A DNA stretch of 64,000 bases from assembly GCF_963666525.1 (NCBI RefSeq), contig NZ_OY762905.1, positions 5,101,001 to 5,165,000 of the forward strand, given 5' to 3'. Every line of letters starts with the position of its first letter. Position 1 is the first letter of the stretch. Both the position numbers and the translations under genes were made by a program. Below, piece after piece: positions 1 to 64,000 of the stretch. The notes under the pieces were generated by a model. It was given only the letters and a program-made list of their open reading frames with translations, ran no database searches and was not told where the DNA came from. This DNA comes from an uncultured Cohaesibacter sp. (GTDB taxonomy: Bacteria > Pseudomonadota > Alphaproteobacteria > Rhizobiales > Cohaesibacteraceae).

Positions 1-2
1 GC

Positions 3-239
3 TGGGGCATGCAGAAATACGGCTTCTCACAGGCAGCTCTGTGTATCGCTCTCATCCTTGGCCCAATGATGGAATCCAACTTGCGCCGCGGTCTTCTTCA
101 GACTGGCGACAATGTTATCGAGTTCGTTTCCGGACCAATCACCCTTCTATTCATTGGCCTGACAATTCTTTCTCTCGCCTGGCCATTCATTTCGCAGGCA
201 CGCATGAAATCCAAGCGAGCCGCAAACCCAACGGAGTAA
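3..239 (+). CDS. Tripartite tricarboxylate transporter permease, TctA family (C-terminal end only)
   Basis: Only the last 78 codons lie in the window; the frame is open to the left edge. The stretch LILGPMMESNLRRGLL matches the conserved C-terminal region of TctA-type large permeases, and it is followed by one hydrophobic helix and a short basic tail. TctA is the large membrane subunit of TTT secondary transporters, which use a periplasmic binding protein to import organic acids. It ends 3 bases before the aldolase gene, so it is probably the uptake component of the catabolic operon that follows. The substrate cannot be read from this fragment. Confidence 0.85.
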   Translation, partial: WGMQKYGFSQAALCIALILGPMMESNLRRGLLQTGDNVIEFVSGPITLLFIGLTILSLAWPFISQARMKSKRAANPTE

Positions 240-242
240 ACC

Positions 243-1127
243 ATGACCAAAGAGGCATATGTTGCACTCGTCACCTGTTTCAACGAAGACGAGACACTGA
301 ACTACGAAGCAACCCGGGCCCAGGTACGTCGTCAGATTGCAGCGGGCAACAACATTCTTGCAGCAGGGACGAACGGCGACTTTTCCGCTCTGACCTTTGA
401 CGAGAAAGTCCGTCTGACGGAAGAAGTTGTTTCTGAAGTCAACGGTCGTTGCAAGGTCATCGTCAATGCCGGCATGCCGGCTACCTATGAGACCAAACTG
501 CTGGCCAAGGAATTTGACCGCATCGGTGTTGATGGTATCGCCGTTATCACTCCGTTCTTCATTGCCTGCACCCAGGACGGTCTGGAACGCCATTATCTGA
601 CGATTGCGGACGCTGTGAATACGCCGATCTATCTTTATGACATTCCCGCCCGCACCCAGAACCACATCGAGCCGGAAACCGCCCGCAAGCTGTCCGCTCA
701 TCCGAACATCGCTGGCATCAAGGACTCCGGCGGCGCTCAGGAAACGCTGGAAGCCTACATGCAGATCGGCAACGAAGTCGAAGGCTTCGACGTCTATTCC
801 GGTCCGGACCATCTGGTTCACTGGGCACTGAAGAATGGTGCAGCCGGCTGCATCTCCGGTCTTGGCAACGTCATGCCGGACGTTCTGGCAACGATCGTTT
901 CCTGCTTCAATGCCGGTGACGAAGCCGGTGCTGCTGCCGCTCAGGAAATCTATGGCAACTTCCGCAAGGACCTCTATGGTCTCGGCTTCCCTCCTGCCAT
1001 GGTCAAGCGCGCCCTCTGGGTCATGGACCATTCCGTTGGAGCGTCCCGTCAGCCAGCACTTCTGCCAGATCCTGAACAGGACAAACTGGTTGAAGCCCTT
1101 CTCAAGAAATATGAGCTGATCAAGTAA
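243..1127 (+). CDS. Dihydrodipicolinate synthase/N-acetylneuraminate lyase family aldolase
   Basis: 294 aa, the usual length for class I TIM-barrel aldolases of the DapA/NanA family. Visible family features are GTNGDFSAL (variant of the GTTGE phosphate/carboxylate loop), YDIPARTQ with the catalytic tyrosine near residue 132, and GIKDSGG with the Schiff-base lysine near residue 160. The altered GTNGD loop and the catabolic neighbours argue against true lysine biosynthesis. A role cleaving or dehydrating a 2-keto acid sugar is inferred. Its stop overlaps the next start (TAATG), so the two genes are probably translationally coupled. Confidence 0.9.
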   Translation: MTKEAYVALVTCFNEDETLNYEATRAQVRRQIAAGNNILAAGTNGDFSALTFDEKVRLTEEVVSEVNGRCKVIVNAGMPATYETKLLAKEFDRIGVDGIAVITPFFIACTQDGLERHYLTIADAVNTPIYLYDIPARTQNHIEPETARKLSAHPNIAGIKDSGGAQETLEAYMQIGNEVEGFDVYSGPDHLVHWALKNGAAGCISGLGNVMPDVLATIVSCFNAGDEAGAAAAQEIYGNFRKDLYGLGFPPAMVKRALWVMDHSVGASRQPALLPDPEQDKLVEALLKKYELIK

Positions 1128-2089
1128 TGGTAAAGGTAATCACCACGTCACCCGGCTTTGGCAAACACGGCCGGGTGCCCAATGAAATCGCAGCGCACGG
1201 ATGGGATCTCGTGCGTTGTGATGACACCTCCAAGCCGGATGGTGGCGTTTCCGCCGAGATCGCAGACGCAGACATTCTTGTCGTCGGCTTGGTTCCCGTT
1301 ACCGCTGAAACACTGGTCGGAGCAACCAATCTCAAAGCTGTCATCAAGCATGGGGTAGGGGTGGACAATATCGACATTCCCGCCTGCACGGCCCAAAACA
1401 TTCCGGTTTGCAACACTCCGGCCGCCAACGCGGACGCCGTTGCCGAACTGGCCATGGGCTTCATGTATGCCATGGCCCGCTTCATCCCGCAGGGTCATGT
1501 CTGTGTGACGGGCGGCAAATGGGAACGCCGCGTCGGCACCCAGCTTGGCGGCAAGACCCTAGGCATCGTCGGCCTTGGCAACATCGGCAAGCGCCTTGCC
1601 AAACTGGCTATCGGCGTCGGCATGAAGGTTGTTGCAACCGACCCCTATGCGGATATGGCCTTTGCTTCGGAAAACAGCATCGAGATCCTGTCTCTGGAAG
1701 ACCTGCTGGGCAAGGCGGACTATGTCTCCCTGCACATCTTCGGCGGCAAGGACAATGCGGCCCTGATCAACACCGACACCATCGCCAAGATGAAGCCGGG
1801 CGCCAAGCTGATCAACCTGGCCCGCGGTGAAGTGGTCGATCTGGACGCCATCTCTAAGGCGCTTGAAAGCGGGCAGCTGGGTGGAGTTGCCATCGATGCA
1901 TATGTAACCGAGCCACCGGAAACCTCTCATCCAGTGTTCAGCCACCCCAATGCGATCTTTACCCCGCATTCCGGAGCAGACACCAAGGAAGCGGTTGAGA
2001 ATGTTGGCCTGATGGTCGTGGAAGACATTGCGACCATTCTGCAGGGCGGCATGCCCAAACGGTGCCTCAACGCCGATAAGCTGAAATAG
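1127..2089 (+). CDS. D-isomer-specific 2-hydroxyacid dehydrogenase (SerA-like)
   Basis: 320 aa NAD-dependent 2-hydroxyacid dehydrogenase. The Rossmann motif GLGNIG sits near residue 150. The catalytic set is present: Arg in LARGEVVD, Glu in VTEPP and His in TPHSGAD. It lacks the C-terminal ACT domain of long SerA enzymes, so it is the short form found in catabolic loci. It would oxidise or reduce a 2-hydroxy acid made or used by the neighbouring aldolase and PdxA2. The start codon shares one base with the preceding stop. The exact substrate is unknown. Confidence 0.9.
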   Translation: MVKVITTSPGFGKHGRVPNEIAAHGWDLVRCDDTSKPDGGVSAEIADADILVVGLVPVTAETLVGATNLKAVIKHGVGVDNIDIPACTAQNIPVCNTPAANADAVAELAMGFMYAMARFIPQGHVCVTGGKWERRVGTQLGGKTLGIVGLGNIGKRLAKLAIGVGMKVVATDPYADMAFASENSIEILSLEDLLGKADYVSLHIFGGKDNAALINTDTIAKMKPGAKLINLARGEVVDLDAISKALESGQLGGVAIDAYVTEPPETSHPVFSHPNAIFTPHSGADTKEAVENVGLMVVEDIATILQGGMPKRCLNADKLK

Positions 2090-2105
2090 ATGAACGACAA
2101 CAGGT

Positions 2106-2123
2106 GAGGGCTGACAAGCCCTC
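2106..2123 (+). other. Intercistronic hairpin in the acid-sugar operon
   Basis: A perfect 7-bp stem (GAGGGCT / AGCCCTC) with a 4-base loop lies in the 58-base gap between the dehydrogenase and pdxA2. There is no T-run, so it is not a full intrinsic terminator; it could tune relative expression or mark an RNA processing site. A strong ribosome binding site (AAGGAGAG) follows before pdxA2. Confidence 0.4.
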
Positions 2124-2147
2124 CATTTCTATTCCAAGGAGAGAGAC

Positions 2148-3134
2148 ATGTCCAACAGCCTGGTAGTCATCACCATGGGCGATCCTTCTGGCGTCGGCCC
2201 GGAAGTCATTGTAAAAGCCATGGCAGCGCTTTCTGCTGAAGAGAGGGCACAATATGCCGTGATCGGCGACATGGATACGCTTGAGCGGGCAAAGGCTGTC
2301 TGCAAGGTGGATCTGCCCCTGCATGCCTATGGGGAAAAGGGAGCAGAAGGCTCTCTGGCCGTCATCTATGTGCCGATTGAAGGCCTGCCGGGCGAATTCG
2401 GCGTTCTGTCACCGGCCTGTGGCGAAGCATCCTTCCAGTATATCAAGAAGGCTGTCGACATGGTGTCGGCGGATGAAGCCGCCTGCATCGTGACGGCGCC
2501 AATCAACAAGGCAGCCCTCAATGCCGCCGGCCATCACTATGACGGTCACACCGGCATGCTGGCGCACCTGACCGGCTCCAAGAGCTCGTTCATGCTGCTC
2601 GCGTCCGAGACCCTCAACGTATTGCATATCTCCACACACGTGTCCCTGAAGACGGCCATCGAGCGCTCCACGCCACAGCGTGTCCTTGACACCATTCGCA
2701 TGGGTTACAGGCACTTCAAGCGGATGGGCTATGACAATCCGCGCATCGCCGTTGCCGGTATCAACCCCCATTGCGGCGAAGGTGGCCTGTTTGGCGATGA
2801 AGACGATGTCCACACCTTGCCTGGCATCGAAATGGCACAGAAAGAAGGCATCAATGCTGTCGGCCCGGTTCCTGCCGATACCGCCTACTACCGTGCCCAC
2901 AAGGGTGCTTTTGATCTGGTGATCGCCCAGTATCATGATCAGGGCCACATCCCGATCAAGATGATCGCCTTCGATTCTGCCGTCAACGTATCTCTCGGCC
3001 TGCCGATCGACCGCTGCTCGGTCGACCACGGCACCGCCTTCGATATCGCCGGCACAGGACAGGCAAATCACGTCAACATGCTCAGCACGCTTGACTACGC
3101 AGCCAAACTTGCTGCGACCCGCGATAAAAGATAG
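2148..3134 (+). CDS. pdxA2: 4-hydroxythreonine-4-phosphate dehydrogenase family protein (PdxA2 type)
   Basis: 328 aa PdxA-family NAD-dependent oxidative decarboxylase. Family motifs are MGDPSGVGPEV at the N terminus, DGHTGMLAHLTG, GINPHCGEGGLFGDED and YHDQGHIPIK; the histidines and aspartate in these bind the divalent metal. Classical PdxA serves vitamin B6 synthesis, but PdxA2 paralogues linked to DUF1537 kinases oxidise D-threonate 4-phosphate (or D-erythronate 4-phosphate) to dihydroxyacetone phosphate and CO2. A DUF1537 kinase gene lies 1 kb away facing this one, so the catabolic role is favoured. The start is supported by AAGGAGAG 7 bases upstream, and a terminator follows. Confidence 0.88.
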   Translation: MSNSLVVITMGDPSGVGPEVIVKAMAALSAEERAQYAVIGDMDTLERAKAVCKVDLPLHAYGEKGAEGSLAVIYVPIEGLPGEFGVLSPACGEASFQYIKKAVDMVSADEAACIVTAPINKAALNAAGHHYDGHTGMLAHLTGSKSSFMLLASETLNVLHISTHVSLKTAIERSTPQRVLDTIRMGYRHFKRMGYDNPRIAVAGINPHCGEGGLFGDEDDVHTLPGIEMAQKEGINAVGPVPADTAYYRAHKGAFDLVIAQYHDQGHIPIKMIAFDSAVNVSLGLPIDRCSVDHGTAFDIAGTGQANHVNMLSTLDYAAKLAATRDKR

Positions 3135-3172
3135 TCCGACTATCTCTCCTGAAACAGTCAGAATCCACCTTC

Positions 3173-3199
3173 AAGGGAGCCAAAAGGCTCCCTTTTTTT
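3173..3199 (+). terminator. Rho-independent terminator after pdxA2
   Basis: Stem AAGGGAGCC / GGCTCCCTT with an AAAA loop, followed by a run of seven T. It closes the tctA-aldolase-dehydrogenase-pdxA2 operon. Confidence 0.9.
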
Positions 3200-3270
3200 C
3201 TGCAACAGCAACAGCCGACCACCATCCGCCCTGACCGAAAAACATACAAATGCTGTTCCCGTTGAATCAC

Positions 3271-3306
3271 AAAAAAGGCGCGCACTCTAAAAGGACTGCG
3301 CGCCTT
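3271..3306 (-). terminator. Rho-independent terminator of the kinase-regulator operon (minus strand)
   Basis: Ten-base perfect stem AAGGCGCGCA / TGCGCGCCTT; on the minus strand it is followed by a T-run (six A on +). It lies just past the FadR-type regulator stop codon. Confidence 0.88.
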
Positions 3307-3334
3307 GCCCCTTGGCAAAAGATCGATTGAGAAA

Positions 3335-4075
3335 CTATTCCGGCATCGAGAGATCGATCAGGCCGCCACCAAACAGACGATCCCGCGAATGCTCCAGATG
3401 CGCACGCATCAGGGAAGAGGCCAGAGCACTGTCATGGTTCTTGATTGCCCGAAAAATCTCGTCATGTTCCTCAAAAACGTGTGTTAAAGCATCGCCACCT
3501 TCACTCAGCAGTGACTGACCATGCATCTGCATGCCCACATAGATGTGCTCTCTCAGCGCCCGCATCGCAGTTTCGAAATAATGATTGTTGGAAGCCTTGG
3601 CAATCGCGATATGAAAGGCGAAATCGGCGTCTTCCCGGTGCACCAGACTGCCGGTCGCCGTGCGCATCATTTCCAGCGCCTCTTCCATCTCGTTGAGAAT
3701 GACGCTGTTGTGCCGCTTGGCAGCCAGAACAGCCGATGCGGTTTCCAGATTGAGCCGGAACTCGTAACAGCGCTGGATGTCTGACAATGTCTCGACACGG
3801 GCGAAGCCGACGGGCGAAACAGAAGGCGCGCGAACGAAATTGCCCGCGCCTTGACGGGCATAGATCATTCCTTCCTTGCGCAGCTTTTCAAGAGCATTGC
3901 GCAGGACAGGGCGAGACACGCCCAATTCTTCAGCCAACTGATGCTCTGACGGCATGCGTTGGTTGACAGGATAGTCGCCATTGGAAATGCGGCTGAACAG
4001 GGTGTGATAAACCTTGTCGGCCAAAAGCCTCCGTGGGCGGCTTCGAGTTTCACCGGCTTCGCTATTCTGGGGCAC
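3335..4075 (-). CDS. GntR-family transcriptional regulator, FadR/FCD subfamily
   Basis: 246 aa. An N-terminal winged helix (about residues 18-85, with PSEHQLAEELGVSRPVLRNAL as recognition region) is followed by an all-helical FCD ligand domain. FCD metal/ligand residues are visible in DFAFHIAIA, EEHDEIF and AHLEH. The start is GTG, preceded by AGAGG at 9 bases. The gene begins 19 bases after the kinase stop on the same strand, so the two form an operon. FadR-type regulators normally respond to a carboxylate or acid-sugar effector, and this one probably controls both arms of the convergent locus. Confidence 0.9.
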   Translation of the reverse strand: MPQNSEAGETRSRPRRLLADKVYHTLFSRISNGDYPVNQRMPSEHQLAEELGVSRPVLRNALEKLRKEGMIYARQGAGNFVRAPSVSPVGFARVETLSDIQRCYEFRLNLETASAVLAAKRHNSVILNEMEEALEMMRTATGSLVHREDADFAFHIAIAKASNNHYFETAMRALREHIYVGMQMHGQSLLSEGGDALTHVFEEHDEIFRAIKNHDSALASSLMRAHLEHSRDRLFGGGLIDLSMPE

Positions 4076-4094
4076 GACTTACAACCTCTGGCAG

Positions 4095-5147
4095 TTATTC
4101 ATACGACTTCTTTACTAGCTTTGCAGCCAATTTTACAAGAGTATCCTTGGATCCAAAACCACCGGATTTCGTGATAATGAACATGTCATCGCCATTTCCC
4201 GTCGATTTGGACAATGGCAATCCGGGCAGAACCTCACCGATCACTTGCAGGATGCCAATCTGGAGCCGGGCACAGATCGCTGCCGCGCTCTCTCCACCGC
4301 AGCCCAAGAAGGTACGCGGCTTGGTTACAGCAATCCAGTCAGCAATTCCATCGGCAAAACAGGCACCGGCCTCCTGACCGGATACAACCGCAGTTCCCGG
4401 GGTCATCTGAATCACCTTGACATCCTCGTCCCACGGCTCCGGTGTCGGAACAACCCCGTTCGGCGCCGCCTCAGTTTCGAATGCATCAAGCTGAACCAGT
4501 GTCACCGGATCTCGCGAGCCGATGGCAAACAGGGCAGGCGCTTCGGGCGACGGCATGACGTCCTTGCGCGGTTCCGGAGCGACCTTGAGTGCCAGCGCTT
4601 CGGCAAGACCAGCGGCCCCGACAAACAGACCATCCTCGGGGAAGTCCCTGATTGCCAGTTCGATATCGGACTGACTGCTTGCATCGATGCAGCAGCTTGC
4701 CGGGAGGCCGACAACAGCAGCAACATCGATTGGGACGTCAACGCCTTCGCCAGCAAGAAAACCCTTTTTAACGAAACGACCCAGGCGCGGAATAGCCGGG
4801 CAAACAAGTGTCTGTTCCGCAGAAAAACCCAAAGCCTGAACTTCGTCTGCGACATGGCCCTTGAGGCGACTGTCAACCTTCTTGAATATCCGTATTTTTT
4901 CGCCGTGCGCGTGAGCCTTGATCACACCGAGAGCCGACGTGACCCGCGCAACAGCTTCTTCCCGCTCAATCTCCCGCGAGCCGGTAGAGACGGCCACGAC
5001 ATCCGCACCCCCATCCATTGCTTCCTTCAGCTCCGAAAATGACAGGGCGCAAAGCACCTTCAACCCTCTTTCGGCAAACGCAACAGAACTATCCAGAGCA
5101 CCGGTCAAATCATCCGCAACGACTACTAGCTTCACCTTGAGATCCAT
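4095..5147 (-). CDS. Four-carbon acid sugar kinase family protein (DUF1537)
   Basis: 350 aa ATP-dependent kinase of the DUF1537 family (D-threonate, L-threonate or D-erythronate kinases). The N-terminal substrate domain shows VVADDLTGALDSS and KKVDSRLKGHV. The C-terminal nucleotide domain shows LGCGGESAAAIC, GEVLPGLPLSKS and ITKSGGFGSKD. It is shorter than the roughly 400-430 aa usual for the family. I chose ATG 5147 because the family motif then begins near residue 10; a TTG at 5177 with AAGG just upstream would add ten residues. Pairing with pdxA2 suggests phosphorylation of D-threonate before oxidative decarboxylation to DHAP. Confidence 0.88.
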   Translation of the reverse strand: MDLKVKLVVVADDLTGALDSSVAFAERGLKVLCALSFSELKEAMDGGADVVAVSTGSREIEREEAVARVTSALGVIKAHAHGEKIRIFKKVDSRLKGHVADEVQALGFSAEQTLVCPAIPRLGRFVKKGFLAGEGVDVPIDVAAVVGLPASCCIDASSQSDIELAIRDFPEDGLFVGAAGLAEALALKVAPEPRKDVMPSPEAPALFAIGSRDPVTLVQLDAFETEAAPNGVVPTPEPWDEDVKVIQMTPGTAVVSGQEAGACFADGIADWIAVTKPRTFLGCGGESAAAICARLQIGILQVIGEVLPGLPLSKSTGNGDDMFIITKSGGFGSKDTLVKLAAKLVKKSYE

Positions 5148-5177
5148 ATATTTGTTAATTCGGTAGTTATGACGCAA

Positions 5178-5630
5178 TACGCCTTATTCTTCCTGAAAAA
5201 TCTAGCATACTCTTGCATTTAATCCAACACAGCAATCTGTATGTAGGTCATTTTTTCCGTATATTCATTTACAAATTTGCAACTTTGGAATGCGCCATGG
5301 CAAACCTGTAAAGACACGTCAACAGTGCAGAGCGCTCCGCTCTGAAACCTTGGCTATGGCACATTCATCGAGTTGCACAGACCACAGGCGAATCATGTTG
5401 CAGCAATGATGAACAACCTCAAGAGTCTGAAACCATTCGTAATCTGGCCCGAGACACGAAATTCGGAGATGCCAACCATTGCGCCAAATGATCATCTAAA
5501 TTTATACCTATGCATTGGATGCATATCGGAATTGAGGCAATGGTTCTTTTCGAATGCATCTTTAAGGACCATATTCATTGGCATAGAAAGCAAGAAACAA
5601 AATCAGTCAAAAAAGTTGAAAGGAACTGAA
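5178..5630. other. Intergenic region with a 17-bp dyad, no gene seen
   Basis: About 450 bases between the kinase start and a small gene, AT-richer than the flanking genes. It must hold the promoter of the kinase-regulator operon (minus) and that of the small protein (plus). The only clear structure is the perfect dyad CAGAGCG-CTC-CGCTCTG at 5328-5344, which could be an operator or a short hairpin. No convincing coding frame was seen. Confidence 0.5.
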
Positions 5631-5765
5631 ATGAACATCCTCAACCGCGCATTTGAACGCCTTGTCGCAGCTCGTGAAGAAGAAGCACATCGTTACATCG
5701 AAAACCTGATGGCCGACCATGGCTTTGACATCAGCAAAGATGACGTAAACAATCCTCGCGGCTAA
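5631..5765 (+). CDS. Small hypothetical protein (44 aa)
   Basis: A 44-aa frame with AAGGA 6 bases before the ATG. The product begins MNILNRAFERLVAAREEEA and is predicted to be mostly amphipathic helix; it ends with a polar tail. No family recognised. A longer reading of the same frame from 5373 lacks a ribosome site and looks non-coding. A stem-loop (5750-5779, stem with two G-U pairs) overlaps the stop codon. It could be a small helical adaptor or stress protein, but function is unknown. Confidence 0.55.
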   Translation: MNILNRAFERLVAAREEEAHRYIENLMADHGFDISKDDVNNPRG

Positions 5766-6031
5766 TCGCTGCGGGGATTAACTTGGCTTCAGAAGTGATT
5801 ACTTCATATAAACTGTCTCACCAAGAGAAAACAAACCCTGCCAAGACAAAGTTTCCCGACAACAGAACCAGAACAAACCAGTGCGGCCAGTCGTATTTCC
5901 CTTTTCTGGCTCGCCACATCACTGCCTTGGTCAAAAATTACCCGATTGTAGCCTTCAAAAACCACGGCCATCAGACTATATATGAAGGCGTAATGAATAT
6001 TTTTTATACTGTTTAATGATTGGAGATTGAG

Positions 6032-6232
6032 ATGGAAGAAGCAAAACTGATGGACATCTTGCATGATCAGCGTAGCGCCGTCGCACCGGAAACCCTCATC
6101 AAGATTTTTGAAAACAAGGGTTACGCTCCGAAAGAGGTCCGCGTACTGGTTCAGAAGGCCTTGAAAAAAGGTCTGGTCACTCTCGATGAGGACTATTGCA
6201 TTCAGCCTGCAGATTCAGGGACTTCTCACTAA
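6032..6232 (+). CDS. Small hypothetical protein (66 aa), winged-helix-like
   Basis: 66 aa starting at ATG 6032 with GGAG 6 bases upstream; a TTG at 6020 is possible but has no ribosome site. The sequence (PETLIKIFENKGYAPKEVRV, then LVQKALKKGLVTLDEDYCI) alternates helices with a terminal hairpin-like segment. That resembles the recognition half of a small winged-helix domain. No enzyme motif, signal peptide or membrane segment. Not assigned to a family; the DNA-binding suggestion is weak inference. Confidence 0.6.
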   Translation: MEEAKLMDILHDQRSAVAPETLIKIFENKGYAPKEVRVLVQKALKKGLVTLDEDYCIQPADSGTSH

Positions 6233-6405
6233 GCCCCTTGCGTATTGAATATTTCCCGGCTACCGCAACTTCCCGAATTTGCCCCTCCGCCGTGTGAAGA
6301 CGTGCGCCCAGACTCATGCTGGTGCTGTCATACTCAATTTGTTTGGTTGGTTACTTCACATCAGCCTCTGCGTCTTTGCCCATGCGCGTTGCGCGCAGTT
6401 TCAGA

Positions 6406-7521
6406 TCAGAAAATCAATTCTCTGAGCGGCAAAAGACCGGCTCCCAGGTGAGCCGGATCACCGGGCAGTGCACTGACAATCAGGGCAGGGCGCGGCAAAC
6501 GCTGATCTCTGAATGCGCCCTGCGCAGCATCCATAAGCATATGCCTGAGATCGTCGGGTGCCTCTCCGCCGAAGAAAATCGCCTCCGGATCCACAGTTGC
6601 CTGCAAGGCACGCAGCGCCAACTGCAATTGGGGCTTCACTTCCTCCAGCCACTCTGCCACCCCAGGCCACTTGGCATCAAAGCGCGAGGTGAGATCCATC
6701 ACGCAGCTAAGATTCTGGCCTTTGGCATTGAGTGTTCGAATAAGCTCCGACAAGGCCGGGCGCCGGTCCAGCTCATTGCTGAGATACAGCGCACCAATCT
6801 CGCCAGCATTGCCATGTCCACCGAGAAATGGCCGGTTATTCGAATAGATACCCGCCCCGAAACCGTGGTTGAAAGACAGATAGGTGAGGGTATTGCAATT
6901 CTTGCCCGCACCGAGAAAATATTCGGCCACCGCGCTCGCTGTCGCATTGTTTTCTGCAAAGGCGGGAATTTCCAACTCCTTGCTCAAATAGCTTTCCAGA
7001 GGCAAAGCCTGCCACGCCGAAAGCAGATCAGGCGGCTGAAAAAGGTCATCTGGCCCCGTACGGAACCCCTGCATGGAAATGCCAATACCAACGATGGACC
7101 GATTGCCGATCCCCTGTTTATGCCAAGACCCGATCTTGTCGCGCACAAGTTTGACAACCTGCTCCGGACGGGAAGCTGCGAGCAATTCGGTTTCCTGAGC
7201 CAACGGGTTACCAGAAAGATCCAGTAAGCACAGACGCACGTGATCTGTACTGATGGAGAGGCCAATCGAGGCAAAATTGTCTGGATGCAGTGCGACCGTG
7301 GGGCTTGGTTTGCCCCTGCCAGCGATCACCGCATCACCGAACTGCAAATACCCACGTTGCTCGAGACTGTCGACAATCCGGTGCACCGTCTGCTGAGCCA
7401 ATTCGGTTTCATGTGTTATCTCGGATCTTGCAATCGGGCCCGATTGCTTGATGGTTGCCATGATCTTCCGTTCGCTTGCTGTGAGCAGGCAGGGAGCATC
7501 AACACCTCTTTCAGATTGCAT
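6406..7521 (-). CDS. ROK-family transcriptional regulator
   Basis: 371 aa. An N-terminal winged helix-turn-helix (about residues 12-70, ARSEITHETELAQQTVHRIV) precedes a ROK sugar-kinase-like domain with an Asp-less first loop (LSISTDHVRLCLLDLSG) and the FNHGFGAGI and GHGNAGEIG segments. The zinc-type cysteine cluster of true ROK kinases is not evident. ATG 7521 is preferred over 7536 because GGAAG lies 8 bases upstream. The gene is divergent from an ABC importer across a 200-base gap with an AT-rich palindrome, so it is the probable local regulator, responding to a sugar-like ligand. Confidence 0.87.
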   Translation of the reverse strand: MQSERGVDAPCLLTASERKIMATIKQSGPIARSEITHETELAQQTVHRIVDSLEQRGYLQFGDAVIAGRGKPSPTVALHPDNFASIGLSISTDHVRLCLLDLSGNPLAQETELLAASRPEQVVKLVRDKIGSWHKQGIGNRSIVGIGISMQGFRTGPDDLFQPPDLLSAWQALPLESYLSKELEIPAFAENNATASAVAEYFLGAGKNCNTLTYLSFNHGFGAGIYSNNRPFLGGHGNAGEIGALYLSNELDRRPALSELIRTLNAKGQNLSCVMDLTSRFDAKWPGVAEWLEEVKPQLQLALRALQATVDPEAIFFGGEAPDDLRHMLMDAAQGAFRDQRLPRPALIVSALPGDPAHLGAGLLPLRELIF

Positions 7522-7665
7522 CGGACCGTCTTCCATCCTTGATTTCTGACTTCAAGTTTTCTCCGAGAAGCCTTCCGCATTCGCTCGCTGTGATCTGCGA
7601 CCTTCATCCGGGTCTGTCATCATATTGTCACCTCAGCCCTGTTTAGGATCAAGAGTTTTTTTCAC

Positions 7666-7705
7666 TTGACATGAGTAATATTAATATTACCATTCATGAG
7701 TAATA
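7666..7705 (+). promoter_or_regulatory. Candidate ROK operator and promoter for the ABC importer
   Basis: A consensus-like -35 box TTGACA (7666-7671) is followed by a 16-base perfect palindrome GTAATATTAATATTAC (7675-7690). It is flanked by two copies of the 11-mer CATGAGTAATA (7670-7680 and 7695-7705), 25 bases apart. AT-rich palindromes of this kind are typical ROK (NagC/Mlc-like) operators. The site overlaps the promoter region, which suggests repression. No good -10 box could be assigned. Confidence 0.6.
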
Positions 7706-7730
7706 AAAATATCGTTTCTCGGGAGGAAAC

Positions 7731-8768
7731 ATGATCGCCATCAGCCTGCGCAATCTGTCAAAGACCTTTGGCACGTTCACGGCCTTGTCCGAGTTGTCGC
7801 TCGACGTGAAATCCGGAGAATTTCTGACACTTCTGGGGCCATCCGGTTGCGGCAAGACAACGCTTCTGAAACTGATTTCGGGCTTTCTGGAACCGACCAG
7901 CGGCAGCATTCATATCGATGGAAAAGATGTGACCAGGGTCTCTCCCGAAGAACGAGACACCGCGTTGTGCTTCCAGTCCTATGCTCTTTTCCCCCATCTC
8001 ACAGTTCGGGGGAACCTTGAATTCGGCCTTCGGCAGAAGAGAATTTCCGCCCGTGAACGGGATGATCGGGTGAGGGATGTTGCCACAAAGCTGGATTTGA
8101 TGCAGCAGATGGACAGGCTGCCCAACCAGTTGTCGGGCGGTCAACAACAGCGTGTTTCCCTCGGTCGGGCGCTTGTCATGCGGCCAAGCGTGATCCTGTT
8201 CGACGAACCCCTTTCCAACCTCGATGCCAAGCTTCGCGATCAGGTGCGCATCGAAATCCGGCGCATCCAGCGGGAATATGGCCTGACAGCCATTTATGTT
8301 ACCCACGACCAGGCAGAAGCGCTGGCGATGTCGGATCGAATCGTAGTGCTCAATGCCGGCAGAATGGAACAGGTAGACAGCCCAGAGGTCATCTATTCGC
8401 GACCGAAGACAGGCTTTGTGGCAGATTTCATCGGCGACGCCAATGTTGTTGAAGCCATCGTCGGAGAACAGGACACTGACGGTCTTGCAAGGCTTCAAAC
8501 ACCGGTCGGAGCGCTGAAAATTTCCGCAGACCATTTCGCATCCGGAAGCCGGATTTCAATCGGCTGGCGCCCAGAAAAAGTCGCGCTCGGCAAGGGGCCG
8601 CTGACCGGAACCGTCGAGAACAGGGCATTTCAGGGTCACTACACCGACCTGATGATAAACAGCAACGGCTACACCCACCGCATTCAGGTCAGCGAAAGCG
8701 CGGTAAGGGAAGGGGATACGGTTCAATTCAGCATCCCTGAAGACCAAATCATTCTGCTGGAGGACTGA
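7731..8768 (+). CDS. ABC transporter ATP-binding protein (PotA-like)
   Basis: 345 aa nucleotide-binding subunit of a binding-protein-dependent importer. Walker A GPSGCGKTT near residue 40, Q-loop CFQSYALFPH, signature LSGGQQQRVSLGRAL, Walker B VILFDEPLSNLD and switch His in VTHDQAEAL are all present. A C-terminal TOBE-type regulatory domain occupies about residues 240-345. It starts with GGGAGG 5 bases before ATG and lies 2 bases from the first permease gene. Architecture matches spermidine/putrescine, iron or thiamine type importers; the substrate is not determined. Confidence 0.93.
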   Translation: MIAISLRNLSKTFGTFTALSELSLDVKSGEFLTLLGPSGCGKTTLLKLISGFLEPTSGSIHIDGKDVTRVSPEERDTALCFQSYALFPHLTVRGNLEFGLRQKRISARERDDRVRDVATKLDLMQQMDRLPNQLSGGQQQRVSLGRALVMRPSVILFDEPLSNLDAKLRDQVRIEIRRIQREYGLTAIYVTHDQAEALAMSDRIVVLNAGRMEQVDSPEVIYSRPKTGFVADFIGDANVVEAIVGEQDTDGLARLQTPVGALKISADHFASGSRISIGWRPEKVALGKGPLTGTVENRAFQGHYTDLMINSNGYTHRIQVSESAVREGDTVQFSIPEDQIILLED

Positions 8769-8770
8769 TC

Positions 8771-9625
8771 ATGACTTTCCGGCGTTGGCTTTTGGTCATT
8801 CTGCTGCTTCTCCCCGGCCTTGGCCTCATCCTCTGGCTTATGGGCACGGTTGTCTATATAGCGGTTGCCCAGTCCTTCGGGCTCTATTCGCTCAATGGCG
8901 AAAGCCAAGTGACGATGGCGTTCTGGACGGATCTACTCGGACTCAAGCTGTTCATCCGCTCTATCAGATACTCCATCTATGTGGGGTTGGTGAGCGCTTT
9001 TCTGTCCGTTGCTTTGGCCTATCCGCTGGCCATCTGGCTGCGCAAACCATTCCCAGGATCCATGACGATCGGCGCCATCCTGAAGGCTCCCATGCTGGTT
9101 CACGGGCTGGTTGCTGCCTTCCTGTTCATCAATCTGATCGCTTATCACGGCCTGTTCAACCAGTTCATGATGTGGCTCGGCGTTTGGGACAAGCCGCATC
9201 GCCTGCAAAACGACAGCAATGCCATCGGGGTTCTGATCCTGCAGACCTGGAAGCAGATGCCTTTTGCATTGTTGCTGCTGACCGGAGCCGTGCAGGGTAT
9301 CTCTGATGACATTCTTGATGCCGCCCGCGATCTTGGAGCTGGCTCTTGGGCTCGCTTCCGCAAGGTGATAGCGCCTCTCACCGTGTCAGGCATGCAGGCG
9401 GCCTTGGTGATCATTTTTATCGGCGCGCTGGCCGACTTCAGTTTCCAGACCATCGCCGGTCCGATCAACAGGCAGTCTCTTTCCCAGTTGATGGTCAGCT
9501 ACAAGGGCAGGGGAGACTGGCATTCTGCAGCAGTCGTTGGCGTATCCATGATGATCATTGCTCTTGCAGGATCTGCCATCCTCGCCCTTGTTTCCCGTCT
9601 TGTTCTGAAGGGGAGAAGCAGATGA
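8771..9625 (+). CDS. ABC transporter permease (PotB-like)
   Basis: 284 aa inner-membrane permease with about six predicted membrane helices. The EAA loop that contacts the ATPase is visible as DILDAARDLGAGSWARFRKVIAPL. It is encoded immediately after the ATPase and its stop overlaps the next permease start (ATGA), indicating a translationally coupled pair. Together the two permeases form a heterodimeric channel. Confidence 0.92.
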   Translation: MTFRRWLLVILLLLPGLGLILWLMGTVVYIAVAQSFGLYSLNGESQVTMAFWTDLLGLKLFIRSIRYSIYVGLVSAFLSVALAYPLAIWLRKPFPGSMTIGAILKAPMLVHGLVAAFLFINLIAYHGLFNQFMMWLGVWDKPHRLQNDSNAIGVLILQTWKQMPFALLLLTGAVQGISDDILDAARDLGAGSWARFRKVIAPLTVSGMQAALVIIFIGALADFSFQTIAGPINRQSLSQLMVSYKGRGDWHSAAVVGVSMMIIALAGSAILALVSRLVLKGRSR

Positions 9626-10449
9626 GCCAGTCCCGCATCAACCGCATTCTGATGAGCCTGGTGGTTACCATTTCGATCATCTGGCTGATCATTCCCTTCG
9701 CCATGGCGACCCTATGGTCGCTTGTCGATCCGTCCGAACCATGGACTGCAGGATCCTTGCTTCCGCCCGCGATGTCCTTTTATCGCTGGATCGACATGTG
9801 GCAGAATTCCTCGCTGAAATCTGCTCTTGTCACGTCCTACACACTGGCTCCGTCAACGGCGATAGTCGCCTTTCTCCTGGCACTGCCAACCTCCTTCGCC
9901 CTCGGACGGATCGCGTTTCCCGGTAGGGAAATAGCCAAGACGTTGTGCCTGTTGCCGCTGGTGGTACCTCCCTTCATCACCTCCGTCTTCTTCTCTGCCC
10001 TGCTGTTCCAGATCGGGCTGGCCAGTTGGCGAATGGGAGCCATAGTCTTTGCGCACTCGATCATTTTCCTGCCCTATGCCATTCGCATCCTGACGGTGTG
10101 CTTCGAACAGGTTCGGCAGGACCATGTGGATGCGGCGCGCGATCTCGGAGCCAGCCATTGGGCTCGGTTCAAGGTGGCCTATTTGCCCCCTCTACGTCCT
10201 GGCATCTTTGCAACACTTCTGATCGTCTTCATCCAGTCGATCGAGGAATTCGCCATCGCCTTCATCGTCGGCTCACCCGATGTGGTGACGATTCCGACGT
10301 TGCTCTACTCGGCTCTGGGTCAGGATTTCGTCCGACCAAACGCAGCCGTTCTGTCCCTTATTCTCGTCGTTCCCAACGTGATCCTCATGCTTGTTCTGGA
10401 ACGACTTCTCAAATCAGCCAATCCGACCCTGTCTTCCGGCAAGGGATGA
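9622..10449 (+). CDS. ABC transporter permease (PotC-like)
   Basis: 275 aa second permease of the importer, starting at ATG 9622 inside the preceding stop codon with GGGGAG just upstream. Roughly six membrane helices; the EAA motif reads HVDAARDLGASHWARFKVAYL. Its frame can be extended upstream as far as 9346, but that part is only an out-of-frame shadow of the first permease. Partner of the 8771-9625 product. Confidence 0.92.
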   Translation: MSQSRINRILMSLVVTISIIWLIIPFAMATLWSLVDPSEPWTAGSLLPPAMSFYRWIDMWQNSSLKSALVTSYTLAPSTAIVAFLLALPTSFALGRIAFPGREIAKTLCLLPLVVPPFITSVFFSALLFQIGLASWRMGAIVFAHSIIFLPYAIRILTVCFEQVRQDHVDAARDLGASHWARFKVAYLPPLRPGIFATLLIVFIQSIEEFAIAFIVGSPDVVTIPTLLYSALGQDFVRPNAAVLSLILVVPNVILMLVLERLLKSANPTLSSGKG

Positions 10450-10498
10450 CCGCAGGCAGGCAAGAAAACCGAGCAGAATTCAACAGAGGAGATGATCC

Positions 10499-11602
10499 AT
10501 GCTCAAGAAACTATTGATGTCAGCCACCATGCTGCTTGCTTCGGCACAGCTGTCGGGGGCAGCTGATCTTGGCTCCATGTCATGGGACCAGATTGTTGCT
10601 CAGGCCAAGCAGGAGGGAGAGCTGACTTGGTATGTCTGGTATTTCCAGGATGACTTCCGCCGCGAGGTCAAGGCTTTCGAAGACGCCTATGGCATCAAGG
10701 TGACCATTCCTGTGACCACGCTGAATGGCAACACCGAAAAGCTGATGGCCGAGCGCGAGCGCGAGAAGGGGGATATCGACGCATTCGCCTGGGACTGGGA
10801 TCTGCTCACAACCGTAAAACCGGCCAGCCTGTTCTACGCGCTGGACATGCTGCCCAAGGATGAAGGCAGAGTATCAACGCTTTCCGGCACAGACAGCAAT
10901 GGCCGGGCCTTCGCTTTTTGGGGCAACCAGACCGGCATTGCCTATGATCCGGCCAAAGTGAAAGCCGAAGAGCTGCCGCAGACCGCAGAAGACTTCGCCG
11001 CCTTCTGGCAGGCCCATCCGGGCGAGTTCGGCTTCAATTATGAAAATGGTGGATCCGGGCCATCCTTCTATCAGAACATCCTGCGTGTCGTTTCCGGAAC
11101 CGATTTCACTGATGGCTCCGACAATGATTCCCATCTTGCGGAACTCAAGCCAGGCATCGACTTCTTCAACAAATATGCCGATGACTATGTGATCACGGTC
11201 TCCAATGCCGACTCGATCACCCGCGTATCGGATGGCGAACTGGCCATGGCACCGGCATGGGAAGATCATCTGGCCGGTCTTCAGAAACGCGGCGAAGTGC
11301 GCAAGGAAATCAAGTTCTATATCCCTCAGATGGGCATGAACGGTGGCGGCAATGCCATTGCCATTCCTCTCAACGCCCCGCATCCGGCGGCTGCCGCGGT
11401 GTTCGTCAACTGGCTGACGTCAGCCGAAACCCAGTCGATGCTCAACCGCAATTTCGGCAGTGCTCCTATGAACAGCGCCGCAGACGACAGCTACGCACTG
11501 GTACCAAACGAACAGCGCAAGTATCGCACCCCGTGGGGCGCCCAGCCGTTCCGCAGCAAGGTCGAAACCTACTTTGTCGAGAATGTGGTGCAGGAACGCT
11601 AG
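10499..11602 (+). CDS. ABC transporter extracellular solute-binding protein
   Basis: 367 aa with an evident signal peptide (MLKKLLMSATMLLASAQLSGA, cleavage about residue 21). The mature part has the look of a cluster D/F periplasmic binding protein, with KQEGELTWYVWYFQDDFRREV near the N terminus and aromatic residues likely lining the site. It is the last gene of the four-gene importer operon and has a GAGGAG ribosome site. Resembles the polyamine/YnjB-like group, but ligand identity is open; the ROK regulator would favour a sugar or sugar derivative. Confidence 0.88.
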   Translation: MLKKLLMSATMLLASAQLSGAADLGSMSWDQIVAQAKQEGELTWYVWYFQDDFRREVKAFEDAYGIKVTIPVTTLNGNTEKLMAEREREKGDIDAFAWDWDLLTTVKPASLFYALDMLPKDEGRVSTLSGTDSNGRAFAFWGNQTGIAYDPAKVKAEELPQTAEDFAAFWQAHPGEFGFNYENGGSGPSFYQNILRVVSGTDFTDGSDNDSHLAELKPGIDFFNKYADDYVITVSNADSITRVSDGELAMAPAWEDHLAGLQKRGEVRKEIKFYIPQMGMNGGGNAIAIPLNAPHPAAAAVFVNWLTSAETQSMLNRNFGSAPMNSAADDSYALVPNEQRKYRTPWGAQPFRSKVETYFVENVVQER

Positions 11603-11610
11603 CTTAAAGA

Positions 11611-11640
11611 CAACGGGGTCGGCCCTTTTCGGCCCCGTTG
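11611..11640 (+). terminator. Hairpin after the ABC importer operon
   Basis: Stem CAACGGGGTCG / CGGCCCCGTTG (one G-U pair), but no T-run follows, so termination strength is doubtful. It separates the importer from the Na/Pi cotransporter gene. Confidence 0.45.
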
Positions 11641-11739
11641 CGCTCACCCGCAGTGCGGCTTTGCAGAGCCGGGCACCGAGCGGCAGGCGACGATCCACCG
11701 GAGCAATCATTTTCCACCACTTACCCCTCTGAGGCAATC

Positions 11740-13374
11740 GTGACGATTCTGAGCTTTCTCATCCAGCTGACCTGCGGCGCCATGCTGCTGTTGTTCTCCG
11801 TCCGCTTCATGCGGATCGGTATCGAACGGCTCTGGAGTACTCAGATCCACGCCAGTCTTAGCGATCACTCATCCACACTGCACAATCTCATCAAGGGAAC
11901 CTGTCTGGGCTTTCTCATGCAGGGAGCCACCGTGGTCATGTTGATGACAGCCTCTCTGGCAAGTAGCGGCGCCATTCCCGTCATTTCCGCTGCAACAGTC
12001 GCCCTTGGCGCGGACATGGGATCGGCGCTGGCCGTTCAGTTCCTGCACATGCCAATTTCCGCCTTGGGGCCTCTGGCGATACTGATCGGGGCAAGCCTTT
12101 ATCTCCGTTCAAACAATCCCCGCCATCGTAATTTCGGTCGCACGGTCCTCGGGCTCGGCCTCATCTTTCTATCACTGTCAATCATTCGTGACAGCGTGGC
12201 ACCGCTCGGCAACATGCCGTGGACATCAGCGGTAGTGGCCTACCTCAATCAGGACCCTGTGACCGCCGCCTTGGCCGGTCTTGTGCTGACCTTCCTAATG
12301 CATTCGAGCGTAGCCGCCGTTTTGACTGCGGTTGCCTTTTCCGCCCATGCGGGCCTTGGCTCCTTCGCCGGGCTTGCTTTCATGCTTGGGTGCAATCTGG
12401 GAAGCGCGCTGTTGCCTGTCTGGCTGCTGAAATTTGAGAACGAGCGCAGCAAGGCTGTCGCCATGGCTCTTGCCATCCTCAGATGCTTTACCGCAGGCGG
12501 GCTGGTGATCATTCTTGCCCTGCTGGATGGCAGAAGCGCGATACCGGACTTTCTGTCTCCGGAACAGATGATCCTTTCTGGCCATCTGGCCTTCAATTTC
12601 CTTCTGCTCCTTTGTGCGCCCGCCTGCACGAGGCTGTGCTCCCTGCTGGAGCAGCGCATCAATGGCAACCTCCACCATGCGCACACGGACCTGTCCGATG
12701 ATGCAAACGAAGACAGCATGATTGCCTTTCCAGCCATCAAGCGCCGCGTAAGTGGCATGTTGGATATCGCTGCCAGAATGCTGGAGGAGGGGGCTTCCAG
12801 CGCGCCCGATGCCGAAGCGGTCGCCGACTTGGAAAATCGCATGAATGCTAACCTTGTCAGTATCCGCCAGTGCTACGCCCGCCTGCCGGTGGGCAATGAA
12901 CAGGAACTGGGCAACATCCGCCAGATCGTCGAATTTGCTATCCGCGTCGAGCGCTGTGGCGATGTCCTGGCAGGCAAGTTTCTCGCTCTGCAACGCGCGC
13001 GCCGCAGAGGAGAATTCAAGTTCTCGGAGGAGGGACAGGAAGAGATTGGCCAGATCATCGCCGCTGTTCGCAAGGCCATCATTCTGGCGCAGGAAACAGC
13101 GTGGACCGGTTCCGTGCCAGTCGCCCAGCAACTGGTGGTACACAAGCAGAATGTTGCCGAAATGGAACAGACCAGCCGTGCCAATCATCTTGCTCGTTTG
13201 CGCCGCGGCAACCTGACCAGTCTGGCTTCGAGTAACCAGCATCTGGAAATGATCGCCGACCTCAAGGAAATCAACAGCAAGTTTGCCACCATCGGCTACG
13301 CAGTGATGGAACAGCATGGGCGCCTCAAGAAGTCCCGCATCAAGAATTCCCCGGTCAGTGCCGATACCTCCTGA
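11740..13374 (+). CDS. Na/Pi cotransporter family protein with PhoU-like domain
   Basis: 544 aa starting at GTG 11740 with GAGG 5 bases upstream; an in-frame extension back to 11638 runs through the hairpin and is unlikely to be translated. The N-terminal 310 residues hold two Na/Pi-cotransporter repeats (inverted pairs of membrane helices with MQGATVVMLM and MHSSVAAVLTAVAF, the QSS/T-type sodium sites). The C-terminal 200 residues are soluble helical PhoU-like, probably a phosphate-sensing gate. Bacterial YjbB/NptA homologues move phosphate across the inner membrane, sometimes as exporters. Confidence 0.88.
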   Translation: MTILSFLIQLTCGAMLLLFSVRFMRIGIERLWSTQIHASLSDHSSTLHNLIKGTCLGFLMQGATVVMLMTASLASSGAIPVISAATVALGADMGSALAVQFLHMPISALGPLAILIGASLYLRSNNPRHRNFGRTVLGLGLIFLSLSIIRDSVAPLGNMPWTSAVVAYLNQDPVTAALAGLVLTFLMHSSVAAVLTAVAFSAHAGLGSFAGLAFMLGCNLGSALLPVWLLKFENERSKAVAMALAILRCFTAGGLVIILALLDGRSAIPDFLSPEQMILSGHLAFNFLLLLCAPACTRLCSLLEQRINGNLHHAHTDLSDDANEDSMIAFPAIKRRVSGMLDIAARMLEEGASSAPDAEAVADLENRMNANLVSIRQCYARLPVGNEQELGNIRQIVEFAIRVERCGDVLAGKFLALQRARRRGEFKFSEEGQEEIGQIIAAVRKAIILAQETAWTGSVPVAQQLVVHKQNVAEMEQTSRANHLARLRRGNLTSLASSNQHLEMIADLKEINSKFATIGYAVMEQHGRLKKSRIKNSPVSADTS

Positions 13375-13536
13375 CCCGCCACCGGACAGCCGCGCCACGC
13401 GCCGATCAAGATCGATCATTTCATGGACAATGACATGTCGGGCAGAGCGCGACTATTTGCAAAAACATCAACAATGCCTGACCTCAATCTCTGGAGACGA
13501 TCAGGCAAATCAATTCCAATGAACTGGAGAAGCCCG

Positions 13537-14337
13537 ATGACGATCAATCGCTGGTCAATGCCGGAACCCAAACGCAGTGCAATCTTGTCCCTCCTGTCCG
13601 GGAAGGATCGCCAGGAAAGCTACCCCCCGGCCATTTCCGCTCCCGGCGAAGGGGGAAAATTTACGCCAGACGGCTCCTTGCTGACGTTCCCCGGCAACAC
13701 CTTCATTTGCCACATCGATCGACAGTCCCCCTTTTTTGTTGCGCTCTGCACGATGCAGGACCGTCTTCAGACCATGCCCTACGCCGATCATTTTTCGTTC
13801 CTGCCCAAGGCAAGCTTTCATATGACCATTTTCTGCGGTGTCAGTGGCGATCCTCTGGGACAGGACGGCTGGTCGGATGACTTGCCGACGGATACGGACC
13901 TTCCCACAGCCACCAGCCGCTTCATTTCTGCTCTCGGCGAGGAAAAGGGGGAACCAGGGTTCAAGGTCCGGGCGACGGGCCTCGTTCTCCCTGCGACCAT
14001 AGAAATGGCCGGAGCGGACCCCAGCGAAGAATCAAAATTGCGCGCGACCCGTGCCCTGCTTGAGCGTGCCACCGGCATCAGACGCGGCGACATTGAAAGC
14101 TACGGTTTTCACGTCAGCATGGCCTATCCCATCCGCTGGCTTACGCCATCACAGGCCGATACGGTGATGAAACAATCGGAATCACTTTTCGAGGAATTGC
14201 TTTCGACCTTTGGCCCCATCGATCTCGGGCCCGTCGAATTCTGCTTGTTCCAGACCATGCATCGCTACGATACAATCGGAATACTGCAGGAGGACGGCTA
14301 CAAGGCGACCAATGCCGATTCCATCCGCTATGAGTGA
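13537..14337 (+). CDS. DUF1868 domain-containing protein, 2H phosphoesterase-like
   Basis: 266 aa starting at ATG 13537 (GGAG 7 bases upstream); an in-frame ATG at 13423 lacks a ribosome site. The opening KFTPDGSLLTFPGNTFICHI is characteristic of DUF1868. Two HxT/S motifs, FHMTIF and FHVSMAY, lie about 97 residues apart, the spacing of 2H (LigT/cyclic phosphodiesterase) enzymes. RNA- or nucleotide-cyclic-phosphate hydrolysis is therefore possible but untested here. It stands alone between two terminators. Confidence 0.82.
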   Translation: MTINRWSMPEPKRSAILSLLSGKDRQESYPPAISAPGEGGKFTPDGSLLTFPGNTFICHIDRQSPFFVALCTMQDRLQTMPYADHFSFLPKASFHMTIFCGVSGDPLGQDGWSDDLPTDTDLPTATSRFISALGEEKGEPGFKVRATGLVLPATIEMAGADPSEESKLRATRALLERATGIRRGDIESYGFHVSMAYPIRWLTPSQADTVMKQSESLFEELLSTFGPIDLGPVEFCLFQTMHRYDTIGILQEDGYKATNADSIRYE

Positions 14338-14444
14338 GCAGGACAGAGCACACCGCACAGCGCCTCTGAGAGCTTCTGGAAGCCTTATGTGAGCGGCGAT
14401 GCGCTTAGGCATGTCTGAACACACCATGGTCAATACAAGCCATC

Positions 14445-14485
14445 AAACAGCCTCCCTGTTGCCTCGGCATCTGGGAGGTTGTTTT
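14445..14485 (+). terminator. Terminator after the DUF1868 gene
   Basis: Twelve-base stem AAACAGCCTCCC / GGGAGGTTGTTT (one G-U) with a 16-base loop, ending in TTTT. Confidence 0.7.
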
Positions 14486-14616
14486 GCATTGATCGAACGC
14501 CGGCCGCAATTCCAATCGACAGGCCCCGCCCCGAGTCGGAGAGGGCCTATCCATCCATTCTCGATTCCGAGAAAATCTCATTATACGCTATAGATAATGG
14601 AACGGCTTCAAATACG

Positions 14617-14650
14617 AAAAAGGGCCTTCTGAAATCAATCAGAAGGCCCT
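14617..14650 (-). terminator. Terminator of tRNA-Asn (minus strand)
   Basis: Perfect 12-base stem AGGGCCTTCTGA / TCAGAAGGCCCT; on the minus strand it is followed by five T. It sits 5 bases past the tRNA 3' end. Confidence 0.9.
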
Positions 14651-14654
14651 AATA

Positions 14655-14730
14655 TGGCTCCCCAGGCCGGACTCGAACCAGCGACCCAGCGATTAACAGT
14701 CGCTTGCTCTACCAACTGAGCTACTGGGGA
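14655..14730 (-). tRNA. tRNA-Asn (GTT)
   Basis: 76 bases including an encoded CCA. Acceptor TCCCCAG / CTGGGGA, D-arm AGCTCAGTTGGTAGAGC, anticodon loop CTGTTAA (anticodon GTT), T-arm GCTGGTTCGAGTCCGGC. Followed by its own intrinsic terminator. Confidence 0.97.
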
Positions 14731-14994
14731 AAACTCTTTTTCGCTTGGCGACCGTGGCCGCCTCAACGTTGGTGAGGTGGTTTCTAATGGAGTGAGCCGC
14801 ACTTGCCAAGCCCCTTTTTTTATCTTTTTAATTTCTCTTGTGGATCAGTGGAAAAGACCGCCGAACTGTCACAGAAAACATAAGCAGGGCGAATTTCCCT
14901 TTTGGTGCGAGAAGGCCATATTTTGGCTGTTTTGTCGTGCTCATATCGGTCAAAAGCACACAATATCAATAACATCGAAAAGGTCACCCAGCAG

Positions 14995-15282
14995 ATGATC
15001 GCGCCCCAAAGAGAATTCAGGATCGGCCGGAAGACAATCAAAATTCCACAGACGCCGTTTGCCAGAAAGCTTCTTGGCAGCCTTCTCGTTGTTGGCGGGA
15101 TTCTCGGTTTCCTACCCATTCTTGGTTTCTGGATGCTGCCGCTGGGCCTTCTGATCCTTTCGATCGATTTGCCAACGCTGCGTAAATATCGCAGAAAGAT
15201 CTCGATCAAGCTGGAAAAGCGCAAACGGAACCAGTCCATGGAGAATGCGCTCAATCAAACACAGAATCAGGATCTCGCATGA
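14995..15282 (+). CDS. Small membrane protein (95 aa), PGPGW-like
   Basis: 95 aa from ATG 14995. Two hydrophobic helices form the core (LLGSLLVVGGILGFLPILGF and WMLPLGLLILSIDLP), followed by a strongly basic tail (RKYRRKISIKLEKRKR). The pattern resembles the PGPGW family of small inner-membrane proteins, though the PGPG motif itself is replaced by PILG. The stop overlaps the cobP start (ATGA), so the two are co-translated; a functional link to cobalamin synthesis is not established. Confidence 0.7.
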   Translation: MIAPQREFRIGRKTIKIPQTPFARKLLGSLLVVGGILGFLPILGFWMLPLGLLILSIDLPTLRKYRRKISIKLEKRKRNQSMENALNQTQNQDLA

Positions 15283-15833
15283 CACTTCTTTCCGCGCGCA
15301 CAACTCTCGTTGTCGGCGGCGCACGATCTGGCAAGAGCTCTTTCGCCCAGAAGCTCTGCGAAGACAGCCCCCATTCTCTATTCTACGTCGCAACCTCTCC
15401 CGTTCTGCCCGACGATTCCGAATTTGCAGCCCGGATCCAGAAGCACAAGGATGACCGAGGACCGCGTTGGACAGCGATTGAAGAAGAAATAGACATAACC
15501 AGCGTTATCAGAGAGCACGACGCTCCTCACAACGCCCTGCTAATCGATTGTGTCACCCTGTGGCTCAACAACCTCATGTATCACGCCTTGCCGCTTACGG
15601 AGCACATAGACGCCCTGCTGGAGCAGCTTCAGGTCTGCCAGGCCCGCGTGGTGCTGGTGTCCAATGAAGTGGGGCAGGGCATCGTTCCCACGTCACCGGA
15701 AGTCAGGGCTTTCAGGGACTATCAGGGTCGGCTCAATCAGCGACTGGCAGAGACTTGCGAAAGGGTAGTCGAGGTCAGATTCGGCCTGCCGGTGCTGTTA
15801 AAACCGACAAACCAGCCAACGCTTGTTCTCTGA
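15279..15833 (+). CDS. cobP: Bifunctional adenosylcobinamide kinase / adenosylcobinamide-phosphate guanylyltransferase
   Basis: 184 aa, full length for CobP/CobU. The P-loop GGARSGKSSFAQ is at residue 13-21. The guanylylation histidine lies in the IQKHKDDRG segment, and DCVTLWLNNLM and VSNEVGQGIVPTSPEVRAFRD are family signatures. The enzyme phosphorylates adenosylcobinamide and then transfers GMP, giving AdoCbi-GDP for the nucleotide-loop step of B12 synthesis. It converges on cbiB-cobC; no T-run hairpin was seen in the 47-base gap. Confidence 0.95.
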   Translation: MTLLSARTTLVVGGARSGKSSFAQKLCEDSPHSLFYVATSPVLPDDSEFAARIQKHKDDRGPRWTAIEEEIDITSVIREHDAPHNALLIDCVTLWLNNLMYHALPLTEHIDALLEQLQVCQARVVLVSNEVGQGIVPTSPEVRAFRDYQGRLNQRLAETCERVVEVRFGLPVLLKPTNQPTLVL

Positions 15834-15880
15834 GTTGCTAAGAGTTATACCGCGAGGGTGGTTGCCATCGTGCAAGAAGA

Positions 15881-16885
15881 CTATTGTCCCGGGAAGATGG
15901 CAATCAAAGCAATGATCGCGACTATCGCGAATTGCACCACAGACGCCCGCACGTAGAGACACAGAGCGGCATGAACATCGCGCGCACCAATTGCCCGACG
16001 GCCCGTATCATTGACAAAGGGCTCATCGACGAGCTCTCCGCCATAATAACGCGGACCGGAGAGGGCAATATCAAGTCGCCGCGCCATGGCGCCCTCAGGC
16101 CAACCGGCATTTGGTGACCGATGGCGACGCGCATCCGCAAAGAACCGCTCCCATGGCTGGGACTGGCCCTCGCGCACAACCAAGAGCCTCAACGGCGAAA
16201 ACAGCAGCAACAGCATCGTGAGACGCGCAGGCACAAGGTTCAAAACATCATCGAGCCGCGCCGCCGCCCAACCAAAATAGCGGTAGCGCTCGTTGCGGTG
16301 GCCGATCATGCTGTCGCCGGTATTGATGATCTTGTAGCAAATGAGACCCGGCAGCCCGAACAGCACCAGCCAGAAAAGCGGCGCTACAATGCCGTCGGAA
16401 TAATTCTCCGCGAGACTTTCGATAGCCGCCCGCGCCACACCGGATCCATCCAGCTTCGTCGTATCCCGCCCCACGATCATGGAGACGGAATAGCGGGCCT
16501 GTTCGAGGTCACCTGCTGCAAGATCCTCTTCCACGCGCTTTACATGATCATGCAGGCTTTTCTGCGCCAGCAGAGTGGAAGCCAGCAGGGCGATGATGAT
16601 CCAGCCAATGACACCCATCGACATCAGCAATATTTGCACCAGGGTACCACCAACCGCGCCAACTCCGACAAGCAGGAGCATGGAAAGGCCGCCCAGCGCA
16701 CGGCCAGAGAATGCACTCTGGGTCCGCGGACGATTGAAGGTCTTTTCAAAAAGGGAAATCGCTTTGCCGAAAAGCACGACTGGATGAGGAAGGCGTGCCC
16801 AGATCCAATCCGGCTCGCCAAACAATCCATCCAGTATCAAGGCCAGCAGCACAACAAAAGCGAACAAGCCGCCAGACAGAATCAC
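15881..16885 (-). CDS. cbiB: Adenosylcobinamide-phosphate synthase CbiB/CobD
   Basis: 334 aa integral membrane protein. LALILDGLFGEPD at the N terminus, GRDTTKLDGSGVARAAIESLAEN and DSMIGHRNERYRYFGWAAARLDD are CbiB hallmarks. It joins aminopropanol phosphate (or ethanolamine) to adenosylcobyric acid at the inner membrane. The start overlaps the cobC stop by 4 bases, so both come from one transcript. Confidence 0.95.
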   Translation of the reverse strand: MILSGGLFAFVVLLALILDGLFGEPDWIWARLPHPVVLFGKAISLFEKTFNRPRTQSAFSGRALGGLSMLLLVGVGAVGGTLVQILLMSMGVIGWIIIALLASTLLAQKSLHDHVKRVEEDLAAGDLEQARYSVSMIVGRDTTKLDGSGVARAAIESLAENYSDGIVAPLFWLVLFGLPGLICYKIINTGDSMIGHRNERYRYFGWAAARLDDVLNLVPARLTMLLLLFSPLRLLVVREGQSQPWERFFADARRHRSPNAGWPEGAMARRLDIALSGPRYYGGELVDEPFVNDTGRRAIGARDVHAALCLYVRASVVQFAIVAIIALIAIFPGQ

Positions 16886-17910
16886 CGGTACATGACCCTG
16901 CCGAGGGCTTCATCAAACCGGGTCATCGACTTCTGATCGATCGGAATACCGAAGCGGATATAGTCCGAGCGATAGTCGAAGATTCGCGTCCAGATGTGCA
17001 TCTCCGCCAGCTTGCGGTGAAGCTCCTTGGCATCTTCCTTGATGACGAGGCGAAACAGCGACGTGCCGCCAGCGATATAAAGGCCGCGCTTATCGAGAAT
17101 CTTGTCCATGAGTTCGGCCTGCGCCCGGAGCTTCTCGCGCTGATCCTTCTGCCATTCCAGATCGCCGAGGGCCTGTGTGCCAACGCGCAGCGCTGGCGTG
17201 GAAACCGCCCACGGCCCCAGCATGTCGCGGATCTTGCTAATCTGGACCTCATGTCCCATCAGGAAGCCGAGGCGAATACCGGAAAGGCCAAAGAACTTGC
17301 CGAAAGAGCGCAGGATGACGCAATTCGGCATTTCAGCCAGGTGCGGCATGACGCTCAGCTCAGGATTGACATCGGCAAAGGCCTCATCAACGATCAGCAG
17401 CCCACGCTGGCGATGCAGCTTGCTGGCAAGATCCACGAGAAGCTCGGCATCGAGCGTGCGGCCATCAGGATTGTTGGGATTGCACACCAGAAGACAGTCG
17501 CCGGGGAAGAATTCCTTTGGCAACTCATTGATCATGGCCACATCGACGCCGGCCCGCGCCATGGCACGCTGGTGTTCTGAATAGGTTGGGCCGAGGATCA
17601 AGCAGCTCTGGTTGGTGCCCAGCAGAACGGGCATCGACTGGATGAGCGACTGCGTGCCAGGTGAGGCAACAATCGAGACTTCATCCGGCACATTATAGGC
17701 AACGCGAGCAGCAGCAAGGCATTCCACCAGGTCCCCTTGCGTCGGCAGGGCACCGATGGAATCAAGCGCACGCTCCCGGTCAAATGGATAGGACACGTGG
17801 TTGATACCGGCAGACAGATCCAGCCAGCCTTCACGCGTTCCCCCATAACGATTCATCGCGGCGGAAAGATCGCCTCCGTGCATCATAATATTGTCGTCAC
17901 TGGCAACCAT
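16882..17910 (-). CDS. cobC: Threonine-phosphate decarboxylase / aminotransferase class I/II CobC (CobD of Salmonella)
   Basis: 342 aa PLP enzyme that makes (R)-1-amino-2-propanol phosphate for CbiB. Visible: HGGDLSAAMNRYGG at the N terminus, LSAGINHVSYP, CNPNNPDGR, VDEAFAD, and the PLP lysine in RSFGKFFGLSGIRLGF near residue 213. ATG 17910 fits the family; the frame stays open to 18045, but that extension contains a hairpin and no recognisable domain. It is the first gene of the cobC-cbiB operon. Confidence 0.92.
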   Translation of the reverse strand: MVASDDNIMMHGGDLSAAMNRYGGTREGWLDLSAGINHVSYPFDRERALDSIGALPTQGDLVECLAAARVAYNVPDEVSIVASPGTQSLIQSMPVLLGTNQSCLILGPTYSEHQRAMARAGVDVAMINELPKEFFPGDCLLVCNPNNPDGRTLDAELLVDLASKLHRQRGLLIVDEAFADVNPELSVMPHLAEMPNCVILRSFGKFFGLSGIRLGFLMGHEVQISKIRDMLGPWAVSTPALRVGTQALGDLEWQKDQREKLRAQAELMDKILDKRGLYIAGGTSLFRLVIKEDAKELHRKLAEMHIWTRIFDYRSDYIRFGIPIDQKSMTRFDEALGRVMYR

Positions 17911-17944
17911 GATTTTAGCCCCAAACTGTTCGGCGAGTGTGCCC

Positions 17945-17976
17945 TTTGCATAGACCTTTTGCCAAAAGGATGCAAA
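17945..17976 (-). promoter_or_regulatory. Hairpin in the cobC leader
   Basis: On the minus strand TTTGCAT-CCTTTT-GGC-AAAAGG-TCT-ATGCAAA folds into a 13-bp interrupted stem 34 bases before the chosen cobC start. It does not show the conserved elements of a cobalamin riboswitch. It may be an operator or a translational control hairpin. Confidence 0.4.
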
Positions 17977-18233
17977 CCAAAAGCCCCCCTTTTCATGGGT
18001 TATGTCCAAACGGACAAGGTCTCTTTGGTCAAATGCCAATGGCATTGTTTTTCCACCAGCAACACGCTGCCAGCCCAGATTGCTGAGCGTGCAGATTTAT
18101 TCGACCAGGTCTGATAGAGACAGAACAGTCAGCCGCGGCAGAAGGTCTTTATGAAAGTGTCGGGAAGGTGCGCAAAAGCGCAAGAGCCAAGGCTCCTGAA
18201 GAACTGTTTAGGCAGAACTGTGAAAGAGGAGAT

Positions 18234-18307
18234 TGGAGGCTCGAGCCGGAATCGAACCGGCGTACACGGATTTGCAATCCGCTGCGTCACCACTCCGCCA
18301 TCGAGCC
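18234..18307 (-). tRNA. tRNA-Cys (GCA)
   Basis: 74 bases including encoded CCA. Acceptor GGCTCGA / TCGAGCC with discriminator T, anticodon loop TTGCAAA (anticodon GCA), T-arm GCCGGTTCGATTCCGGC. Confidence 0.97.
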
Positions 18308-18601
18308 TTCCTTGCGTGTGGTGGAAGGTGCATAGCAAATGGATTTCTTCGGCTCAAGTCAATTTCCACGACATTTCGAATTTTTTACAGTCACCCCCAG
18401 AAAATTGTCACAAGGATGACATCTGACAAAACCTCATTAAGTATATATACCCCAAATCCCCTTGCAACCCATGGGGCAGGGGGATATTCAAGCAGAAAAG
18501 ATACGTCTTCCCACGGATCCGGAAAGCGGATTGGACAGAGTGCCTCGCGTCAGATAAACCGAACAGGCACATCGAACCAGAGAGTTTCAGGGAGTTCGCA
18601 G

Positions 18602-19255
18602 ATGAGTGAATTTGGCAAAGCCCGGCAGAAGATGGTCGACAATCAGATCCGTACCACCGACGTGACCTCTTACCGGGTTCTAGATGCGTTTTTGACGGTG
18701 CCGCGTGAAAAATTTGTTCCCACGCCGATGCGCTCACTTGCCTATTCCGATTCCGATATTCGCATATCGGACCGGCGCGTCATGACGCAACCGTCACCGC
18801 TCGCCAAGATGCTTCAACTGGCCGACATCAAACCGGACGACATCGTCCTGATCATCGCCTCTGGCTCGGGATATACCGCAGCGCTTGCTTCACGACTGTC
18901 CAACACGGTCGTGGCCGTCGAACGGGACGAGGTTCTTGCTCAGTCCTCAGAGGCAGCGATTGCCGCTCTTGGCTATGACAACATCGCAGTGATCCCCGGC
19001 AACCCAAAGGAAGGCGTACCATCTGAAGGTCCTTATGATGTGATCTTCATTGACGGGGCTGTCGAAGAAGTACCGAAAGACCTTCTTGACCAACTCAAGG
19101 ATGGAGGCGCACTGGTAACAGCCGAGGGCAGGGACCACATGGCCGAAGCAGTCAGGATCCTGCGCAATGGCGATCATTTCTCGCGCATGTCCGCATTCGA
19201 CACCAACGCCCCGATGCTTGCCGAATTCACCAGATCGCCGTCCTTCACCCTCTAG
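18602..19255 (+). CDS. Protein-L-isoaspartate O-methyltransferase family protein
   Basis: 217 aa SAM-dependent methyltransferase of the PCMT family, starting at ATG 18602 with AGGGAG 7 bases upstream (the frame is open further back but overlaps tRNA-Cys). REKFVP, VMTQPSPLAKML (family TISQP loop) and IASGSGYTAALASRL (SAM site; the usual GTGSGY is changed) are seen, as is DVIFIDGAVEEVP. The departures from consensus suggest a diverged paralogue rather than the standard repair enzyme. Location just before tolC is common in Hyphomicrobiales. Confidence 0.88.
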   Translation: MSEFGKARQKMVDNQIRTTDVTSYRVLDAFLTVPREKFVPTPMRSLAYSDSDIRISDRRVMTQPSPLAKMLQLADIKPDDIVLIIASGSGYTAALASRLSNTVVAVERDEVLAQSSEAAIAALGYDNIAVIPGNPKEGVPSEGPYDVIFIDGAVEEVPKDLLDQLKDGGALVTAEGRDHMAEAVRILRNGDHFSRMSAFDTNAPMLAEFTRSPSFTL

Positions 19256-19602
19256 CCAACTGCGGCATAATGTACGAGTCGGAAGACAGTCGAAACGGAA
19301 AAAGTCAAGAAACAGAAGGCGGTCCAATGAGCTCTACCAAGGTCGCTTGAAGTGGAAATACATCAATTGATACAAAATGATACACAACGATGCAAAATAG
19401 CTGCTATAGAATAGTGGTCTCAATTTGGCGAACATGTTTCTTAAAGTGTTGCAATTAAGCTGTATTCACATTTTTTTAAGAGAATCGACCGCCAGACCAC
19501 TAGGAATGAAAAACTCTTCCTATTATGGTCCTCAACTAAACGATATCTATGTACCGGCGTGGTGAGGCTAACCATGTCGTAAATTCATTTAGGAGTAATG
19601 GT
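19256..19602. other. Long tolC leader with three tandem 10-bp repeats
   Basis: No gene. At 19369-19398 three consecutive 10-mers occur: GATACAAAAT, GATACACAAC, GATGCAAAAT. Spacing of one helical turn suggests a regulator site. A possible -10 (TATAGAAT) lies at 19405-19412, which would leave a leader of nearly 190 bases before tolC. Confidence 0.45.
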
Positions 19603-20988
19603 GTGGCTGGGCTACGGACAATATCGCTATGTGCTGTAACTGCACTGCTTTGGAATGTGCAGGCTGCTTCGGCTGAGAATCTTTCAAACGCATTGTCTCT
19701 TGCTTATAGCAACAACCCCACGCTGAACGCAGCGCGCGCCGGTTTGCGCGCGACAGACGAGAATGTGCCCCAGGCATTGTCCGGATATCGTCCGACGATC
19801 ACCGGCTCAGGCTCTGCTGCGCGCACATGGTCGGAATCAGAATACGCAACGGGTATCTCGAGAAACAATCAGGTCAACACAACCTCTCTTGGTCTTCAGG
19901 TTCAGCAGATCCTCTATCGCGGCAACCGCACCAAGAATGGCGTCAAACAGGCAGAAGCGGCCATCCTCGCTGCCCGTGAAAGCCTCAAGTCGACCGAGCA
20001 GTCCGTCCTCCTTCAGGTCGCAACGGCCTATATGGACATTCTGCAGAACCAGGCCATTCTCGAATTGCGCAAACAGAACGTCGCATTTCTTGAAGAGCAG
20101 GCCCGTTCGGCAAAAGACCGTTTTGCCGTTGGTGAAACCATCAACACAGACGTCAATCAGGCAGAAGCCAGTCTCGCGGCGGCCATTTCTCTGGTCCATG
20201 CTGCGCAAGCCAACCTGACAGCCAGCCAAGCAACCTATGAGCAGCTCGTCGGCAAAAAACCCACCACGCTTGTGGCAGGCTACTCTGTCGACAATCTGTT
20301 CCCAAAGACGTTGCAACCTGCTCTTGACATGGGTCTGACCAAGCACCCGTCAATCATCGCAGCCAAATACAACGTCGATGTGGCTGACCTTGATGTCAAG
20401 ATTGCCGAAGGTGCCTTGCTGCCGACCGTCACACTGACCGGCGCAGCATCCCGTTCCTTCTCGAACAACATCAATCAAAGCAACGTGTCCGGCGCAACCA
20501 ACAGTGCGTCCATCACCGGAGCCCTGAGCATTCCGCTCTATTCCGGAGGTGCAAACCACTCCAAGGTCCGCGCAGCCAAGGAATCCCTTGGTCAGGCTCG
20601 CATTCAGCTCGACCTAGCACGCGCCCAGATCCGCGCAGGCATCATGTCCGCTTGGGCCAGCCTTCAGGCCAGCATCCCGTCCATCACAGCAGCTCAGGCA
20701 CAGGTCAAGGCCGCACGCCTGGCAACGCAGGGCGTGATCGAAGAGCAGAAGGTGGGACAGCGCACGCTTCTTGATGTCCTCGACTCGCAGGAAACCCTTA
20801 TCACCGCCCGCATCTCGCTCGTGCAGGCACAGCGGGATCGTATCGTCGCTTCTTTTGCAATGGCATCTGCCACCGGCAACCTGTCAGCAGAAAATCTCAA
20901 GCTGAAGGTTCAGCGCTACGACCCGACCCAGCATTACAATGCAGTGCGCGACAAATGGGTTGGCCTGCGCACCCCGGACGGTCGCTAG
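19603..20988 (+). CDS. tolC: TolC family outer membrane protein
   Basis: 461 aa outer-membrane efflux channel. I chose GTG 19603 because AGGAG lies 7 bases upstream; an ATG at 19549 has none. The signal peptide is MAGLRTISLCAVTALLWNVQ plus AASA, cleaved before ENLSNAL. Two OEP repeats follow (LSLAYSNNPTLNAARAGLRA and the second near ALDMGLTKHPSIIAAKYNVD), with long coiled helices that build the periplasmic tunnel and strands of the outer-membrane barrel. It would serve type I secretion and RND pumps, possibly the one at 40-44.7 kb that lacks its own channel. Confidence 0.93.
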   Translation: MAGLRTISLCAVTALLWNVQAASAENLSNALSLAYSNNPTLNAARAGLRATDENVPQALSGYRPTITGSGSAARTWSESEYATGISRNNQVNTTSLGLQVQQILYRGNRTKNGVKQAEAAILAARESLKSTEQSVLLQVATAYMDILQNQAILELRKQNVAFLEEQARSAKDRFAVGETINTDVNQAEASLAAAISLVHAAQANLTASQATYEQLVGKKPTTLVAGYSVDNLFPKTLQPALDMGLTKHPSIIAAKYNVDVADLDVKIAEGALLPTVTLTGAASRSFSNNINQSNVSGATNSASITGALSIPLYSGGANHSKVRAAKESLGQARIQLDLARAQIRAGIMSAWASLQASIPSITAAQAQVKAARLATQGVIEEQKVGQRTLLDVLDSQETLITARISLVQAQRDRIVASFAMASATGNLSAENLKLKVQRYDPTQHYNAVRDKWVGLRTPDGR

Positions 20989-21024
20989 GCTTCTCGCTGC
21001 GATCACGCGCCAAAAGACTGATTT

Positions 21025-21061
21025 GAAAAGCCGGTGCTATGCGCCGGCTTTTCGCGTTTTT
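21025..21061 (+). terminator. Terminator after tolC
   Basis: Stem AAAAGCCGG / CCGGCTTTT with a 9-base loop, followed by CGCG and five T. Confidence 0.85.
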
Positions 21062-21308
21062 GAACAGGCTGCTGCCGGGTTCAATTTTCACGTCGACAGG
21101 TAAGCCACCGCCAATTCATACGTAAAGTCATCAGGATAACGGGGAAATTAACGCATGTTTCCTTCACTCCACATGTCATTGATGCTTTTTTGCGGAACAG
21201 ATTTCAACAATCTGACAAACTCTCTATAGTGTTAGGATGAGCGAATCATATCCGCGGCGGAATATGTCCAGCTCTATGACCTGTTTGTCGTTAGTTTCGG
21301 GTGAGGCC

Positions 21309-22046
21309 ATGTCAAATTCCAGTGCAGCTCAAGAACCTTCCATGGAAGAGATTCTCGCTTCCATCCGGAGGATCATTTCGGATGAGGAAGCTGCTATTGG
21401 CGAAGAGCCGTCTGCTGCTGCAGCCCCCGAGCCTGAGGCCGATCCCAACGAAACGCTGAGCCAGGAAGCTCTCGATGCGTTGTTCGACGAACCTGCGTCG
21501 AAAGCTCAGCCCGAACCGGAACCCGAGGAAGAGGAAGAACTCGACATGGCCGCAGCAATGGCTGCCATGGAAGAGGAAGAAGCCCCCGAAGAGGACGTTT
21601 TGGACCTGCCTTCCGAATGGCAGGAAACAGATTTGGTTGAACCTCACGAAGACGACCTGATGTTCGCCAATGCCGAGGAGCCGAGGAAAGAACAGGCCGC
21701 ACCGGCACCTCTCGAAGAGATCGTCAACAAGAAGCTGGAACAGGCCGTTCCTGCCGCACTCAAGTCTTCCTTTGAGACGACACCGATGCCGGAAGGGCCG
21801 TTGCCGACCCTGAAGCGGGGTGAGCCCCTTGTTTCCGACGACACATCTCAGAAGGTAACGAGCGCGTTTGGCGACTTGACCCACACCATCCTCAACACCA
21901 ATTCCCGTACCATCGAGAATGTCGTGGAGGATATGTTGCGCCCAATGCTCAAGGCATGGCTCGATCAGAACCTGCCTGTGATGGTCGAACGCCTTGTGCG
22001 CGCCGAGATCGAGCGAGTGTCCAGGGGCGAGCAGCACTATCGCTGA
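21309..22046 (+). CDS. popZ: DUF2497 domain protein, polar organizing protein PopZ
   Basis: 245 aa with the PopZ layout: a short N-terminal helix SMEEILASIRRIISDEEA that binds client proteins, a disordered acidic Pro/Glu/Asp/Ala-rich middle (about residues 25-150), and a C-terminal oligomerisation region (SAFGDLTHTIL, VEDMLRPMLKAWLDQNLP and MVERLVRAEIERVS). In alphaproteobacteria PopZ builds a polar condensate that anchors ParB-parS and cell-cycle regulators. ATG 21309 is chosen by family alignment; upstream in-frame ATGs at 21237-21276 are weaker. Linked to valS as in relatives. Confidence 0.9.
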   Translation: MSNSSAAQEPSMEEILASIRRIISDEEAAIGEEPSAAAAPEPEADPNETLSQEALDALFDEPASKAQPEPEPEEEEELDMAAAMAAMEEEEAPEEDVLDLPSEWQETDLVEPHEDDLMFANAEEPRKEQAAPAPLEEIVNKKLEQAVPAALKSSFETTPMPEGPLPTLKRGEPLVSDDTSQKVTSAFGDLTHTILNTNSRTIENVVEDMLRPMLKAWLDQNLPVMVERLVRAEIERVSRGEQHYR

Positions 22047-22315
22047 TCGCCCGCACCAACGCCACACAGTCTCGCCCTTGAGCCTCCAAGCGGCAACATC
22101 ACGTGTTTTTCTTGAAAAATCTGCGCTGATTGGCTGAAGTTTGACCGCTTGTGACTGCAAACGGTTGACAGCTTTGGGGGAATGGGATTTACACCATTAC
22201 CGATACAGTTTTCGTACCGCCAGTAAGACTTCCCGGTCTTCACTCTGTCGGTTCAAGCCTCAGAATGACGGCGTTGCCAGCGAAACCGCTTGGCGCGCTG
22301 CAATATGGATGTGCA

Positions 22316-25177
22316 ATGCTTGAAAAAACTTTTGATGCGGCGACCGTAGAGCCGCGCCTTTATGATGCATGGGAAGAAGCCGGCGCATTCAAAGCCGGCG
22401 CTGGGAAGAAGGACGGTCAGGACAGCTTCTCGATCGTGATCCCACCGCCGAACGTTACCGGGTCGCTGCACATGGGGCACGCCCTCAACAACACCCTTCA
22501 GGACGTCATGATCCGCTATCATCGCATGAAGGGCTATGACGTCTTGTGGCAACCGGGCATGGACCACGCCGGCATTGCAACCCAGATGGTTGTCGAACGC
22601 CAGCTGGCCGCCAACAAGGAGCCGGACCGTCGTTCCATGGGCCGTGAAGCCTTTGTTGAACGCGTCTGGAAATGGAAGGGCGAATCCGGTGGCACGATTT
22701 TCAACCAGCTGCGTCGCCTTGGTGCGACCGCCGACTGGTCCCGGGAACGCTTCACCATGGACGAAGGCCTCTCCAAGGCCGTTCAGAAAGTTTTCATCCA
22801 GCTTTACAATGAAGGTCTCATCTACCGTGGCAAACGCCTCGTTAACTGGGACCCGAAATTTGAAACCGCGATTTCCGACCTCGAAGTCGAGAACAAGGAA
22901 GTCGATGGCCACATGTGGCATTTCAAGTATCCGCTGGCTGGTGGCGAAACCTACACCTATGTCGAAAAGGATGAGGACGGCAACGTCATCTTCACGGAAG
23001 AGCGGGACTATATCTCCATCGCCACGACTCGCCCGGAAACCATGCTGGGCGATGGCGCTGTTGCCGTTCATCCGTCAGATGAGCGCTATGCTCCGATCGT
23101 TGGCAAATTCTGTGAAATCCCGGTCGGACCGAAAGAGCATCGCCGCCTGATCCCGATCATTACCGACGAATATCCTGATCCGACCTTCGGCTCCGGCGCA
23201 GTCAAGATCACCGGCGCGCACGATTTCAACGACTATCAGGTTGCCCGCCGCAACAAGATTCCGTGCTACCGCCTCATGGATGTACAGGCTTCCATGCGCG
23301 CTGACGGTGCTCCCTATGCGGAATGCGCAGCTCAGGCACTGGCAATCGCCAAGACTGGCAAACTGCCGGGTGAACGAGAAGTCGACGAAATCAACCTGGT
23401 GCCTGACGAATATCGCGGACTTGATCGCTTCGAGGCACGCAAGCAGATCGTTGAAGCCATCAACGCCGAAGGCCTTTGCGTCTTCACCAAGGACGAAGAA
23501 GGCAACGCCATTCCGCTTGTCGAGAACAAGAAGATCATGCAGCCGTTCGGCGACCGCTCCGGCGTTGTCATCGAACCAATGCTGACCGACCAGTGGTTTG
23601 CCGACGCCAAGACACTGGCTGAACCGGCAATCGCATCTGTACGGGAAGGGCGCACCAAGTTCGTTCCACAGAACTGGGAAAAGACCTATTTCGAATGGAT
23701 GGAAAACATCGAGCCATGGTGTATTTCCCGTCAGCTCTGGTGGGGGCATCGCATTCCGGCATGGTTTGGCCCGGATGACCAGATCTTCGTCGCCCATGAT
23801 GACGAGGAAGCCGCAGCACAGGCAAAGGCCCACTATGGCAAGGACGTTGAGCTGAAACGCGACGAAGACGTTCTCGACACATGGTTCTCGTCTGCCCTGT
23901 GGCCATTCTCCACCCTTGGCTGGCCGGACAAGACCCCGGAACTGGAGCGCTATTACCAGACCGACGTTCTGGTCACCGGCTTTGACATCATCTTCTTCTG
24001 GGTTGCCCGCATGATGATGATGTCCATGCACTTCATGAAGGAAGAGCCGTTCCACACCGTCTACGTCCATGCTCTGGTTCGCGACGAACATGGCGCCAAG
24101 ATGTCCAAGTCCAAAGGGAACGTCATTGACCCGCTCAACCTGATCGACGAGTTCGGGGCGGATGCGGTTCGCTTCACCCTGACGGCCATGGCGGCGCAGG
24201 GGCGCGACATCAAGCTGGCCACAAGCCGCGTTGCGGGTTATCGCAATTTCGGCACCAAACTGTGGAACGCAACCCGCTTCACCCAGATGAATGGCTGCGA
24301 GCGCACCGAGGGCTTCGATCCATCCGCCGTCAAGGAAACAGTCAACCAGTGGATTGTCACCGAACTGGCCAAGACGGCATCCGAAGTCTCCGACGCCATT
24401 GAGACCTATCGCTTCAATGATGCAGCCAACGCACTCTACCGCTTTGTCTGGAACCTTTACTGCGACTGGTACATCGAGCTCAGCAAACCCGTACTGCAGG
24501 AAGAGGGCAGCAACAGCGAAGCAAAGTCCGAAACGCAGGCCTGCGCGGCCTGGGTTCTCGATCAGATCTGCCTGCTGCTGCACCCGATCATGCCGTTCAT
24601 CACAGAGGAACTCTGGGCCGAAACCGGCAAGGTCGGACCGGCTCGCAACGGTCTTCTGATCCTTGAAGACTGGCCGAGCTATGACATCAAGGACACCGGC
24701 GCAGCTGACGAGATCAACTGGCTCGTTGACATGATCACGGCAATCCGCTCCATCCGTGCGGAAATGAACATTGCTCCGTCGACCAAGTTCAAACTCGAGA
24801 TTGTTGGTGCCTCGGAAGAAACCAAGGCTCGACTTGCTTCGCACGATGCTGTTCTGAAGCGTCTGGCACGCGTCGAAGATATCAAGGTCTCCGACACTGT
24901 CCCGCATGGTTCCGCTCAGGTTGTCGTCCGCGAAGCAACGGTTGCCCTGCCTCTGGCCGGTGTGATCGATCTGGATGCGGAAAAGGCCCGTCTCGAAAAG
25001 GAACTCGACAAGATCAGCAAGGTTGCCGAGAAGTTCGAGAAGAAACTGGGCAACGAGAAATTCGTTGCCAATGCTCCGGTCGAGATCGTTGAGGAACAGA
25101 AGGCCAAACTGGCTGAGCAGACCGAACTCAAGGCCAAGGTCCAGGAAGCGCTCGATCGCATCCTTGCCGCGCTCTAA
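22316..25177 (+). CDS. valS: Valyl-tRNA synthetase
   Basis: 953 aa class I synthetase. HIGH-type motif PPPNVTGSLHMGHALNNT near residue 45, editing domain with TTRPETMLGD, WCISRQLWWGHRIPAW, KMSKSKGNVIDP near residue 600, and a C-terminal coiled-coil arm (LDAEKARLEKELDKISKVAEKFEKK is its beginning). Start at ATG 22316 fits the family; an in-frame ATG at 22265 would add 17 unconserved residues. The 270-base gap upstream contains TTGACA at 22165-22170, a possible -35 box. Confidence 0.97.
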   Translation: MLEKTFDAATVEPRLYDAWEEAGAFKAGAGKKDGQDSFSIVIPPPNVTGSLHMGHALNNTLQDVMIRYHRMKGYDVLWQPGMDHAGIATQMVVERQLAANKEPDRRSMGREAFVERVWKWKGESGGTIFNQLRRLGATADWSRERFTMDEGLSKAVQKVFIQLYNEGLIYRGKRLVNWDPKFETAISDLEVENKEVDGHMWHFKYPLAGGETYTYVEKDEDGNVIFTEERDYISIATTRPETMLGDGAVAVHPSDERYAPIVGKFCEIPVGPKEHRRLIPIITDEYPDPTFGSGAVKITGAHDFNDYQVARRNKIPCYRLMDVQASMRADGAPYAECAAQALAIAKTGKLPGEREVDEINLVPDEYRGLDRFEARKQIVEAINAEGLCVFTKDEEGNAIPLVENKKIMQPFGDRSGVVIEPMLTDQWFADAKTLAEPAIASVREGRTKFVPQNWEKTYFEWMENIEPWCISRQLWWGHRIPAWFGPDDQIFVAHDDEEAAAQAKAHYGKDVELKRDEDVLDTWFSSALWPFSTLGWPDKTPELERYYQTDVLVTGFDIIFFWVARMMMMSMHFMKEEPFHTVYVHALVRDEHGAKMSKSKGNVIDPLNLIDEFGADAVRFTLTAMAAQGRDIKLATSRVAGYRNFGTKLWNATRFTQMNGCERTEGFDPSAVKETVNQWIVTELAKTASEVSDAIETYRFNDAANALYRFVWNLYCDWYIELSKPVLQEEGSNSEAKSETQACAAWVLDQICLLLHPIMPFITEELWAETGKVGPARNGLLILEDWPSYDIKDTGAADEINWLVDMITAIRSIRAEMNIAPSTKFKLEIVGASEETKARLASHDAVLKRLARVEDIKVSDTVPHGSAQVVVREATVALPLAGVIDLDAEKARLEKELDKISKVAEKFEKKLGNEKFVANAPVEIVEEQKAKLAEQTELKAKVQEALDRILAAL

Positions 25178-25200
25178 AGGCCCATCGACCTCGAAATTCA

Positions 25201-25234
25201 AAACCCCGCCAGTTACCGCTGGCGGGGTTTTTCT
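25201..25234 (+). terminator. Terminator after valS
   Basis: Perfect 12-base stem AAACCCCGCCAG / CTGGCGGGGTTT with a 6-base loop and a T-run. Confidence 0.93.
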
Positions 25235-25324
25235 TACCCGAAATTCGAATGGTCGCTCCGCCAGACTAGGCGTAAAATGCTGGCATCAAGGCTCTCAAAT
25301 GCACCTTAACTCTGGGAGGATGTC

Positions 25325-25576
25325 ATGTCTGACTGGGTAATCAAAGGGTATGATAGCACCGAGGAATTCTACTCCCGATCCTTCGAAAGACTGGAAAAGG
25401 GCGAGATAGAACATTTGCTGACCAAACTCTATCTCCAGACCCTGCCAATCGGCGAGCTTGCCACGGCCACGAAGAATGAGGATGTGGCTTTCATCATCAC
25501 TCACCCTGACGCTGTTGGCGAGACACTTCAGATCGGCAACAATCTGCACTTCGTAGCCCGAAAAGTCACCCATTGA
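25325..25576 (+). CDS. Hypothetical protein (83 aa)
   Basis: 83 aa with a strong ribosome site (GGGAGGA, 4 bases before ATG). Acidic N-terminal half (YDSTEEFYSRSFERLEKGEI) then mixed alpha/beta pattern; no signal peptide, cysteine or catalytic motif. Converges with the DUF815 gene. Family not recognised. Confidence 0.7.
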   Translation: MSDWVIKGYDSTEEFYSRSFERLEKGEIEHLLTKLYLQTLPIGELATATKNEDVAFIITHPDAVGETLQIGNNLHFVARKVTH

Positions 25577-25679
25577 AACGGCATAATGCGGGTTCCGTGC
25601 TCCGTGCAGTTGCGCCAATCAACAGCGTCTTGGAGGGAAGGTGAACAGCGAGGGTAGGCCATCCTGAATGGCCCTGACA

Positions 25680-26558
25680 CTATTTGATAACTACGCCTTT
25701 TGCGCCAGCCAAATCCTGAATGAATTGCCACGCGACACGTCCGGAACGGGAGCCGCGTGTGGTGGACCATTCCAGCGCCGACGCGCGCAGAACGGCCGGG
25801 TCAACCTCGATCCCATATTCGGCAACATAGCCATCGACCATCGACAGATAGTCATCCTGCGAACAATTGTGAAATCCGATCCACAAGCCGAACCGGTCGG
25901 ACAGGGATACCTTTTCCTGCACCGCCTCGCTGGGATTGATGGAAGTCGAGCGTTCATTCTCGATCATGTCCCGCGGCATCAGATGACGTCGGTTGGACGT
26001 GGCATAGAAAACCACATTCTCCGGCCGCCCCTCGATACCACCGTCAAGCACGGCCTTCAGCGACTTGTAGGATGTTTCTCCCGGATCAAAGGAAAGATCG
26101 TCACAAAAGAGAATGCAGCGCTCTTCATGGGCTCTGAGGATGTTCATCAGAATCGGTAGGCTGTCGATATCCTCCCGCGCGATCTCAATGAGCTTCAACG
26201 ACGATCTCTTGGCCCCAGACGTGCCGTTGACCGCAGCATGGCAGGCCTTGACCAGAGAACTCTTGCCCATGCCGCGCGCACCCCACAACAACGCATTGTT
26301 GGCAGGCAGACCGGCGGCGAAGCGCTGCGTGTTCTCGAGAATCATGTCACGATTGCGATCCACCGCCTTGAGCAGGGACAGATCGACCCGATTGACCTTG
26401 AGCACCGGTTGCAGGTGAGGGGCGGGATCCGTGTGCCAGACGAAGGCGTCGGCCTCCTGCAGGTTGGTATCGGCCGGCAAAGGGGGCACCGCACGCTCGA
26501 TACTGGCATGAATTTCTTTTAGAATAGCTGCAATTTCAGCAAGTGTTTTTGCGGTCAT
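25680..26558 (-). CDS. DUF815 AAA+ ATP-binding protein
   Basis: 292 aa single AAA+ domain protein of the DUF815 family. Walker A WGARGMGKSSLVKA near residue 95, Walker B ERCILFCDDLSF, sensor-1 region YATSNRRHLMP and arginine-finger-like DRFGLWIGF are seen. ATG 26558 is preferred; the frame extends to 26648 without a ribosome site. Members sit beside yajC-secDF in many alphaproteobacteria; the molecular target is unknown. Confidence 0.9.
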   Translation of the reverse strand: MTAKTLAEIAAILKEIHASIERAVPPLPADTNLQEADAFVWHTDPAPHLQPVLKVNRVDLSLLKAVDRNRDMILENTQRFAAGLPANNALLWGARGMGKSSLVKACHAAVNGTSGAKRSSLKLIEIAREDIDSLPILMNILRAHEERCILFCDDLSFDPGETSYKSLKAVLDGGIEGRPENVVFYATSNRRHLMPRDMIENERSTSINPSEAVQEKVSLSDRFGLWIGFHNCSQDDYLSMVDGYVAEYGIEVDPAVLRASALEWSTTRGSRSGRVAWQFIQDLAGAKGVVIK

Positions 26559-26812
26559 GGAAGTGACGACTCCCCCTTTTGTTGCCCTGTGCCAAATTAG
26601 GTGCAGAAAAACGGCAATAAAGCATGCCTTTACCCTTTCCCTTTGCACAAAGGATCATTATGTCTAGGCACTGATTAGCAGAGTTGTGCCGGGCGTTGCA
26701 AACCTTCAACTGACTATTTGCAAAGTTCGCCGGGACCGCTATAGTCCGCTCAAATCTAAATACGCCTCAAGGGACGGGAAAGCCGTCCATACTGGCCTAA
26801 AAGGAGCAATAA

Positions 26813-27151
26813 ATGTTTGTAACGCCAGCTTTTGCACAGGGCGCAGGTGGAGCCGCCGGCGGCCCGGAATTCCTGATCTCCGTTCTTCCTTTCATCTTGA
26901 TCTTCGTGATCATGTATTTCCTGATCATCCGCCCACAGCGCACTCAGATGAAAAAACACGCCGAACTGGTTTCCAACGTGCGTCGCGGCGACACCATCGT
27001 CTCCAATGGCGGCATTGTCGGCAAAGTCACCAACGCAACGGATGAGAACGAAGTCACCGTCGAAATCTCCGAAGGCGTAAAAATCAAATTGATGCGCAAG
27101 TCCATCGCAGAAGTTCGCTCCAAGGGTGAACCTGCCGGTGACGCAAAATAG
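26813..27151 (+). CDS. yajC: Preprotein translocase subunit YajC
   Basis: 112 aa. One membrane helix (FLISVLPFILIFVIMYFLII) followed by the family signature RPQRTQMKKHAE and a soluble domain with GDTIVSNGGIVGKV. AAGGAG lies 6 bases before ATG. Accessory subunit of the SecYEG-SecDF-YajC holotranslocon; secD follows after 79 bases. Confidence 0.96.
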   Translation: MFVTPAFAQGAGGAAGGPEFLISVLPFILIFVIMYFLIIRPQRTQMKKHAELVSNVRRGDTIVSNGGIVGKVTNATDENEVTVEISEGVKIKLMRKSIAEVRSKGEPAGDAK

Positions 27152-27230
27152 TCTCAATTTCGATTTTTAAATGATAATAGGCACTCGGATATCAATCCGG
27201 GTGCACTGCCAATAGTGGTAGGATAGCCGC

Positions 27231-28865
27231 ATGCTACATTTTGCCCGATGGAAGGTCACGCTGGTTATACTGGTGGCTGCCGTAGGCCTTCTTTTCTCAA
27301 TTCCAAACCTCTTTTCCGATCAGACCTTGCAAGACGAATATCCAAGCTGGCTGCCGAATGGCAAGCTGGTACTGGGTCTTGACTTGCAGGGTGGTGCTCA
27401 CATCCTGATGCAGGTTGAAAAAGACGGGATCATCAAGGACCGTCTCGAAATTCTCCGCGGCGACGTGCGTTCTGCCCTGCGAGAAGACAAGATCGGCTAC
27501 ACCGGCCTTGCTGCTCGGGACAATGCCGTTCAGGTCCGCATTCGGGATCTCGCCCAGTTGGAAAGTGCCCGGGCAAAATTGAAAGAACTGGTTCAGCCGA
27601 TTTCTACCTCGCTGCTATCTGGTGGCGGAGCAACCGAAACCTCTCTTGAAGTCAACGATGACGGTCTCGTTCGTCTGGTGCTGACGGAAGAGGGGATCAA
27701 TGCCCGAGTTTCCAGCGCCGTAGCCCAATCGGTGGAAGTCATCCGTCGCCGAGTTGACGAGCTTGGCACCACCGAGCCGTCCATCCAGCGGGAAGGCGAC
27801 AGCCGCATTCTCGTTCAGGTGCCGGGCCTGCAGGATCCAGATCGCCTCAAGGATATTCTGGAAACAACGGCAAACCTGTCCTTCCGTATGGTTGACACGA
27901 CGATGGCGGCCGAAACGGCGCTCCAGACCAGACCACCGCTTGATTCCGAAGTCCTCTATGAAGCAGATGATCCTCTGAATCCGAAGCCGCAGAATGAACG
28001 CACTCCATATCTGGTTCAGAAGCGTGTGCTGATCTCCGGTGATGAACTGGACGACGCCCAGCCGACCTTCGACTCGCGCACCAACGAACCGGTCGTATCT
28101 TTCCGTTTCAACACCTCGGGTGCCAAGAAATTTGCCCGCGTGACAGAACAGAATGTCGGCTTGCCGTTCGCGATCGTGCTCGATAATGAAGTCATCTCGG
28201 CACCGACCATCCGCGAACCGATCCGCGGCGGATCGGGTATCATTTCCGGCTCCTTCACCGCCCAGAGCGCCAATGACCTTGCGGTCCTGATGCGCGCCGG
28301 TGCCTTGCCTGCCAAACTGACCATCGTTGAAGAACGGACAGTCGGTCCGGGCCTTGGTGCAGACTCGATTGCGGCTGGTGAAATTGCCGGCATCGTCGGT
28401 GCTGCCGCCGTCGTCATCTTCATGTTCCTTGCCTATGGCCTGTTCGGCCTGTTTGCCAACATCGCTCTGGTGGTGAACGTCGTACTGTTGCTCGGGGTTC
28501 TGTCCTTCCTCGGTGCAACCCTGACTTTGCCGGGTATTGCCGGTATCGTTCTGACCATCGGCATGGCAGTGGACGCCAACGTGCTGATCTACGAACGTAT
28601 CAGGGAAGAGAACAATTACGGTCGCTCGACAATTGCGGCAATCGACACCGGTTATTCCCGTGCGCTGGCCACCATTCTCGACGCCAACATCACGACCTTC
28701 ATTGCCGCCGTCATCCTGTTTTCACTTGGCTCCGGTCCTGTGAAAGGCTTTGCGGTTACGCTTGCCGTCGGCATCGTTACCACGGTGTTCTCGGCCTTTA
28801 CGTTCAACCGTCTGGTCGTGGCGACCTGGATCAAATACCGTCGCCCTTCCAAGCTGCCAATTTGA
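27231..28865 (+). CDS. secD: Protein translocase subunit SecD
   Basis: 544 aa RND-superfamily protein with one N-terminal helix, a large periplasmic P1/P4 region (LGLDLQGGAHILMQV at the start) and five C-terminal helices containing GMAVDANVLIYERIREE. It uses the proton gradient to pull exported proteins through SecYEG. Slightly shorter than E. coli SecD, as usual in alphaproteobacteria. Encoded 18 bases upstream of secF. Confidence 0.97.
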   Translation: MLHFARWKVTLVILVAAVGLLFSIPNLFSDQTLQDEYPSWLPNGKLVLGLDLQGGAHILMQVEKDGIIKDRLEILRGDVRSALREDKIGYTGLAARDNAVQVRIRDLAQLESARAKLKELVQPISTSLLSGGGATETSLEVNDDGLVRLVLTEEGINARVSSAVAQSVEVIRRRVDELGTTEPSIQREGDSRILVQVPGLQDPDRLKDILETTANLSFRMVDTTMAAETALQTRPPLDSEVLYEADDPLNPKPQNERTPYLVQKRVLISGDELDDAQPTFDSRTNEPVVSFRFNTSGAKKFARVTEQNVGLPFAIVLDNEVISAPTIREPIRGGSGIISGSFTAQSANDLAVLMRAGALPAKLTIVEERTVGPGLGADSIAAGEIAGIVGAAAVVIFMFLAYGLFGLFANIALVVNVVLLLGVLSFLGATLTLPGIAGIVLTIGMAVDANVLIYERIREENNYGRSTIAAIDTGYSRALATILDANITTFIAAVILFSLGSGPVKGFAVTLAVGIVTTVFSAFTFNRLVVATWIKYRRPSKLPI

Positions 28866-28883
28866 TGTACCGGAGATAAGATA

Positions 28884-29843
28884 ATGAAAAAACTACGCTT
28901 TATCCCGGATGACACAAACATCCACTTCATGCGCCACCGGCGCTGGAGCTTCCCGCTGTCCGGCTCTCTGCTGATTGCGTCGATCGTCCTGTTCCTGATT
29001 TCGGGCCTCAACTACGGCATCGACTTCAAGGGCGGCACACTGATCGAAATCCAGACCGCCGAGCAGACCGCCGACCTAGCCTTTATCCGTGGCGAGCTGA
29101 ACAATCTTGGCTTCGGCGATGTCGAGGTACAGGAATTCGGGGCACCCAACGACGTTCTCATTCGCATCCAGACACAGGAAGGCGAGGGGGAAGACGCCGA
29201 GATCGCCCAGCAGCGCGTGGTGGATCAGGTCAAGGCGACCCTTGGCAACACGGTCACCTATCGCCGCGTTGAAGTGGTTGGCCCGCGCGTTTCTGGCGAA
29301 TTGGCGACAACCGGTGCCATTTCGGTTCTATCGGCTTTGCTGGCCATCATGGTCTACATCTGGTTCCGATTCGAATGGCAGTTCGCCGTCGGTGCCGTGG
29401 TGGCGACAGCCCATGACGTCATCATGACCATTGGTGTCTTTGCGTTGTTGCAGATCGACTTCAACCTTACGACCATCGCCGCCATTCTGACGATCGTGGG
29501 TTACTCGCTCAACGATACCGTGGTTGTCTATGACCGTATCAGGGAAGACTTGCGCAAATACAAGAAGATGCCACTCAAGGAAGTGCTCGATCAAGCCATC
29601 AACCGGACCCTGTCACGCACGACCCTGACGTCTTTCACCACCTTGCTCGCCTTGTGTTCCCTATACTTCCTTGGCGGCGAAGTAATCCGGTCCTTCACCT
29701 TTGCCATGATCTGGGGCGTGTTCGTCGGCACCTATTCGTCGATCTTCATCGCCGCTCCTCTGCTCATCTATTTCAACCTGCGGTCTGACAGCGTTCAGAA
29801 ACCAGGTGATGAAGATGAGCTCGAAGAAGCACCCGCATCCTGA
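28884..29843 (+). CDS. secF: Protein translocase subunit SecF
   Basis: 319 aa, six membrane helices. N-terminal LNYGIDFKGGTLIEIQ, central VVVYDRIREDLRKY in the fourth helix region and SRTTLTSFTTLLALCSLYFLGG are SecF signatures. Works as a 1:1 complex with SecD. Ends 3 bases before the Mth938-domain gene. Confidence 0.97.
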   Translation: MKKLRFIPDDTNIHFMRHRRWSFPLSGSLLIASIVLFLISGLNYGIDFKGGTLIEIQTAEQTADLAFIRGELNNLGFGDVEVQEFGAPNDVLIRIQTQEGEGEDAEIAQQRVVDQVKATLGNTVTYRRVEVVGPRVSGELATTGAISVLSALLAIMVYIWFRFEWQFAVGAVVATAHDVIMTIGVFALLQIDFNLTTIAAILTIVGYSLNDTVVVYDRIREDLRKYKKMPLKEVLDQAINRTLSRTTLTSFTTLLALCSLYFLGGEVIRSFTFAMIWGVFVGTYSSIFIAAPLLIYFNLRSDSVQKPGDEDELEEAPAS

Positions 29844-29846
29844 CCG

Positions 29847-30383
29847 ATGGTCTTGAAGTGGCTACAGGGCAAAAATGCCAAGCCCACTCAAAAAGAAACA
29901 CCGCGTGCCGGGGAGCCTCAGCTTTCCGGTACGCATACTGAAGCCCCTTCCGGTGTGGCCTCGTCTCAACCGAAAACAGACACGACAGCGGCTTCGATAT
30001 CAGGTCTCGAAATGACCGATGCCTATTATCCCCGACATGATCCCATCGACTTCTATGGCAATGGCGGCTTCCGTTTTGGCAGCATGTCCCATCAGGGCGC
30101 CATCCTGTTTCTGCCGAGCGGAATCCACCGATGGGATGTTGAAACGCTGGCCGCACTATCTCCGGACCATTTCCTGAAGCTTCAAAGAGAAGCTGCCAAC
30201 ATTGAAATTCTGCTCATCGGCACCGGATCGAGACTGGCGATGATAGATCGCACACTTGTCGATAGTCTGCGCCATGCAGGCGTCAAGGTTGACATCATGG
30301 ACACCGGAGCGGCCGTCAGGACCCTGAATATCCTGCTTTCAGAAGACCGTGCCGTTGCCGCCGCCCTGTTTCCAGTAGACTGA
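29847..30383 (+). CDS. Mth938-like (DUF498) domain protein
   Basis: 178 aa from an ATG 3 bases after secF. The conserved part begins at MTDAYYPRHDPIDFYGNGGFRFG (only the core DFYGNGGFRFG is diagnostic) and runs to the end with LPSGIHRW, EILLIGTGSRLAM and VDIMDTGAAVRTLNILLSEDR. The first 55 residues are polar and low-complexity, so ATG 30012, which has AGG 7 bases upstream, is an alternative start giving a family-length 123 aa. Human relative NDUFAF3 assists complex I assembly; role here unproven. Confidence 0.85.
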   Translation: MVLKWLQGKNAKPTQKETPRAGEPQLSGTHTEAPSGVASSQPKTDTTAASISGLEMTDAYYPRHDPIDFYGNGGFRFGSMSHQGAILFLPSGIHRWDVETLAALSPDHFLKLQREAANIEILLIGTGSRLAMIDRTLVDSLRHAGVKVDIMDTGAAVRTLNILLSEDRAVAAALFPVD

Positions 30384-30405
30384 CCACAGGTAACGGGAGC
30401 GCCAG

Positions 30406-31275
30406 ATGTCAGAGCCAATGGACGACTTTGCTTTCTGCCAGACCGAGCTGAAGCACCTTGACCCGGTCAGGCATTTCATCGCCCTGACGGCCCCGGAAAT
30501 TCATCGTCCATCACTCATGGTTCTGTTCGCGTTTCTTGCCACGCTCAACAGGATCCCGGCGCAAGTCTCCACCCCGGAAATGGGCCAGATCAGACTGCAA
30601 TGGTGGCGAGACATCATTGCAGACACTCAGTCTGGCTTTGGCAACGGATGCGGGCTTGCCAATGTCGGGCCCTTGGCCACAGCACTCAAGCAAATTCTGA
30701 AGCAATACCGTCTGAGTGTGGAGCACCTGACGGCTATCGTTGACGCGCTGGGGTTCAACCTTGAGCACAACCCGATACCAGACGAGACAGCTTATCGAAA
30801 TCATGTCTGGCAAACCGATTCATTGCCAATGCTGCTTGCCAGCCAGATCCTGAACAAAGGCGAGGAGCCGCGCTTGCCTGAGGGCCTGATGGAATCGGCG
30901 GGTCTCGCATCAGGACTGGCGAGACATCTTCAGAACTGGCCCCTTGATGCCACCAACCGCCAGCTGTTCCTGCCGCTGGACAGCTTCACACACCATGGCG
31001 TATCGCTGTCGGATCTGTTTTCAGGAGGTCTGCCGGAAGGGTTGAGAATTGCTATAGAGGAGCTTTGCCAACTGGCCAGAGCCAATCATCAGAGCGCCAT
31101 GGCCTCACTCAGACAGATGCCCAAGGAAGACTCCATTCGTTTCAGCCCGGCGTTTCTCACGCTGGCGACCGTTCCTCGCACTCTTTCCCTTCGGAGCAAG
31201 ACACCGACGGGACAGCTTTCGGTTGCCAACTGGCGTCACTACTGGAGCATCTGGCGCATGGCCGCTCGCTTCTAG
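30406..31275 (+). CDS. Squalene/phytoene synthase family protein, NDUFAF6-like
   Basis: 289 aa with the trans-prenyl-synthase fold pattern ([28 protein letters not shown]). The two aspartate-rich motifs that bind prenyl diphosphates are absent: the first is replaced by [10 protein letters not shown] and the second region reads [10 protein letters not shown]. This matches the NDUFAF6-like branch implicated in respiratory complex I assembly rather than carotenoid or hopanoid synthesis. It follows the NDUFAF3-like Mth938 gene, which strengthens that reading. The 3' end overlaps trmFO by 4 bases. Confidence 0.82.
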
Positions 31276-32684
31276 TCCTGTGCTATAGCGGTCGCGTCGA
31301 GCCAGGCGCGTATATCTTCCAGCGCTCGCCTAGCCAAAGCCTTTTTCTTCGAAAGCTGCTTTTCAACGCCCCGCATTCTCGACCCGTCTTCGCGCTTGCG
31401 CGGGAAATCAACTGGCGGAAACAGGCCGAAATTGACATTCATCGGCTGGAATGACCGGACACCGCCGTTGGAATCTATGAGATGCCCACCGGTGATATGC
31501 CCCAGAAGAGCACCGAATGCGGAGGTTTCAGGAGGTGCGATTGCTGTTGCGCCATGCATTTCTGCTGCTATGAAACGCCCGGCCAGCAACCCGATGGAAG
31601 CCGACTCTACATAACCCTCACAGCCGGTGATCTGACCTGCAAAGCGGATGTTCGGCTGGCTCTTGAGCCGCAACGTGCCATCCAGAATCTTGGGAGAGTT
31701 GAGGAAAGTGTTGCGATGGATGCCGCCGAGCCGCGCGAACTGCGCATTCTCAAGCCCCGGAATCATTCGGAAGACCTCGGATTGCGCACCATATTTCATC
31801 TTGGTCTGAAAGCCGACGATGTTGAACAGGGTGCCAAGCTTGTTATCCTGCCGCAACTGGACAACCGCATAGGGGTCTTCGTCAGGCTTGTGCGGATTGG
31901 TCAGGCCGACCGGCTTCATCGGACCATAGCGAGGTGTATCGCGGCCGCGTTCGGCCATCACCTCGATCGGCAAGCAGCCGTCGAAATATTTCGCCTTTTC
32001 CCATTCCTTGAACTCGGCCTTCTCGGCGGCCAGCATGGCATCGAGGAACCGGTTGTACTCCTCTTCATTCATCGCGCAGTTGATATAGTCCGCGCCGGTG
32101 CCGGACGGCCCCTTCTTGTCATAGCGCGACTGGAACCATGCCTTGGACATATCGATGGAATCGAAATGAATGATCGGCGCGATGGCATCGTAAAAGGACA
32201 GGGATTCTTCTCCAGTCGCGGCAAGGATCGACTGGGACAGCGCTTCGGATGTCAACGGGCCAGTGGCAACGAGGCACGGACCGGCATCCGGGCCGGGCAG
32301 GGCATCCATCTCACCACGCACGATAGTGATCAACGGGTGAGACGACAGCTTCTGGGTTACCGCCTCGGAAAAGGCTTCTCGTGCTACGGCGAGAGCACCG
32401 CCTGCCGGAATGGCATTGGCATCGGCGCATGCGATGATCAACGAGCCCGCCTGCCGCATCTCCTGATGCAACAACCCGACCGCATTGGCCTCGAAATCAT
32501 CAGAACGGAAGGAATTTGAACAGACGAGCTCGGCGCAGTGGTCCGTCACATGGGCATCTGTCGAGCGATTCGGCCGCATCTCGTGCAACCGCACCGATAC
32601 ACCGGCACTGGCCAGCTGCCAGGCAGCCTCCGAACCAGCGAGCCCTGCGCCTATGACATTCACTACCTTGCTATCCGTGGTCAC
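31272..32684 (-). CDS. trmFO: Methylenetetrahydrofolate-tRNA-(uracil-54-C5)-methyltransferase TrmFO
   Basis: 470 aa flavoprotein. FAD motif [17 protein letters not shown] at the N terminus; [55 protein letters not shown] (key part PIEVMAERG) and [16 protein letters not shown] are GidA-small-form signatures. It makes m5U54 in tRNA T-loops using methylene-THF. Converges on the preceding gene with a 4-base overlap, so no terminator lies between. Confidence 0.96.
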
Positions 32685-32936
32685 AATGTTGATCTTTCCT
32701 CAAGAATCCCGATCGGGAACCGCCAAAACTGGCTGAATTTCGTCAAGATGGGATACCTAGCACTCTGGGCGGAAAATGCAAGGTTTCACGCACATTCTGA
32801 AATCATGATATCGGGCGACTTACTTTTTGCACCAACCAGACGCGCAAACTTCTTTTTGTGTTGGCAGCATGAAGAACGAGTGTTAACACCTATGCAGCTC
32901 ATACCATTTCTATACCAGGCAAGGGGACTGAAAGAT

Positions 32937-33557
32937 ATGAATCTCAAACTGCTGACGGCACTCCCCTTGCTGGCATCTCTTGTCGCCTGTAATGCCCAGA
33001 CGTCGAACTCGACGGCACGATGGGTTTCGGCGATGAACAACCGTGCTCCGACTGCCACCACCATCTATGTCTGCCATGCGTTCGGATGCAGCTTGAAATA
33101 CGGGTTCCGTTTCACAAAGAAAGACCTCGACAAGCTCAAGCGCATCCTGAGCGCGGGAAGCCGCAGCCCTGAAGCCGAACGCAAGGCCATCGGCAATGCT
33201 GTCGTCTGGTTCGAGAAACGCGTCGGACCGATCATCGGCTCCGACAAGGACAAGGGTGGCCTGGACATGCAAAACGCCGGCGTTCCAGGACAGATGGATT
33301 GCATCGATGAATCGAGCAATACGACCTCGCTCATTTCATTTGCCCAGAACCACGGATACCTGAAATATCACAAGGTACAGTCCCCCGTTGCCCGAGGCTT
33401 CTTCCTCGATGGCCGCTATCCGCATGCCACTGCAGCGGTGCTGGAAACGCAATCCGGCAAACGCTACGCCGTAGACAGCTGGATATATGACAACGGCGTG
33501 TTCCCCAAGATCAAGCCGTTGGAAGCCTGGATGGCGGAATCACCAGCACGCGGCTGA
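32937..33557 (+). CDS. Lipoprotein with a papain/transglutaminase-like Cys-His-Asp pattern
   Basis: 206 aa from ATG 32937 (AAGGGG about 10 bases upstream). The N terminus MNLKLLTALPLLASLVAC ends in an LVAC lipobox, so export and lipidation are predicted. The mature part carries an ordered triad pattern: MDCIDESSNT, then YPHATAAVLE, then YAVDSWIYDNG, as in bacterial transglutaminase-like cysteine proteinases (DCxD...H...D). A further cysteine pair sits in YVCHAFGC. Enzymatic role is inference; no named family is claimed. Divergent from trmFO. Confidence 0.75.
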   Translation: MNLKLLTALPLLASLVACNAQTSNSTARWVSAMNNRAPTATTIYVCHAFGCSLKYGFRFTKKDLDKLKRILSAGSRSPEAERKAIGNAVVWFEKRVGPIIGSDKDKGGLDMQNAGVPGQMDCIDESSNTTSLISFAQNHGYLKYHKVQSPVARGFFLDGRYPHATAAVLETQSGKRYAVDSWIYDNGVFPKIKPLEAWMAESPARG

Positions 33558-33736
33558 ATGCCATCACGGACATGGCATAGCAGATTGCCAACCTTGAACG
33601 ACTGTTTCCCTGCATCTCATCGACCGCAGCACAGCAAGCTTGCAGGTGTCATCATGCCTGCGACTTTGCCGGTCCGACAGTGGGATGCGAAATCTAGTTT
33701 CGATGAAATTTCTGTATTTGGAAGCCAGAAACTAGA

Positions 33737-33837
33737 AAGCCCACCGGGGGAGGAGGTCCGGTGGGCTTCGTAGGGTGTTTCAAAACGGGGAGGAGACGTT
33801 TCGAAACGACAGACTTTCGGGAGGAGGAGAAAGTCTG
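33737..33837 (-). ncRNA. Array of three CUCCUCCC-loop hairpins (cuckoo / CcsR / alpha-r14-type sRNAs)
   Basis: Read on the minus strand, three stem-loops follow each other 14 bases after the DUF1127 stop. Stem 33830-33837/33810-33817 has loop CTCCTCCTCCCG; stem 33797-33807/33777-33787 has loop TCTCCTCCC (one mismatch in the stem); stem 33758-33768/33737-33747 has loop ACCTCCTCCC, and this GC-rich stem is followed by CTTTCT and may be the terminator. Conserved CCUCCUCCC loops are anti-Shine-Dalgarno seeds of alphaproteobacterial trans-acting sRNAs. Location behind a DUF1127 gene matches the ccaF1-ccsR operon of Rhodobacter. Family membership is my pattern call. Confidence 0.75.
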
Positions 33838-33850
33838 AAACTTTTAAATT

Positions 33851-34000
33851 TTACATCCCAACTGCGCGTCTGGCAGTCTGGGTAATGTCCGCACGTGAAA
33901 TGCTCACTTCGCATTCTCTGTTGGACAAGCGATTTAGATTATCGACCGTGTCACGAAAATTGCGCCACTGCCTATAATTCTGAACAACCGTATCAAGCAT
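33851..34000 (-). CDS. DUF1127 domain small protein
   Basis: 49 aa from ATG 34000, with AGGA 8 bases upstream; the frame is open to 34159 but the extra part is unlike the family. The core YRQWRNFRDTVDNLNRLSN followed by RECEVSISRADI is the arginine-rich DUF1127 motif. Such proteins include RNA-binding stress proteins that mature sRNAs co-transcribed with them. Three sRNA-like hairpins follow directly on the same strand. Confidence 0.85.
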   Translation of the reverse strand: MLDTVVQNYRQWRNFRDTVDNLNRLSNRECEVSISRADITQTARRAVGM

Positions 34001-34568
34001 CTTGATAATCCTACGTTGCCGAACTCTTAGTGACATCGTCTCATCTGGGAGACGCCTTATTTCGTTTTCAATCAACATCTCGTTGCTGTTGATAAATAGA
34101 TAGCAAACTCCGACGCTACTTTGCACTGCGAAATTATGCATAGCTGACTTGCAGATCATGCAAAACCATCATTGCTCACGAACAGAAGAAGAAAAATTTG
34201 CATATCAAAAATATTCCATAGAAAATAAAGATTTATTTTCAATTAGTTACAAAAATTCCCAGCAAGTTGATTCCAATCAACAAATATACGTAAATTAACG
34301 TACCCTACCCAGGTCAAGATCCTGCGCCCTGTGAAAAGTGGAATTTTTCAAATTTTGTGACGTTGCAAAATTAACGTTCAAAAATGCGATTGTGCGATGC
34401 AGCAAAATTCATCAAAATCTACATGATCTACATCAATGCAAACGAAAGATCAGCGGATCCTGCCAATTAATTCAATAAAATCATAAAGTTATAAAGATAC
34501 CGCCTTTTGACGGCGTTGTGCACCGCCAAAAGTATTACGTATTTCACCTGACCCCTAAAGCCTGAGAA
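34001..34568. other. AT-rich intergenic region upstream of the DUF1127-sRNA unit
   Basis: More than 500 bases, strongly AT-rich, without a credible gene. It should contain the promoter of the minus-strand DUF1127-sRNA transcript. A perfect dyad TTGCA-GATCA-TGCAA lies at 34149-34163. A small hairpin (34557-34577, stem AAAGCCTGA / TCAGGCTTT) overlaps the uvrA stop and may end uvrA transcription, though without a T-run. Confidence 0.5.
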
Positions 34569-37463
34569 TCAGGCTTTCGAGTCGCGGCGCTCATTGAGCT
34601 CCTTCAAAAACAGCCCGGTATAGCTTTTCTCGCATTGCATGACATCTTCCGGCGTACCCTCAACGACAACCTGGCCACCGCCATCGCCACCTTCTGGTCC
34701 GAGATCGAGAATCCAGTCTGCTGTCTGTATCACTTCGAGGTTATGCTCGATGACAATGACCGTGTTGCCCTGATTGACCAACTCATGCAGCACTTCTAGC
34801 AGTTTGGCGACATCGTGGAAATGCAACCCAGTCGTAGGCTCATCCAATATATAGAGTGTCCGCCCAGTCGACCGCTTGGATAGCTCCTTGGCCAGCTTGA
34901 CACGCTGGGCTTCGCCGCCCGAAAGCGTCGTTGCCTGTTGGCCGACTTTGACATAGCCAAGCCCCACTCGCTGCAGGGTGACCATCTTGTCGCGCACGGA
35001 AGGCACCGCCGAGAAGAAGTCGGCAGCCTCGTCAACGGTCATGTCGAGCACGTCAGAGATAGACTTGCCCTTGAACTGCACCTCGAGCGTTTCGCGATTG
35101 TAGCGATGCCCCTTGCAAACATCGCATGTTACATAAACATCGGGCAGGAAGTGCATCTCGATCTTGATAACGCCATCCCCCTGACAGGCCTCACAGCGCC
35201 CACCCTTGACGTTGAAAGAGAAACGACCCGGAGCATAGCCGCGCGCCTTGGCTTCCGGCAACCCGGCGAACCAGTCGCGAATGGGCGTAAAGGCGCCGGT
35301 GTAGGTCGCCGGGTTGGAGCGAGGTGTCCGGCCAATCGGCGACTGATCGATATCGATGACCTTGTCGACATGCTCCAGTCCTTCGATCCGGTCATGCGGA
35401 GACGGCATCTCTCGGGCGCGGTTGAGCTTCATGGCAGCGCTCTTGTAGAGCGTATCAATGAGGAAGGTCGACTTGCCGCCACCGGATACACCCGTCACAC
35501 AGGTAAAGGTACCAAGCGGAATGGAGGCAGTCACATTCTTGAGGTTGTTGCCGCGCGCATTGACGACAGTGATCTGCTTTTTCTTCTTGCCCTTGCGGCG
35601 GGCATGATCGAGCGTGATTGCCTTGGTCCCAGACAGATATTGCCCGGTCAGTGATGCCGGGTCGGCCATGATGTCAGCCGGTGTCCCCTTTGAAACAATC
35701 CGCCCTCCGTGAATGCCTGCGCCCGGTCCGACGTCCACCACATAGTCGGCCTCCAGTATGGCGTCCTCGTCGTGCTCGACGACAACCACGGTGTTGCCCA
35801 GATCACGAAGATGCTTGAGCGTTTCCAGCAGACGGGCGTTGTCGCGCTGATGCAGGCCGATGGACGGTTCATCGAGCACATAAAGAACACCGGTCAGACC
35901 CGAACCGATCTGCGACGCCAGCCGGATACGCTGGCTTTCACCTCCGGACAGGGATCCCGAGCCGCGCGACAGGGTAAGATAGTCAAGCCCAACATCATTG
36001 AGGAATTTCAGGCGCTCGCGGATTTCCTTGAGAATCCGCTCGGCGATTTCCTTCTGCTTGTCAGTAAGCGTTGACGGCAGATCCTGCACCCAGTGGGCGG
36101 CAGCGCGGATGGAAAGGCTTGCCACCTGCGATATATGCTTGCCATCAAGCTTGACCGCCAGGGCTTCCGGCTTCAGGCGGTTGCCCTCACAGGCCGAACA
36201 GGCATGGGCGGACTGGTATTTGCCGATTTCCTCGCGCACCATACTGCTCTCGGTCTCTCGGAAGCGTCGCTCCAGATTGGGGATCACGCCCTCGAATGGT
36301 TTCGAGGTCTTGTATGAACGGGCACCGTCATCATAGACAAACATCAGCTTTTCGTTGCCCGTGCCATAAAGTATGACTTCCTGCGCCTTGAAGGGCAGCT
36401 CGATCCACGGCACCGTCAGCGAAAAGTCATAATGCTTGGCCAGCGCCTCAAGGGTCTGGCGATAGAACGGGGAGGAGGTCTTCGACCAGGGCGCAATCGC
36501 TCCGTCCTTGATGCTGCGCGAGGTGTCGGGGATAACCAGTTCCGGGCTGATCTGCAATTCGCTGCCAAGGCCATCGCAAACAGGGCAGGCGCCGAAGGGG
36601 TTGTTGAACGAAAACAGGCGCGGCTCGATTTCAGGAATGGTAAAACCGGAAACCGGGCAGGCGAATTTCTCCGAAAAGGTGATCTGCTTCAGTTCACCCT
36701 TGTCGTCCGTCTCATCAACCATTTCGATGATCGCCAGACCATCTGCCAGCTCAAGAGCCAGTTCGAGAGAGTCGGCGAGCCGCTTCTCGATCCCTTCCTT
36801 GACCACCATGCGGTGAACCACAACCTCGATGTTATGCTTGAACTTCTTGTCGAGCTGCGGCAACTCGCCGTCATTATACATCTGACCATCAATGCGGAAA
36901 CGGGTAAGGCCCCGTTTCACCAGATCGGCCAGCTCCTTGCGGAACTCGCCCTTGCGGCCGCGGACCATCGGCGCCAGCAACAGGAAGCGGGTCTTCTCGG
37001 GCAGCTCCATGACCCGATCCACCATCTGACTGACCGTCTGGCTTTCAATCGGCAGGCCAGTCGCGGGACTGTATGGAATGCCGACACGCGCAAACAGCAA
37101 TCGCAGATAATCATAGATCTCGGTCACGGTGCCCACCGTGGATCGAGGATTGCGCGAAGTGGTTTTCTGCTCGATGGAAATGGCAGGAGACAGGCCTTCG
37201 ATGGAATCCACATCAGGCTTCTGCATCATTTCCAGAAACTGGCGGGCATAGGCCGAGAGCGATTCCACATAGCGCCGCTGCCCCTCGGCATAAATGGTAT
37301 CGAACGCCAGCGAGCTCTTGCCCGAGCCGGAAAGGCCGGTCATGACGACCAGTTGATCGCGCGGAATATCCAGATCGACATTCTTCAGATTATGCTCACG
37401 CGCGCCGCGAATCGAAATCATCTTCTGGGAAGGCGCAAATGGCATTTTGGGGGTATCAGTCAT
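34569..37463 (-). CDS. uvrA: Excinuclease ABC subunit UvrA
   Basis: 964 aa tandem ABC ATPase for damage recognition in nucleotide excision repair. First Walker [15 protein letters not shown], second [14 protein letters not shown] (Gly for the usual Ser), signatures [15 protein letters not shown] and [15 protein letters not shown]. Zinc-binding cysteines occur in [17 protein letters not shown] and CEACQGDG ... [11 protein letters not shown] 37463 is preferred to a TTG at 37484. Divergent from ssb, a common arrangement in alphaproteobacteria. Confidence 0.97.
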
Positions 37464-37859
37464 GTCAAACAGTCTTTCTATCAACGCGGGCTGGCGTCAG
37501 AACCACTATACGAAAACGCTTTACGGGGAGGGCGGGCTACAAGATCACCCATCCTTGGTGTTTGTCCTGCAATTCTCACCCGATGCAATATCGGTTTATA
37601 AAAATCAAGGCAATGGCCAATTTTGACGGCTTCCGAACGCGAACACTTGAATCGCGGGGCCCCATATGTACATGATTTGTTCTATATTGTGAAGTGATTC
37701 ATTGCATCACCACCATGCATATGGCGCATATGGCGAGTGCAGGCCCAAAGTATGGGGATTGCGCCAAAGCCATATGGAAGTCGGGAACGAAGCCTAATAT
37801 GCTGGGCCAAATGCCTCGACGGACTGTCAGGACACAGCAAAGGAACAAAGGAAAAAGCA
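37464..37859. other. Divergent uvrA/ssb promoter region
   Basis: About 400 bases without a gene. I looked for the alphaproteobacterial LexA box (GTTC, 7 bases, GTTC) and did not find a clean copy. A tandem 9-mer GCATATGGC occurs twice without a gap at 37717-37734. The ssb ribosome site AAAGGA lies at the right end. Confidence 0.5.
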
Positions 37860-38405
37860 ATGGCCGGTAGCGTAAACAAAGTCATTCTGGTGGGCAACCT
37901 GGGTGCAGATCCAGAAATTCGCAGAACACAGGATGGCCGCCCGATCTGCAACCTGTCTATCGCCACGTCCGAAAGCTGGAAGGACAGGAACTCCGGCGAA
38001 AGACGGGAACGGACCGAATGGCACCGCGTGGTCATTTTCAACGAAGGCCTGTGCCGGGTTGCCGAGCAGTTCCTGCGCAAGGGCTCCAAGGTCTATCTTG
38101 AAGGACAGCTTCAGACCCGCAAGTGGCAGGACCAGAATGGTCAGGATCGCTATTCCACGGAAGTTGTGCTTCAGGGCTTTAACGGCAACCTCACGATGCT
38201 CGACAACCGCGGTGAAGGTGGTGGCGGCTTTGGCGGCGGACAGTCCGGTGGTGATTTCGGCGGACCTGGCAGCTCAGGTGGCGGCTTCAGCGGCGGTGGC
38301 AACTATGGCGGCGGCAACCCCGGCGGCTTCGGCGGTGGACAGTCTGGCGGCGGCCAGCCATCTGGTGGCTATCGTGACGAGATGGACGACGACATTCCGT
38401 TTTGA
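37860..38405 (+). CDS. ssb: Single-stranded DNA-binding protein
   Basis: 181 aa. N-terminal OB fold ([53 protein letters not shown]), then a glycine-rich linker of about 60 residues and the acidic tip DDDIPF that recruits repair and replication partners. AGGA lies 7 bases before ATG 37860; the frame is open to 37737 without a start signal. Confidence 0.97.
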
Positions 38406-38423
38406 TCCTTCGGATCAGACAAC

Positions 38424-38453
38424 AAAACCCGGCCTTCGAGCCGGGTTTTTCTT
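38424..38453 (+). terminator. Terminator after ssb
   Basis: Ten-base stem AAAACCCGGC / GCCGGGTTTT with a 6-base loop and T-rich tail. Confidence 0.9.
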
Positions 38454-38504
38454 TGCCAGGATTCATCTCCGCGACGGGCCATGCCGAGCGGGTGCAACAA
38501 CAGC

Positions 38505-39119
38505 TCACTTGCTGCCGTTGTCAACGCCATAATCGAGATAGTTGCGCGCAGCTTCAAAGTCGACCCCAAAGGCGCTTATGCAAAGATCGTCGTATTTTGA
38601 CCCCGGATAGACGGAAATAATTTCAATGCGCATGTCGCTGAATTCCTGCCAGCCATCCAGAAGTGGCACAATCTGCTCTCCCGGCCGGTCTTCAAGCCTG
38701 TATGACATCTCAAGGCCGGAATTGGTGCTGATGTGAATGTCTCTGGCGCGAGCATTCTCCGAAAAGGACTTTCGGCTCTTCTGGTAGCCGTTCCAGATAT
38801 GGATCTCCCGTGCCGTAGCATTCGGTAGCGGGATGTATTCAAACCATTCGCCAGCCCCGTCACCCGGAGCACCTTCACACCAGGCGTTGGCCAGATTGTC
38901 ACCCCAGCCATCCAGATTGCCCGGCGCATAAGTCCCCACACGAGAGGGGGGCAACACCGAGCTGGCGCAATAGGTGAAACTGTCAACCAGTTCCGTCTGG
39001 ATATTGACCGTATCGCAGCCACTGGCCTCGGCCGGCGACCCTGCGGTTATCACAAGGCCAGCCAACACCACTGCGCTGAACAGAAGCCCGGATCGTTGAT
39101 CAGAATGCACATTTGTCAT
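38505..39119 (-). CDS. Secreted protein with NADase-type glycan-binding (discoidin-like) domain
   Basis: 204 aa from ATG 39119 with a signal peptide ending near SPAEA. The mature protein is one discoidin-like domain: ASSVLPPS, NLDGWGDNLANAWCEGAPG, GEWFEYIP, IHIWNGYQKSRKSFSENAR and SVYPGSKYDDLCISAFGV. This pattern is that of the glycan-binding module attached to bacterial NADase toxins. Here it stands alone without a catalytic domain. Four cysteines could form two disulfides in the periplasm or outside the cell. Function unknown; glycan binding is inferred. Confidence 0.72.
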   Translation of the reverse strand: MTNVHSDQRSGLLFSAVVLAGLVITAGSPAEASGCDTVNIQTELVDSFTYCASSVLPPSRVGTYAPGNLDGWGDNLANAWCEGAPGDGAGEWFEYIPLPNATAREIHIWNGYQKSRKSFSENARARDIHISTNSGLEMSYRLEDRPGEQIVPLLDGWQEFSDMRIEIISVYPGSKYDDLCISAFGVDFEAARNYLDYGVDNGSK

Positions 39120-39342
39120 GATGTCGGCCCTTGTTTTCAAAACCCTTAGGAAAAGACCACGCCCGCCGGGCAAGGCCAAATGTATCACGCTTCTCACCGC
39201 CAGCAACAATACCACGATTGCCGCAATGACGGCGTCAACTTCAGCATTATGGCCGTTGAGGCGCAGTGTCGCAGCGATGGTACCTGCGGAGCAGGATAGA
39301 GGCCATGGTGCTTTACCGCGCCTGTCCCGCCTGACATATTCG

Positions 39343-40290
39343 TCAGACAGCACCCTCCAGTTGATCGGCGACCGCCTTGTGATCCTGATAGGACTGGGCC
39401 TCAATATAGATCCGATGCACCTGAGGCACCCGTTCCCGAATATGCCGCTCCAGATCGGCAATCACCTGTTCCAGTTGTCCCACGACCATGTCATTGCGGA
39501 AATCGAGACTGATCGCGAGCAGGATTTCATTCGGTCCACGATGCATAGTCCGTAGTTCGTTGACCATCGTCACTGCCGGGTGAGAGCTGATGATGGCAGC
39601 AATTTCCGCTTCGCTTTCGGAGGACGCCGCCTCGCCAATCAGCAGGCTCTTGGTTTCGAAAGCAAGCAGGATAGCCGTCAGGCCGAGGATCAGGCCAATG
39701 ACGATCGAGGCAGCCCCATCCATCCATGGCAGTTCGAGAAAATGCGACAGCGCGATGCCAACAGCCGCAACGATCAGTCCAAGCATCGCCGCGCTGTCTT
39801 CGAACAACACGGTGAAGACGGTCGGATCCTTGGAATCGGCGACCGCTTGCAGATAGCTCCGCGTGCCCTTCGTCGCGCGAAATTCCCTCAGAGCGACAAA
39901 CCAGGCCCAACCCTCGAAACAGAAGGCAAAACCGAGCACCACGAAGTTGATGGTCGGATTCCCGATCGGCTCGGGATGCATGACCTTTTCGATTCCCTCG
40001 TAAAGGGACAGGCCAGACCCGACGGCAAAGATCAGCAGCGCGACAACGAAAGCCCAGAAATATAGCTCCGCGCCATAACCGAAGGGATGCTTGCTATCGG
40101 CTGGTCGACCCGCCCGTCTTATACCATAGAGTAACAACCCCTGATTACCTGTATCAACAAGGCTATGAATGCCTTCTGACAACATGGCGGAGGATCCCGT
40201 GATCGATGCCGCAATAAATTTTGTTATTGAAATCAATGTGTTGCCAGCCAAAGCTGCATAAATGACCTTCTTTGAACCGTGAGATGCCAC
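39343..40290 (-). CDS. Cation diffusion facilitator family transporter
   Basis: 315 aa, about six membrane helices and a C-terminal cytoplasmic domain. SEGIHSLVDTGNQ in helix 2 and FEDSAAMLGLIVAAVGI in helix 5 contain the paired His/Asp metal ligands of CDF proteins. GTG 40290 is the start, with GGGAG 7 bases upstream. It would export a divalent cation such as zinc, iron or manganese by proton antiport; specificity cannot be read here. Confidence 0.92.
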   Translation of the reverse strand: MASHGSKKVIYAALAGNTLISITKFIAASITGSSAMLSEGIHSLVDTGNQGLLLYGIRRAGRPADSKHPFGYGAELYFWAFVVALLIFAVGSGLSLYEGIEKVMHPEPIGNPTINFVVLGFAFCFEGWAWFVALREFRATKGTRSYLQAVADSKDPTVFTVLFEDSAAMLGLIVAAVGIALSHFLELPWMDGAASIVIGLILGLTAILLAFETKSLLIGEAASSESEAEIAAIISSHPAVTMVNELRTMHRGPNEILLAISLDFRNDMVVGQLEQVIADLERHIRERVPQVHRIYIEAQSYQDHKAVADQLEGAV

Positions 40291-40460
40291 GTCATTTCTC
40301 CCGCAATATCTTCCGCATGCAAATTGTCGCTAATTCTTCTAACGGATAGACCTCCGTATGAAAATAGACAAAAACTGGTGATGGCCCTTTGACAATGTGA
40401 ACATTTTCTTATATTCGTAACTACTAATATATGAATTTCGACAGCAGGAGAGAATTTTCC

Positions 40461-41474
40461 ATGCGCAAGGCACTCCCAAAAAGAGGCACATTTCTTTCAG
40501 CCTGTTTGTTCGCCCTGACCGTTGCGGCTTCTGCCACCAACGCCAACAGCTTTACGGTCAAGCAGACAACCATTCTTGATAAAAAGGCGGTCTATGCCAC
40601 CGTCCAGAGCACGGATTCCCTCTCGGCCCGTGTCCGCACCTCCGGCACAGTGACAGAGCTCAACGTCACAGAGGGCAGCTATGTGAAGGCGGGAGAAACC
40701 ATTGCCATGGTTCGTGACCCCAAACTCAGCCTGCAAATCGAGGCACTCGACGCCCAGATCAATGCCGCGGAACGGCAAGTCGCCAACCTGAAGACCGAAA
40801 AGGAACGCGCCCAGCAGCTGTTTGATCGCGGGTCCACGACCAAGGCAAAGCTCGACACGGCCAACACCCAGTATGATGTCGCCGAGAGCAATCTCGAAGC
40901 AGCCAAGGCCCAGAAAGCCGTCGTAGTTCGGCAGATGGAGGAGGGGGCGGTTCTTGCTCCTCAGGCTGGCCGGGTGCTTGAAGTGCCAATCACGGTTGGT
41001 GCTGTTGTCATGTCCGGCGAATCCGTCGCCACCATCGCAAAAGACAATTACATCTTGCGCCTGTCACTGCCGGAACGCCATGCCCAGTTCCTCAAGAAGG
41101 GTGATCCCATCGAGCTGGCCGACCGCGGACTCGAATGCAACGGGTCGTGCAACCATACCGGTGAAATCGTCAAGGTCTATCCAGAAATCTCCGATGGCCG
41201 CGTCCTGGCCGACGCCACCGTCGAAGGGCTTGGCGACTATTTCGTTGGCGAGCGCATTCAGGTTCGGGTCGGCGCAGGCAGCCGTGAAGCCTTTCTGGTG
41301 CCAACAGACCTCGTTTTCACCCGCTCGGGCATCGATTTTGTCCGCATCAAGGGCACGGACGGAAAGCCGACTGAAGTCGCTGTCCAGATCGGCCTGCCGT
41401 ACAAGGAAGATGGCAAGGACATGACTGAGATCCTGACCGGCCTTTCCGCTGGCGACGAACTCATTAAGCCATAA
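40461..41474 (+). CDS. RND efflux system periplasmic adaptor subunit (HlyD/MFP family)
   Basis: 337 aa from ATG 40461 (AGGAG 10 bases upstream); a signal peptide ends near ATNANS. Lipoyl half-motifs SGTVTELNVTEGSYVKAGETIA and VLAPQAGRVLEVPITVGAVV (core GRVLEVPI) flank a coiled-coil hairpin (LDAQINAAERQVANLK region). Beta-barrel domain has an unusual CNGSCNH cysteine pair near residue 220. Bridges the inner-membrane pump encoded 18 bases downstream to an outer-membrane channel. Confidence 0.9.
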   Translation: MRKALPKRGTFLSACLFALTVAASATNANSFTVKQTTILDKKAVYATVQSTDSLSARVRTSGTVTELNVTEGSYVKAGETIAMVRDPKLSLQIEALDAQINAAERQVANLKTEKERAQQLFDRGSTTKAKLDTANTQYDVAESNLEAAKAQKAVVVRQMEEGAVLAPQAGRVLEVPITVGAVVMSGESVATIAKDNYILRLSLPERHAQFLKKGDPIELADRGLECNGSCNHTGEIVKVYPEISDGRVLADATVEGLGDYFVGERIQVRVGAGSREAFLVPTDLVFTRSGIDFVRIKGTDGKPTEVAVQIGLPYKEDGKDMTEILTGLSAGDELIKP

Positions 41475-41492
41475 CGGGACGGAAGTCACATA

Positions 41493-44400
41493 ATGGAGAA
41501 GAAAGCCCATCATCTTGGCATTTCGGGGAACCTGGCCAAGAATTTCATAACGTCACCGTTGACGCCCCTGATGCTGATCACGGCCTTCGCGCTCGGCCTC
41601 ATCGCCCTGATGATGCTGCCGCGCGAAGAAGAGCCGCAAATCTCCGTGCCGATGGTTGACATTCAGGTGTCTGCGGATGGCCTGAAGGCCGAAGACGCCG
41701 TAAAGCTGATCACCGAGCCGCTCGAAACCATCATCAAGAGCATCGATGGCATCGACCATGTCTATTCCAACACCTATGACGACAAGGTTGTTGTCACGGC
41801 CCGCTTCCTTGTGGGAACGGACTCCGACGCCGCCATCCTGCGGGTGCATGACAAGGTTCGCGCCAACCTCGACCAGATCCCGGTCGGCATTTCAGAACCG
41901 CTGATTGTCGGGCGCGGCATCGATGATGTTGCCATCACCGTGCTTACCCTGTCACCAGACCCGTCGGTTGCCGACAAGTGGAACGATACGGCACTCTATG
42001 ACATCGCAGACGAGTTGCGCGTTGAACTCGCCAAGCTTGACAATATCGGCCTGACCTATATCGTCGGCGGCCAGACCAACCAGATCCGCGTCGAACCGGA
42101 CCCGGAAAAGCTGGCGCTCTATGGTGTCACACTGCAACAGCTGGTCGGCAAGGTTCAGGCAGCCAACAAATCCTTCATGGTCGGGTCTCTGAGAGAAGCA
42201 GGCAAGACTCTGCCGGTTGCTGTTGGCCAGACCCTCAATGGCGTGCCGGACATCGGCCTGTTGCTGCTGACCACGCTCGATGGCCGCCCGGTCTATGTCA
42301 AGGATGTCGCAACCATAGTTGTCGGCGGCAGCCAGGATGATCATCGCGTCTGGAACCTGACGCCAAAGGACGGGGGCGGCTTCAATCGCCTGCCTGCGGT
42401 CGAACTGGCCATTGCCAAGCGCAAGGGCTCCAACGCCGTGGTCATTGCCCATTCCATTCTGGATCGGGTTGAACAGCTCAGGGGCGAAATCATCCCTGAG
42501 GGCATTCATGTCGACGTGACCCGTGACTATGGCGAAACCGCAAACGAGAAGGCAAACGAACTGCTCTACCACCTCGGACTGGCGACCATTTCCATCGTCA
42601 TCCTGGTTGGGCTGGCCATTGGCATCCGCGAAGGTCTTGTTGTTCTGATCGTCATTCCAACGACCATTCTGTTGACGCTGGCAGCCGCCTATCTGATGGG
42701 CTACACCATCAACCGCGTCTCGTTGTTCGCGCTGATCTTCGCCATCGGCATTCTGGTGGATGATGCCATCGTGATGATCGAGAACATCTCGCGACACTGG
42801 TCGATGAAGGACGGACGATCCAAGCTCGAAGCTGCAATCGAAGGCGTGGCGGAAGTCGGCAACCCGACCGTTATCGCAACGCTGACCGTTGTGGCGGCAC
42901 TGCTGCCAATGATGTTTGTCTCCGGCATGATGGGGCCCTATATGAGCCCGATCCCGGCGGTTGCCTCGGCGGCCATGGTGCTGTCCTTCTTCGTTGCAGT
43001 GATGCTGACCCCGTGGCTGATGAACCTCATCGGCAAACAGGGCCACAGCGAAGCTGCAGACGGAGGCGTACTCGGCCGCATCTACCGGGCTATTGCAAAA
43101 CCGGTACTCAACGGCCGCAGCCACGCCTGGGCGTTCCTGCTCATCGTCGGTATCGCAACCATCGGCTCGACCATGCTCATCTACACCAAGCATGTCACCG
43201 TGAAGCTGCTGCCGTTTGACAACAAGTCAGAAATGCAGGTGATTGCCGATCTGCCGGAAGGCTCTTCAATGGAAGACACCGACCGGTTGCTGCTCGCCGC
43301 CGCGCATAAGCTGGAAGGAATCGAGGAAATCACCTCCATCCAGTCCCATGCCGGAACGGCCGCGCCTTTCGGCTTCAACGGTCTTGTCCGGCACTATTTC
43401 TTCCGTTCCAGCCCGGAAATGGGGGATCTTCAGATCAACCTGACGCCCAAGGGTGAACGCAGCCGCACGAGCCATGAAATCGCCCTGCAGGTCCGTGACC
43501 TGATCAAGGGTCTTCCGGCTCCGGAAGGTACCGTGCTCAAGGTGGTCGAAGTTCCGCCCGGACCGCCGGTTCTCTCCACGCTTCTGGCCGAAATCTATGG
43601 CCCGGATCCGGAGACCCGCCGCGCCGTAGCAACCGAAGTGCGCAAGCTGTTTGAAGAGGTGCCGTTCATCGTCGACGTAGACGACAGTTTCGGTACTCCG
43701 ACGACCCGTGCGCGCCTCCGCATCGATCAGGACAATCTGGAATATCACAATGTCGATCAGGGCGATGTCTACAATACCATCTCCTATTATCTGAATGGTC
43801 AGGTGGTCGGCTATTCCCACAAGGGGGGCGGACGCCGCCCGGTCGAGATTGCCGTAAAGCCGGACAAATCGGACCTGACGGTCTCCGAACGTCTGCTGAC
43901 GATCCCCGTTCCGCAAAACTCCATTCCGGACGAGCGCGGCGTGGTGGAACTGGGTGACGTGATCCGCATTGATCGCGAGAAGGCCAGCTTCCCGATCTAC
44001 CGCCACAACGGACGGGCCAACGAGATGGTTCAGGCCGATCTGGCCGGCGATTTTGAAGCCCCGATCTACGGTATGCTGGCCGTACAGGAGAAGATCGACG
44101 CGCATGACTGGGGCAACCTGCCCAAGCCGAAAATCCTGCTCAACGGCCAGCCCAAGGACGATTCCGAGGTGGCTCTGCTGTGGGATGGCGAATGGGAAGT
44201 CACCTGGGTCACCTTCCGTGACATGGGCGCTGCCTTTGGCGTGGCAATTCTGGCCATCTACGCTCTCGTGGTTGCCCAGTTCCACTCCTTCCGGGTGCCG
44301 CTCGTGGTCCTGACGCCGATCCCGCTGACGCTGATCGGCATCATGATCGGTCACTGGATCTTCCATGCGCCATTCTCGGCCACCTCGATGATCGGCTTCA

Positions 44401-44699
44401 TTGCGCTCGCCGGTATCATCGTAAGAAACTCGATCCTGCTGGTCGATTTCGTTGGTCATGAAAAGGGCTCTGGAAGACCGCTCAAGGAAGTGCTCCTGGA
44501 GGCAGGGTCCATCCGCTTCAAACCGATCATGCTCACGGCGCTTGCCGCCATGATCGGCGCAGTGGTCATCCTCGCCGACCCGATCTTTCAGGGTCTGGCC
44601 ATCTCGCTGCTGTTCGGTCTGGCCTCGTCAACCTTGCTGACAGTGCTCGTCATCCCGGCCATCTATGTGGCCCTCAAGGGAACCGACAAGCCGGTCTAA
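41493..44699 (+). CDS. RND efflux transporter permease subunit
   Basis: 1068 aa, twelve membrane helices and two large periplasmic loops. Helix 4 has the proton-relay GILVDDAIVMIENISRHW. N-terminal FITSPLTPLMLITAFALGL and late TSMIGFIALAGIIVRNSILLVDF (part of helix 10-11) fit the AcrB/HAE superfamily. GGAAG lies 7 bases before ATG. No outer-membrane factor is encoded nearby, so TolC (19.6 kb) may complete the complex. Substrate not predictable. Confidence 0.93.
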   Translation: MEKKAHHLGISGNLAKNFITSPLTPLMLITAFALGLIALMMLPREEEPQISVPMVDIQVSADGLKAEDAVKLITEPLETIIKSIDGIDHVYSNTYDDKVVVTARFLVGTDSDAAILRVHDKVRANLDQIPVGISEPLIVGRGIDDVAITVLTLSPDPSVADKWNDTALYDIADELRVELAKLDNIGLTYIVGGQTNQIRVEPDPEKLALYGVTLQQLVGKVQAANKSFMVGSLREAGKTLPVAVGQTLNGVPDIGLLLLTTLDGRPVYVKDVATIVVGGSQDDHRVWNLTPKDGGGFNRLPAVELAIAKRKGSNAVVIAHSILDRVEQLRGEIIPEGIHVDVTRDYGETANEKANELLYHLGLATISIVILVGLAIGIREGLVVLIVIPTTILLTLAAAYLMGYTINRVSLFALIFAIGILVDDAIVMIENISRHWSMKDGRSKLEAAIEGVAEVGNPTVIATLTVVAALLPMMFVSGMMGPYMSPIPAVASAAMVLSFFVAVMLTPWLMNLIGKQGHSEAADGGVLGRIYRAIAKPVLNGRSHAWAFLLIVGIATIGSTMLIYTKHVTVKLLPFDNKSEMQVIADLPEGSSMEDTDRLLLAAAHKLEGIEEITSIQSHAGTAAPFGFNGLVRHYFFRSSPEMGDLQINLTPKGERSRTSHEIALQVRDLIKGLPAPEGTVLKVVEVPPGPPVLSTLLAEIYGPDPETRRAVATEVRKLFEEVPFIVDVDDSFGTPTTRARLRIDQDNLEYHNVDQGDVYNTISYYLNGQVVGYSHKGGGRRPVEIAVKPDKSDLTVSERLLTIPVPQNSIPDERGVVELGDVIRIDREKASFPIYRHNGRANEMVQADLAGDFEAPIYGMLAVQEKIDAHDWGNLPKPKILLNGQPKDDSEVALLWDGEWEVTWVTFRDMGAAFGVAILAIYALVVAQFHSFRVPLVVLTPIPLTLIGIMIGHWIFHAPFSATSMIGFIALAGIIVRNSILLVDFVGHEKGSGRPLKEVLLEAGSIRFKPIMLTALAAMIGAVVILADPIFQGLAISLLFGLASSTLLTVLVIPAIYVALKGTDKPV

Positions 44700-44727
44700 A
44701 AGACCGTGCCAGTGCCCACCAACAAAC

Positions 44728-44757
44728 AAAAGCCCGGCACCTCGTGTCGGGCTTTTT
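44728..44757 (+). terminator. Terminator after the RND pump operon
   Basis: Eleven-base stem AAGCCCGGCAC / GTGTCGGGCTT (one G-U) with a 3-base loop and T-run. Confidence 0.9.
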
Positions 44758-44759
44758 AT

Positions 44760-45086
44760 ATGCAATATAGGAATCTGCAGATTTAGGCTGACACGCTGGT
44801 GTCTGCTTTGCGGACCTTCGAGACATTTGCTGCAGTGCCGCGATTTCAAGAGTAACGGAAGTATCTCTGGCGAACTGTCAAAAAGCTGACATTGAAAATA
44901 TCGAGGGGCGCTCTCCGGCGGTTCCAACCTGCTCAGCAAATGGCACGGGTTACTACCCAGAGCTAGAAATACAAGACAACCATGATTTTAGACGCTCTCT
45001 CTTTTCCTTGCTTATTGTTTAGCTTAAACTACTGAATGGTTGTACTTATTGATTGCATATTGTTTTAGTGCAGGTCAGGATGAAAA
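44760..45086. other. Left junction of the McrBC island
   Basis: No gene. Composition drops to clearly AT-richer than the RND genes. An exact inverted repeat GTTTA-GCT-TAAAC lies at 45017-45029, 57 bases before mcrB, and could be an operator. No integrase, tRNA or obvious attachment repeat seen at this edge. Confidence 0.45.
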
Positions 45087-45752
45087 ATGAATTTGATGTC
45101 TGAAGGAGCCGGAGCCCGAGCCTGTTGGTTTGTCGGAGCCACATACGGTGGAGGAACCGATGATCAGACATCCCGCTTTCTGCAGGAAGGCATTTGGGAA
45201 AATGGGTACCAGGACAAATATCTCGACGCAGTGAAGTCCATCCAGGTTGGAGACCGCATTGCGATCAAGTCTTCTTATACGCGAAAGCACGATCTCCCCT
45301 TTGATAACCGGGGCCAAACCGTATCCGTCATGGCGATCAAAGCAATTGGCACGGTAAAAGAAAACCTCGGCGACGGCCGCACCTTGAAGGTTGACTGGAA
45401 ACCTTTCGATCCTCCGCGTGAGTGGTACTTCTACACCAATCGAAGCACGGTCTGGCGGGTCTTGCCTGGAGACTGGACTACAGATGCGTTGATCGGCTTT
45501 ACCTTCGAGGAAAAGGCACAAGACATTAATCGGTTCCGGAATGCTCCTTACTGGCGTGAACGCTTCGGTGATGTATCCGTCGACAAGCGCCGCTTTAACT
45601 GGACGCGTTTTTATGAGGCGGTCGCAGACAACTTCTTGGCTTTCGGAATAGGCGGAATGAGCTGGTTGACGGAATCCATGCAATCGCATCCAAAGTGGAC
45701 GGTCTGTCCAACTTACGGGATCATTTTGCTGATGGCACAAAAGGTCCTCTGA
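45087..45752 (+). CDS. mcrB: McrB N-terminal fragment (EVE/PUA-like modified-base reader)
   Basis: 221 aa as read, of which the first 186 look genuine: ACWFVGATYGGGTDDQTSRF, GDRIAIKSSYTRKH, REWYFYTNRSTVWRVLPGDW resemble the PUA/EVE-like N-terminal domain found in some McrB proteins, likely binding a modified base. After TTC at 45644 the frame yields about 35 unrelated residues and stops. AGGA lies 6 bases before ATG. The rest of the protein continues in another frame (see the joined pseudogene entry). Confidence 0.75.
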   Translation: MNLMSEGAGARACWFVGATYGGGTDDQTSRFLQEGIWENGYQDKYLDAVKSIQVGDRIAIKSSYTRKHDLPFDNRGQTVSVMAIKAIGTVKENLGDGRTLKVDWKPFDPPREWYFYTNRSTVWRVLPGDWTTDALIGFTFEEKAQDINRFRNAPYWRERFGDVSVDKRRFNWTRFYEAVADNFLAFGIGGMSWLTESMQSHPKWTVCPTYGIILLMAQKVL

Positions 45753-47287
45753 AGGATATTTGCCCCTTTACTGTTATGGGTATCTTCAATCGGGGCATCA
45801 CCGACGTGAACCGCAAAACCATTGCAAGTGAGCTTGCCAATTTACTGGGAGTATCAGAGCCAGTACCAGATTCCTTTGAAGGCATTCCTATTCTCAACAA
45901 TCAGAAGTCTTGGTTTTTTGCCTACCACAGCACACGTCAATCAGATGACATAGAAGCTCTCTGGGAGGTTTTTGCGCAGGCGATAGCTTTTTCTTCATCG
46001 GAAAATGCAGAAGCACGATCAGCATTTGCCTCAGCCTACGACAACGTAACACCGCGCTATAATGTGGGGTGGAACCTGACCATGGGGCTATACTGGATAC
46101 GTCCTTGGAATTACCCGACCCTTGATGTTCAGTCCCAGCTTTACATCAACAAGAAGCTCAACGTCCAGATTGAGAAGAATGGTCCCAAGGGCCGATGCAA
46201 TGCCTCTGATTATCTAGCGGTGCTAGACACCCTTGAGGCTCGTTTCCAAGAGGATGCGTATCCTGTCCACTCGTTTCCCGAGTTGTCGCTTGCTGCCTGG
46301 CTTTTCAAGGATAGTGAGATCTCGGCCCACTCAAATGCCACTGCACCTGATGCGCACGATGACGAAGTGGATGCCGCACCCGAGGCAGAGATCACGGCTG
46401 CGCCCATTGAACCATACTCTGTCGAGAACATTCTAGCGGATGGATGTTTCCTTGCCCGGGAAAAACTCGAGAAGATTCTCGAGCGTCTTCGGACCAAGAA
46501 AAACCTGATCCTCCAAGGTCCACCGGGCACAGGGAAGACCTGGCTGGCCAAACGATTGGCTTTTGCACTGATGGGGCAACGGGACGACAGCAAAGTCCGA
46601 GCGGTGCAGTTTCATCCGAACCTTTCCTACGAGGACTTTATCCGTGGTTGGCGGCCGGTGGGGGACGGCAAGCTCACGCTGGTGGACGGGCCTTTTGTGG
46701 AGATGATAAAGGCTGCCGCGAAAGATCCAACGCGGCACGTCGTTGTGATTGAAGAGATCAATCGTGGAAATCCAGCGCAGATTTTCGGCGAGATGTTAAC
46801 GCTCCTTGAGGCTGACAAGAGAACACCGAATGAAGCCTTAGAGCTTTCCTATAAAAGGTCAGATGGCGAGCGTATATTCATCCCGGACAATCTCTATGTC
46901 ATCGGCACGATGAATATTGCAGACCGCTCATTAGCTTTAGTCGATTTGGCATTGCGTCGCCGGTTTGCTTTCGTCGATTTAGAGCCCACGCTCGGCAAGC
47001 CCTGGCGCGATTGGGTTCAATCTAAGTGCGGTATTGATTTAGAGACCCTCGTCGAAATCGAAAAGCGTCTCCTCACGCTAAATAGTGAGATTTCAGCCGA
47101 CACCGGTCTTGGACCTCAGTTCCGAGTGGGTCACAGCTATGTCACCCCGCCGTTTCCGATCAATGATGCCCGTGAATGGTTTCGTCAAGTTGTTGATACC
47201 GAGATCGGTCCGTTGCTCGATGAATACTGGTTCGATGCGCTTGATAAATCCCAGAAGGCAAGAGAACGCATGCTGGAAGGATTCTGA
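45695..47287 (+). CDS. mcrB: McrB AAA+ GTPase fragment (5-methylcytosine restriction)
   Basis: 530 aa from GTG 45695. The AAA+ core has Walker A LQGPPGTGKTWLAKRLA, RAVQFHPNLSYEDFIRGWRP (core SYEDFIRG), Walker B VVVIEEINRGNPAQIFGE, and the McrB-type sensor MNIADRSLALVDLALRRRF, where NxxD confers GTP preference. It forms the hexameric motor that drives McrC. If translated alone from the GTG it would lack the modified-base reader, so DNA recognition would be lost. mcrC begins 2 bases after the stop. Confidence 0.88.
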   Translation: MDGLSNLRDHFADGTKGPLKDICPFTVMGIFNRGITDVNRKTIASELANLLGVSEPVPDSFEGIPILNNQKSWFFAYHSTRQSDDIEALWEVFAQAIAFSSSENAEARSAFASAYDNVTPRYNVGWNLTMGLYWIRPWNYPTLDVQSQLYINKKLNVQIEKNGPKGRCNASDYLAVLDTLEARFQEDAYPVHSFPELSLAAWLFKDSEISAHSNATAPDAHDDEVDAAPEAEITAAPIEPYSVENILADGCFLAREKLEKILERLRTKKNLILQGPPGTGKTWLAKRLAFALMGQRDDSKVRAVQFHPNLSYEDFIRGWRPVGDGKLTLVDGPFVEMIKAAAKDPTRHVVVIEEINRGNPAQIFGEMLTLLEADKRTPNEALELSYKRSDGERIFIPDNLYVIGTMNIADRSLALVDLALRRRFAFVDLEPTLGKPWRDWVQSKCGIDLETLVEIEKRLLTLNSEISADTGLGPQFRVGHSYVTPPFPINDAREWFRQVVDTEIGPLLDEYWFDALDKSQKARERMLEGF

Positions 47288-47289
47288 TA

Positions 47290-48405
47290 GTGACACATGG
47301 TGGTGGCAGCTCAATATCAGATGCTCATGCAGGGATTGGTCATATTGGCCCCATCCCCGTGCGCAATCTTTGGTTGCTGATGCTGTATGCATCGGATTTA
47401 TTCAGAGATCTAGAAAAGGCGAAGGTCGCCGTAGAGGATAACCCAGATGATATTCCAGATCTGGTTGCTGAGATTCTTTGCCACCGCGTTGAGCGTCGTA
47501 TTCAGCGCAATTTAAGTTATGGCTATCAATCGCGCGAAGCTGTTCTGAGCCGCGTGCGCGGACGCATCGAGCTGCTGACTACAGAGAGAAATAGATTACT
47601 GGATCGAGGAAAAGTAGCCTGTCGATACTATGAATTTGCCATCGATACTGCCCGAAACCGCTATGTACGGACAGCACTGGAGGAAATATCCAAAATCGTT
47701 CTCCGAGGGACGCTGGCACACCGATGCCGTTCATTGGCTGCAAGCATGAGACGTCTTGGAGTAACAGGGGAACGACCTAGTCGCAGCGAGGTCACCATCG
47801 ACCGTTTTGGAAGACACGATGCAGATGATCAGCCTATGGTTGCTGCAGCCCATCTAGCCTTCAATCTTGCCCTGCCGACAGAAGCGAAAGGTGCGAGGCT
47901 GCTCTCATCACCAGATAGAGAGATTAATTGGCTACGGAAGCTCTACGAGAAGGGAATCGCTGGCTTCTATGATGTCGCACTTTCAAATAGTGGATGGAAC
48001 GTCGATGCAGGAAAAACCATCAACTGGCAAGTTGAAAGCAAGAGTCTGGGTATAGATAAGATATTGCCCACGATGCGAACAGACATTGTTCTTGATCATG
48101 TGGAAAAAGATACTCGCATAGTGATAGATACGAAGTTCAACTCTATCGTCAAACCTGGTTGGCACCGAGAGGAAACACTTCGTAGCGCATATATATATCA
48201 AATCTATGCATATTTAATGTCGCAAGAAAAAACAGAAGATGTCTTGTCAAATACTGCAACCGGAATTCTACTGCATCCCTCCTTTGATGAATCGGTAGAG
48301 GAATTTGTTATCGTTCAAAATCATAAGATAGTCTTTGCAACAATCGATCTAGGCGGTACCCCTGCAGAGATAAGACAGCAACTTCTGAGATTAGCTAATG
48401 CATAG
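47290..48405 (+). CDS. mcrC: McrC endonuclease subunit of the McrBC type IV restriction system
   Basis: 371 aa starting at GTG 47290. N-terminal GPIPVRNLWLLMLYASDLF is a family signature of McrC. The C-terminal PD-(D/E)xK nuclease shows TDIVLDHVEKDTRIVIDTKFNS (catalytic Asp, Asp and Lys in DIVL and IDTKF) and YQIYAYL. With McrB it cleaves DNA bearing methylated cytosines. Codon and base composition are AT-richer than surrounding housekeeping genes, suggesting acquisition by transfer. The mcrC frame itself is intact. Confidence 0.9.
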   Translation: MTHGGGSSISDAHAGIGHIGPIPVRNLWLLMLYASDLFRDLEKAKVAVEDNPDDIPDLVAEILCHRVERRIQRNLSYGYQSREAVLSRVRGRIELLTTERNRLLDRGKVACRYYEFAIDTARNRYVRTALEEISKIVLRGTLAHRCRSLAASMRRLGVTGERPSRSEVTIDRFGRHDADDQPMVAAAHLAFNLALPTEAKGARLLSSPDREINWLRKLYEKGIAGFYDVALSNSGWNVDAGKTINWQVESKSLGIDKILPTMRTDIVLDHVEKDTRIVIDTKFNSIVKPGWHREETLRSAYIYQIYAYLMSQEKTEDVLSNTATGILLHPSFDESVEEFVIVQNHKIVFATIDLGGTPAEIRQQLLRLANA

Positions 48406-48666
48406 TCAGATTAGTAAACACGCTATTCTAAACAACAGCGATGAAGTCGCGTCATGAACGATTAATTTGCCATTTTATAAGACCTCTGAGATTGCAGCAA
48501 GAAGCACTAATTTACGTTTCAGGGAATTAGCCATTTTACATCTGGGGTGATGCTATTGTCGAATAGGTGTAGGGCTGCGAATTACGGAAATTTCTTTCGC
48601 TCATGCGAAAGGCATCACCATTTTCAACGTCCATCTTGGGCTCTCTTGCCGCCATTCCATTTCCGC
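48406..48666. other. Right junction of the McrBC island with inverted and direct repeats
   Basis: No gene. A 74-base segment (48546-48619) is bounded by the perfect inverted repeat GGTGATGC / GCATCACC and contains two inner hairpins (TATT-GTCG-AATA and TTTCGC-TCAT-GCGAAA). The heptamer CCATTTT occurs at 48470, 48531 and 48618; the first two lie in a 14-base direct repeat with one mismatch (AATTNGCCATTTTA). Lies between convergent mcrC and marC, so a terminator role is also possible. Confidence 0.5.
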
Positions 48667-49299
48667 CTAACCCGCGGCGATGATGGCCTTGATGCCGTCG
48701 GCTATGAACTGCACGGAAAGCGCGGCGAGGAGGACGCCGAGCAGGCGGGTCAGGATGTTGCGGCCGCTGTCTCCCAGCATTTTCTCGACCCATCCGGCAA
48801 TGAAGAAGGTCACCAGCACCAGCAACAGCACCAGAATGATGATCACAAAGATCGAACCTCGGCTGATCCAGTCGGACGATTGCGACGACAACAGCAGCAC
48901 GGCTGAAATGGCGCCCGGTCCAGCGATCAACGGAATGGCGAGAGGAAAGACGGCGATGTCATGCATCTCGTCATCCGACAGGGCCTGCTCGGCCGACTGC
49001 GACTTGCGCTTTTCCCGCTTCTCGAAAACCATCTCGAAGGCGATGGCAAACAGCAACAGACCACCGGCAATCCTGAACGCGGGCAGGGATATACCGAGCA
49101 CCTGCAGGATCACATGACCGATCAACGCGAAAATGAGCAGGATTCCGGCCGCGACCACCACTGCGCGCGTGCCGATCTTGAGGCGGGCCTGCTTGGACGC
49201 ACCGCTGGTTATCGCCAGAAAGATTGGCGCCAGACCAATCGGATCAATGGTAACGAAAAGGGTCACAAAGGCATTGAGCATGACGTCCATCGGCAACAT
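48667..49299 (-). CDS. MarC family membrane protein
   Basis: 210 aa, six predicted membrane helices. NAFVTLFVTIDPIGLAPIFLA at the N terminus and AVFPLAIPLIAGPGAISAVLLL in the middle are MarC/UPF0056 hallmarks. ATG 49299 is used. Integral inner-membrane protein of unknown transport role; despite the name, members are not proven multidrug resistance factors. Divergent from gyrA. Confidence 0.92.
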   Translation of the reverse strand: MLPMDVMLNAFVTLFVTIDPIGLAPIFLAITSGASKQARLKIGTRAVVVAAGILLIFALIGHVILQVLGISLPAFRIAGGLLLFAIAFEMVFEKREKRKSQSAEQALSDDEMHDIAVFPLAIPLIAGPGAISAVLLLSSQSSDWISRGSIFVIIILVLLLVLVTFFIAGWVEKMLGDSGRNILTRLLGVLLAALSVQFIADGIKAIIAAG

Positions 49300-49513
49300 T
49301 CGGGGGTACCTGTCCTAATGAAATGTCAGAAATCCGGGCAGATTCGCACGGCGATCACAGCGTAAGGCCGCATCATTGACCATGCTTGCAGCAGATTCAA
49401 CATCCATCCTGTGATTGAGAGGCAATTTTGCTCACAGGAACAGAGCAAAACTTTGCTGCGCGGGGCTAAATCGGCTATACAGGGATACCTTATGACAGGG
49501 AAGAGATTCTCCT

Positions 49514-52309
<2,796 letters not shown>

Positions 52310-52338
52310 ACATCCGACCCGATACGGACAAACGAATA

Positions 52339-52368
52339 AAAAGGGCTCCTCAGGAGCCCTTTTTTTTA
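52339..52368 (+). terminator. Terminator after gyrA
   Basis: Stem AAAAGGGCTCCT / AGGAGCCCTTTT with a short loop and eight T; symmetric enough to act on both strands. Confidence 0.93.
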
Positions 52369-52509
52369 AAGCCACCCCGGGATCCGACGCGGCCGGCGAC
52401 GAAAGAAAAAGGGCAAGCAATCCGTGAGGATCACTTGCCCATCTTCAGGTCAGAATGTTGGTGGTGTCGCATGGGGTGTCAGTCCAATCCACCAGAGGGT
52501 AATTCTCGA

Positions 52510-52782
52510 TCAGTTGAGCGCCAGGTCTAACGGAGCGCAGGTCTGAGACCCCTTGACGGCGATGCATTGGCCGGACTGATCACCGTTCCAAAGCGAGAGA
52601 CGGGGCATTTCGAAGCCGGTTCCATACCCCTCGGACAAAGCGGAAGTTCCGCTCATGGCTATAAAGGTCAGCCCGACAAGGCACACCAGAATACCCGTTG
52701 CCACGAAGAATTTGGTTTTGCGAACAGAAGTCATCATCTGCTTCCCGGTTTCATGCGCCTCATTTCTTCCAGTCTCTGTCAT
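52510..52782 (-). CDS. Small membrane-anchored hypothetical protein (90 aa)
   Basis: 90 aa from ATG 52782 with GGGAG 7 bases upstream. A cytoplasmic basic N terminus, one helix (TKFFVATGILVCLVGLTFIA), then about 40 residues predicted periplasmic with two cysteines (QCIAVKGSQTC) that could pair. No family recognised. Sits alone between gyrA and coaD on the opposite strand. Confidence 0.65.
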   Translation of the reverse strand: MTETGRNEAHETGKQMMTSVRKTKFFVATGILVCLVGLTFIAMSGTSALSEGYGTGFEMPRLSLWNGDQSGQCIAVKGSQTCAPLDLALN

Positions 52783-52961
52783 TTTAAAGCTCCCGATATG
52801 AAAGACGACTGAGTAGCCCATTCATCTTTCATTCACCTTGGTTAACACCTGTCTCCTATAAGACGCGCGAGCAGCACAAATGGTTCAAAAATATTTTCTT
52901 CCTTGTTTGTTAGACCATTTCTGTCTTGTACTTCCGCAAGGGTGAGGCTAGGACTTTGAGC

Positions 52962-53462
52962 ATGACAGACAAAATCGCCATATACCCCGGATCCTTCGAT
53001 CCCATTACTTTGGGTCACCTTGATATTGTGCAACGTGCCTGCCACATCGTGGACAAGCTCGTGCTCGCAATTGGTGTGCATCACGGTAAAAAACCCTTCT
53101 TCTCAACCGAAGAGCGCTTTGCCTTGATCAACGAGGTGGTGGCGCCCATTGCCAGCCAGACAGGCACTGTTCTGGAAGTGGTGGCGTTCGACGATCTGGT
53201 GATCGATGTGGCGCGACGGGTTAACGCAACCATCCTGATCCGTGGCCTCCGAGACGGCACGGATTTTGATTATGAGATGCAGATGACCGGCATGAATGAA
53301 ACGCTGGCGCCGGAAATTCATACCATCTATTTGCCCTCCAGCGGTGCGGTTCGCCACATTGCTGCCAGCCTTGTGCGTCAGGTAGCAACCTTGGGAGGAG
53401 ACATCTCTCCCTTCGTGCCTGACGCCGTTCAGGCTGCATTCGAACAGAAGCTTTCTAGCTGA
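52962..53462 (+). CDS. coaD: Pantetheine-phosphate adenylyltransferase
   Basis: 166 aa. YPGSFDPITLGHLDIVQRA carries the TxGH nucleotidyltransferase motif; LIRGLRDGTDFDYEMQM and YLPSSGAVRHIAASLVRQ (variant of the SSSxVR loop) complete the active site. Transfers AMP to 4'-phosphopantetheine in CoA synthesis. AGGA lies 8 bases before ATG. First of the coaD-ppi-ppi-VOC-queA-tgt run. Confidence 0.96.
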   Translation: MTDKIAIYPGSFDPITLGHLDIVQRACHIVDKLVLAIGVHHGKKPFFSTEERFALINEVVAPIASQTGTVLEVVAFDDLVIDVARRVNATILIRGLRDGTDFDYEMQMTGMNETLAPEIHTIYLPSSGAVRHIAASLVRQVATLGGDISPFVPDAVQAAFEQKLSS

Positions 53463-53473
53463 CAGGAATTTTC

Positions 53474-54019
53474 ATGGCTTTCTTTCATCGCACATTGGCT
53501 GGTCTTGCCTGCGCCCTGATGCTGGCATTGGCAGCACCAATGGCCGCACAGGCCCAGGACAAGGAAAACACCCTTTATCTCGACACCCAGTATGGCCGTG
53601 TCGTCATCGAGCTGTTGCCGGACCTTGCCCCCAAGCATGTGGAACGCATCAAGACGCTCGCCCGTCAGGGCTTTTATGACGGCATCAAGTTCCACCGTGT
53701 CATTGACGGTTTCATGGCCCAGACCGGCGATCCGCTTGGTAACGGTACTGGCGGCTCCGATCTGCCAGACCTGAAGGCCGAGTTCAATCGCTATTCCTTT
53801 ACCCGCGGTGTGGTCGGCATGGCCCGCAGCAGCGATCCGAACAGCGCCAACAGCCAGTTTTTCATCATGTTTTCTGATGCTCCATGGCTCAATGGCCAAT
53901 ATACCGTCTGGGGCAAGGTGATATCCGGCATGGAATTCGTTGACAAGCTGCACAAGGGCGAACCGCCGCGCAACCCCGATGTCATCGTGAAAATGCAGGT
54001 TGCCGCTGACGCAAAATAG
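53474..54019 (+). CDS. Periplasmic cyclophilin-type peptidyl-prolyl isomerase
   Basis: 181 aa with a signal peptide (LAGLACALMLALAAPMAAQA). Cyclophilin core: FHRVIDGFMAQTGDP, GTGGSDLPDLKAEF, ANSQFFIMFSDAPWLNGQYTVWG contain the catalytic Arg (FHR), Phe/Met and Gln residues. Located 11 bases after coaD and followed by a cytoplasmic paralogue. Folds exported proteins at Xaa-Pro bonds. Confidence 0.94.
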   Translation: MAFFHRTLAGLACALMLALAAPMAAQAQDKENTLYLDTQYGRVVIELLPDLAPKHVERIKTLARQGFYDGIKFHRVIDGFMAQTGDPLGNGTGGSDLPDLKAEFNRYSFTRGVVGMARSSDPNSANSQFFIMFSDAPWLNGQYTVWGKVISGMEFVDKLHKGEPPRNPDVIVKMQVAADAK

Positions 54020-54100
54020 CGCCCGGTCGCCAAACTGATAACCCATGTTCAAATCAGGGCTCTACCAAAAGGCCCGTTCAAACCAACAAGGAATAGACAA

Positions 54101-54574
54101 TTGGCAGAGATCAAAGATCCCGAAAACACACTCGTCATGGAAACAACCAAGGGCACGGTTGTGATCGCCCTGCGCCCGGACCTTGCTCCGGCACACTGCG
54201 AACGCCTCAAGGAACTGGCTCGTGAAGGCTTTTATGACGGCATCGTCTTTCACCGCGTCATTGACGGCTTCATGGCTCAGGTTGGCTGCCCATATGGCAC
54301 CGGCACCGGCGGTTCCGACAAGCCGAACCTGAAGGCAGAATTCTCGACCACGAAGCATGTCCGTGGATCCTGCTCCATGGCCCGTGCCATGGATCCGAAC
54401 TCAGCCAACAGCCAGTTCTTCATCTGCTTTGACACCGCTCCTTGGCTCGACAACCAGTACACCTACTGGGGCGACGTCATCGAAGGCATGGAAAATATCG
54501 ACAAGATCAAACGCGGCGAACCGGTACAGAACCCGGACAGCATCGTTTCCATGAAAGTTGCAGCCGACCTCTAA
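54101..54574 (+). CDS. Cytoplasmic cyclophilin-type peptidyl-prolyl isomerase
   Basis: 157 aa starting at TTG 54101, supported by AAGGA 8 bases upstream; no signal peptide. FHRVIDGFMAQVGCPYGTGTGGSDKP (catalytic FHR) and ANSQFFICFDTAPWLDNQYTYWG (core NSQFFICF) match the preceding gene closely, so the pair arose by tandem duplication, one copy serving each compartment. Confidence 0.94.
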   Translation: MAEIKDPENTLVMETTKGTVVIALRPDLAPAHCERLKELAREGFYDGIVFHRVIDGFMAQVGCPYGTGTGGSDKPNLKAEFSTTKHVRGSCSMARAMDPNSANSQFFICFDTAPWLDNQYTYWGDVIEGMENIDKIKRGEPVQNPDSIVSMKVAADL

Positions 54575-54612
54575 GGCCGGTTCTACACCCCATTGAAAAG
54601 CCCGGACCAGAC

Positions 54613-55017
54613 ATGACCGACAACACCCGTTTTCCGAAAATGCGCGTCGCCCGGTCCAGTCGCGACTTCGAAGCCATCCAGCGCTTCTATTGCTCAGGTC
54701 TGGGCTTTTCCCTGCTTGGCTCCTTTGAGGACCATAACGGCTTTGATGGCCTCATCATCGGCCACCCCGATGCACCGTATCACCTGGAGTTCACCCGGCA
54801 ACGGGGGATAACCGCGCCCGTCGCCCCCGATGAAGAGGGTCTTCTCGTCTTCTACCTGCCGGACAGAGCGGATTGGCAGAAACGGGTTGATATGATGCGC
54901 AAGGCGGGATATGAACCCGTTCAATCCAACAATGACTATTGGGATGTCGACGGGATCACCTTTGAAGATCCCGACGGATATCGTGTTGTCCTGCAAAATC
55001 GTGCCTGGTCGAAATGA
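54613..55017 (+). CDS. VOC (glyoxalase/bleomycin resistance) family protein
   Basis: 134 aa single VOC unit starting at ATG 54613 (the frame is open further into the cyclophilin gene). Two beta-alpha-beta-beta-beta modules are seen: VARSSRDFEAIQRFYCSGLGFSLLGSF and the C-terminal GITFEDPDGYRVVLQN. The HLEFT and EDPDGYRVVLQ segments hold potential metal ligands. Substrate unknown. Lies 38 bases after the cyclophilin gene. Confidence 0.88.
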   Translation: MTDNTRFPKMRVARSSRDFEAIQRFYCSGLGFSLLGSFEDHNGFDGLIIGHPDAPYHLEFTRQRGITAPVAPDEEGLLVFYLPDRADWQKRVDMMRKAGYEPVQSNNDYWDVDGITFEDPDGYRVVLQNRAWSK

Positions 55018-55061
55018 TGGACCGGGCGCTGTGAAACGCCCACTGAGAATTGTCCTGAACC

Positions 55062-56117
55062 ATGCGCGTCGACTCTTTCGACTTTGATCTCCCGCAAGAC
55101 TGTATCGCCCTGCGTCCTCACAATCCGCGTGATGAGGCAAAGCTTCTGCTTGTGCCCCCATCCGGTGCCTTTGAAAACCATCGTGTGTTGAACCTTCCGG
55201 ACTTTCTGGAACCAGGCGACGCACTGGTCTTCAACGACACGAGGGTCATTCCAGCCGAGTTGACCGGCGATCGCGTCCGGGGAGATATCCGCGCCAACAT
55301 CCATTTCAATCTGCACAAGCGGGAAGATCTGGCCACCTGGCGTGCCTTTGCCCGCCCGGCCAAGAAACTGCAACTGGGAGACCGCATCGAGTTTTCTGAA
55401 GGCTTCAGCGCTGAAATTTCAGAGAAGGGCGATGCTGGTGAGGTTTGTCTCGTATTCAATTGCAGCGGCCCGGAATTGGATCTGGCCATTGCCTCGGTTG
55501 GCCACATTCCATTGCCGCCCTATATCGCCTCCAAGCGTGCCGAGGACGAAAAGGACAAGACCGACTACCAGACCATCTATGCCGACCGCGACGGCGCCGT
55601 TGCAGCGCCCACGGCCGGGTTGCATTTCACCGAACGCCTGTTCGGCATGCTCGACGCCAAGGGCATTGAGCGCCACTTTGTTACTCTGCATGTCGGCGCA
55701 GGGACCTTTCTGCCGGTCAAGGCCGAAGACACGAATGATCACAAGATGCATGCGGAATGGGGGGAAATTACCCCGGAGCTGGCCGCAAAGCTCAATGCCG
55801 TACATGAGCGGGGCAACCGCATCATTGCTGTCGGAACGACGTCCCTGCGGCTATTGGAAAGCGCCGCAGATAAAAATCATGTCATCCAGCCCTTCTGCGG
55901 CGACACGGACATTTTCATTACCCCGGGCTACACATTCCGCGCCATTGATGGCCTGATGACCAATTTCCATCTGCCGAAATCAACCCTGTTCATGCTCGTC
56001 TCCGCCATCATGGGGCGTGAGCGCATGCAGTCGGCCTATGCCCACGCCATCGCAAATGGCTATCGCTTTTATTCCTACGGAGATTCGTCACTGCTGCTGC
56101 CCGAGAAGACCAGCTGA
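55062..56117 (+). CDS. queA: S-adenosylmethionine:tRNA ribosyltransferase-isomerase QueA
   Basis: 351 aa. [24 protein letters not shown] at the N terminus (core LPQDCIA), [35 protein letters not shown]-equivalent [13 protein letters not shown] and [14 protein letters not shown] are diagnostic. Adds the epoxycyclopentane moiety to preQ1 in tRNA, giving epoxyqueuosine. tgt follows after 21 bases. Confidence 0.97.
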
Positions 56118-56138
56118 GTGCCAAGGAGAGCTGACGAG

Positions 56139-57356
56139 ATGACTGACAACACCCCAAATAGCGCCCTTAGCACACCACCGCTCGGTCACGACCGGATGAA
56201 CAAGGGAAAACCCGTTCCGGAACCGCGGCCGACCGAATTCGGTTTCAAGCTGTTGGCAACTGATGGCAAGGCACGCCGTGGCGAGGTTTTCATGCCGCGC
56301 GGAATCATCCGCACACCGGCATTCATGCCGGTCGGCACCGTGGCAACCGTCAAGTTCATGTATCCCGGCCAAGTGCGGGATCTTGGTGCCGACGTCATTC
56401 TGGGCAACACCTATCATCTGATGCTGCGGCCCGGTGCAGAGCGCGTCGCGGCCCTTGGTGGCTTGCACACCTTCGCCAACTGGCCATACCCGATCCTGAC
56501 CGACTCAGGCGGCTTTCAGGTCATGTCTCTGGCACAGCTGCGCAAGATGAGCGAGGAGGGGGTTGAATTCAAATCCCACATCGACGGCGCCAAATACATG
56601 ATGACCCCGGAACGCTCGATCGAGATCCAGTGTCTGCTCGGATCTGACATTCAGATGCAGCTCGATGAATGCACGCGTCTGCCCGCCAAGGAATCAGAAA
56701 TCGAAAAGGCCATGCAGCTTTCCCTGCGTTGGGCCGAGCGCTGCAAGACCCAGTTCGGCAACCGGCCTGGACAGGCGATGTTCGGTATTGTGCAGGGCGG
56801 TGATGTCCCGCGCCTGCGTGAGGAATCGGCTCTGGCCCTCAAGGCCATGGATCTCAAAGGCTACTCCATCGGCGGTCTGGCCGTGGGCGAGCCTCAGGCG
56901 GTCATGCTCGATATCCTCGATGTCACCTGTCCGATCCTGCCTGAAAACAAACCCCGCTATCTGATGGGTGTCGGCACTCCGGACGACCTTCTGGAAGCCG
57001 TCAGCCGCGGCGTTGACATGTTCGACTGCGTCATGCCGACCCGTGCCGGACGGCATGGTCTTGCCTTCACTCGCTTTGGCAAGGTCAATCTGAAGAACGC
57101 CCGCCACAAGGACGATCCGCGCCCGCTCGACCCGGAAAGCGATTGCCCGGCAGCTCGCGACTATTCGCGCGCCTATCTCTATCATTTGATCAAATCCAAC
57201 GAAGCGCTTGGCGCCATGCTCCTGTCCTGGAACAATCTAGCCTACTATCAGACCCTGATGCAGGGGATGCGTGATGCGATCGAGAAGGGGCGCTTCGAGG
57301 ACCACAAGGCCGAAGTAAAAGCAGCGTGGGAGCGTGGCGACATGCCGGCACTGTAA
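56139..57356 (+). CDS. tgt: tRNA-guanine transglycosylase
   Basis: 405 aa from ATG 56139 (AAGGAGAG 8 bases upstream); a GTG at 56118 directly after the queA stop is less likely. Active-site motifs [13 protein letters not shown] (catalytic Asp), [19 protein letters not shown] and the second Asp in [13 protein letters not shown] are seen. The zinc site [15 protein letters not shown] is conserved in shape, though its usual cysteine trio is reduced to the one Cys visible here plus CVM-type residues. Swaps guanine-34 for preQ1, the step before QueA. Confidence 0.96.
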
Positions 57357-57388
57357 AGCGCAAGCAGCACCCACAGACAGCCTTTTGC

Positions 57389-57420
57389 AAGGCCGCGCAT
57401 ATCGATGGCGCGGCCTTTTT
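57389..57420 (+). terminator. Terminator after tgt
   Basis: Perfect 10-base stem AAGGCCGCGC / GCGCGGCCTT followed by T-run. Confidence 0.92.
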
Positions 57421-57518
57421 CATGCCGCAGCATTCGCACATACTCGGGCTGCACCAATGAAACACACTGCGCGCGCAAAACCGCCCAACTTATAAGACTA
57501 CTCGTGAAGAAGAAGGGA

Positions 57519-57594
57519 TGGTACGCCATCAAGGGTTCGAACCTTGGACCGTCCGATTAAGAGTCGGATGCTCTACCAGCTGAGCTAATGGCGC
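57519..57594 (-). tRNA. tRNA-Lys (CTT)
   Basis: 76 bases including encoded CCA. Acceptor GCGCCAT / ATGGCGT with discriminator A, D-arm AGCTCAGCTGGTAGAGC, anticodon loop CTCTTAA (anticodon CTT), T-arm CAAGGTTCGAACCTTG. Confidence 0.96.
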
Positions 57595-57826
57595 TTAACC
57601 TAAACAAGCTTTGAAGCGTTGTTTATCGTTTCGATGACAGTCTTCTACCAGAGATCAGAGAAAAAGCAATATACGGGAATGTACAGTTTTTGACTTTCTT
57701 CACCGCTTTGTTTGAAAAGACGACTTTTTCCGGATTTTATCAACAAGGCATGCACGCGACAAAACATGAGACCGGCCTTATGAGGCTGATTTCAAAACTG
57801 AATCACGATGTCTGGAGGGGGAAAAA

Positions 57827-57902
57827 TGGTATGCCCGGAAGGATTCGAACCTTCGACCGTCCGATTAAAAGTCGGATGCTCTACCAACTGAGCTACGGGC
57901 AC
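57827..57902 (-). tRNA. tRNA-Lys (TTT), copy 1
   Basis: 76 bases including CCA. Acceptor GTGCCCG / CGGGCAT, anticodon loop CTTTTAA (anticodon TTT), T-arm GAAGGTTCGAATCCTTC. Identical to the copy at 58116-58191. Confidence 0.97.
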
Positions 57903-58115
57903 AAACTCTATAACGACGGTAAATCCGCCGCATTGCCTTTTCGTTAAAGGCCGGACCCTTGTAGCAGAAAAAACCACCCAGTCGAGTAGTGAATTCCACT
58001 TAACCCGGTTTTCTACAACATATTTGCCGTGGCAACCGAACCAACGAAAAAGGCCAAAACATTCCCGCTCAGTTCATAAAGAACCTTGTCTAAGATCTTC
58101 AAAAAGAGGGAGAAA

Positions 58116-58191
58116 TGGTATGCCCGGAAGGATTCGAACCTTCGACCGTCCGATTAAAAGTCGGATGCTCTACCAACTGAGCTACGGGCAC
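58116..58191 (-). tRNA. tRNA-Lys (TTT), copy 2
   Basis: 76 bases including CCA, identical base for base to copy 1; only a few flanking bases are shared (GAAAnATGG context), so the duplication is limited to the tRNA body and its 3' edge. Confidence 0.97.
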
Positions 58192-58619
58192 TTAACGTTG
58201 GTGAGCGCTGTTTTAACGCATTTTTCGCCCCAGTCAACACCCTCGACAAATTCATTTTGCTTTTCGTGGAAAAACTTGGCCATGGTCATAATTTCGTAGT
58301 TTCCCGCGTCAAGATCGGCCCTGAGGGATCAGGATTGCGCCACATTGACCCACCTGCCTGGGATCAGGAAGGTGTGGTTTGGAAGTCGCGCAATTCTGCC
58401 GGGAGCACATCATGGGTGGATAAACAGGACCTGCCGGGTCACATTTCCTCCCGGCATGCTAAAGCTGATAGGGGAAGCCTTTTTCGAGGCGTGGCACCAG
58501 ATGCGGAAAGATCGCGTCAGCGTGATTGGACTTTTGCAAGGGCACCTCATAAGAAGGGCGCCTCGCTACAGTGGAAATGGCCAGGAGCCTTTCCTGCGGA
58601 ATTATGAAGGAGCAGACAG
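58192..58619. other. Region between tRNA-Lys and ccdA
   Basis: About 430 bases. It should carry the promoter of tRNA-Lys copy 2 (minus) and of ccdA (plus). One frame, 58345-58623, stays open and its stop overlaps the ccdA TTG start (TTGA); an internal ATG at 58456 would give 55 aa beginning MLKLIGEAFFEAWHQM. No ribosome site precedes it, so I do not call it a gene. Confidence 0.4.
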
Positions 58620-59357
58620 TTGAATTTCGATGTATCCATCACCGGTGCGATTCTCGCTGGTTTCATCTCCTTCATCTCTCCCTGTGTTTTGCCTCTTGTC
58701 CCTCCCTACCTGTGCTACATTGCCGGCGTCAGCATGGACGAGTTCACAGGCAACAAGGACCAGCAACGGGCAGCAACTCGCATTTTCTTCTCTGCCTTTG
58801 CCTTCGTGCTGGGCTTCACAACCATTTTCGTCCTGCTGGGGGCGGGGGCATCGGCCGCAGGGCAGTATCTGAAGCTCTATTCAGGCTTCTTCTCATACGT
58901 TGCCGGGGCAATCATCATCATCATGGGTTTGCATTTTCTCGGCGTCTTCCGCATCGCGCTGCTCTATCGTGAAGCGCGGGTCAATGTGCAGAAGAAACCC
59001 GCAGGCATTATTGGAGCCTATCTGATTGGCCTGGCCTTCGCCTTTGGCTGGACACCCTGCATCGGGCCGGTTCTGGCGACCATTCTGGCCATTGCCGGCA
59101 CAGAAGAGAATGTCCAGCGCGGCATGCTGCTGCTGACCTCCTACAGTCTCGGGCTCGGCGTCCCATTTCTGCTGGCAGCCCTGTTCGCAGGGCAGTTCAT
59201 GGGCGTCATGCAGCGCTTTCGCAAACACATGGGGACCGTCGAGAAGGTCATGGGTGCGCTGCTGGTTCTCACTGGCATCCTGTTCATCACCGGTCAGGTG
59301 CAGAATGCGGCCTTCTGGCTACAGGAAATGCTCCCCGGCCTTAGCTCCATTGGCTAA
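58620..59357 (+). CDS. ccdA: Cytochrome c biogenesis protein CcdA
   Basis: 245 aa, six membrane helices, starting at TTG 58620 with GAAGGAG 7 bases upstream. The two redox cysteines lie in FISFISPCVLPLVPPY (helix 1) and GWTPCIGPVLATIL (helix 4), the DsbD-beta/CcdA signature. Passes electrons from cytoplasmic thioredoxin to periplasmic thiol proteins for haem attachment. Confidence 0.95.
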   Translation: MNFDVSITGAILAGFISFISPCVLPLVPPYLCYIAGVSMDEFTGNKDQQRAATRIFFSAFAFVLGFTTIFVLLGAGASAAGQYLKLYSGFFSYVAGAIIIIMGLHFLGVFRIALLYREARVNVQKKPAGIIGAYLIGLAFAFGWTPCIGPVLATILAIAGTEENVQRGMLLLTSYSLGLGVPFLLAALFAGQFMGVMQRFRKHMGTVEKVMGALLVLTGILFITGQVQNAAFWLQEMLPGLSSIG

Positions 59358-59378
59358 TCGATATGGCATTCCAGAATC

Positions 59379-59412
59379 AAAAAGGGCTCGGAAATCTCGT
59401 CCGGGCCCTTTT
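59379..59412 (+). terminator. Bidirectional terminator between ccdA and the EamA gene
   Basis: Stem AAAAGGGC...GGCCCTTTT with A-run on one side and T-run on the other; serves ccdA on + and the EamA gene on -. Confidence 0.85.
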
Positions 59413-59439
59413 GCTTTGTGCGAAACGATGACGTCCCGT

Positions 59440-60372
59440 TCAATCCTGAGCGATTGCTGTTGCAACCCTTTGCCTTCTAAGCAGGCTGAGCGGGAAAGTC
59501 GCCAGAAGAACGCCGCCCATGACCAGTACGAAGCCGACCAGGTGGAACAGCCGGAAGTCCTCACCAAGGAACATCACCGCCATGAATATGCCGAACGGTG
59601 GCATCAGATACAGCGCCAAGCCGGCAGTGGCCGGTCCCAGAACGCGGATCATGTACTGGTAGGCAAGCAATGCCCCGATCGAGGCCGAAAAGACAAGCCC
59701 GCCGACACTGAGCCACTGTTCCATCTGAGTGGGCAGAGTGTCGTAGACGATGTTTTCCCAGATCACGAACGGGATCTGGATCGCAGCGCCAACGAGCCCG
59801 ACAATCGTGAACATGCCAATTGTCGAAAGCGACTGGAACAGCGCCTTTTTGGAAAGCACCGTATAGACCCCCCAAGTGGTGGCGGCGGCAACAAACAGCA
59901 AATCGCCACTGGAGAAGCGGATCGCCAGCAGGGTTTCAAGATGGCCCTTGCATACGATCAGCAACACGCCGGCAAAACCGAGCAAGATCCCCACGGCCTC
60001 ACGACCGGAGATCTTGCGCCCCCGGAAAATCCATTCGAGCAGAATGATGATGATCGGACAGGCGGAATAGATCAGCGTCCCGTTGGTCGCTGACGTGTGC
60101 TTGAGCGCAAAATAAACGCCCGACCCACTGAACCCCATCCCCATGAACGCGGTGATGAGAATGAGCTTCCATTCCGCCAGCAAACGCTTGCGGTTAGCAT
60201 AGAGAGAAGACCAGGCGAAGGGCAGAACGAGCAGTGATGCCAGACCCCAGCGCAAAAAGGTGAGGGTGAAGGGTTCAATTGAACGAACAGCCGCGGCACC
60301 GACAACGATGTTGGAGGCAAAGAAAATAGGGCACACCGCCATCAGCAGATAGGCAAACAATTTGGGAGACAA
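59440..60372 (-). CDS. EamA family (DMT) transporter
   Basis: 310 aa with ten predicted membrane helices in two EamA repeats. FFASNIVVGAAA and TFLRWGLASLLVLPF in repeat 1, and VAAATTWGVYTVLSKKAL with MPPFGIFMAVMFLGEDF in repeat 2, are typical. Start taken as TTG 60372, without an obvious ribosome site; ATG at 60342 is an alternative. A metabolite exporter of unknown substrate. Confidence 0.9.
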   Translation of the reverse strand: MSPKLFAYLLMAVCPIFFASNIVVGAAAVRSIEPFTLTFLRWGLASLLVLPFAWSSLYANRKRLLAEWKLILITAFMGMGFSGSGVYFALKHTSATNGTLIYSACPIIIILLEWIFRGRKISGREAVGILLGFAGVLLIVCKGHLETLLAIRFSSGDLLFVAAATTWGVYTVLSKKALFQSLSTIGMFTIVGLVGAAIQIPFVIWENIVYDTLPTQMEQWLSVGGLVFSASIGALLAYQYMIRVLGPATAGLALYLMPPFGIFMAVMFLGEDFRLFHLVGFVLVMGGVLLATFPLSLLRRQRVATAIAQD

Positions 60373-60502
60373 GGGAATGATCCATGGAGGAGAGGCTTAG
60401 TTTTGCGCGGATACTACTGAAGTTTCATGCCCTTAACAATGGCTATTTGTCGACAGCCAACATGCACCAATGAAAATCCGGCAGTCCGGCGTTCCCAGAG
60501 CC

Positions 60503-61582
60503 CTAATTCAGCGCCAATCGCTGCCCCATGAAAGCGGAAACCGAGCAGGAATAGTTGGCATAGTTAAGCTCGGCACACACCGATGCAGCCTGAGCCGCAT
60601 TGGAGATTGGCCCGAGGATCAAATGCAACTTCAGATTGCCATCAGCCTCCTGAATGACACGAGTGAGCGGGCGCAGCCCCCCCACAAGCGTTTTTTGCTG
60701 GGCCGAAATTTCCCGCCACGCGGAACTGATATCCGAGATCGATACGAAGGAGCCGAGGTCCAACCCAAACTCGGTCTGGCTCGCGGGCAGCATGACGGCT
60801 GGGGTAGGGGGGGCGACAACCTGACTTTGCGGCTCGGAACCATCCTTCTCGTCCGCTTTGAGATCCGTCGGCGTGACCATCACCACACTTGAAGGTTTTA
60901 CCCGGGGCAACATGGGCCTGGCAGGCTCGGCGTTATGCGCGCTACCAACATCCAGATCCATCGTCAGAGGTTGTTCGGTGATCTTCATATTCGGATTGCT
61001 CGGCTTGAACGGATCAAATGCCCCGCCGGATTGCTGAGGATGTATCGCGGTCTGATCGATCGAACCAGTCGACTGGGGATCAATCATCGGCGTCGTTTTT
61101 GCCGCCGAGACGAACGGACTGCGGCTGTCGTCCTGACGTGGCAGATCAACGACACGCACCCGCGACGAACTATCGCCAAGCTCCAGGCTGGCCAGCCTTT
61201 GCCGCAACCGGTCATTATCGTCGCGCAAACGCTGGGTCGTCACATGAAAGGCTTGCACTTCCTGCTTGAGGCTCTTCAGCTCGGCGATCAGTTCCTGTAA
61301 CTGACGGGAGTTTTCTCCCGATTGTTTCGCAAACGGATCGAAGGTCTTGTTCTGTTGAGCAACAAGGGAATCAACATTGGGGGAGACGGTTTCGACCGGC
61401 TCGATGGAGCCGGTAACAAGGCGCGAATCAACGCCCCCCACCGTCGATGCAACGGTAGTGGTGTTGGCGGAATCACCGGTATCATCCACCATCGTCAAGG
61501 CAACCAAACCGGTAAGCACTGCCGCAAACGCCCATCCGGCCATCATGGTCACATCGAAGATGGATTTGCCTGGCCGCGCCAT
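60503..61582 (-). CDS. Membrane-anchored coiled-coil protein with SPOR-like C terminus
   Basis: 359 aa from ATG 61582 (AAGGAGG 7 bases upstream). One helix (VTMMAGWAFAAVLTGLVALTMV) anchors it; then a coiled coil (about residues 85-135, LQELIAELKSLKQEVQAF then LRDDNDRLRQRLASLEL), a Pro/Ser-rich linker and a C-terminal module LKLHLILGPISNAAQAASVCAEL that resembles a SPOR peptidoglycan-binding fold. Divergent from glmU, so a cell-envelope role is plausible but unproven. Confidence 0.8.
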   Translation of the reverse strand: MARPGKSIFDVTMMAGWAFAAVLTGLVALTMVDDTGDSANTTTVASTVGGVDSRLVTGSIEPVETVSPNVDSLVAQQNKTFDPFAKQSGENSRQLQELIAELKSLKQEVQAFHVTTQRLRDDNDRLRQRLASLELGDSSSRVRVVDLPRQDDSRSPFVSAAKTTPMIDPQSTGSIDQTAIHPQQSGGAFDPFKPSNPNMKITEQPLTMDLDVGSAHNAEPARPMLPRVKPSSVVMVTPTDLKADEKDGSEPQSQVVAPPTPAVMLPASQTEFGLDLGSFVSISDISSAWREISAQQKTLVGGLRPLTRVIQEADGNLKLHLILGPISNAAQAASVCAELNYANYSCSVSAFMGQRLALN

Positions 61583-61748
61583 ACAAATGCCTCCTTAGCG
61601 CGCGAATCTTTTGTTTCACGCAATATTAAGGAAAGTCTTTTTTTCCTGTTACCGCAAGGCCCGTTCGTATATCAGTTTCAATTGTTCCTTAGGAAATTTC
61701 TTCAAATAGATCAGTACGCAACGAAGAGTTGGTCGCAGGAGGCATTTG

Positions 61749-63095
61749 ATGACCCATCGCTCATGTCAGGCAATCATACTGGCAGCTGGACACGGCACCC
61801 GGATGAAATCGAAAACACCGAAGGTCCTTCACAAGGTGGCAGGCCTTTCGATGGTGGGTCATGTTGCTCGGGCAGCAAAGGACGCCGGTGTTGAGGAAGT
61901 TGCGCTGATCGTCGGCCCAGACATGGAGCTGGCTCTCAAGGAAGCGCAAAGGATGCACCCCAGTGTCGTCGCCTGCGAACAGACCGAACGATTGGGAACC
62001 GCACATGCAGTGTTGGCCGCTCGCAAGCATCTGACCGACGCCAGAGACGATGTCATTGTACTGTTTGGAGACACGCCGTTGCTGCGCAGCGAAACCATCG
62101 CGGCCATGCGTGAGAAGCTCGCGGCTGGCTTCGATGTGGTCGTTCTGGGCTTTCGCACGGATACACCGGATCCATATGGGCGCCTTCTGGAAAAGGACGG
62201 CAATCTGGTTGCCATCCGTGAAGCCAAGGACTGCTCCGCAGAGGAATTCAAGGTGTCCTTCTGCAACGGCGGGATCATGGGTTTTGCAGGAGCGGGGTTG
62301 CTGGATCTTCTAGACAGCATCGAGACCAACAATGCACAGGGCGAATATTACCTTACTGATGCCGTCGAGATTGCCAACGCGCGCGGCCTCAAGGTAACGG
62401 CCATCGAGGCCGATGAATCCGAGCTGCAGGGCGTCAACAGCCGCGCCCATCTGGCCAGAGTGGAAGCCACCTTCCAGCAAAGGGCGCGTGAGGAAGCCAT
62501 GGCCGGCGGGGTCACCCTTGTCGCGCCGGAAACCGTTTTCTTTTCCTATGATACAAAACTTGGGCAGGATATCACCATCGAACCGAATGTCATTTTTGCC
62601 CCCGGCGTGACCGTCGGCGACGACGTGACCATTCTAGCCAATTGCTATTTCGAAGGAGCCGTGATCGGCGAAGGATGCGCGATCGGCCCCTATGCCCGTC
62701 TGCGCCCCGGCGCGGTGCTCGAAAAGAAAGCCAAGGTGGGCAACTTTGTCGAGATCAAGAAGGCCATTGTGGAAGAGGGCGCCAAGGTCAATCACCTGTC
62801 CTACATTGGCGACGCTCGCGTCGGCGCCAAGGCCAATATCGGCGCCGGAACCATCACATGCAACTATGATGGCTTCAACAAGTTCAAGACCGATATCGGC
62901 AAGGGCGCGTTCATCGGATCCAACACGGCACTGGTTGCTCCAGCCACCATCGGAGACGGGGCGATCATCGGAGCAGGCAGTGTAATTACGGATACCGTTA
63001 ACCCTGACGATCTGGCCTTCACGCGCTCACGCCCCATTGTCAAGGCTGGTTGGGCGGCCGCCTTCCGGGAAAAAAAGAAAAAAGAAAACAAATAG
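61749..63095 (+). CDS. glmU: Bifunctional UDP-N-acetylglucosamine pyrophosphorylase / glucosamine-1-phosphate N-acetyltransferase
   Basis: 448 aa from ATG 61749 (AGGAGG 6 bases upstream). Uridylyltransferase domain: ILAAGHGTRMKSKTPKVLH (core GxGTRMxS), FGDTPLL, NGGIMGF. Acetyltransferase left-handed beta helix from about residue 245 with hexapeptide repeats, RLRPGA, GNFVEIKKA and NIGAGTITCNYDG. Supplies UDP-GlcNAc for peptidoglycan and LPS; glmS follows. Confidence 0.97.
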   Translation: MTHRSCQAIILAAGHGTRMKSKTPKVLHKVAGLSMVGHVARAAKDAGVEEVALIVGPDMELALKEAQRMHPSVVACEQTERLGTAHAVLAARKHLTDARDDVIVLFGDTPLLRSETIAAMREKLAAGFDVVVLGFRTDTPDPYGRLLEKDGNLVAIREAKDCSAEEFKVSFCNGGIMGFAGAGLLDLLDSIETNNAQGEYYLTDAVEIANARGLKVTAIEADESELQGVNSRAHLARVEATFQQRAREEAMAGGVTLVAPETVFFSYDTKLGQDITIEPNVIFAPGVTVGDDVTILANCYFEGAVIGEGCAIGPYARLRPGAVLEKKAKVGNFVEIKKAIVEEGAKVNHLSYIGDARVGAKANIGAGTITCNYDGFNKFKTDIGKGAFIGSNTALVAPATIGDGAIIGAGSVITDTVNPDDLAFTRSRPIVKAGWAAAFREKKKKENK

Positions 63096-63110
63096 ATATG
63101 GAAGTTTCAA

Positions 63111-63133
63111 GAGGGGCGGAAAGCCCCTTTTTT
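63111..63133 (+). terminator. Terminator after glmU
   Basis: Stem AGGGGC / GCCCCT with loop GGAAA and six T. Weakly paired but well formed; glmS therefore has its own promoter or relies on read-through. Confidence 0.75.
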
Positions 63134-63244
63134 CGGTTACGTTAGAAACTGCAATCCGATTTGATTTCTCAAATCAGAAAGCTCTGCGCTACTGGTTAGC
63201 AAAGACATAGACATCTTGAATCAAAATTTGGGAAAGAAACTGCC

Positions 63245-64000
63245 ATGTGTGGAATCGTTGGAATTCTAGGTAAAGAAGCTGTAGCGCCCCAGCTGGTCGA
63301 CGCTCTGAAACGGCTCGAATATCGCGGATACGATTCCGCCGGAGTCGCGACAATCTGCAACAAGGCCCTGGACCGCCGCCGCGCGCCGGGCAAGCTGCGC
63401 AATCTGGAGCAGTTGCTCAATGGCAATCCGCTGCCGGGCTCCATTGGCATCGGTCACACCCGTTGGGCCACCCATGGTATTCCCAACGAGACCAACGCCC
63501 ATCCGCACAAAGCCGGTAATGTCGCAGCCGTGCACAACGGCATCATCGAGAACTTCCGCGAGCTCCGCGAAGAGCTGACCGCCAAGGGCCATGTGTTCGA
63601 GTCGGAAACCGACACGGAAACGGTCGTTCACCTGATCCACGACGAGATGCTCGCTGGCAAGAAGCCGGTCGAGGCCGTCTCGGCCGTTCTGGGTCGTCTG
63701 GAAGGAGCTTTCTCGCTGGCCATCATCTTCGGTGATGAAGAAAACCTGATGATTGGCGCCCGTCGTGGCTCGCCACTTGCCGTTGGCCACGGTGATGGCG
63801 AAATGTATCTCGGGTCCGATTCCTTTGCACTGGCACCGTTTACCGATGAAGTCACCTATCTGGAAGAGGGCGACTGGGTGGTTCTGACCAGAACATCCGC
63901 GACCTATTTTGACGAGAACAACAATCAGGTCGAACGCAGCAAAACCACAGCCCAGGCTGCGGCCAATATCGTCGACAAGGGCAACTTCAAGCATTTCATG
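63245..64000 (+). CDS. glmS: Glutamine-fructose-6-phosphate aminotransferase (N-terminal part; runs off the window)
   Basis: The first 252 codons are present. MCGIVGILG places the catalytic cysteine directly after the initiator Met; RLEYRGYDSAG, GHTRWATHG, HNGIIENF and SETDTETVVHL are the glutamine amidotransferase (class II) motifs. The two SIS domains lie beyond the window. Makes glucosamine 6-phosphate, upstream of GlmU in the same pathway. Confidence 0.97.
   Translation, partial: MCGIVGILGKEAVAPQLVDALKRLEYRGYDSAGVATICNKALDRRRAPGKLRNLEQLLNGNPLPGSIGIGHTRWATHGIPNETNAHPHKAGNVAAVHNGIIENFRELREELTAKGHVFESETDTETVVHLIHDEMLAGKKPVEAVSAVLGRLEGAFSLAIIFGDEENLMIGARRGSPLAVGHGDGEMYLGSDSFALAPFTDEVTYLEEGDWVVLTRTSATYFDENNNQVERSKTTAQAAANIVDKGNFKHFM

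Follow-up and report, generated by a model that had tools for sequence, protein, structure and literature searches.

The window, i.e., the whole stretch of 64,000 nucleotides of Cohaesibacter DNA that was analyzed, contains on its minus strand a small DUF1127 gene which is followed by three hairpins. The features of this unit and of its upstream region, in the order of their reading, are:

34137–34151, minus strand: LsrB/VtlR-like box CAAGTCAGCTATGCA, 12 of 15 letters identical to the published VtlR box
34121–34126, minus strand: possible weak −35 position GTGCAA, read from the sequence, 17 nt before the −10
34098–34103, minus strand: putative −10 CTATCT, 33 nt after the box
34037–34054, minus strand: leader hairpin CGTCTC...GAGACG, downstream of the putative promoter and ahead of the DUF1127 start codon
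33851–34000, minus strand: DUF1127 gene, 49 amino acids, stop included (PF06568 match and dN/dS)
33732–33843, minus strand: ar14 sRNA (RF02344), match over the full length, 76.5 bits with a cut-off of 58.8
33810–33837, minus strand: hairpin 1, seed CTCCTCCC at 33819–33826 in the loop
33777–33807, minus strand: hairpin 2, the same seed at 33788–33795 in the loop
33736–33769, minus strand: hairpin 3, the same seed at 33748–33755 in the loop, a short U run after it; probable terminator

The frame of the DUF1127 gene has its ATG at 34000 and its stop codon ends at 33851. Upstream of the unit lies a large frame (34569–37484) which, judged from its translation alone, is presumably UvrA-like. At 57522–58191 of the window (minus strand) three tRNA genes are found within 700 bases, and two of these have equal scores.

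The DUF1127 protein and the ar14 RNA

In the Pfam profile PF06568 (DUF1127) the protein passes the curated cut-off narrowly (23.9 vs. 23.3 bits), with a match that covers residues 5–29 only (profile positions 1–25 of 37). This low score is probably caused by the C-terminal half of the protein, in which RECEVSISR departs from the form found in the paralog (RDLSDLGISR). A longer version of 102 amino acids with its start at 34159 was rejected, as its Pfam score drops to 21.1 bits, which is under the cut-off, and as indels and stem changes in the leader among the orthologs also disfavor it. Frames in three Cohaesibacter species, the nearest relatives, share 100, 98, and 60% protein identity with the protein of the window. 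Nine orthologs of the window copy form 36 pairs, and as dN/dS lay between 0 and 0.18 in each of them (dN at most 0.036 throughout, dS up to 2.8), the DUF1127 protein is real and under purifying selection. The 49-amino-acid DUF1127 frame ending at 33851, which had been named in a preceding reading of the letters without any database search (the sequence-only reading), was correctly recognized. CcaF1 is an RNA binder, and by analogy the protein may help in RNA maturation as CcaF1 does, or it may act on protein partners. Agrobacterium DUF1127 proteins have been described to bind the sensor kinase PhoR (PMC12501420).

The first stem begins at 33837, 14 positions past the DUF1127 stop, and the hairpins span 33837–33736; the three stem-loops within about 101 bases that the sequence-only reading had placed here are therefore accurate in coordinates and counts. 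It had further placed its seed in every loop. CTCCTCCC is indeed present in all three, but loop 2 reads UCUCCUCCC and not CCUCCUCCC; CUCCUCCC is common to all three loops. The minimum-energy fold of the 112-nt RNA (−46.7 kcal/mol, z −8.8), in which each loop holds one seed, was matched by none of 200 shuffles. CTCCTCCC alone is mildly over-represented in the window (six copies vs. a shuffle mean of 2.1, with at least six copies in 4 of 100 window shuffles); three copies on one strand within 101 bases did not occur in any of 400 first-order Markov windows. Hairpin 3 was not listed by the terminator scan, which permits loops of 3–8 only.

A covariance search, which had been proposed as a check of the sequence-only reading, yielded the ar14 match listed above over model positions 1–123 of 123 (Rfam scan). 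As its score exceeds the curated cut-off, the RNA is by this model a member of the ar14/NfeR1/“cuckoo” family of three-hairpin anti-Shine-Dalgarno RNAs. Membership in the CcsR1 family (RF02791) was rejected, with 30.3 bits and a cut-off of 65.3, and the whole genome contained no CcsR1 match at an E-value of 0.001.

The family set consists of all 40 above-cut-off ar14 loci in 20 genomes of the family, of which 33 RNAs (30 distinct) were aligned for covariation; L010, L011, L020, L024, L026, L038, and L043 (the second copy of G018) were left out. Of the 29 consensus pairs, 11 were changed on both sides. Paired cells amounted to 97.8% vs. 91.5% in shuffles, and to at most 59.3% when the partners were slid by one to three columns. 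Double-change cells numbered 58 vs. 22.3 in shuffles, a value as high being found in none of 500 shuffles. Of the five measures, that of further pair types was equalled in 26 of 500 shuffles, and no shuffle equalled any of the remaining four. The stems consequently vary with pairing being kept by compensatory changes, and the loops are conserved, being nearly invariant across the aligned RNAs. This comparative alignment, a second check that had been proposed, agrees with the constant loops and varying stems seen in the window alone. The “one three-seed RNA” that had been considered there is the usual ar14 form and no departure from the known kind; RNAs of three or four hairpins, in which the loops carry CCUCCUCCC and the stems vary, were reported from Rhizobiales in 2011 (PMC3927594).

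Distribution of the pair and its upstream box

ar14 was found above the cut-off in all 20 family genomes searched, the own genome included. The latter (one contig of 5,175,666 bases) contains a second ar14 with 92.5 bits, which also sits behind a DUF1127 gene (54 amino acids), and a third DUF1127 frame (L078), near which no Rfam match was obtained at an E-value of 0.01. With a profile built from twelve DUF1127 peptides, a DUF1127 frame ending between −60 and +30 nt of the RNA start was found in 38 of the 40 family loci; in the two exceptions, L030 and L031, the 800 nt upstream contain no DUF1127. Of 199 genomes drawn from the order, seven belonging to the own family, 63 gave a match at an E-value of 0.001 and 29 scored above the cut-off. 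The outside-family set comprises 23 loci, the best per genome, from 56 genomes with a match; 22 of them lie above the cut-off and L076 just below. DUF1127 is present within 800 nt upstream in 17 of these 23 loci and absent from this range in L054, L055, L059, L060, L062, and L074. By these counts the DUF1127-ar14 pairing is common but not obligatory. Two loci in another family of the order (L056 and L057, in genomes G152 and G087) exhibit two DUF1127 frames and then three ar14-type seed clusters, and one genome of the own family contains three sub-cut-off ar14 matches (40.6–45.5 bits) in 1.5 kb (G019:C79:1059–2501).

A box resembling CAATGCAGCCATGCA, as which the VtlR box was printed (PMC12595884), lies upstream of the DUF1127 gene, as is typical for the LsrB/VtlR regulon. 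When the 600 bases upstream were shuffled, 2 of 100 shuffles reached 12 of 15 identical letters, and CAGCTATGCAT is invariant in 12 aligned loci, with the upstream alignment having a mean identity of 67%. Forward matches of at least 12 of 15 letters were present in 33 of 39 family loci (L043 was left out) and each was equalled in 0–6 of 100 shuffles, these box-bearing loci being related by descent and hence not independent proofs. Four family loci match at 11 of 15 letters (equalled in 19–32 of 100 shuffles), and L030 and L031, both without DUF1127, at 10 of 15; taken together, the matches of these six were equalled in 19–91 of 100 shuffles. Outside the family, 8 of 23 loci exhibited at least 12 of 15 letters and 15 had no such match in 600 upstream bases. 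The standalone copies L054 and L055 contain a match of 13 of 15 letters in reverse at about −57, close to the LsrB site of NfeR1 at −72 to −57 (PMC10746234). The exact pattern CAANNCAGCYATGCA occurs at three sites in the genome, two of which are DUF1127-ar14 loci from which the pattern was itself partly derived. The third site (L081, G000:C1:3738965–3738979) precedes a 112-amino-acid HTH_3 frame.

At the putative −10, the nine closest orthologs read CTATCT (seven), TTATCT (one), or CTATAT (one); this position was not listed by the sigma-70 consensus scan. GTGCAA matches TTGACA poorly, as might be expected for an activator-dependent promoter. In the paralogous group, 12 of 13 aligned loci carry CTATAT together with a box of this type, and the distance from box to CTATAT is 32 nt in the paralog copy of the own genome, compared with 33 nt to CTATCT in the window. 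Between promoter and gene, the stem of the leader hairpin varies in sequence among nine orthologs, and by eye its pairing can persist. Attenuation in the leader regulates a DUF1127 gene of S. meliloti (PMC12218461), and by analogy the hairpin may be a leader control element.

A candidate for the regulator is provided by gene order. At L122 (1465–3830) trxB, a LysR gene about 0.2 kb after trxB, and an ar15-like RNA are found in a row, the RNA scoring 31.1 bits and thus below its cut-off of 40. The order is the same as in A. tumefaciens, where it was given as trxB-vtlR-abcR1-abcR2 (PMC7486931). It appears probable that the trxB-linked LysR gene encodes the LsrB/VtlR-type regulator of the unit.

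A proposed single transcript and its alternatives

Our preferred reading, to which we assign a probability of roughly 60%, is that the DUF1127-ar14 (“CIN1”-type) unit forms a single LsrB/VtlR-activated transcript from which both the DUF1127 protein and a trans-silencing anti-Shine-Dalgarno sRNA would be produced. The LysR-type regulator would activate the promoter with its −10 near 34098–34103, giving rise to a transcript of ~360 nt (approximately 34091 to 33732) that comprises a ~90-nt leader, the 49-amino-acid DUF1127 frame, a 7-nt gap, and the three-hairpin ar14. The gap between stop codon and RNA is A/U-rich, and cleavage within it would probably release the 3′-terminal ar14 from the message. 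The three exposed loops would then pair with ribosome-binding sites and thereby silence mRNAs in trans, as proposed here because of the work on NfeR1, an ar14 member which silences mRNAs via its loops and is activated by LsrB (PMC10746234). For ccaF1-CcsR, co-transcription and processing by RNase E have been described (PMC10253847).

The sRNA might also be transcribed alone, from a promoter within the last part of the DUF1127 gene, with the gene being merely its neighbor. NfeR1 has such an LsrB-dependent promoter of its own (PMC10746234), standalone copies exist (L030, L031, L054, and L055), and a simple scan listed a sigma-70-like site (CTGCCA-17-TAAAAT, minus strand, 33876–33848, 9 of 12 letters) at a fitting distance to 33843, i.e., one that would start close to the 5′ end of the RNA, which makes a second start there possible and speaks against a single transcript. 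As this weak site hardly exceeds the shuffle level (two such sites in the region vs. a mean of 1.1) and as its TAAAAT hexamer is, by eye, lost in most aligned orthologs, one transcript is favored. In addition, L030 and L031 have a related box-like block immediately ahead of the RNA, whereas in the DUF1127 loci it precedes the gene. Transcription of the sRNA on its own is therefore regarded as unlikely. Less probable still appears a stress operon driven by an RpoH-type sigma factor, in which the box would be bound by another regulator. It would resemble the ccaF1-CcsR operon of R. sphaeroides, whose RpoHI/RpoHII promoter (PMC10253847) counts against a LysR-type reading; yet two paralogous groups keep the box and CTATCT/CTATAT at a fixed distance from each other. 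That the hairpins work chiefly in cis, terminating the DUF1127 message and shielding its 3′ end, and do little in trans, would fit the strong hairpin 3 with its short U run but is very improbable, as the seed is kept in all three loops despite changing stems, which structure alone would not require, and as the same loops are required for silencing by NfeR1 (PMC10746234).

Some observations speak against the single LsrB/VtlR-activated transcript, among them the six of 23 outside-family and two of 40 family ar14 loci without DUF1127, the 15 outside-family and six family loci with fewer than 12 matching box letters, and the sub-cut-off score of the ar15-like RNA. The predicted targets belong here as well. 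GGGAGGAG is found 3–9 nt before an ATG at 22 sites of the genome (nine for the reversed-pattern control), and 18 of these sites open frames of at least 62 amino acids, six of which Pfam identifies as parts of transporters (five of ABC type and one TctC). A control start-site word yielded 12 sites, nine with frames of at least 196 amino acids and three of these being transporter parts. With 6 of 18 vs. 3 of 9 frames, transporters are not enriched genome-wide among the predicted targets over the control.

Relation to described systems

The unit is a real and conserved member of a described family. Short alphaproteobacterial DUF1127 proteins often accompany CcsR-like sRNAs, an arrangement termed “CIN1 locus” (PMC10253847), and the Cohaesibacter unit, with its short DUF1127 gene beside a CcsR-like multi-hairpin RNA, corresponds to this definition as given in one sentence of that paper. 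The DUF1127-sRNA operon proposed in the sequence-only reading accordingly stands, with ar14 above its cut-off and the synteny in 38 of 40 loci, and the gene-RNA pairing as such had already been described. As both the ar14 form and the CIN1 pairing were published before, little of that interpretation is new. Additions of the present analysis, as far as sequence comparison can tell, are the conserved VtlR/LsrB-like box upstream of both loci and the trxB-LysR-ar15-like cluster.

With ar14/NfeR1 of Rhizobiales (RF02344; RFMSmelA075) the unit shares the three hairpins, the anti-Shine-Dalgarno loops, the variable stems, and an LsrB-type box upstream. NfeR1 has its own promoter, whereas in the Cohaesibacter unit the box precedes the DUF1127 gene and the RNA follows it, and loop 2 differs (UCUCCUCCC). 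The R. sphaeroides ccaF1-CcsR1-4 locus likewise consists of a short DUF1127 gene and then same-strand CUCCUCCC-loop RNAs. Yet it contains four sRNAs behind an RpoHI/RpoHII promoter instead of one three-hairpin RNA and a LysR-type box, and its CcsR1 model scores the Cohaesibacter RNA below the cut-off, as stated above. VtlR activates small Brucella DUF1127 genes and Agrobacterium atu1667, which is orthologous to two of these (PMC12595884, PMC7486931). They have in common with the Cohaesibacter unit a small DUF1127 gene and a similar 15-letter box, with binding of the regulator being a prediction in Cohaesibacter; in the parts of their descriptions consulted, no three-hairpin RNA is mentioned behind the genes, unlike in the unit described here.

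In the literature searched, much of it available in part, a LysR-type box before the whole DUF1127-ar14 unit was not found stated together with ar14. NfeR1 and DUF1127 were not found together in this literature, which covered few subscription papers, and LsrB and DUF1127 do co-occur, in three of its papers. We tentatively propose, at somewhat less than even odds, that one LsrB/VtlR-type regulator controls DUF1127 and ar14 as a single Cohaesibacter transcript and that the published VtlR-DUF1127 and LsrB-NfeR1 links are the split remains of an ancestral promoter-DUF1127-ar14 unit. If so, standalone copies (L054 and L055, for example) would have lost the gene, and the RNA would have disappeared elsewhere. 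A conserved DUF1127-ar14 unit is herewith documented in a genus beyond the model rhizobia and Rhodobacter, and its LysR-type box joins two regulatory stories which have mostly been handled apart in the literature. If the unit is indeed one transcript, the function of DUF1127 and the silencing by ar14 would merit joint study.
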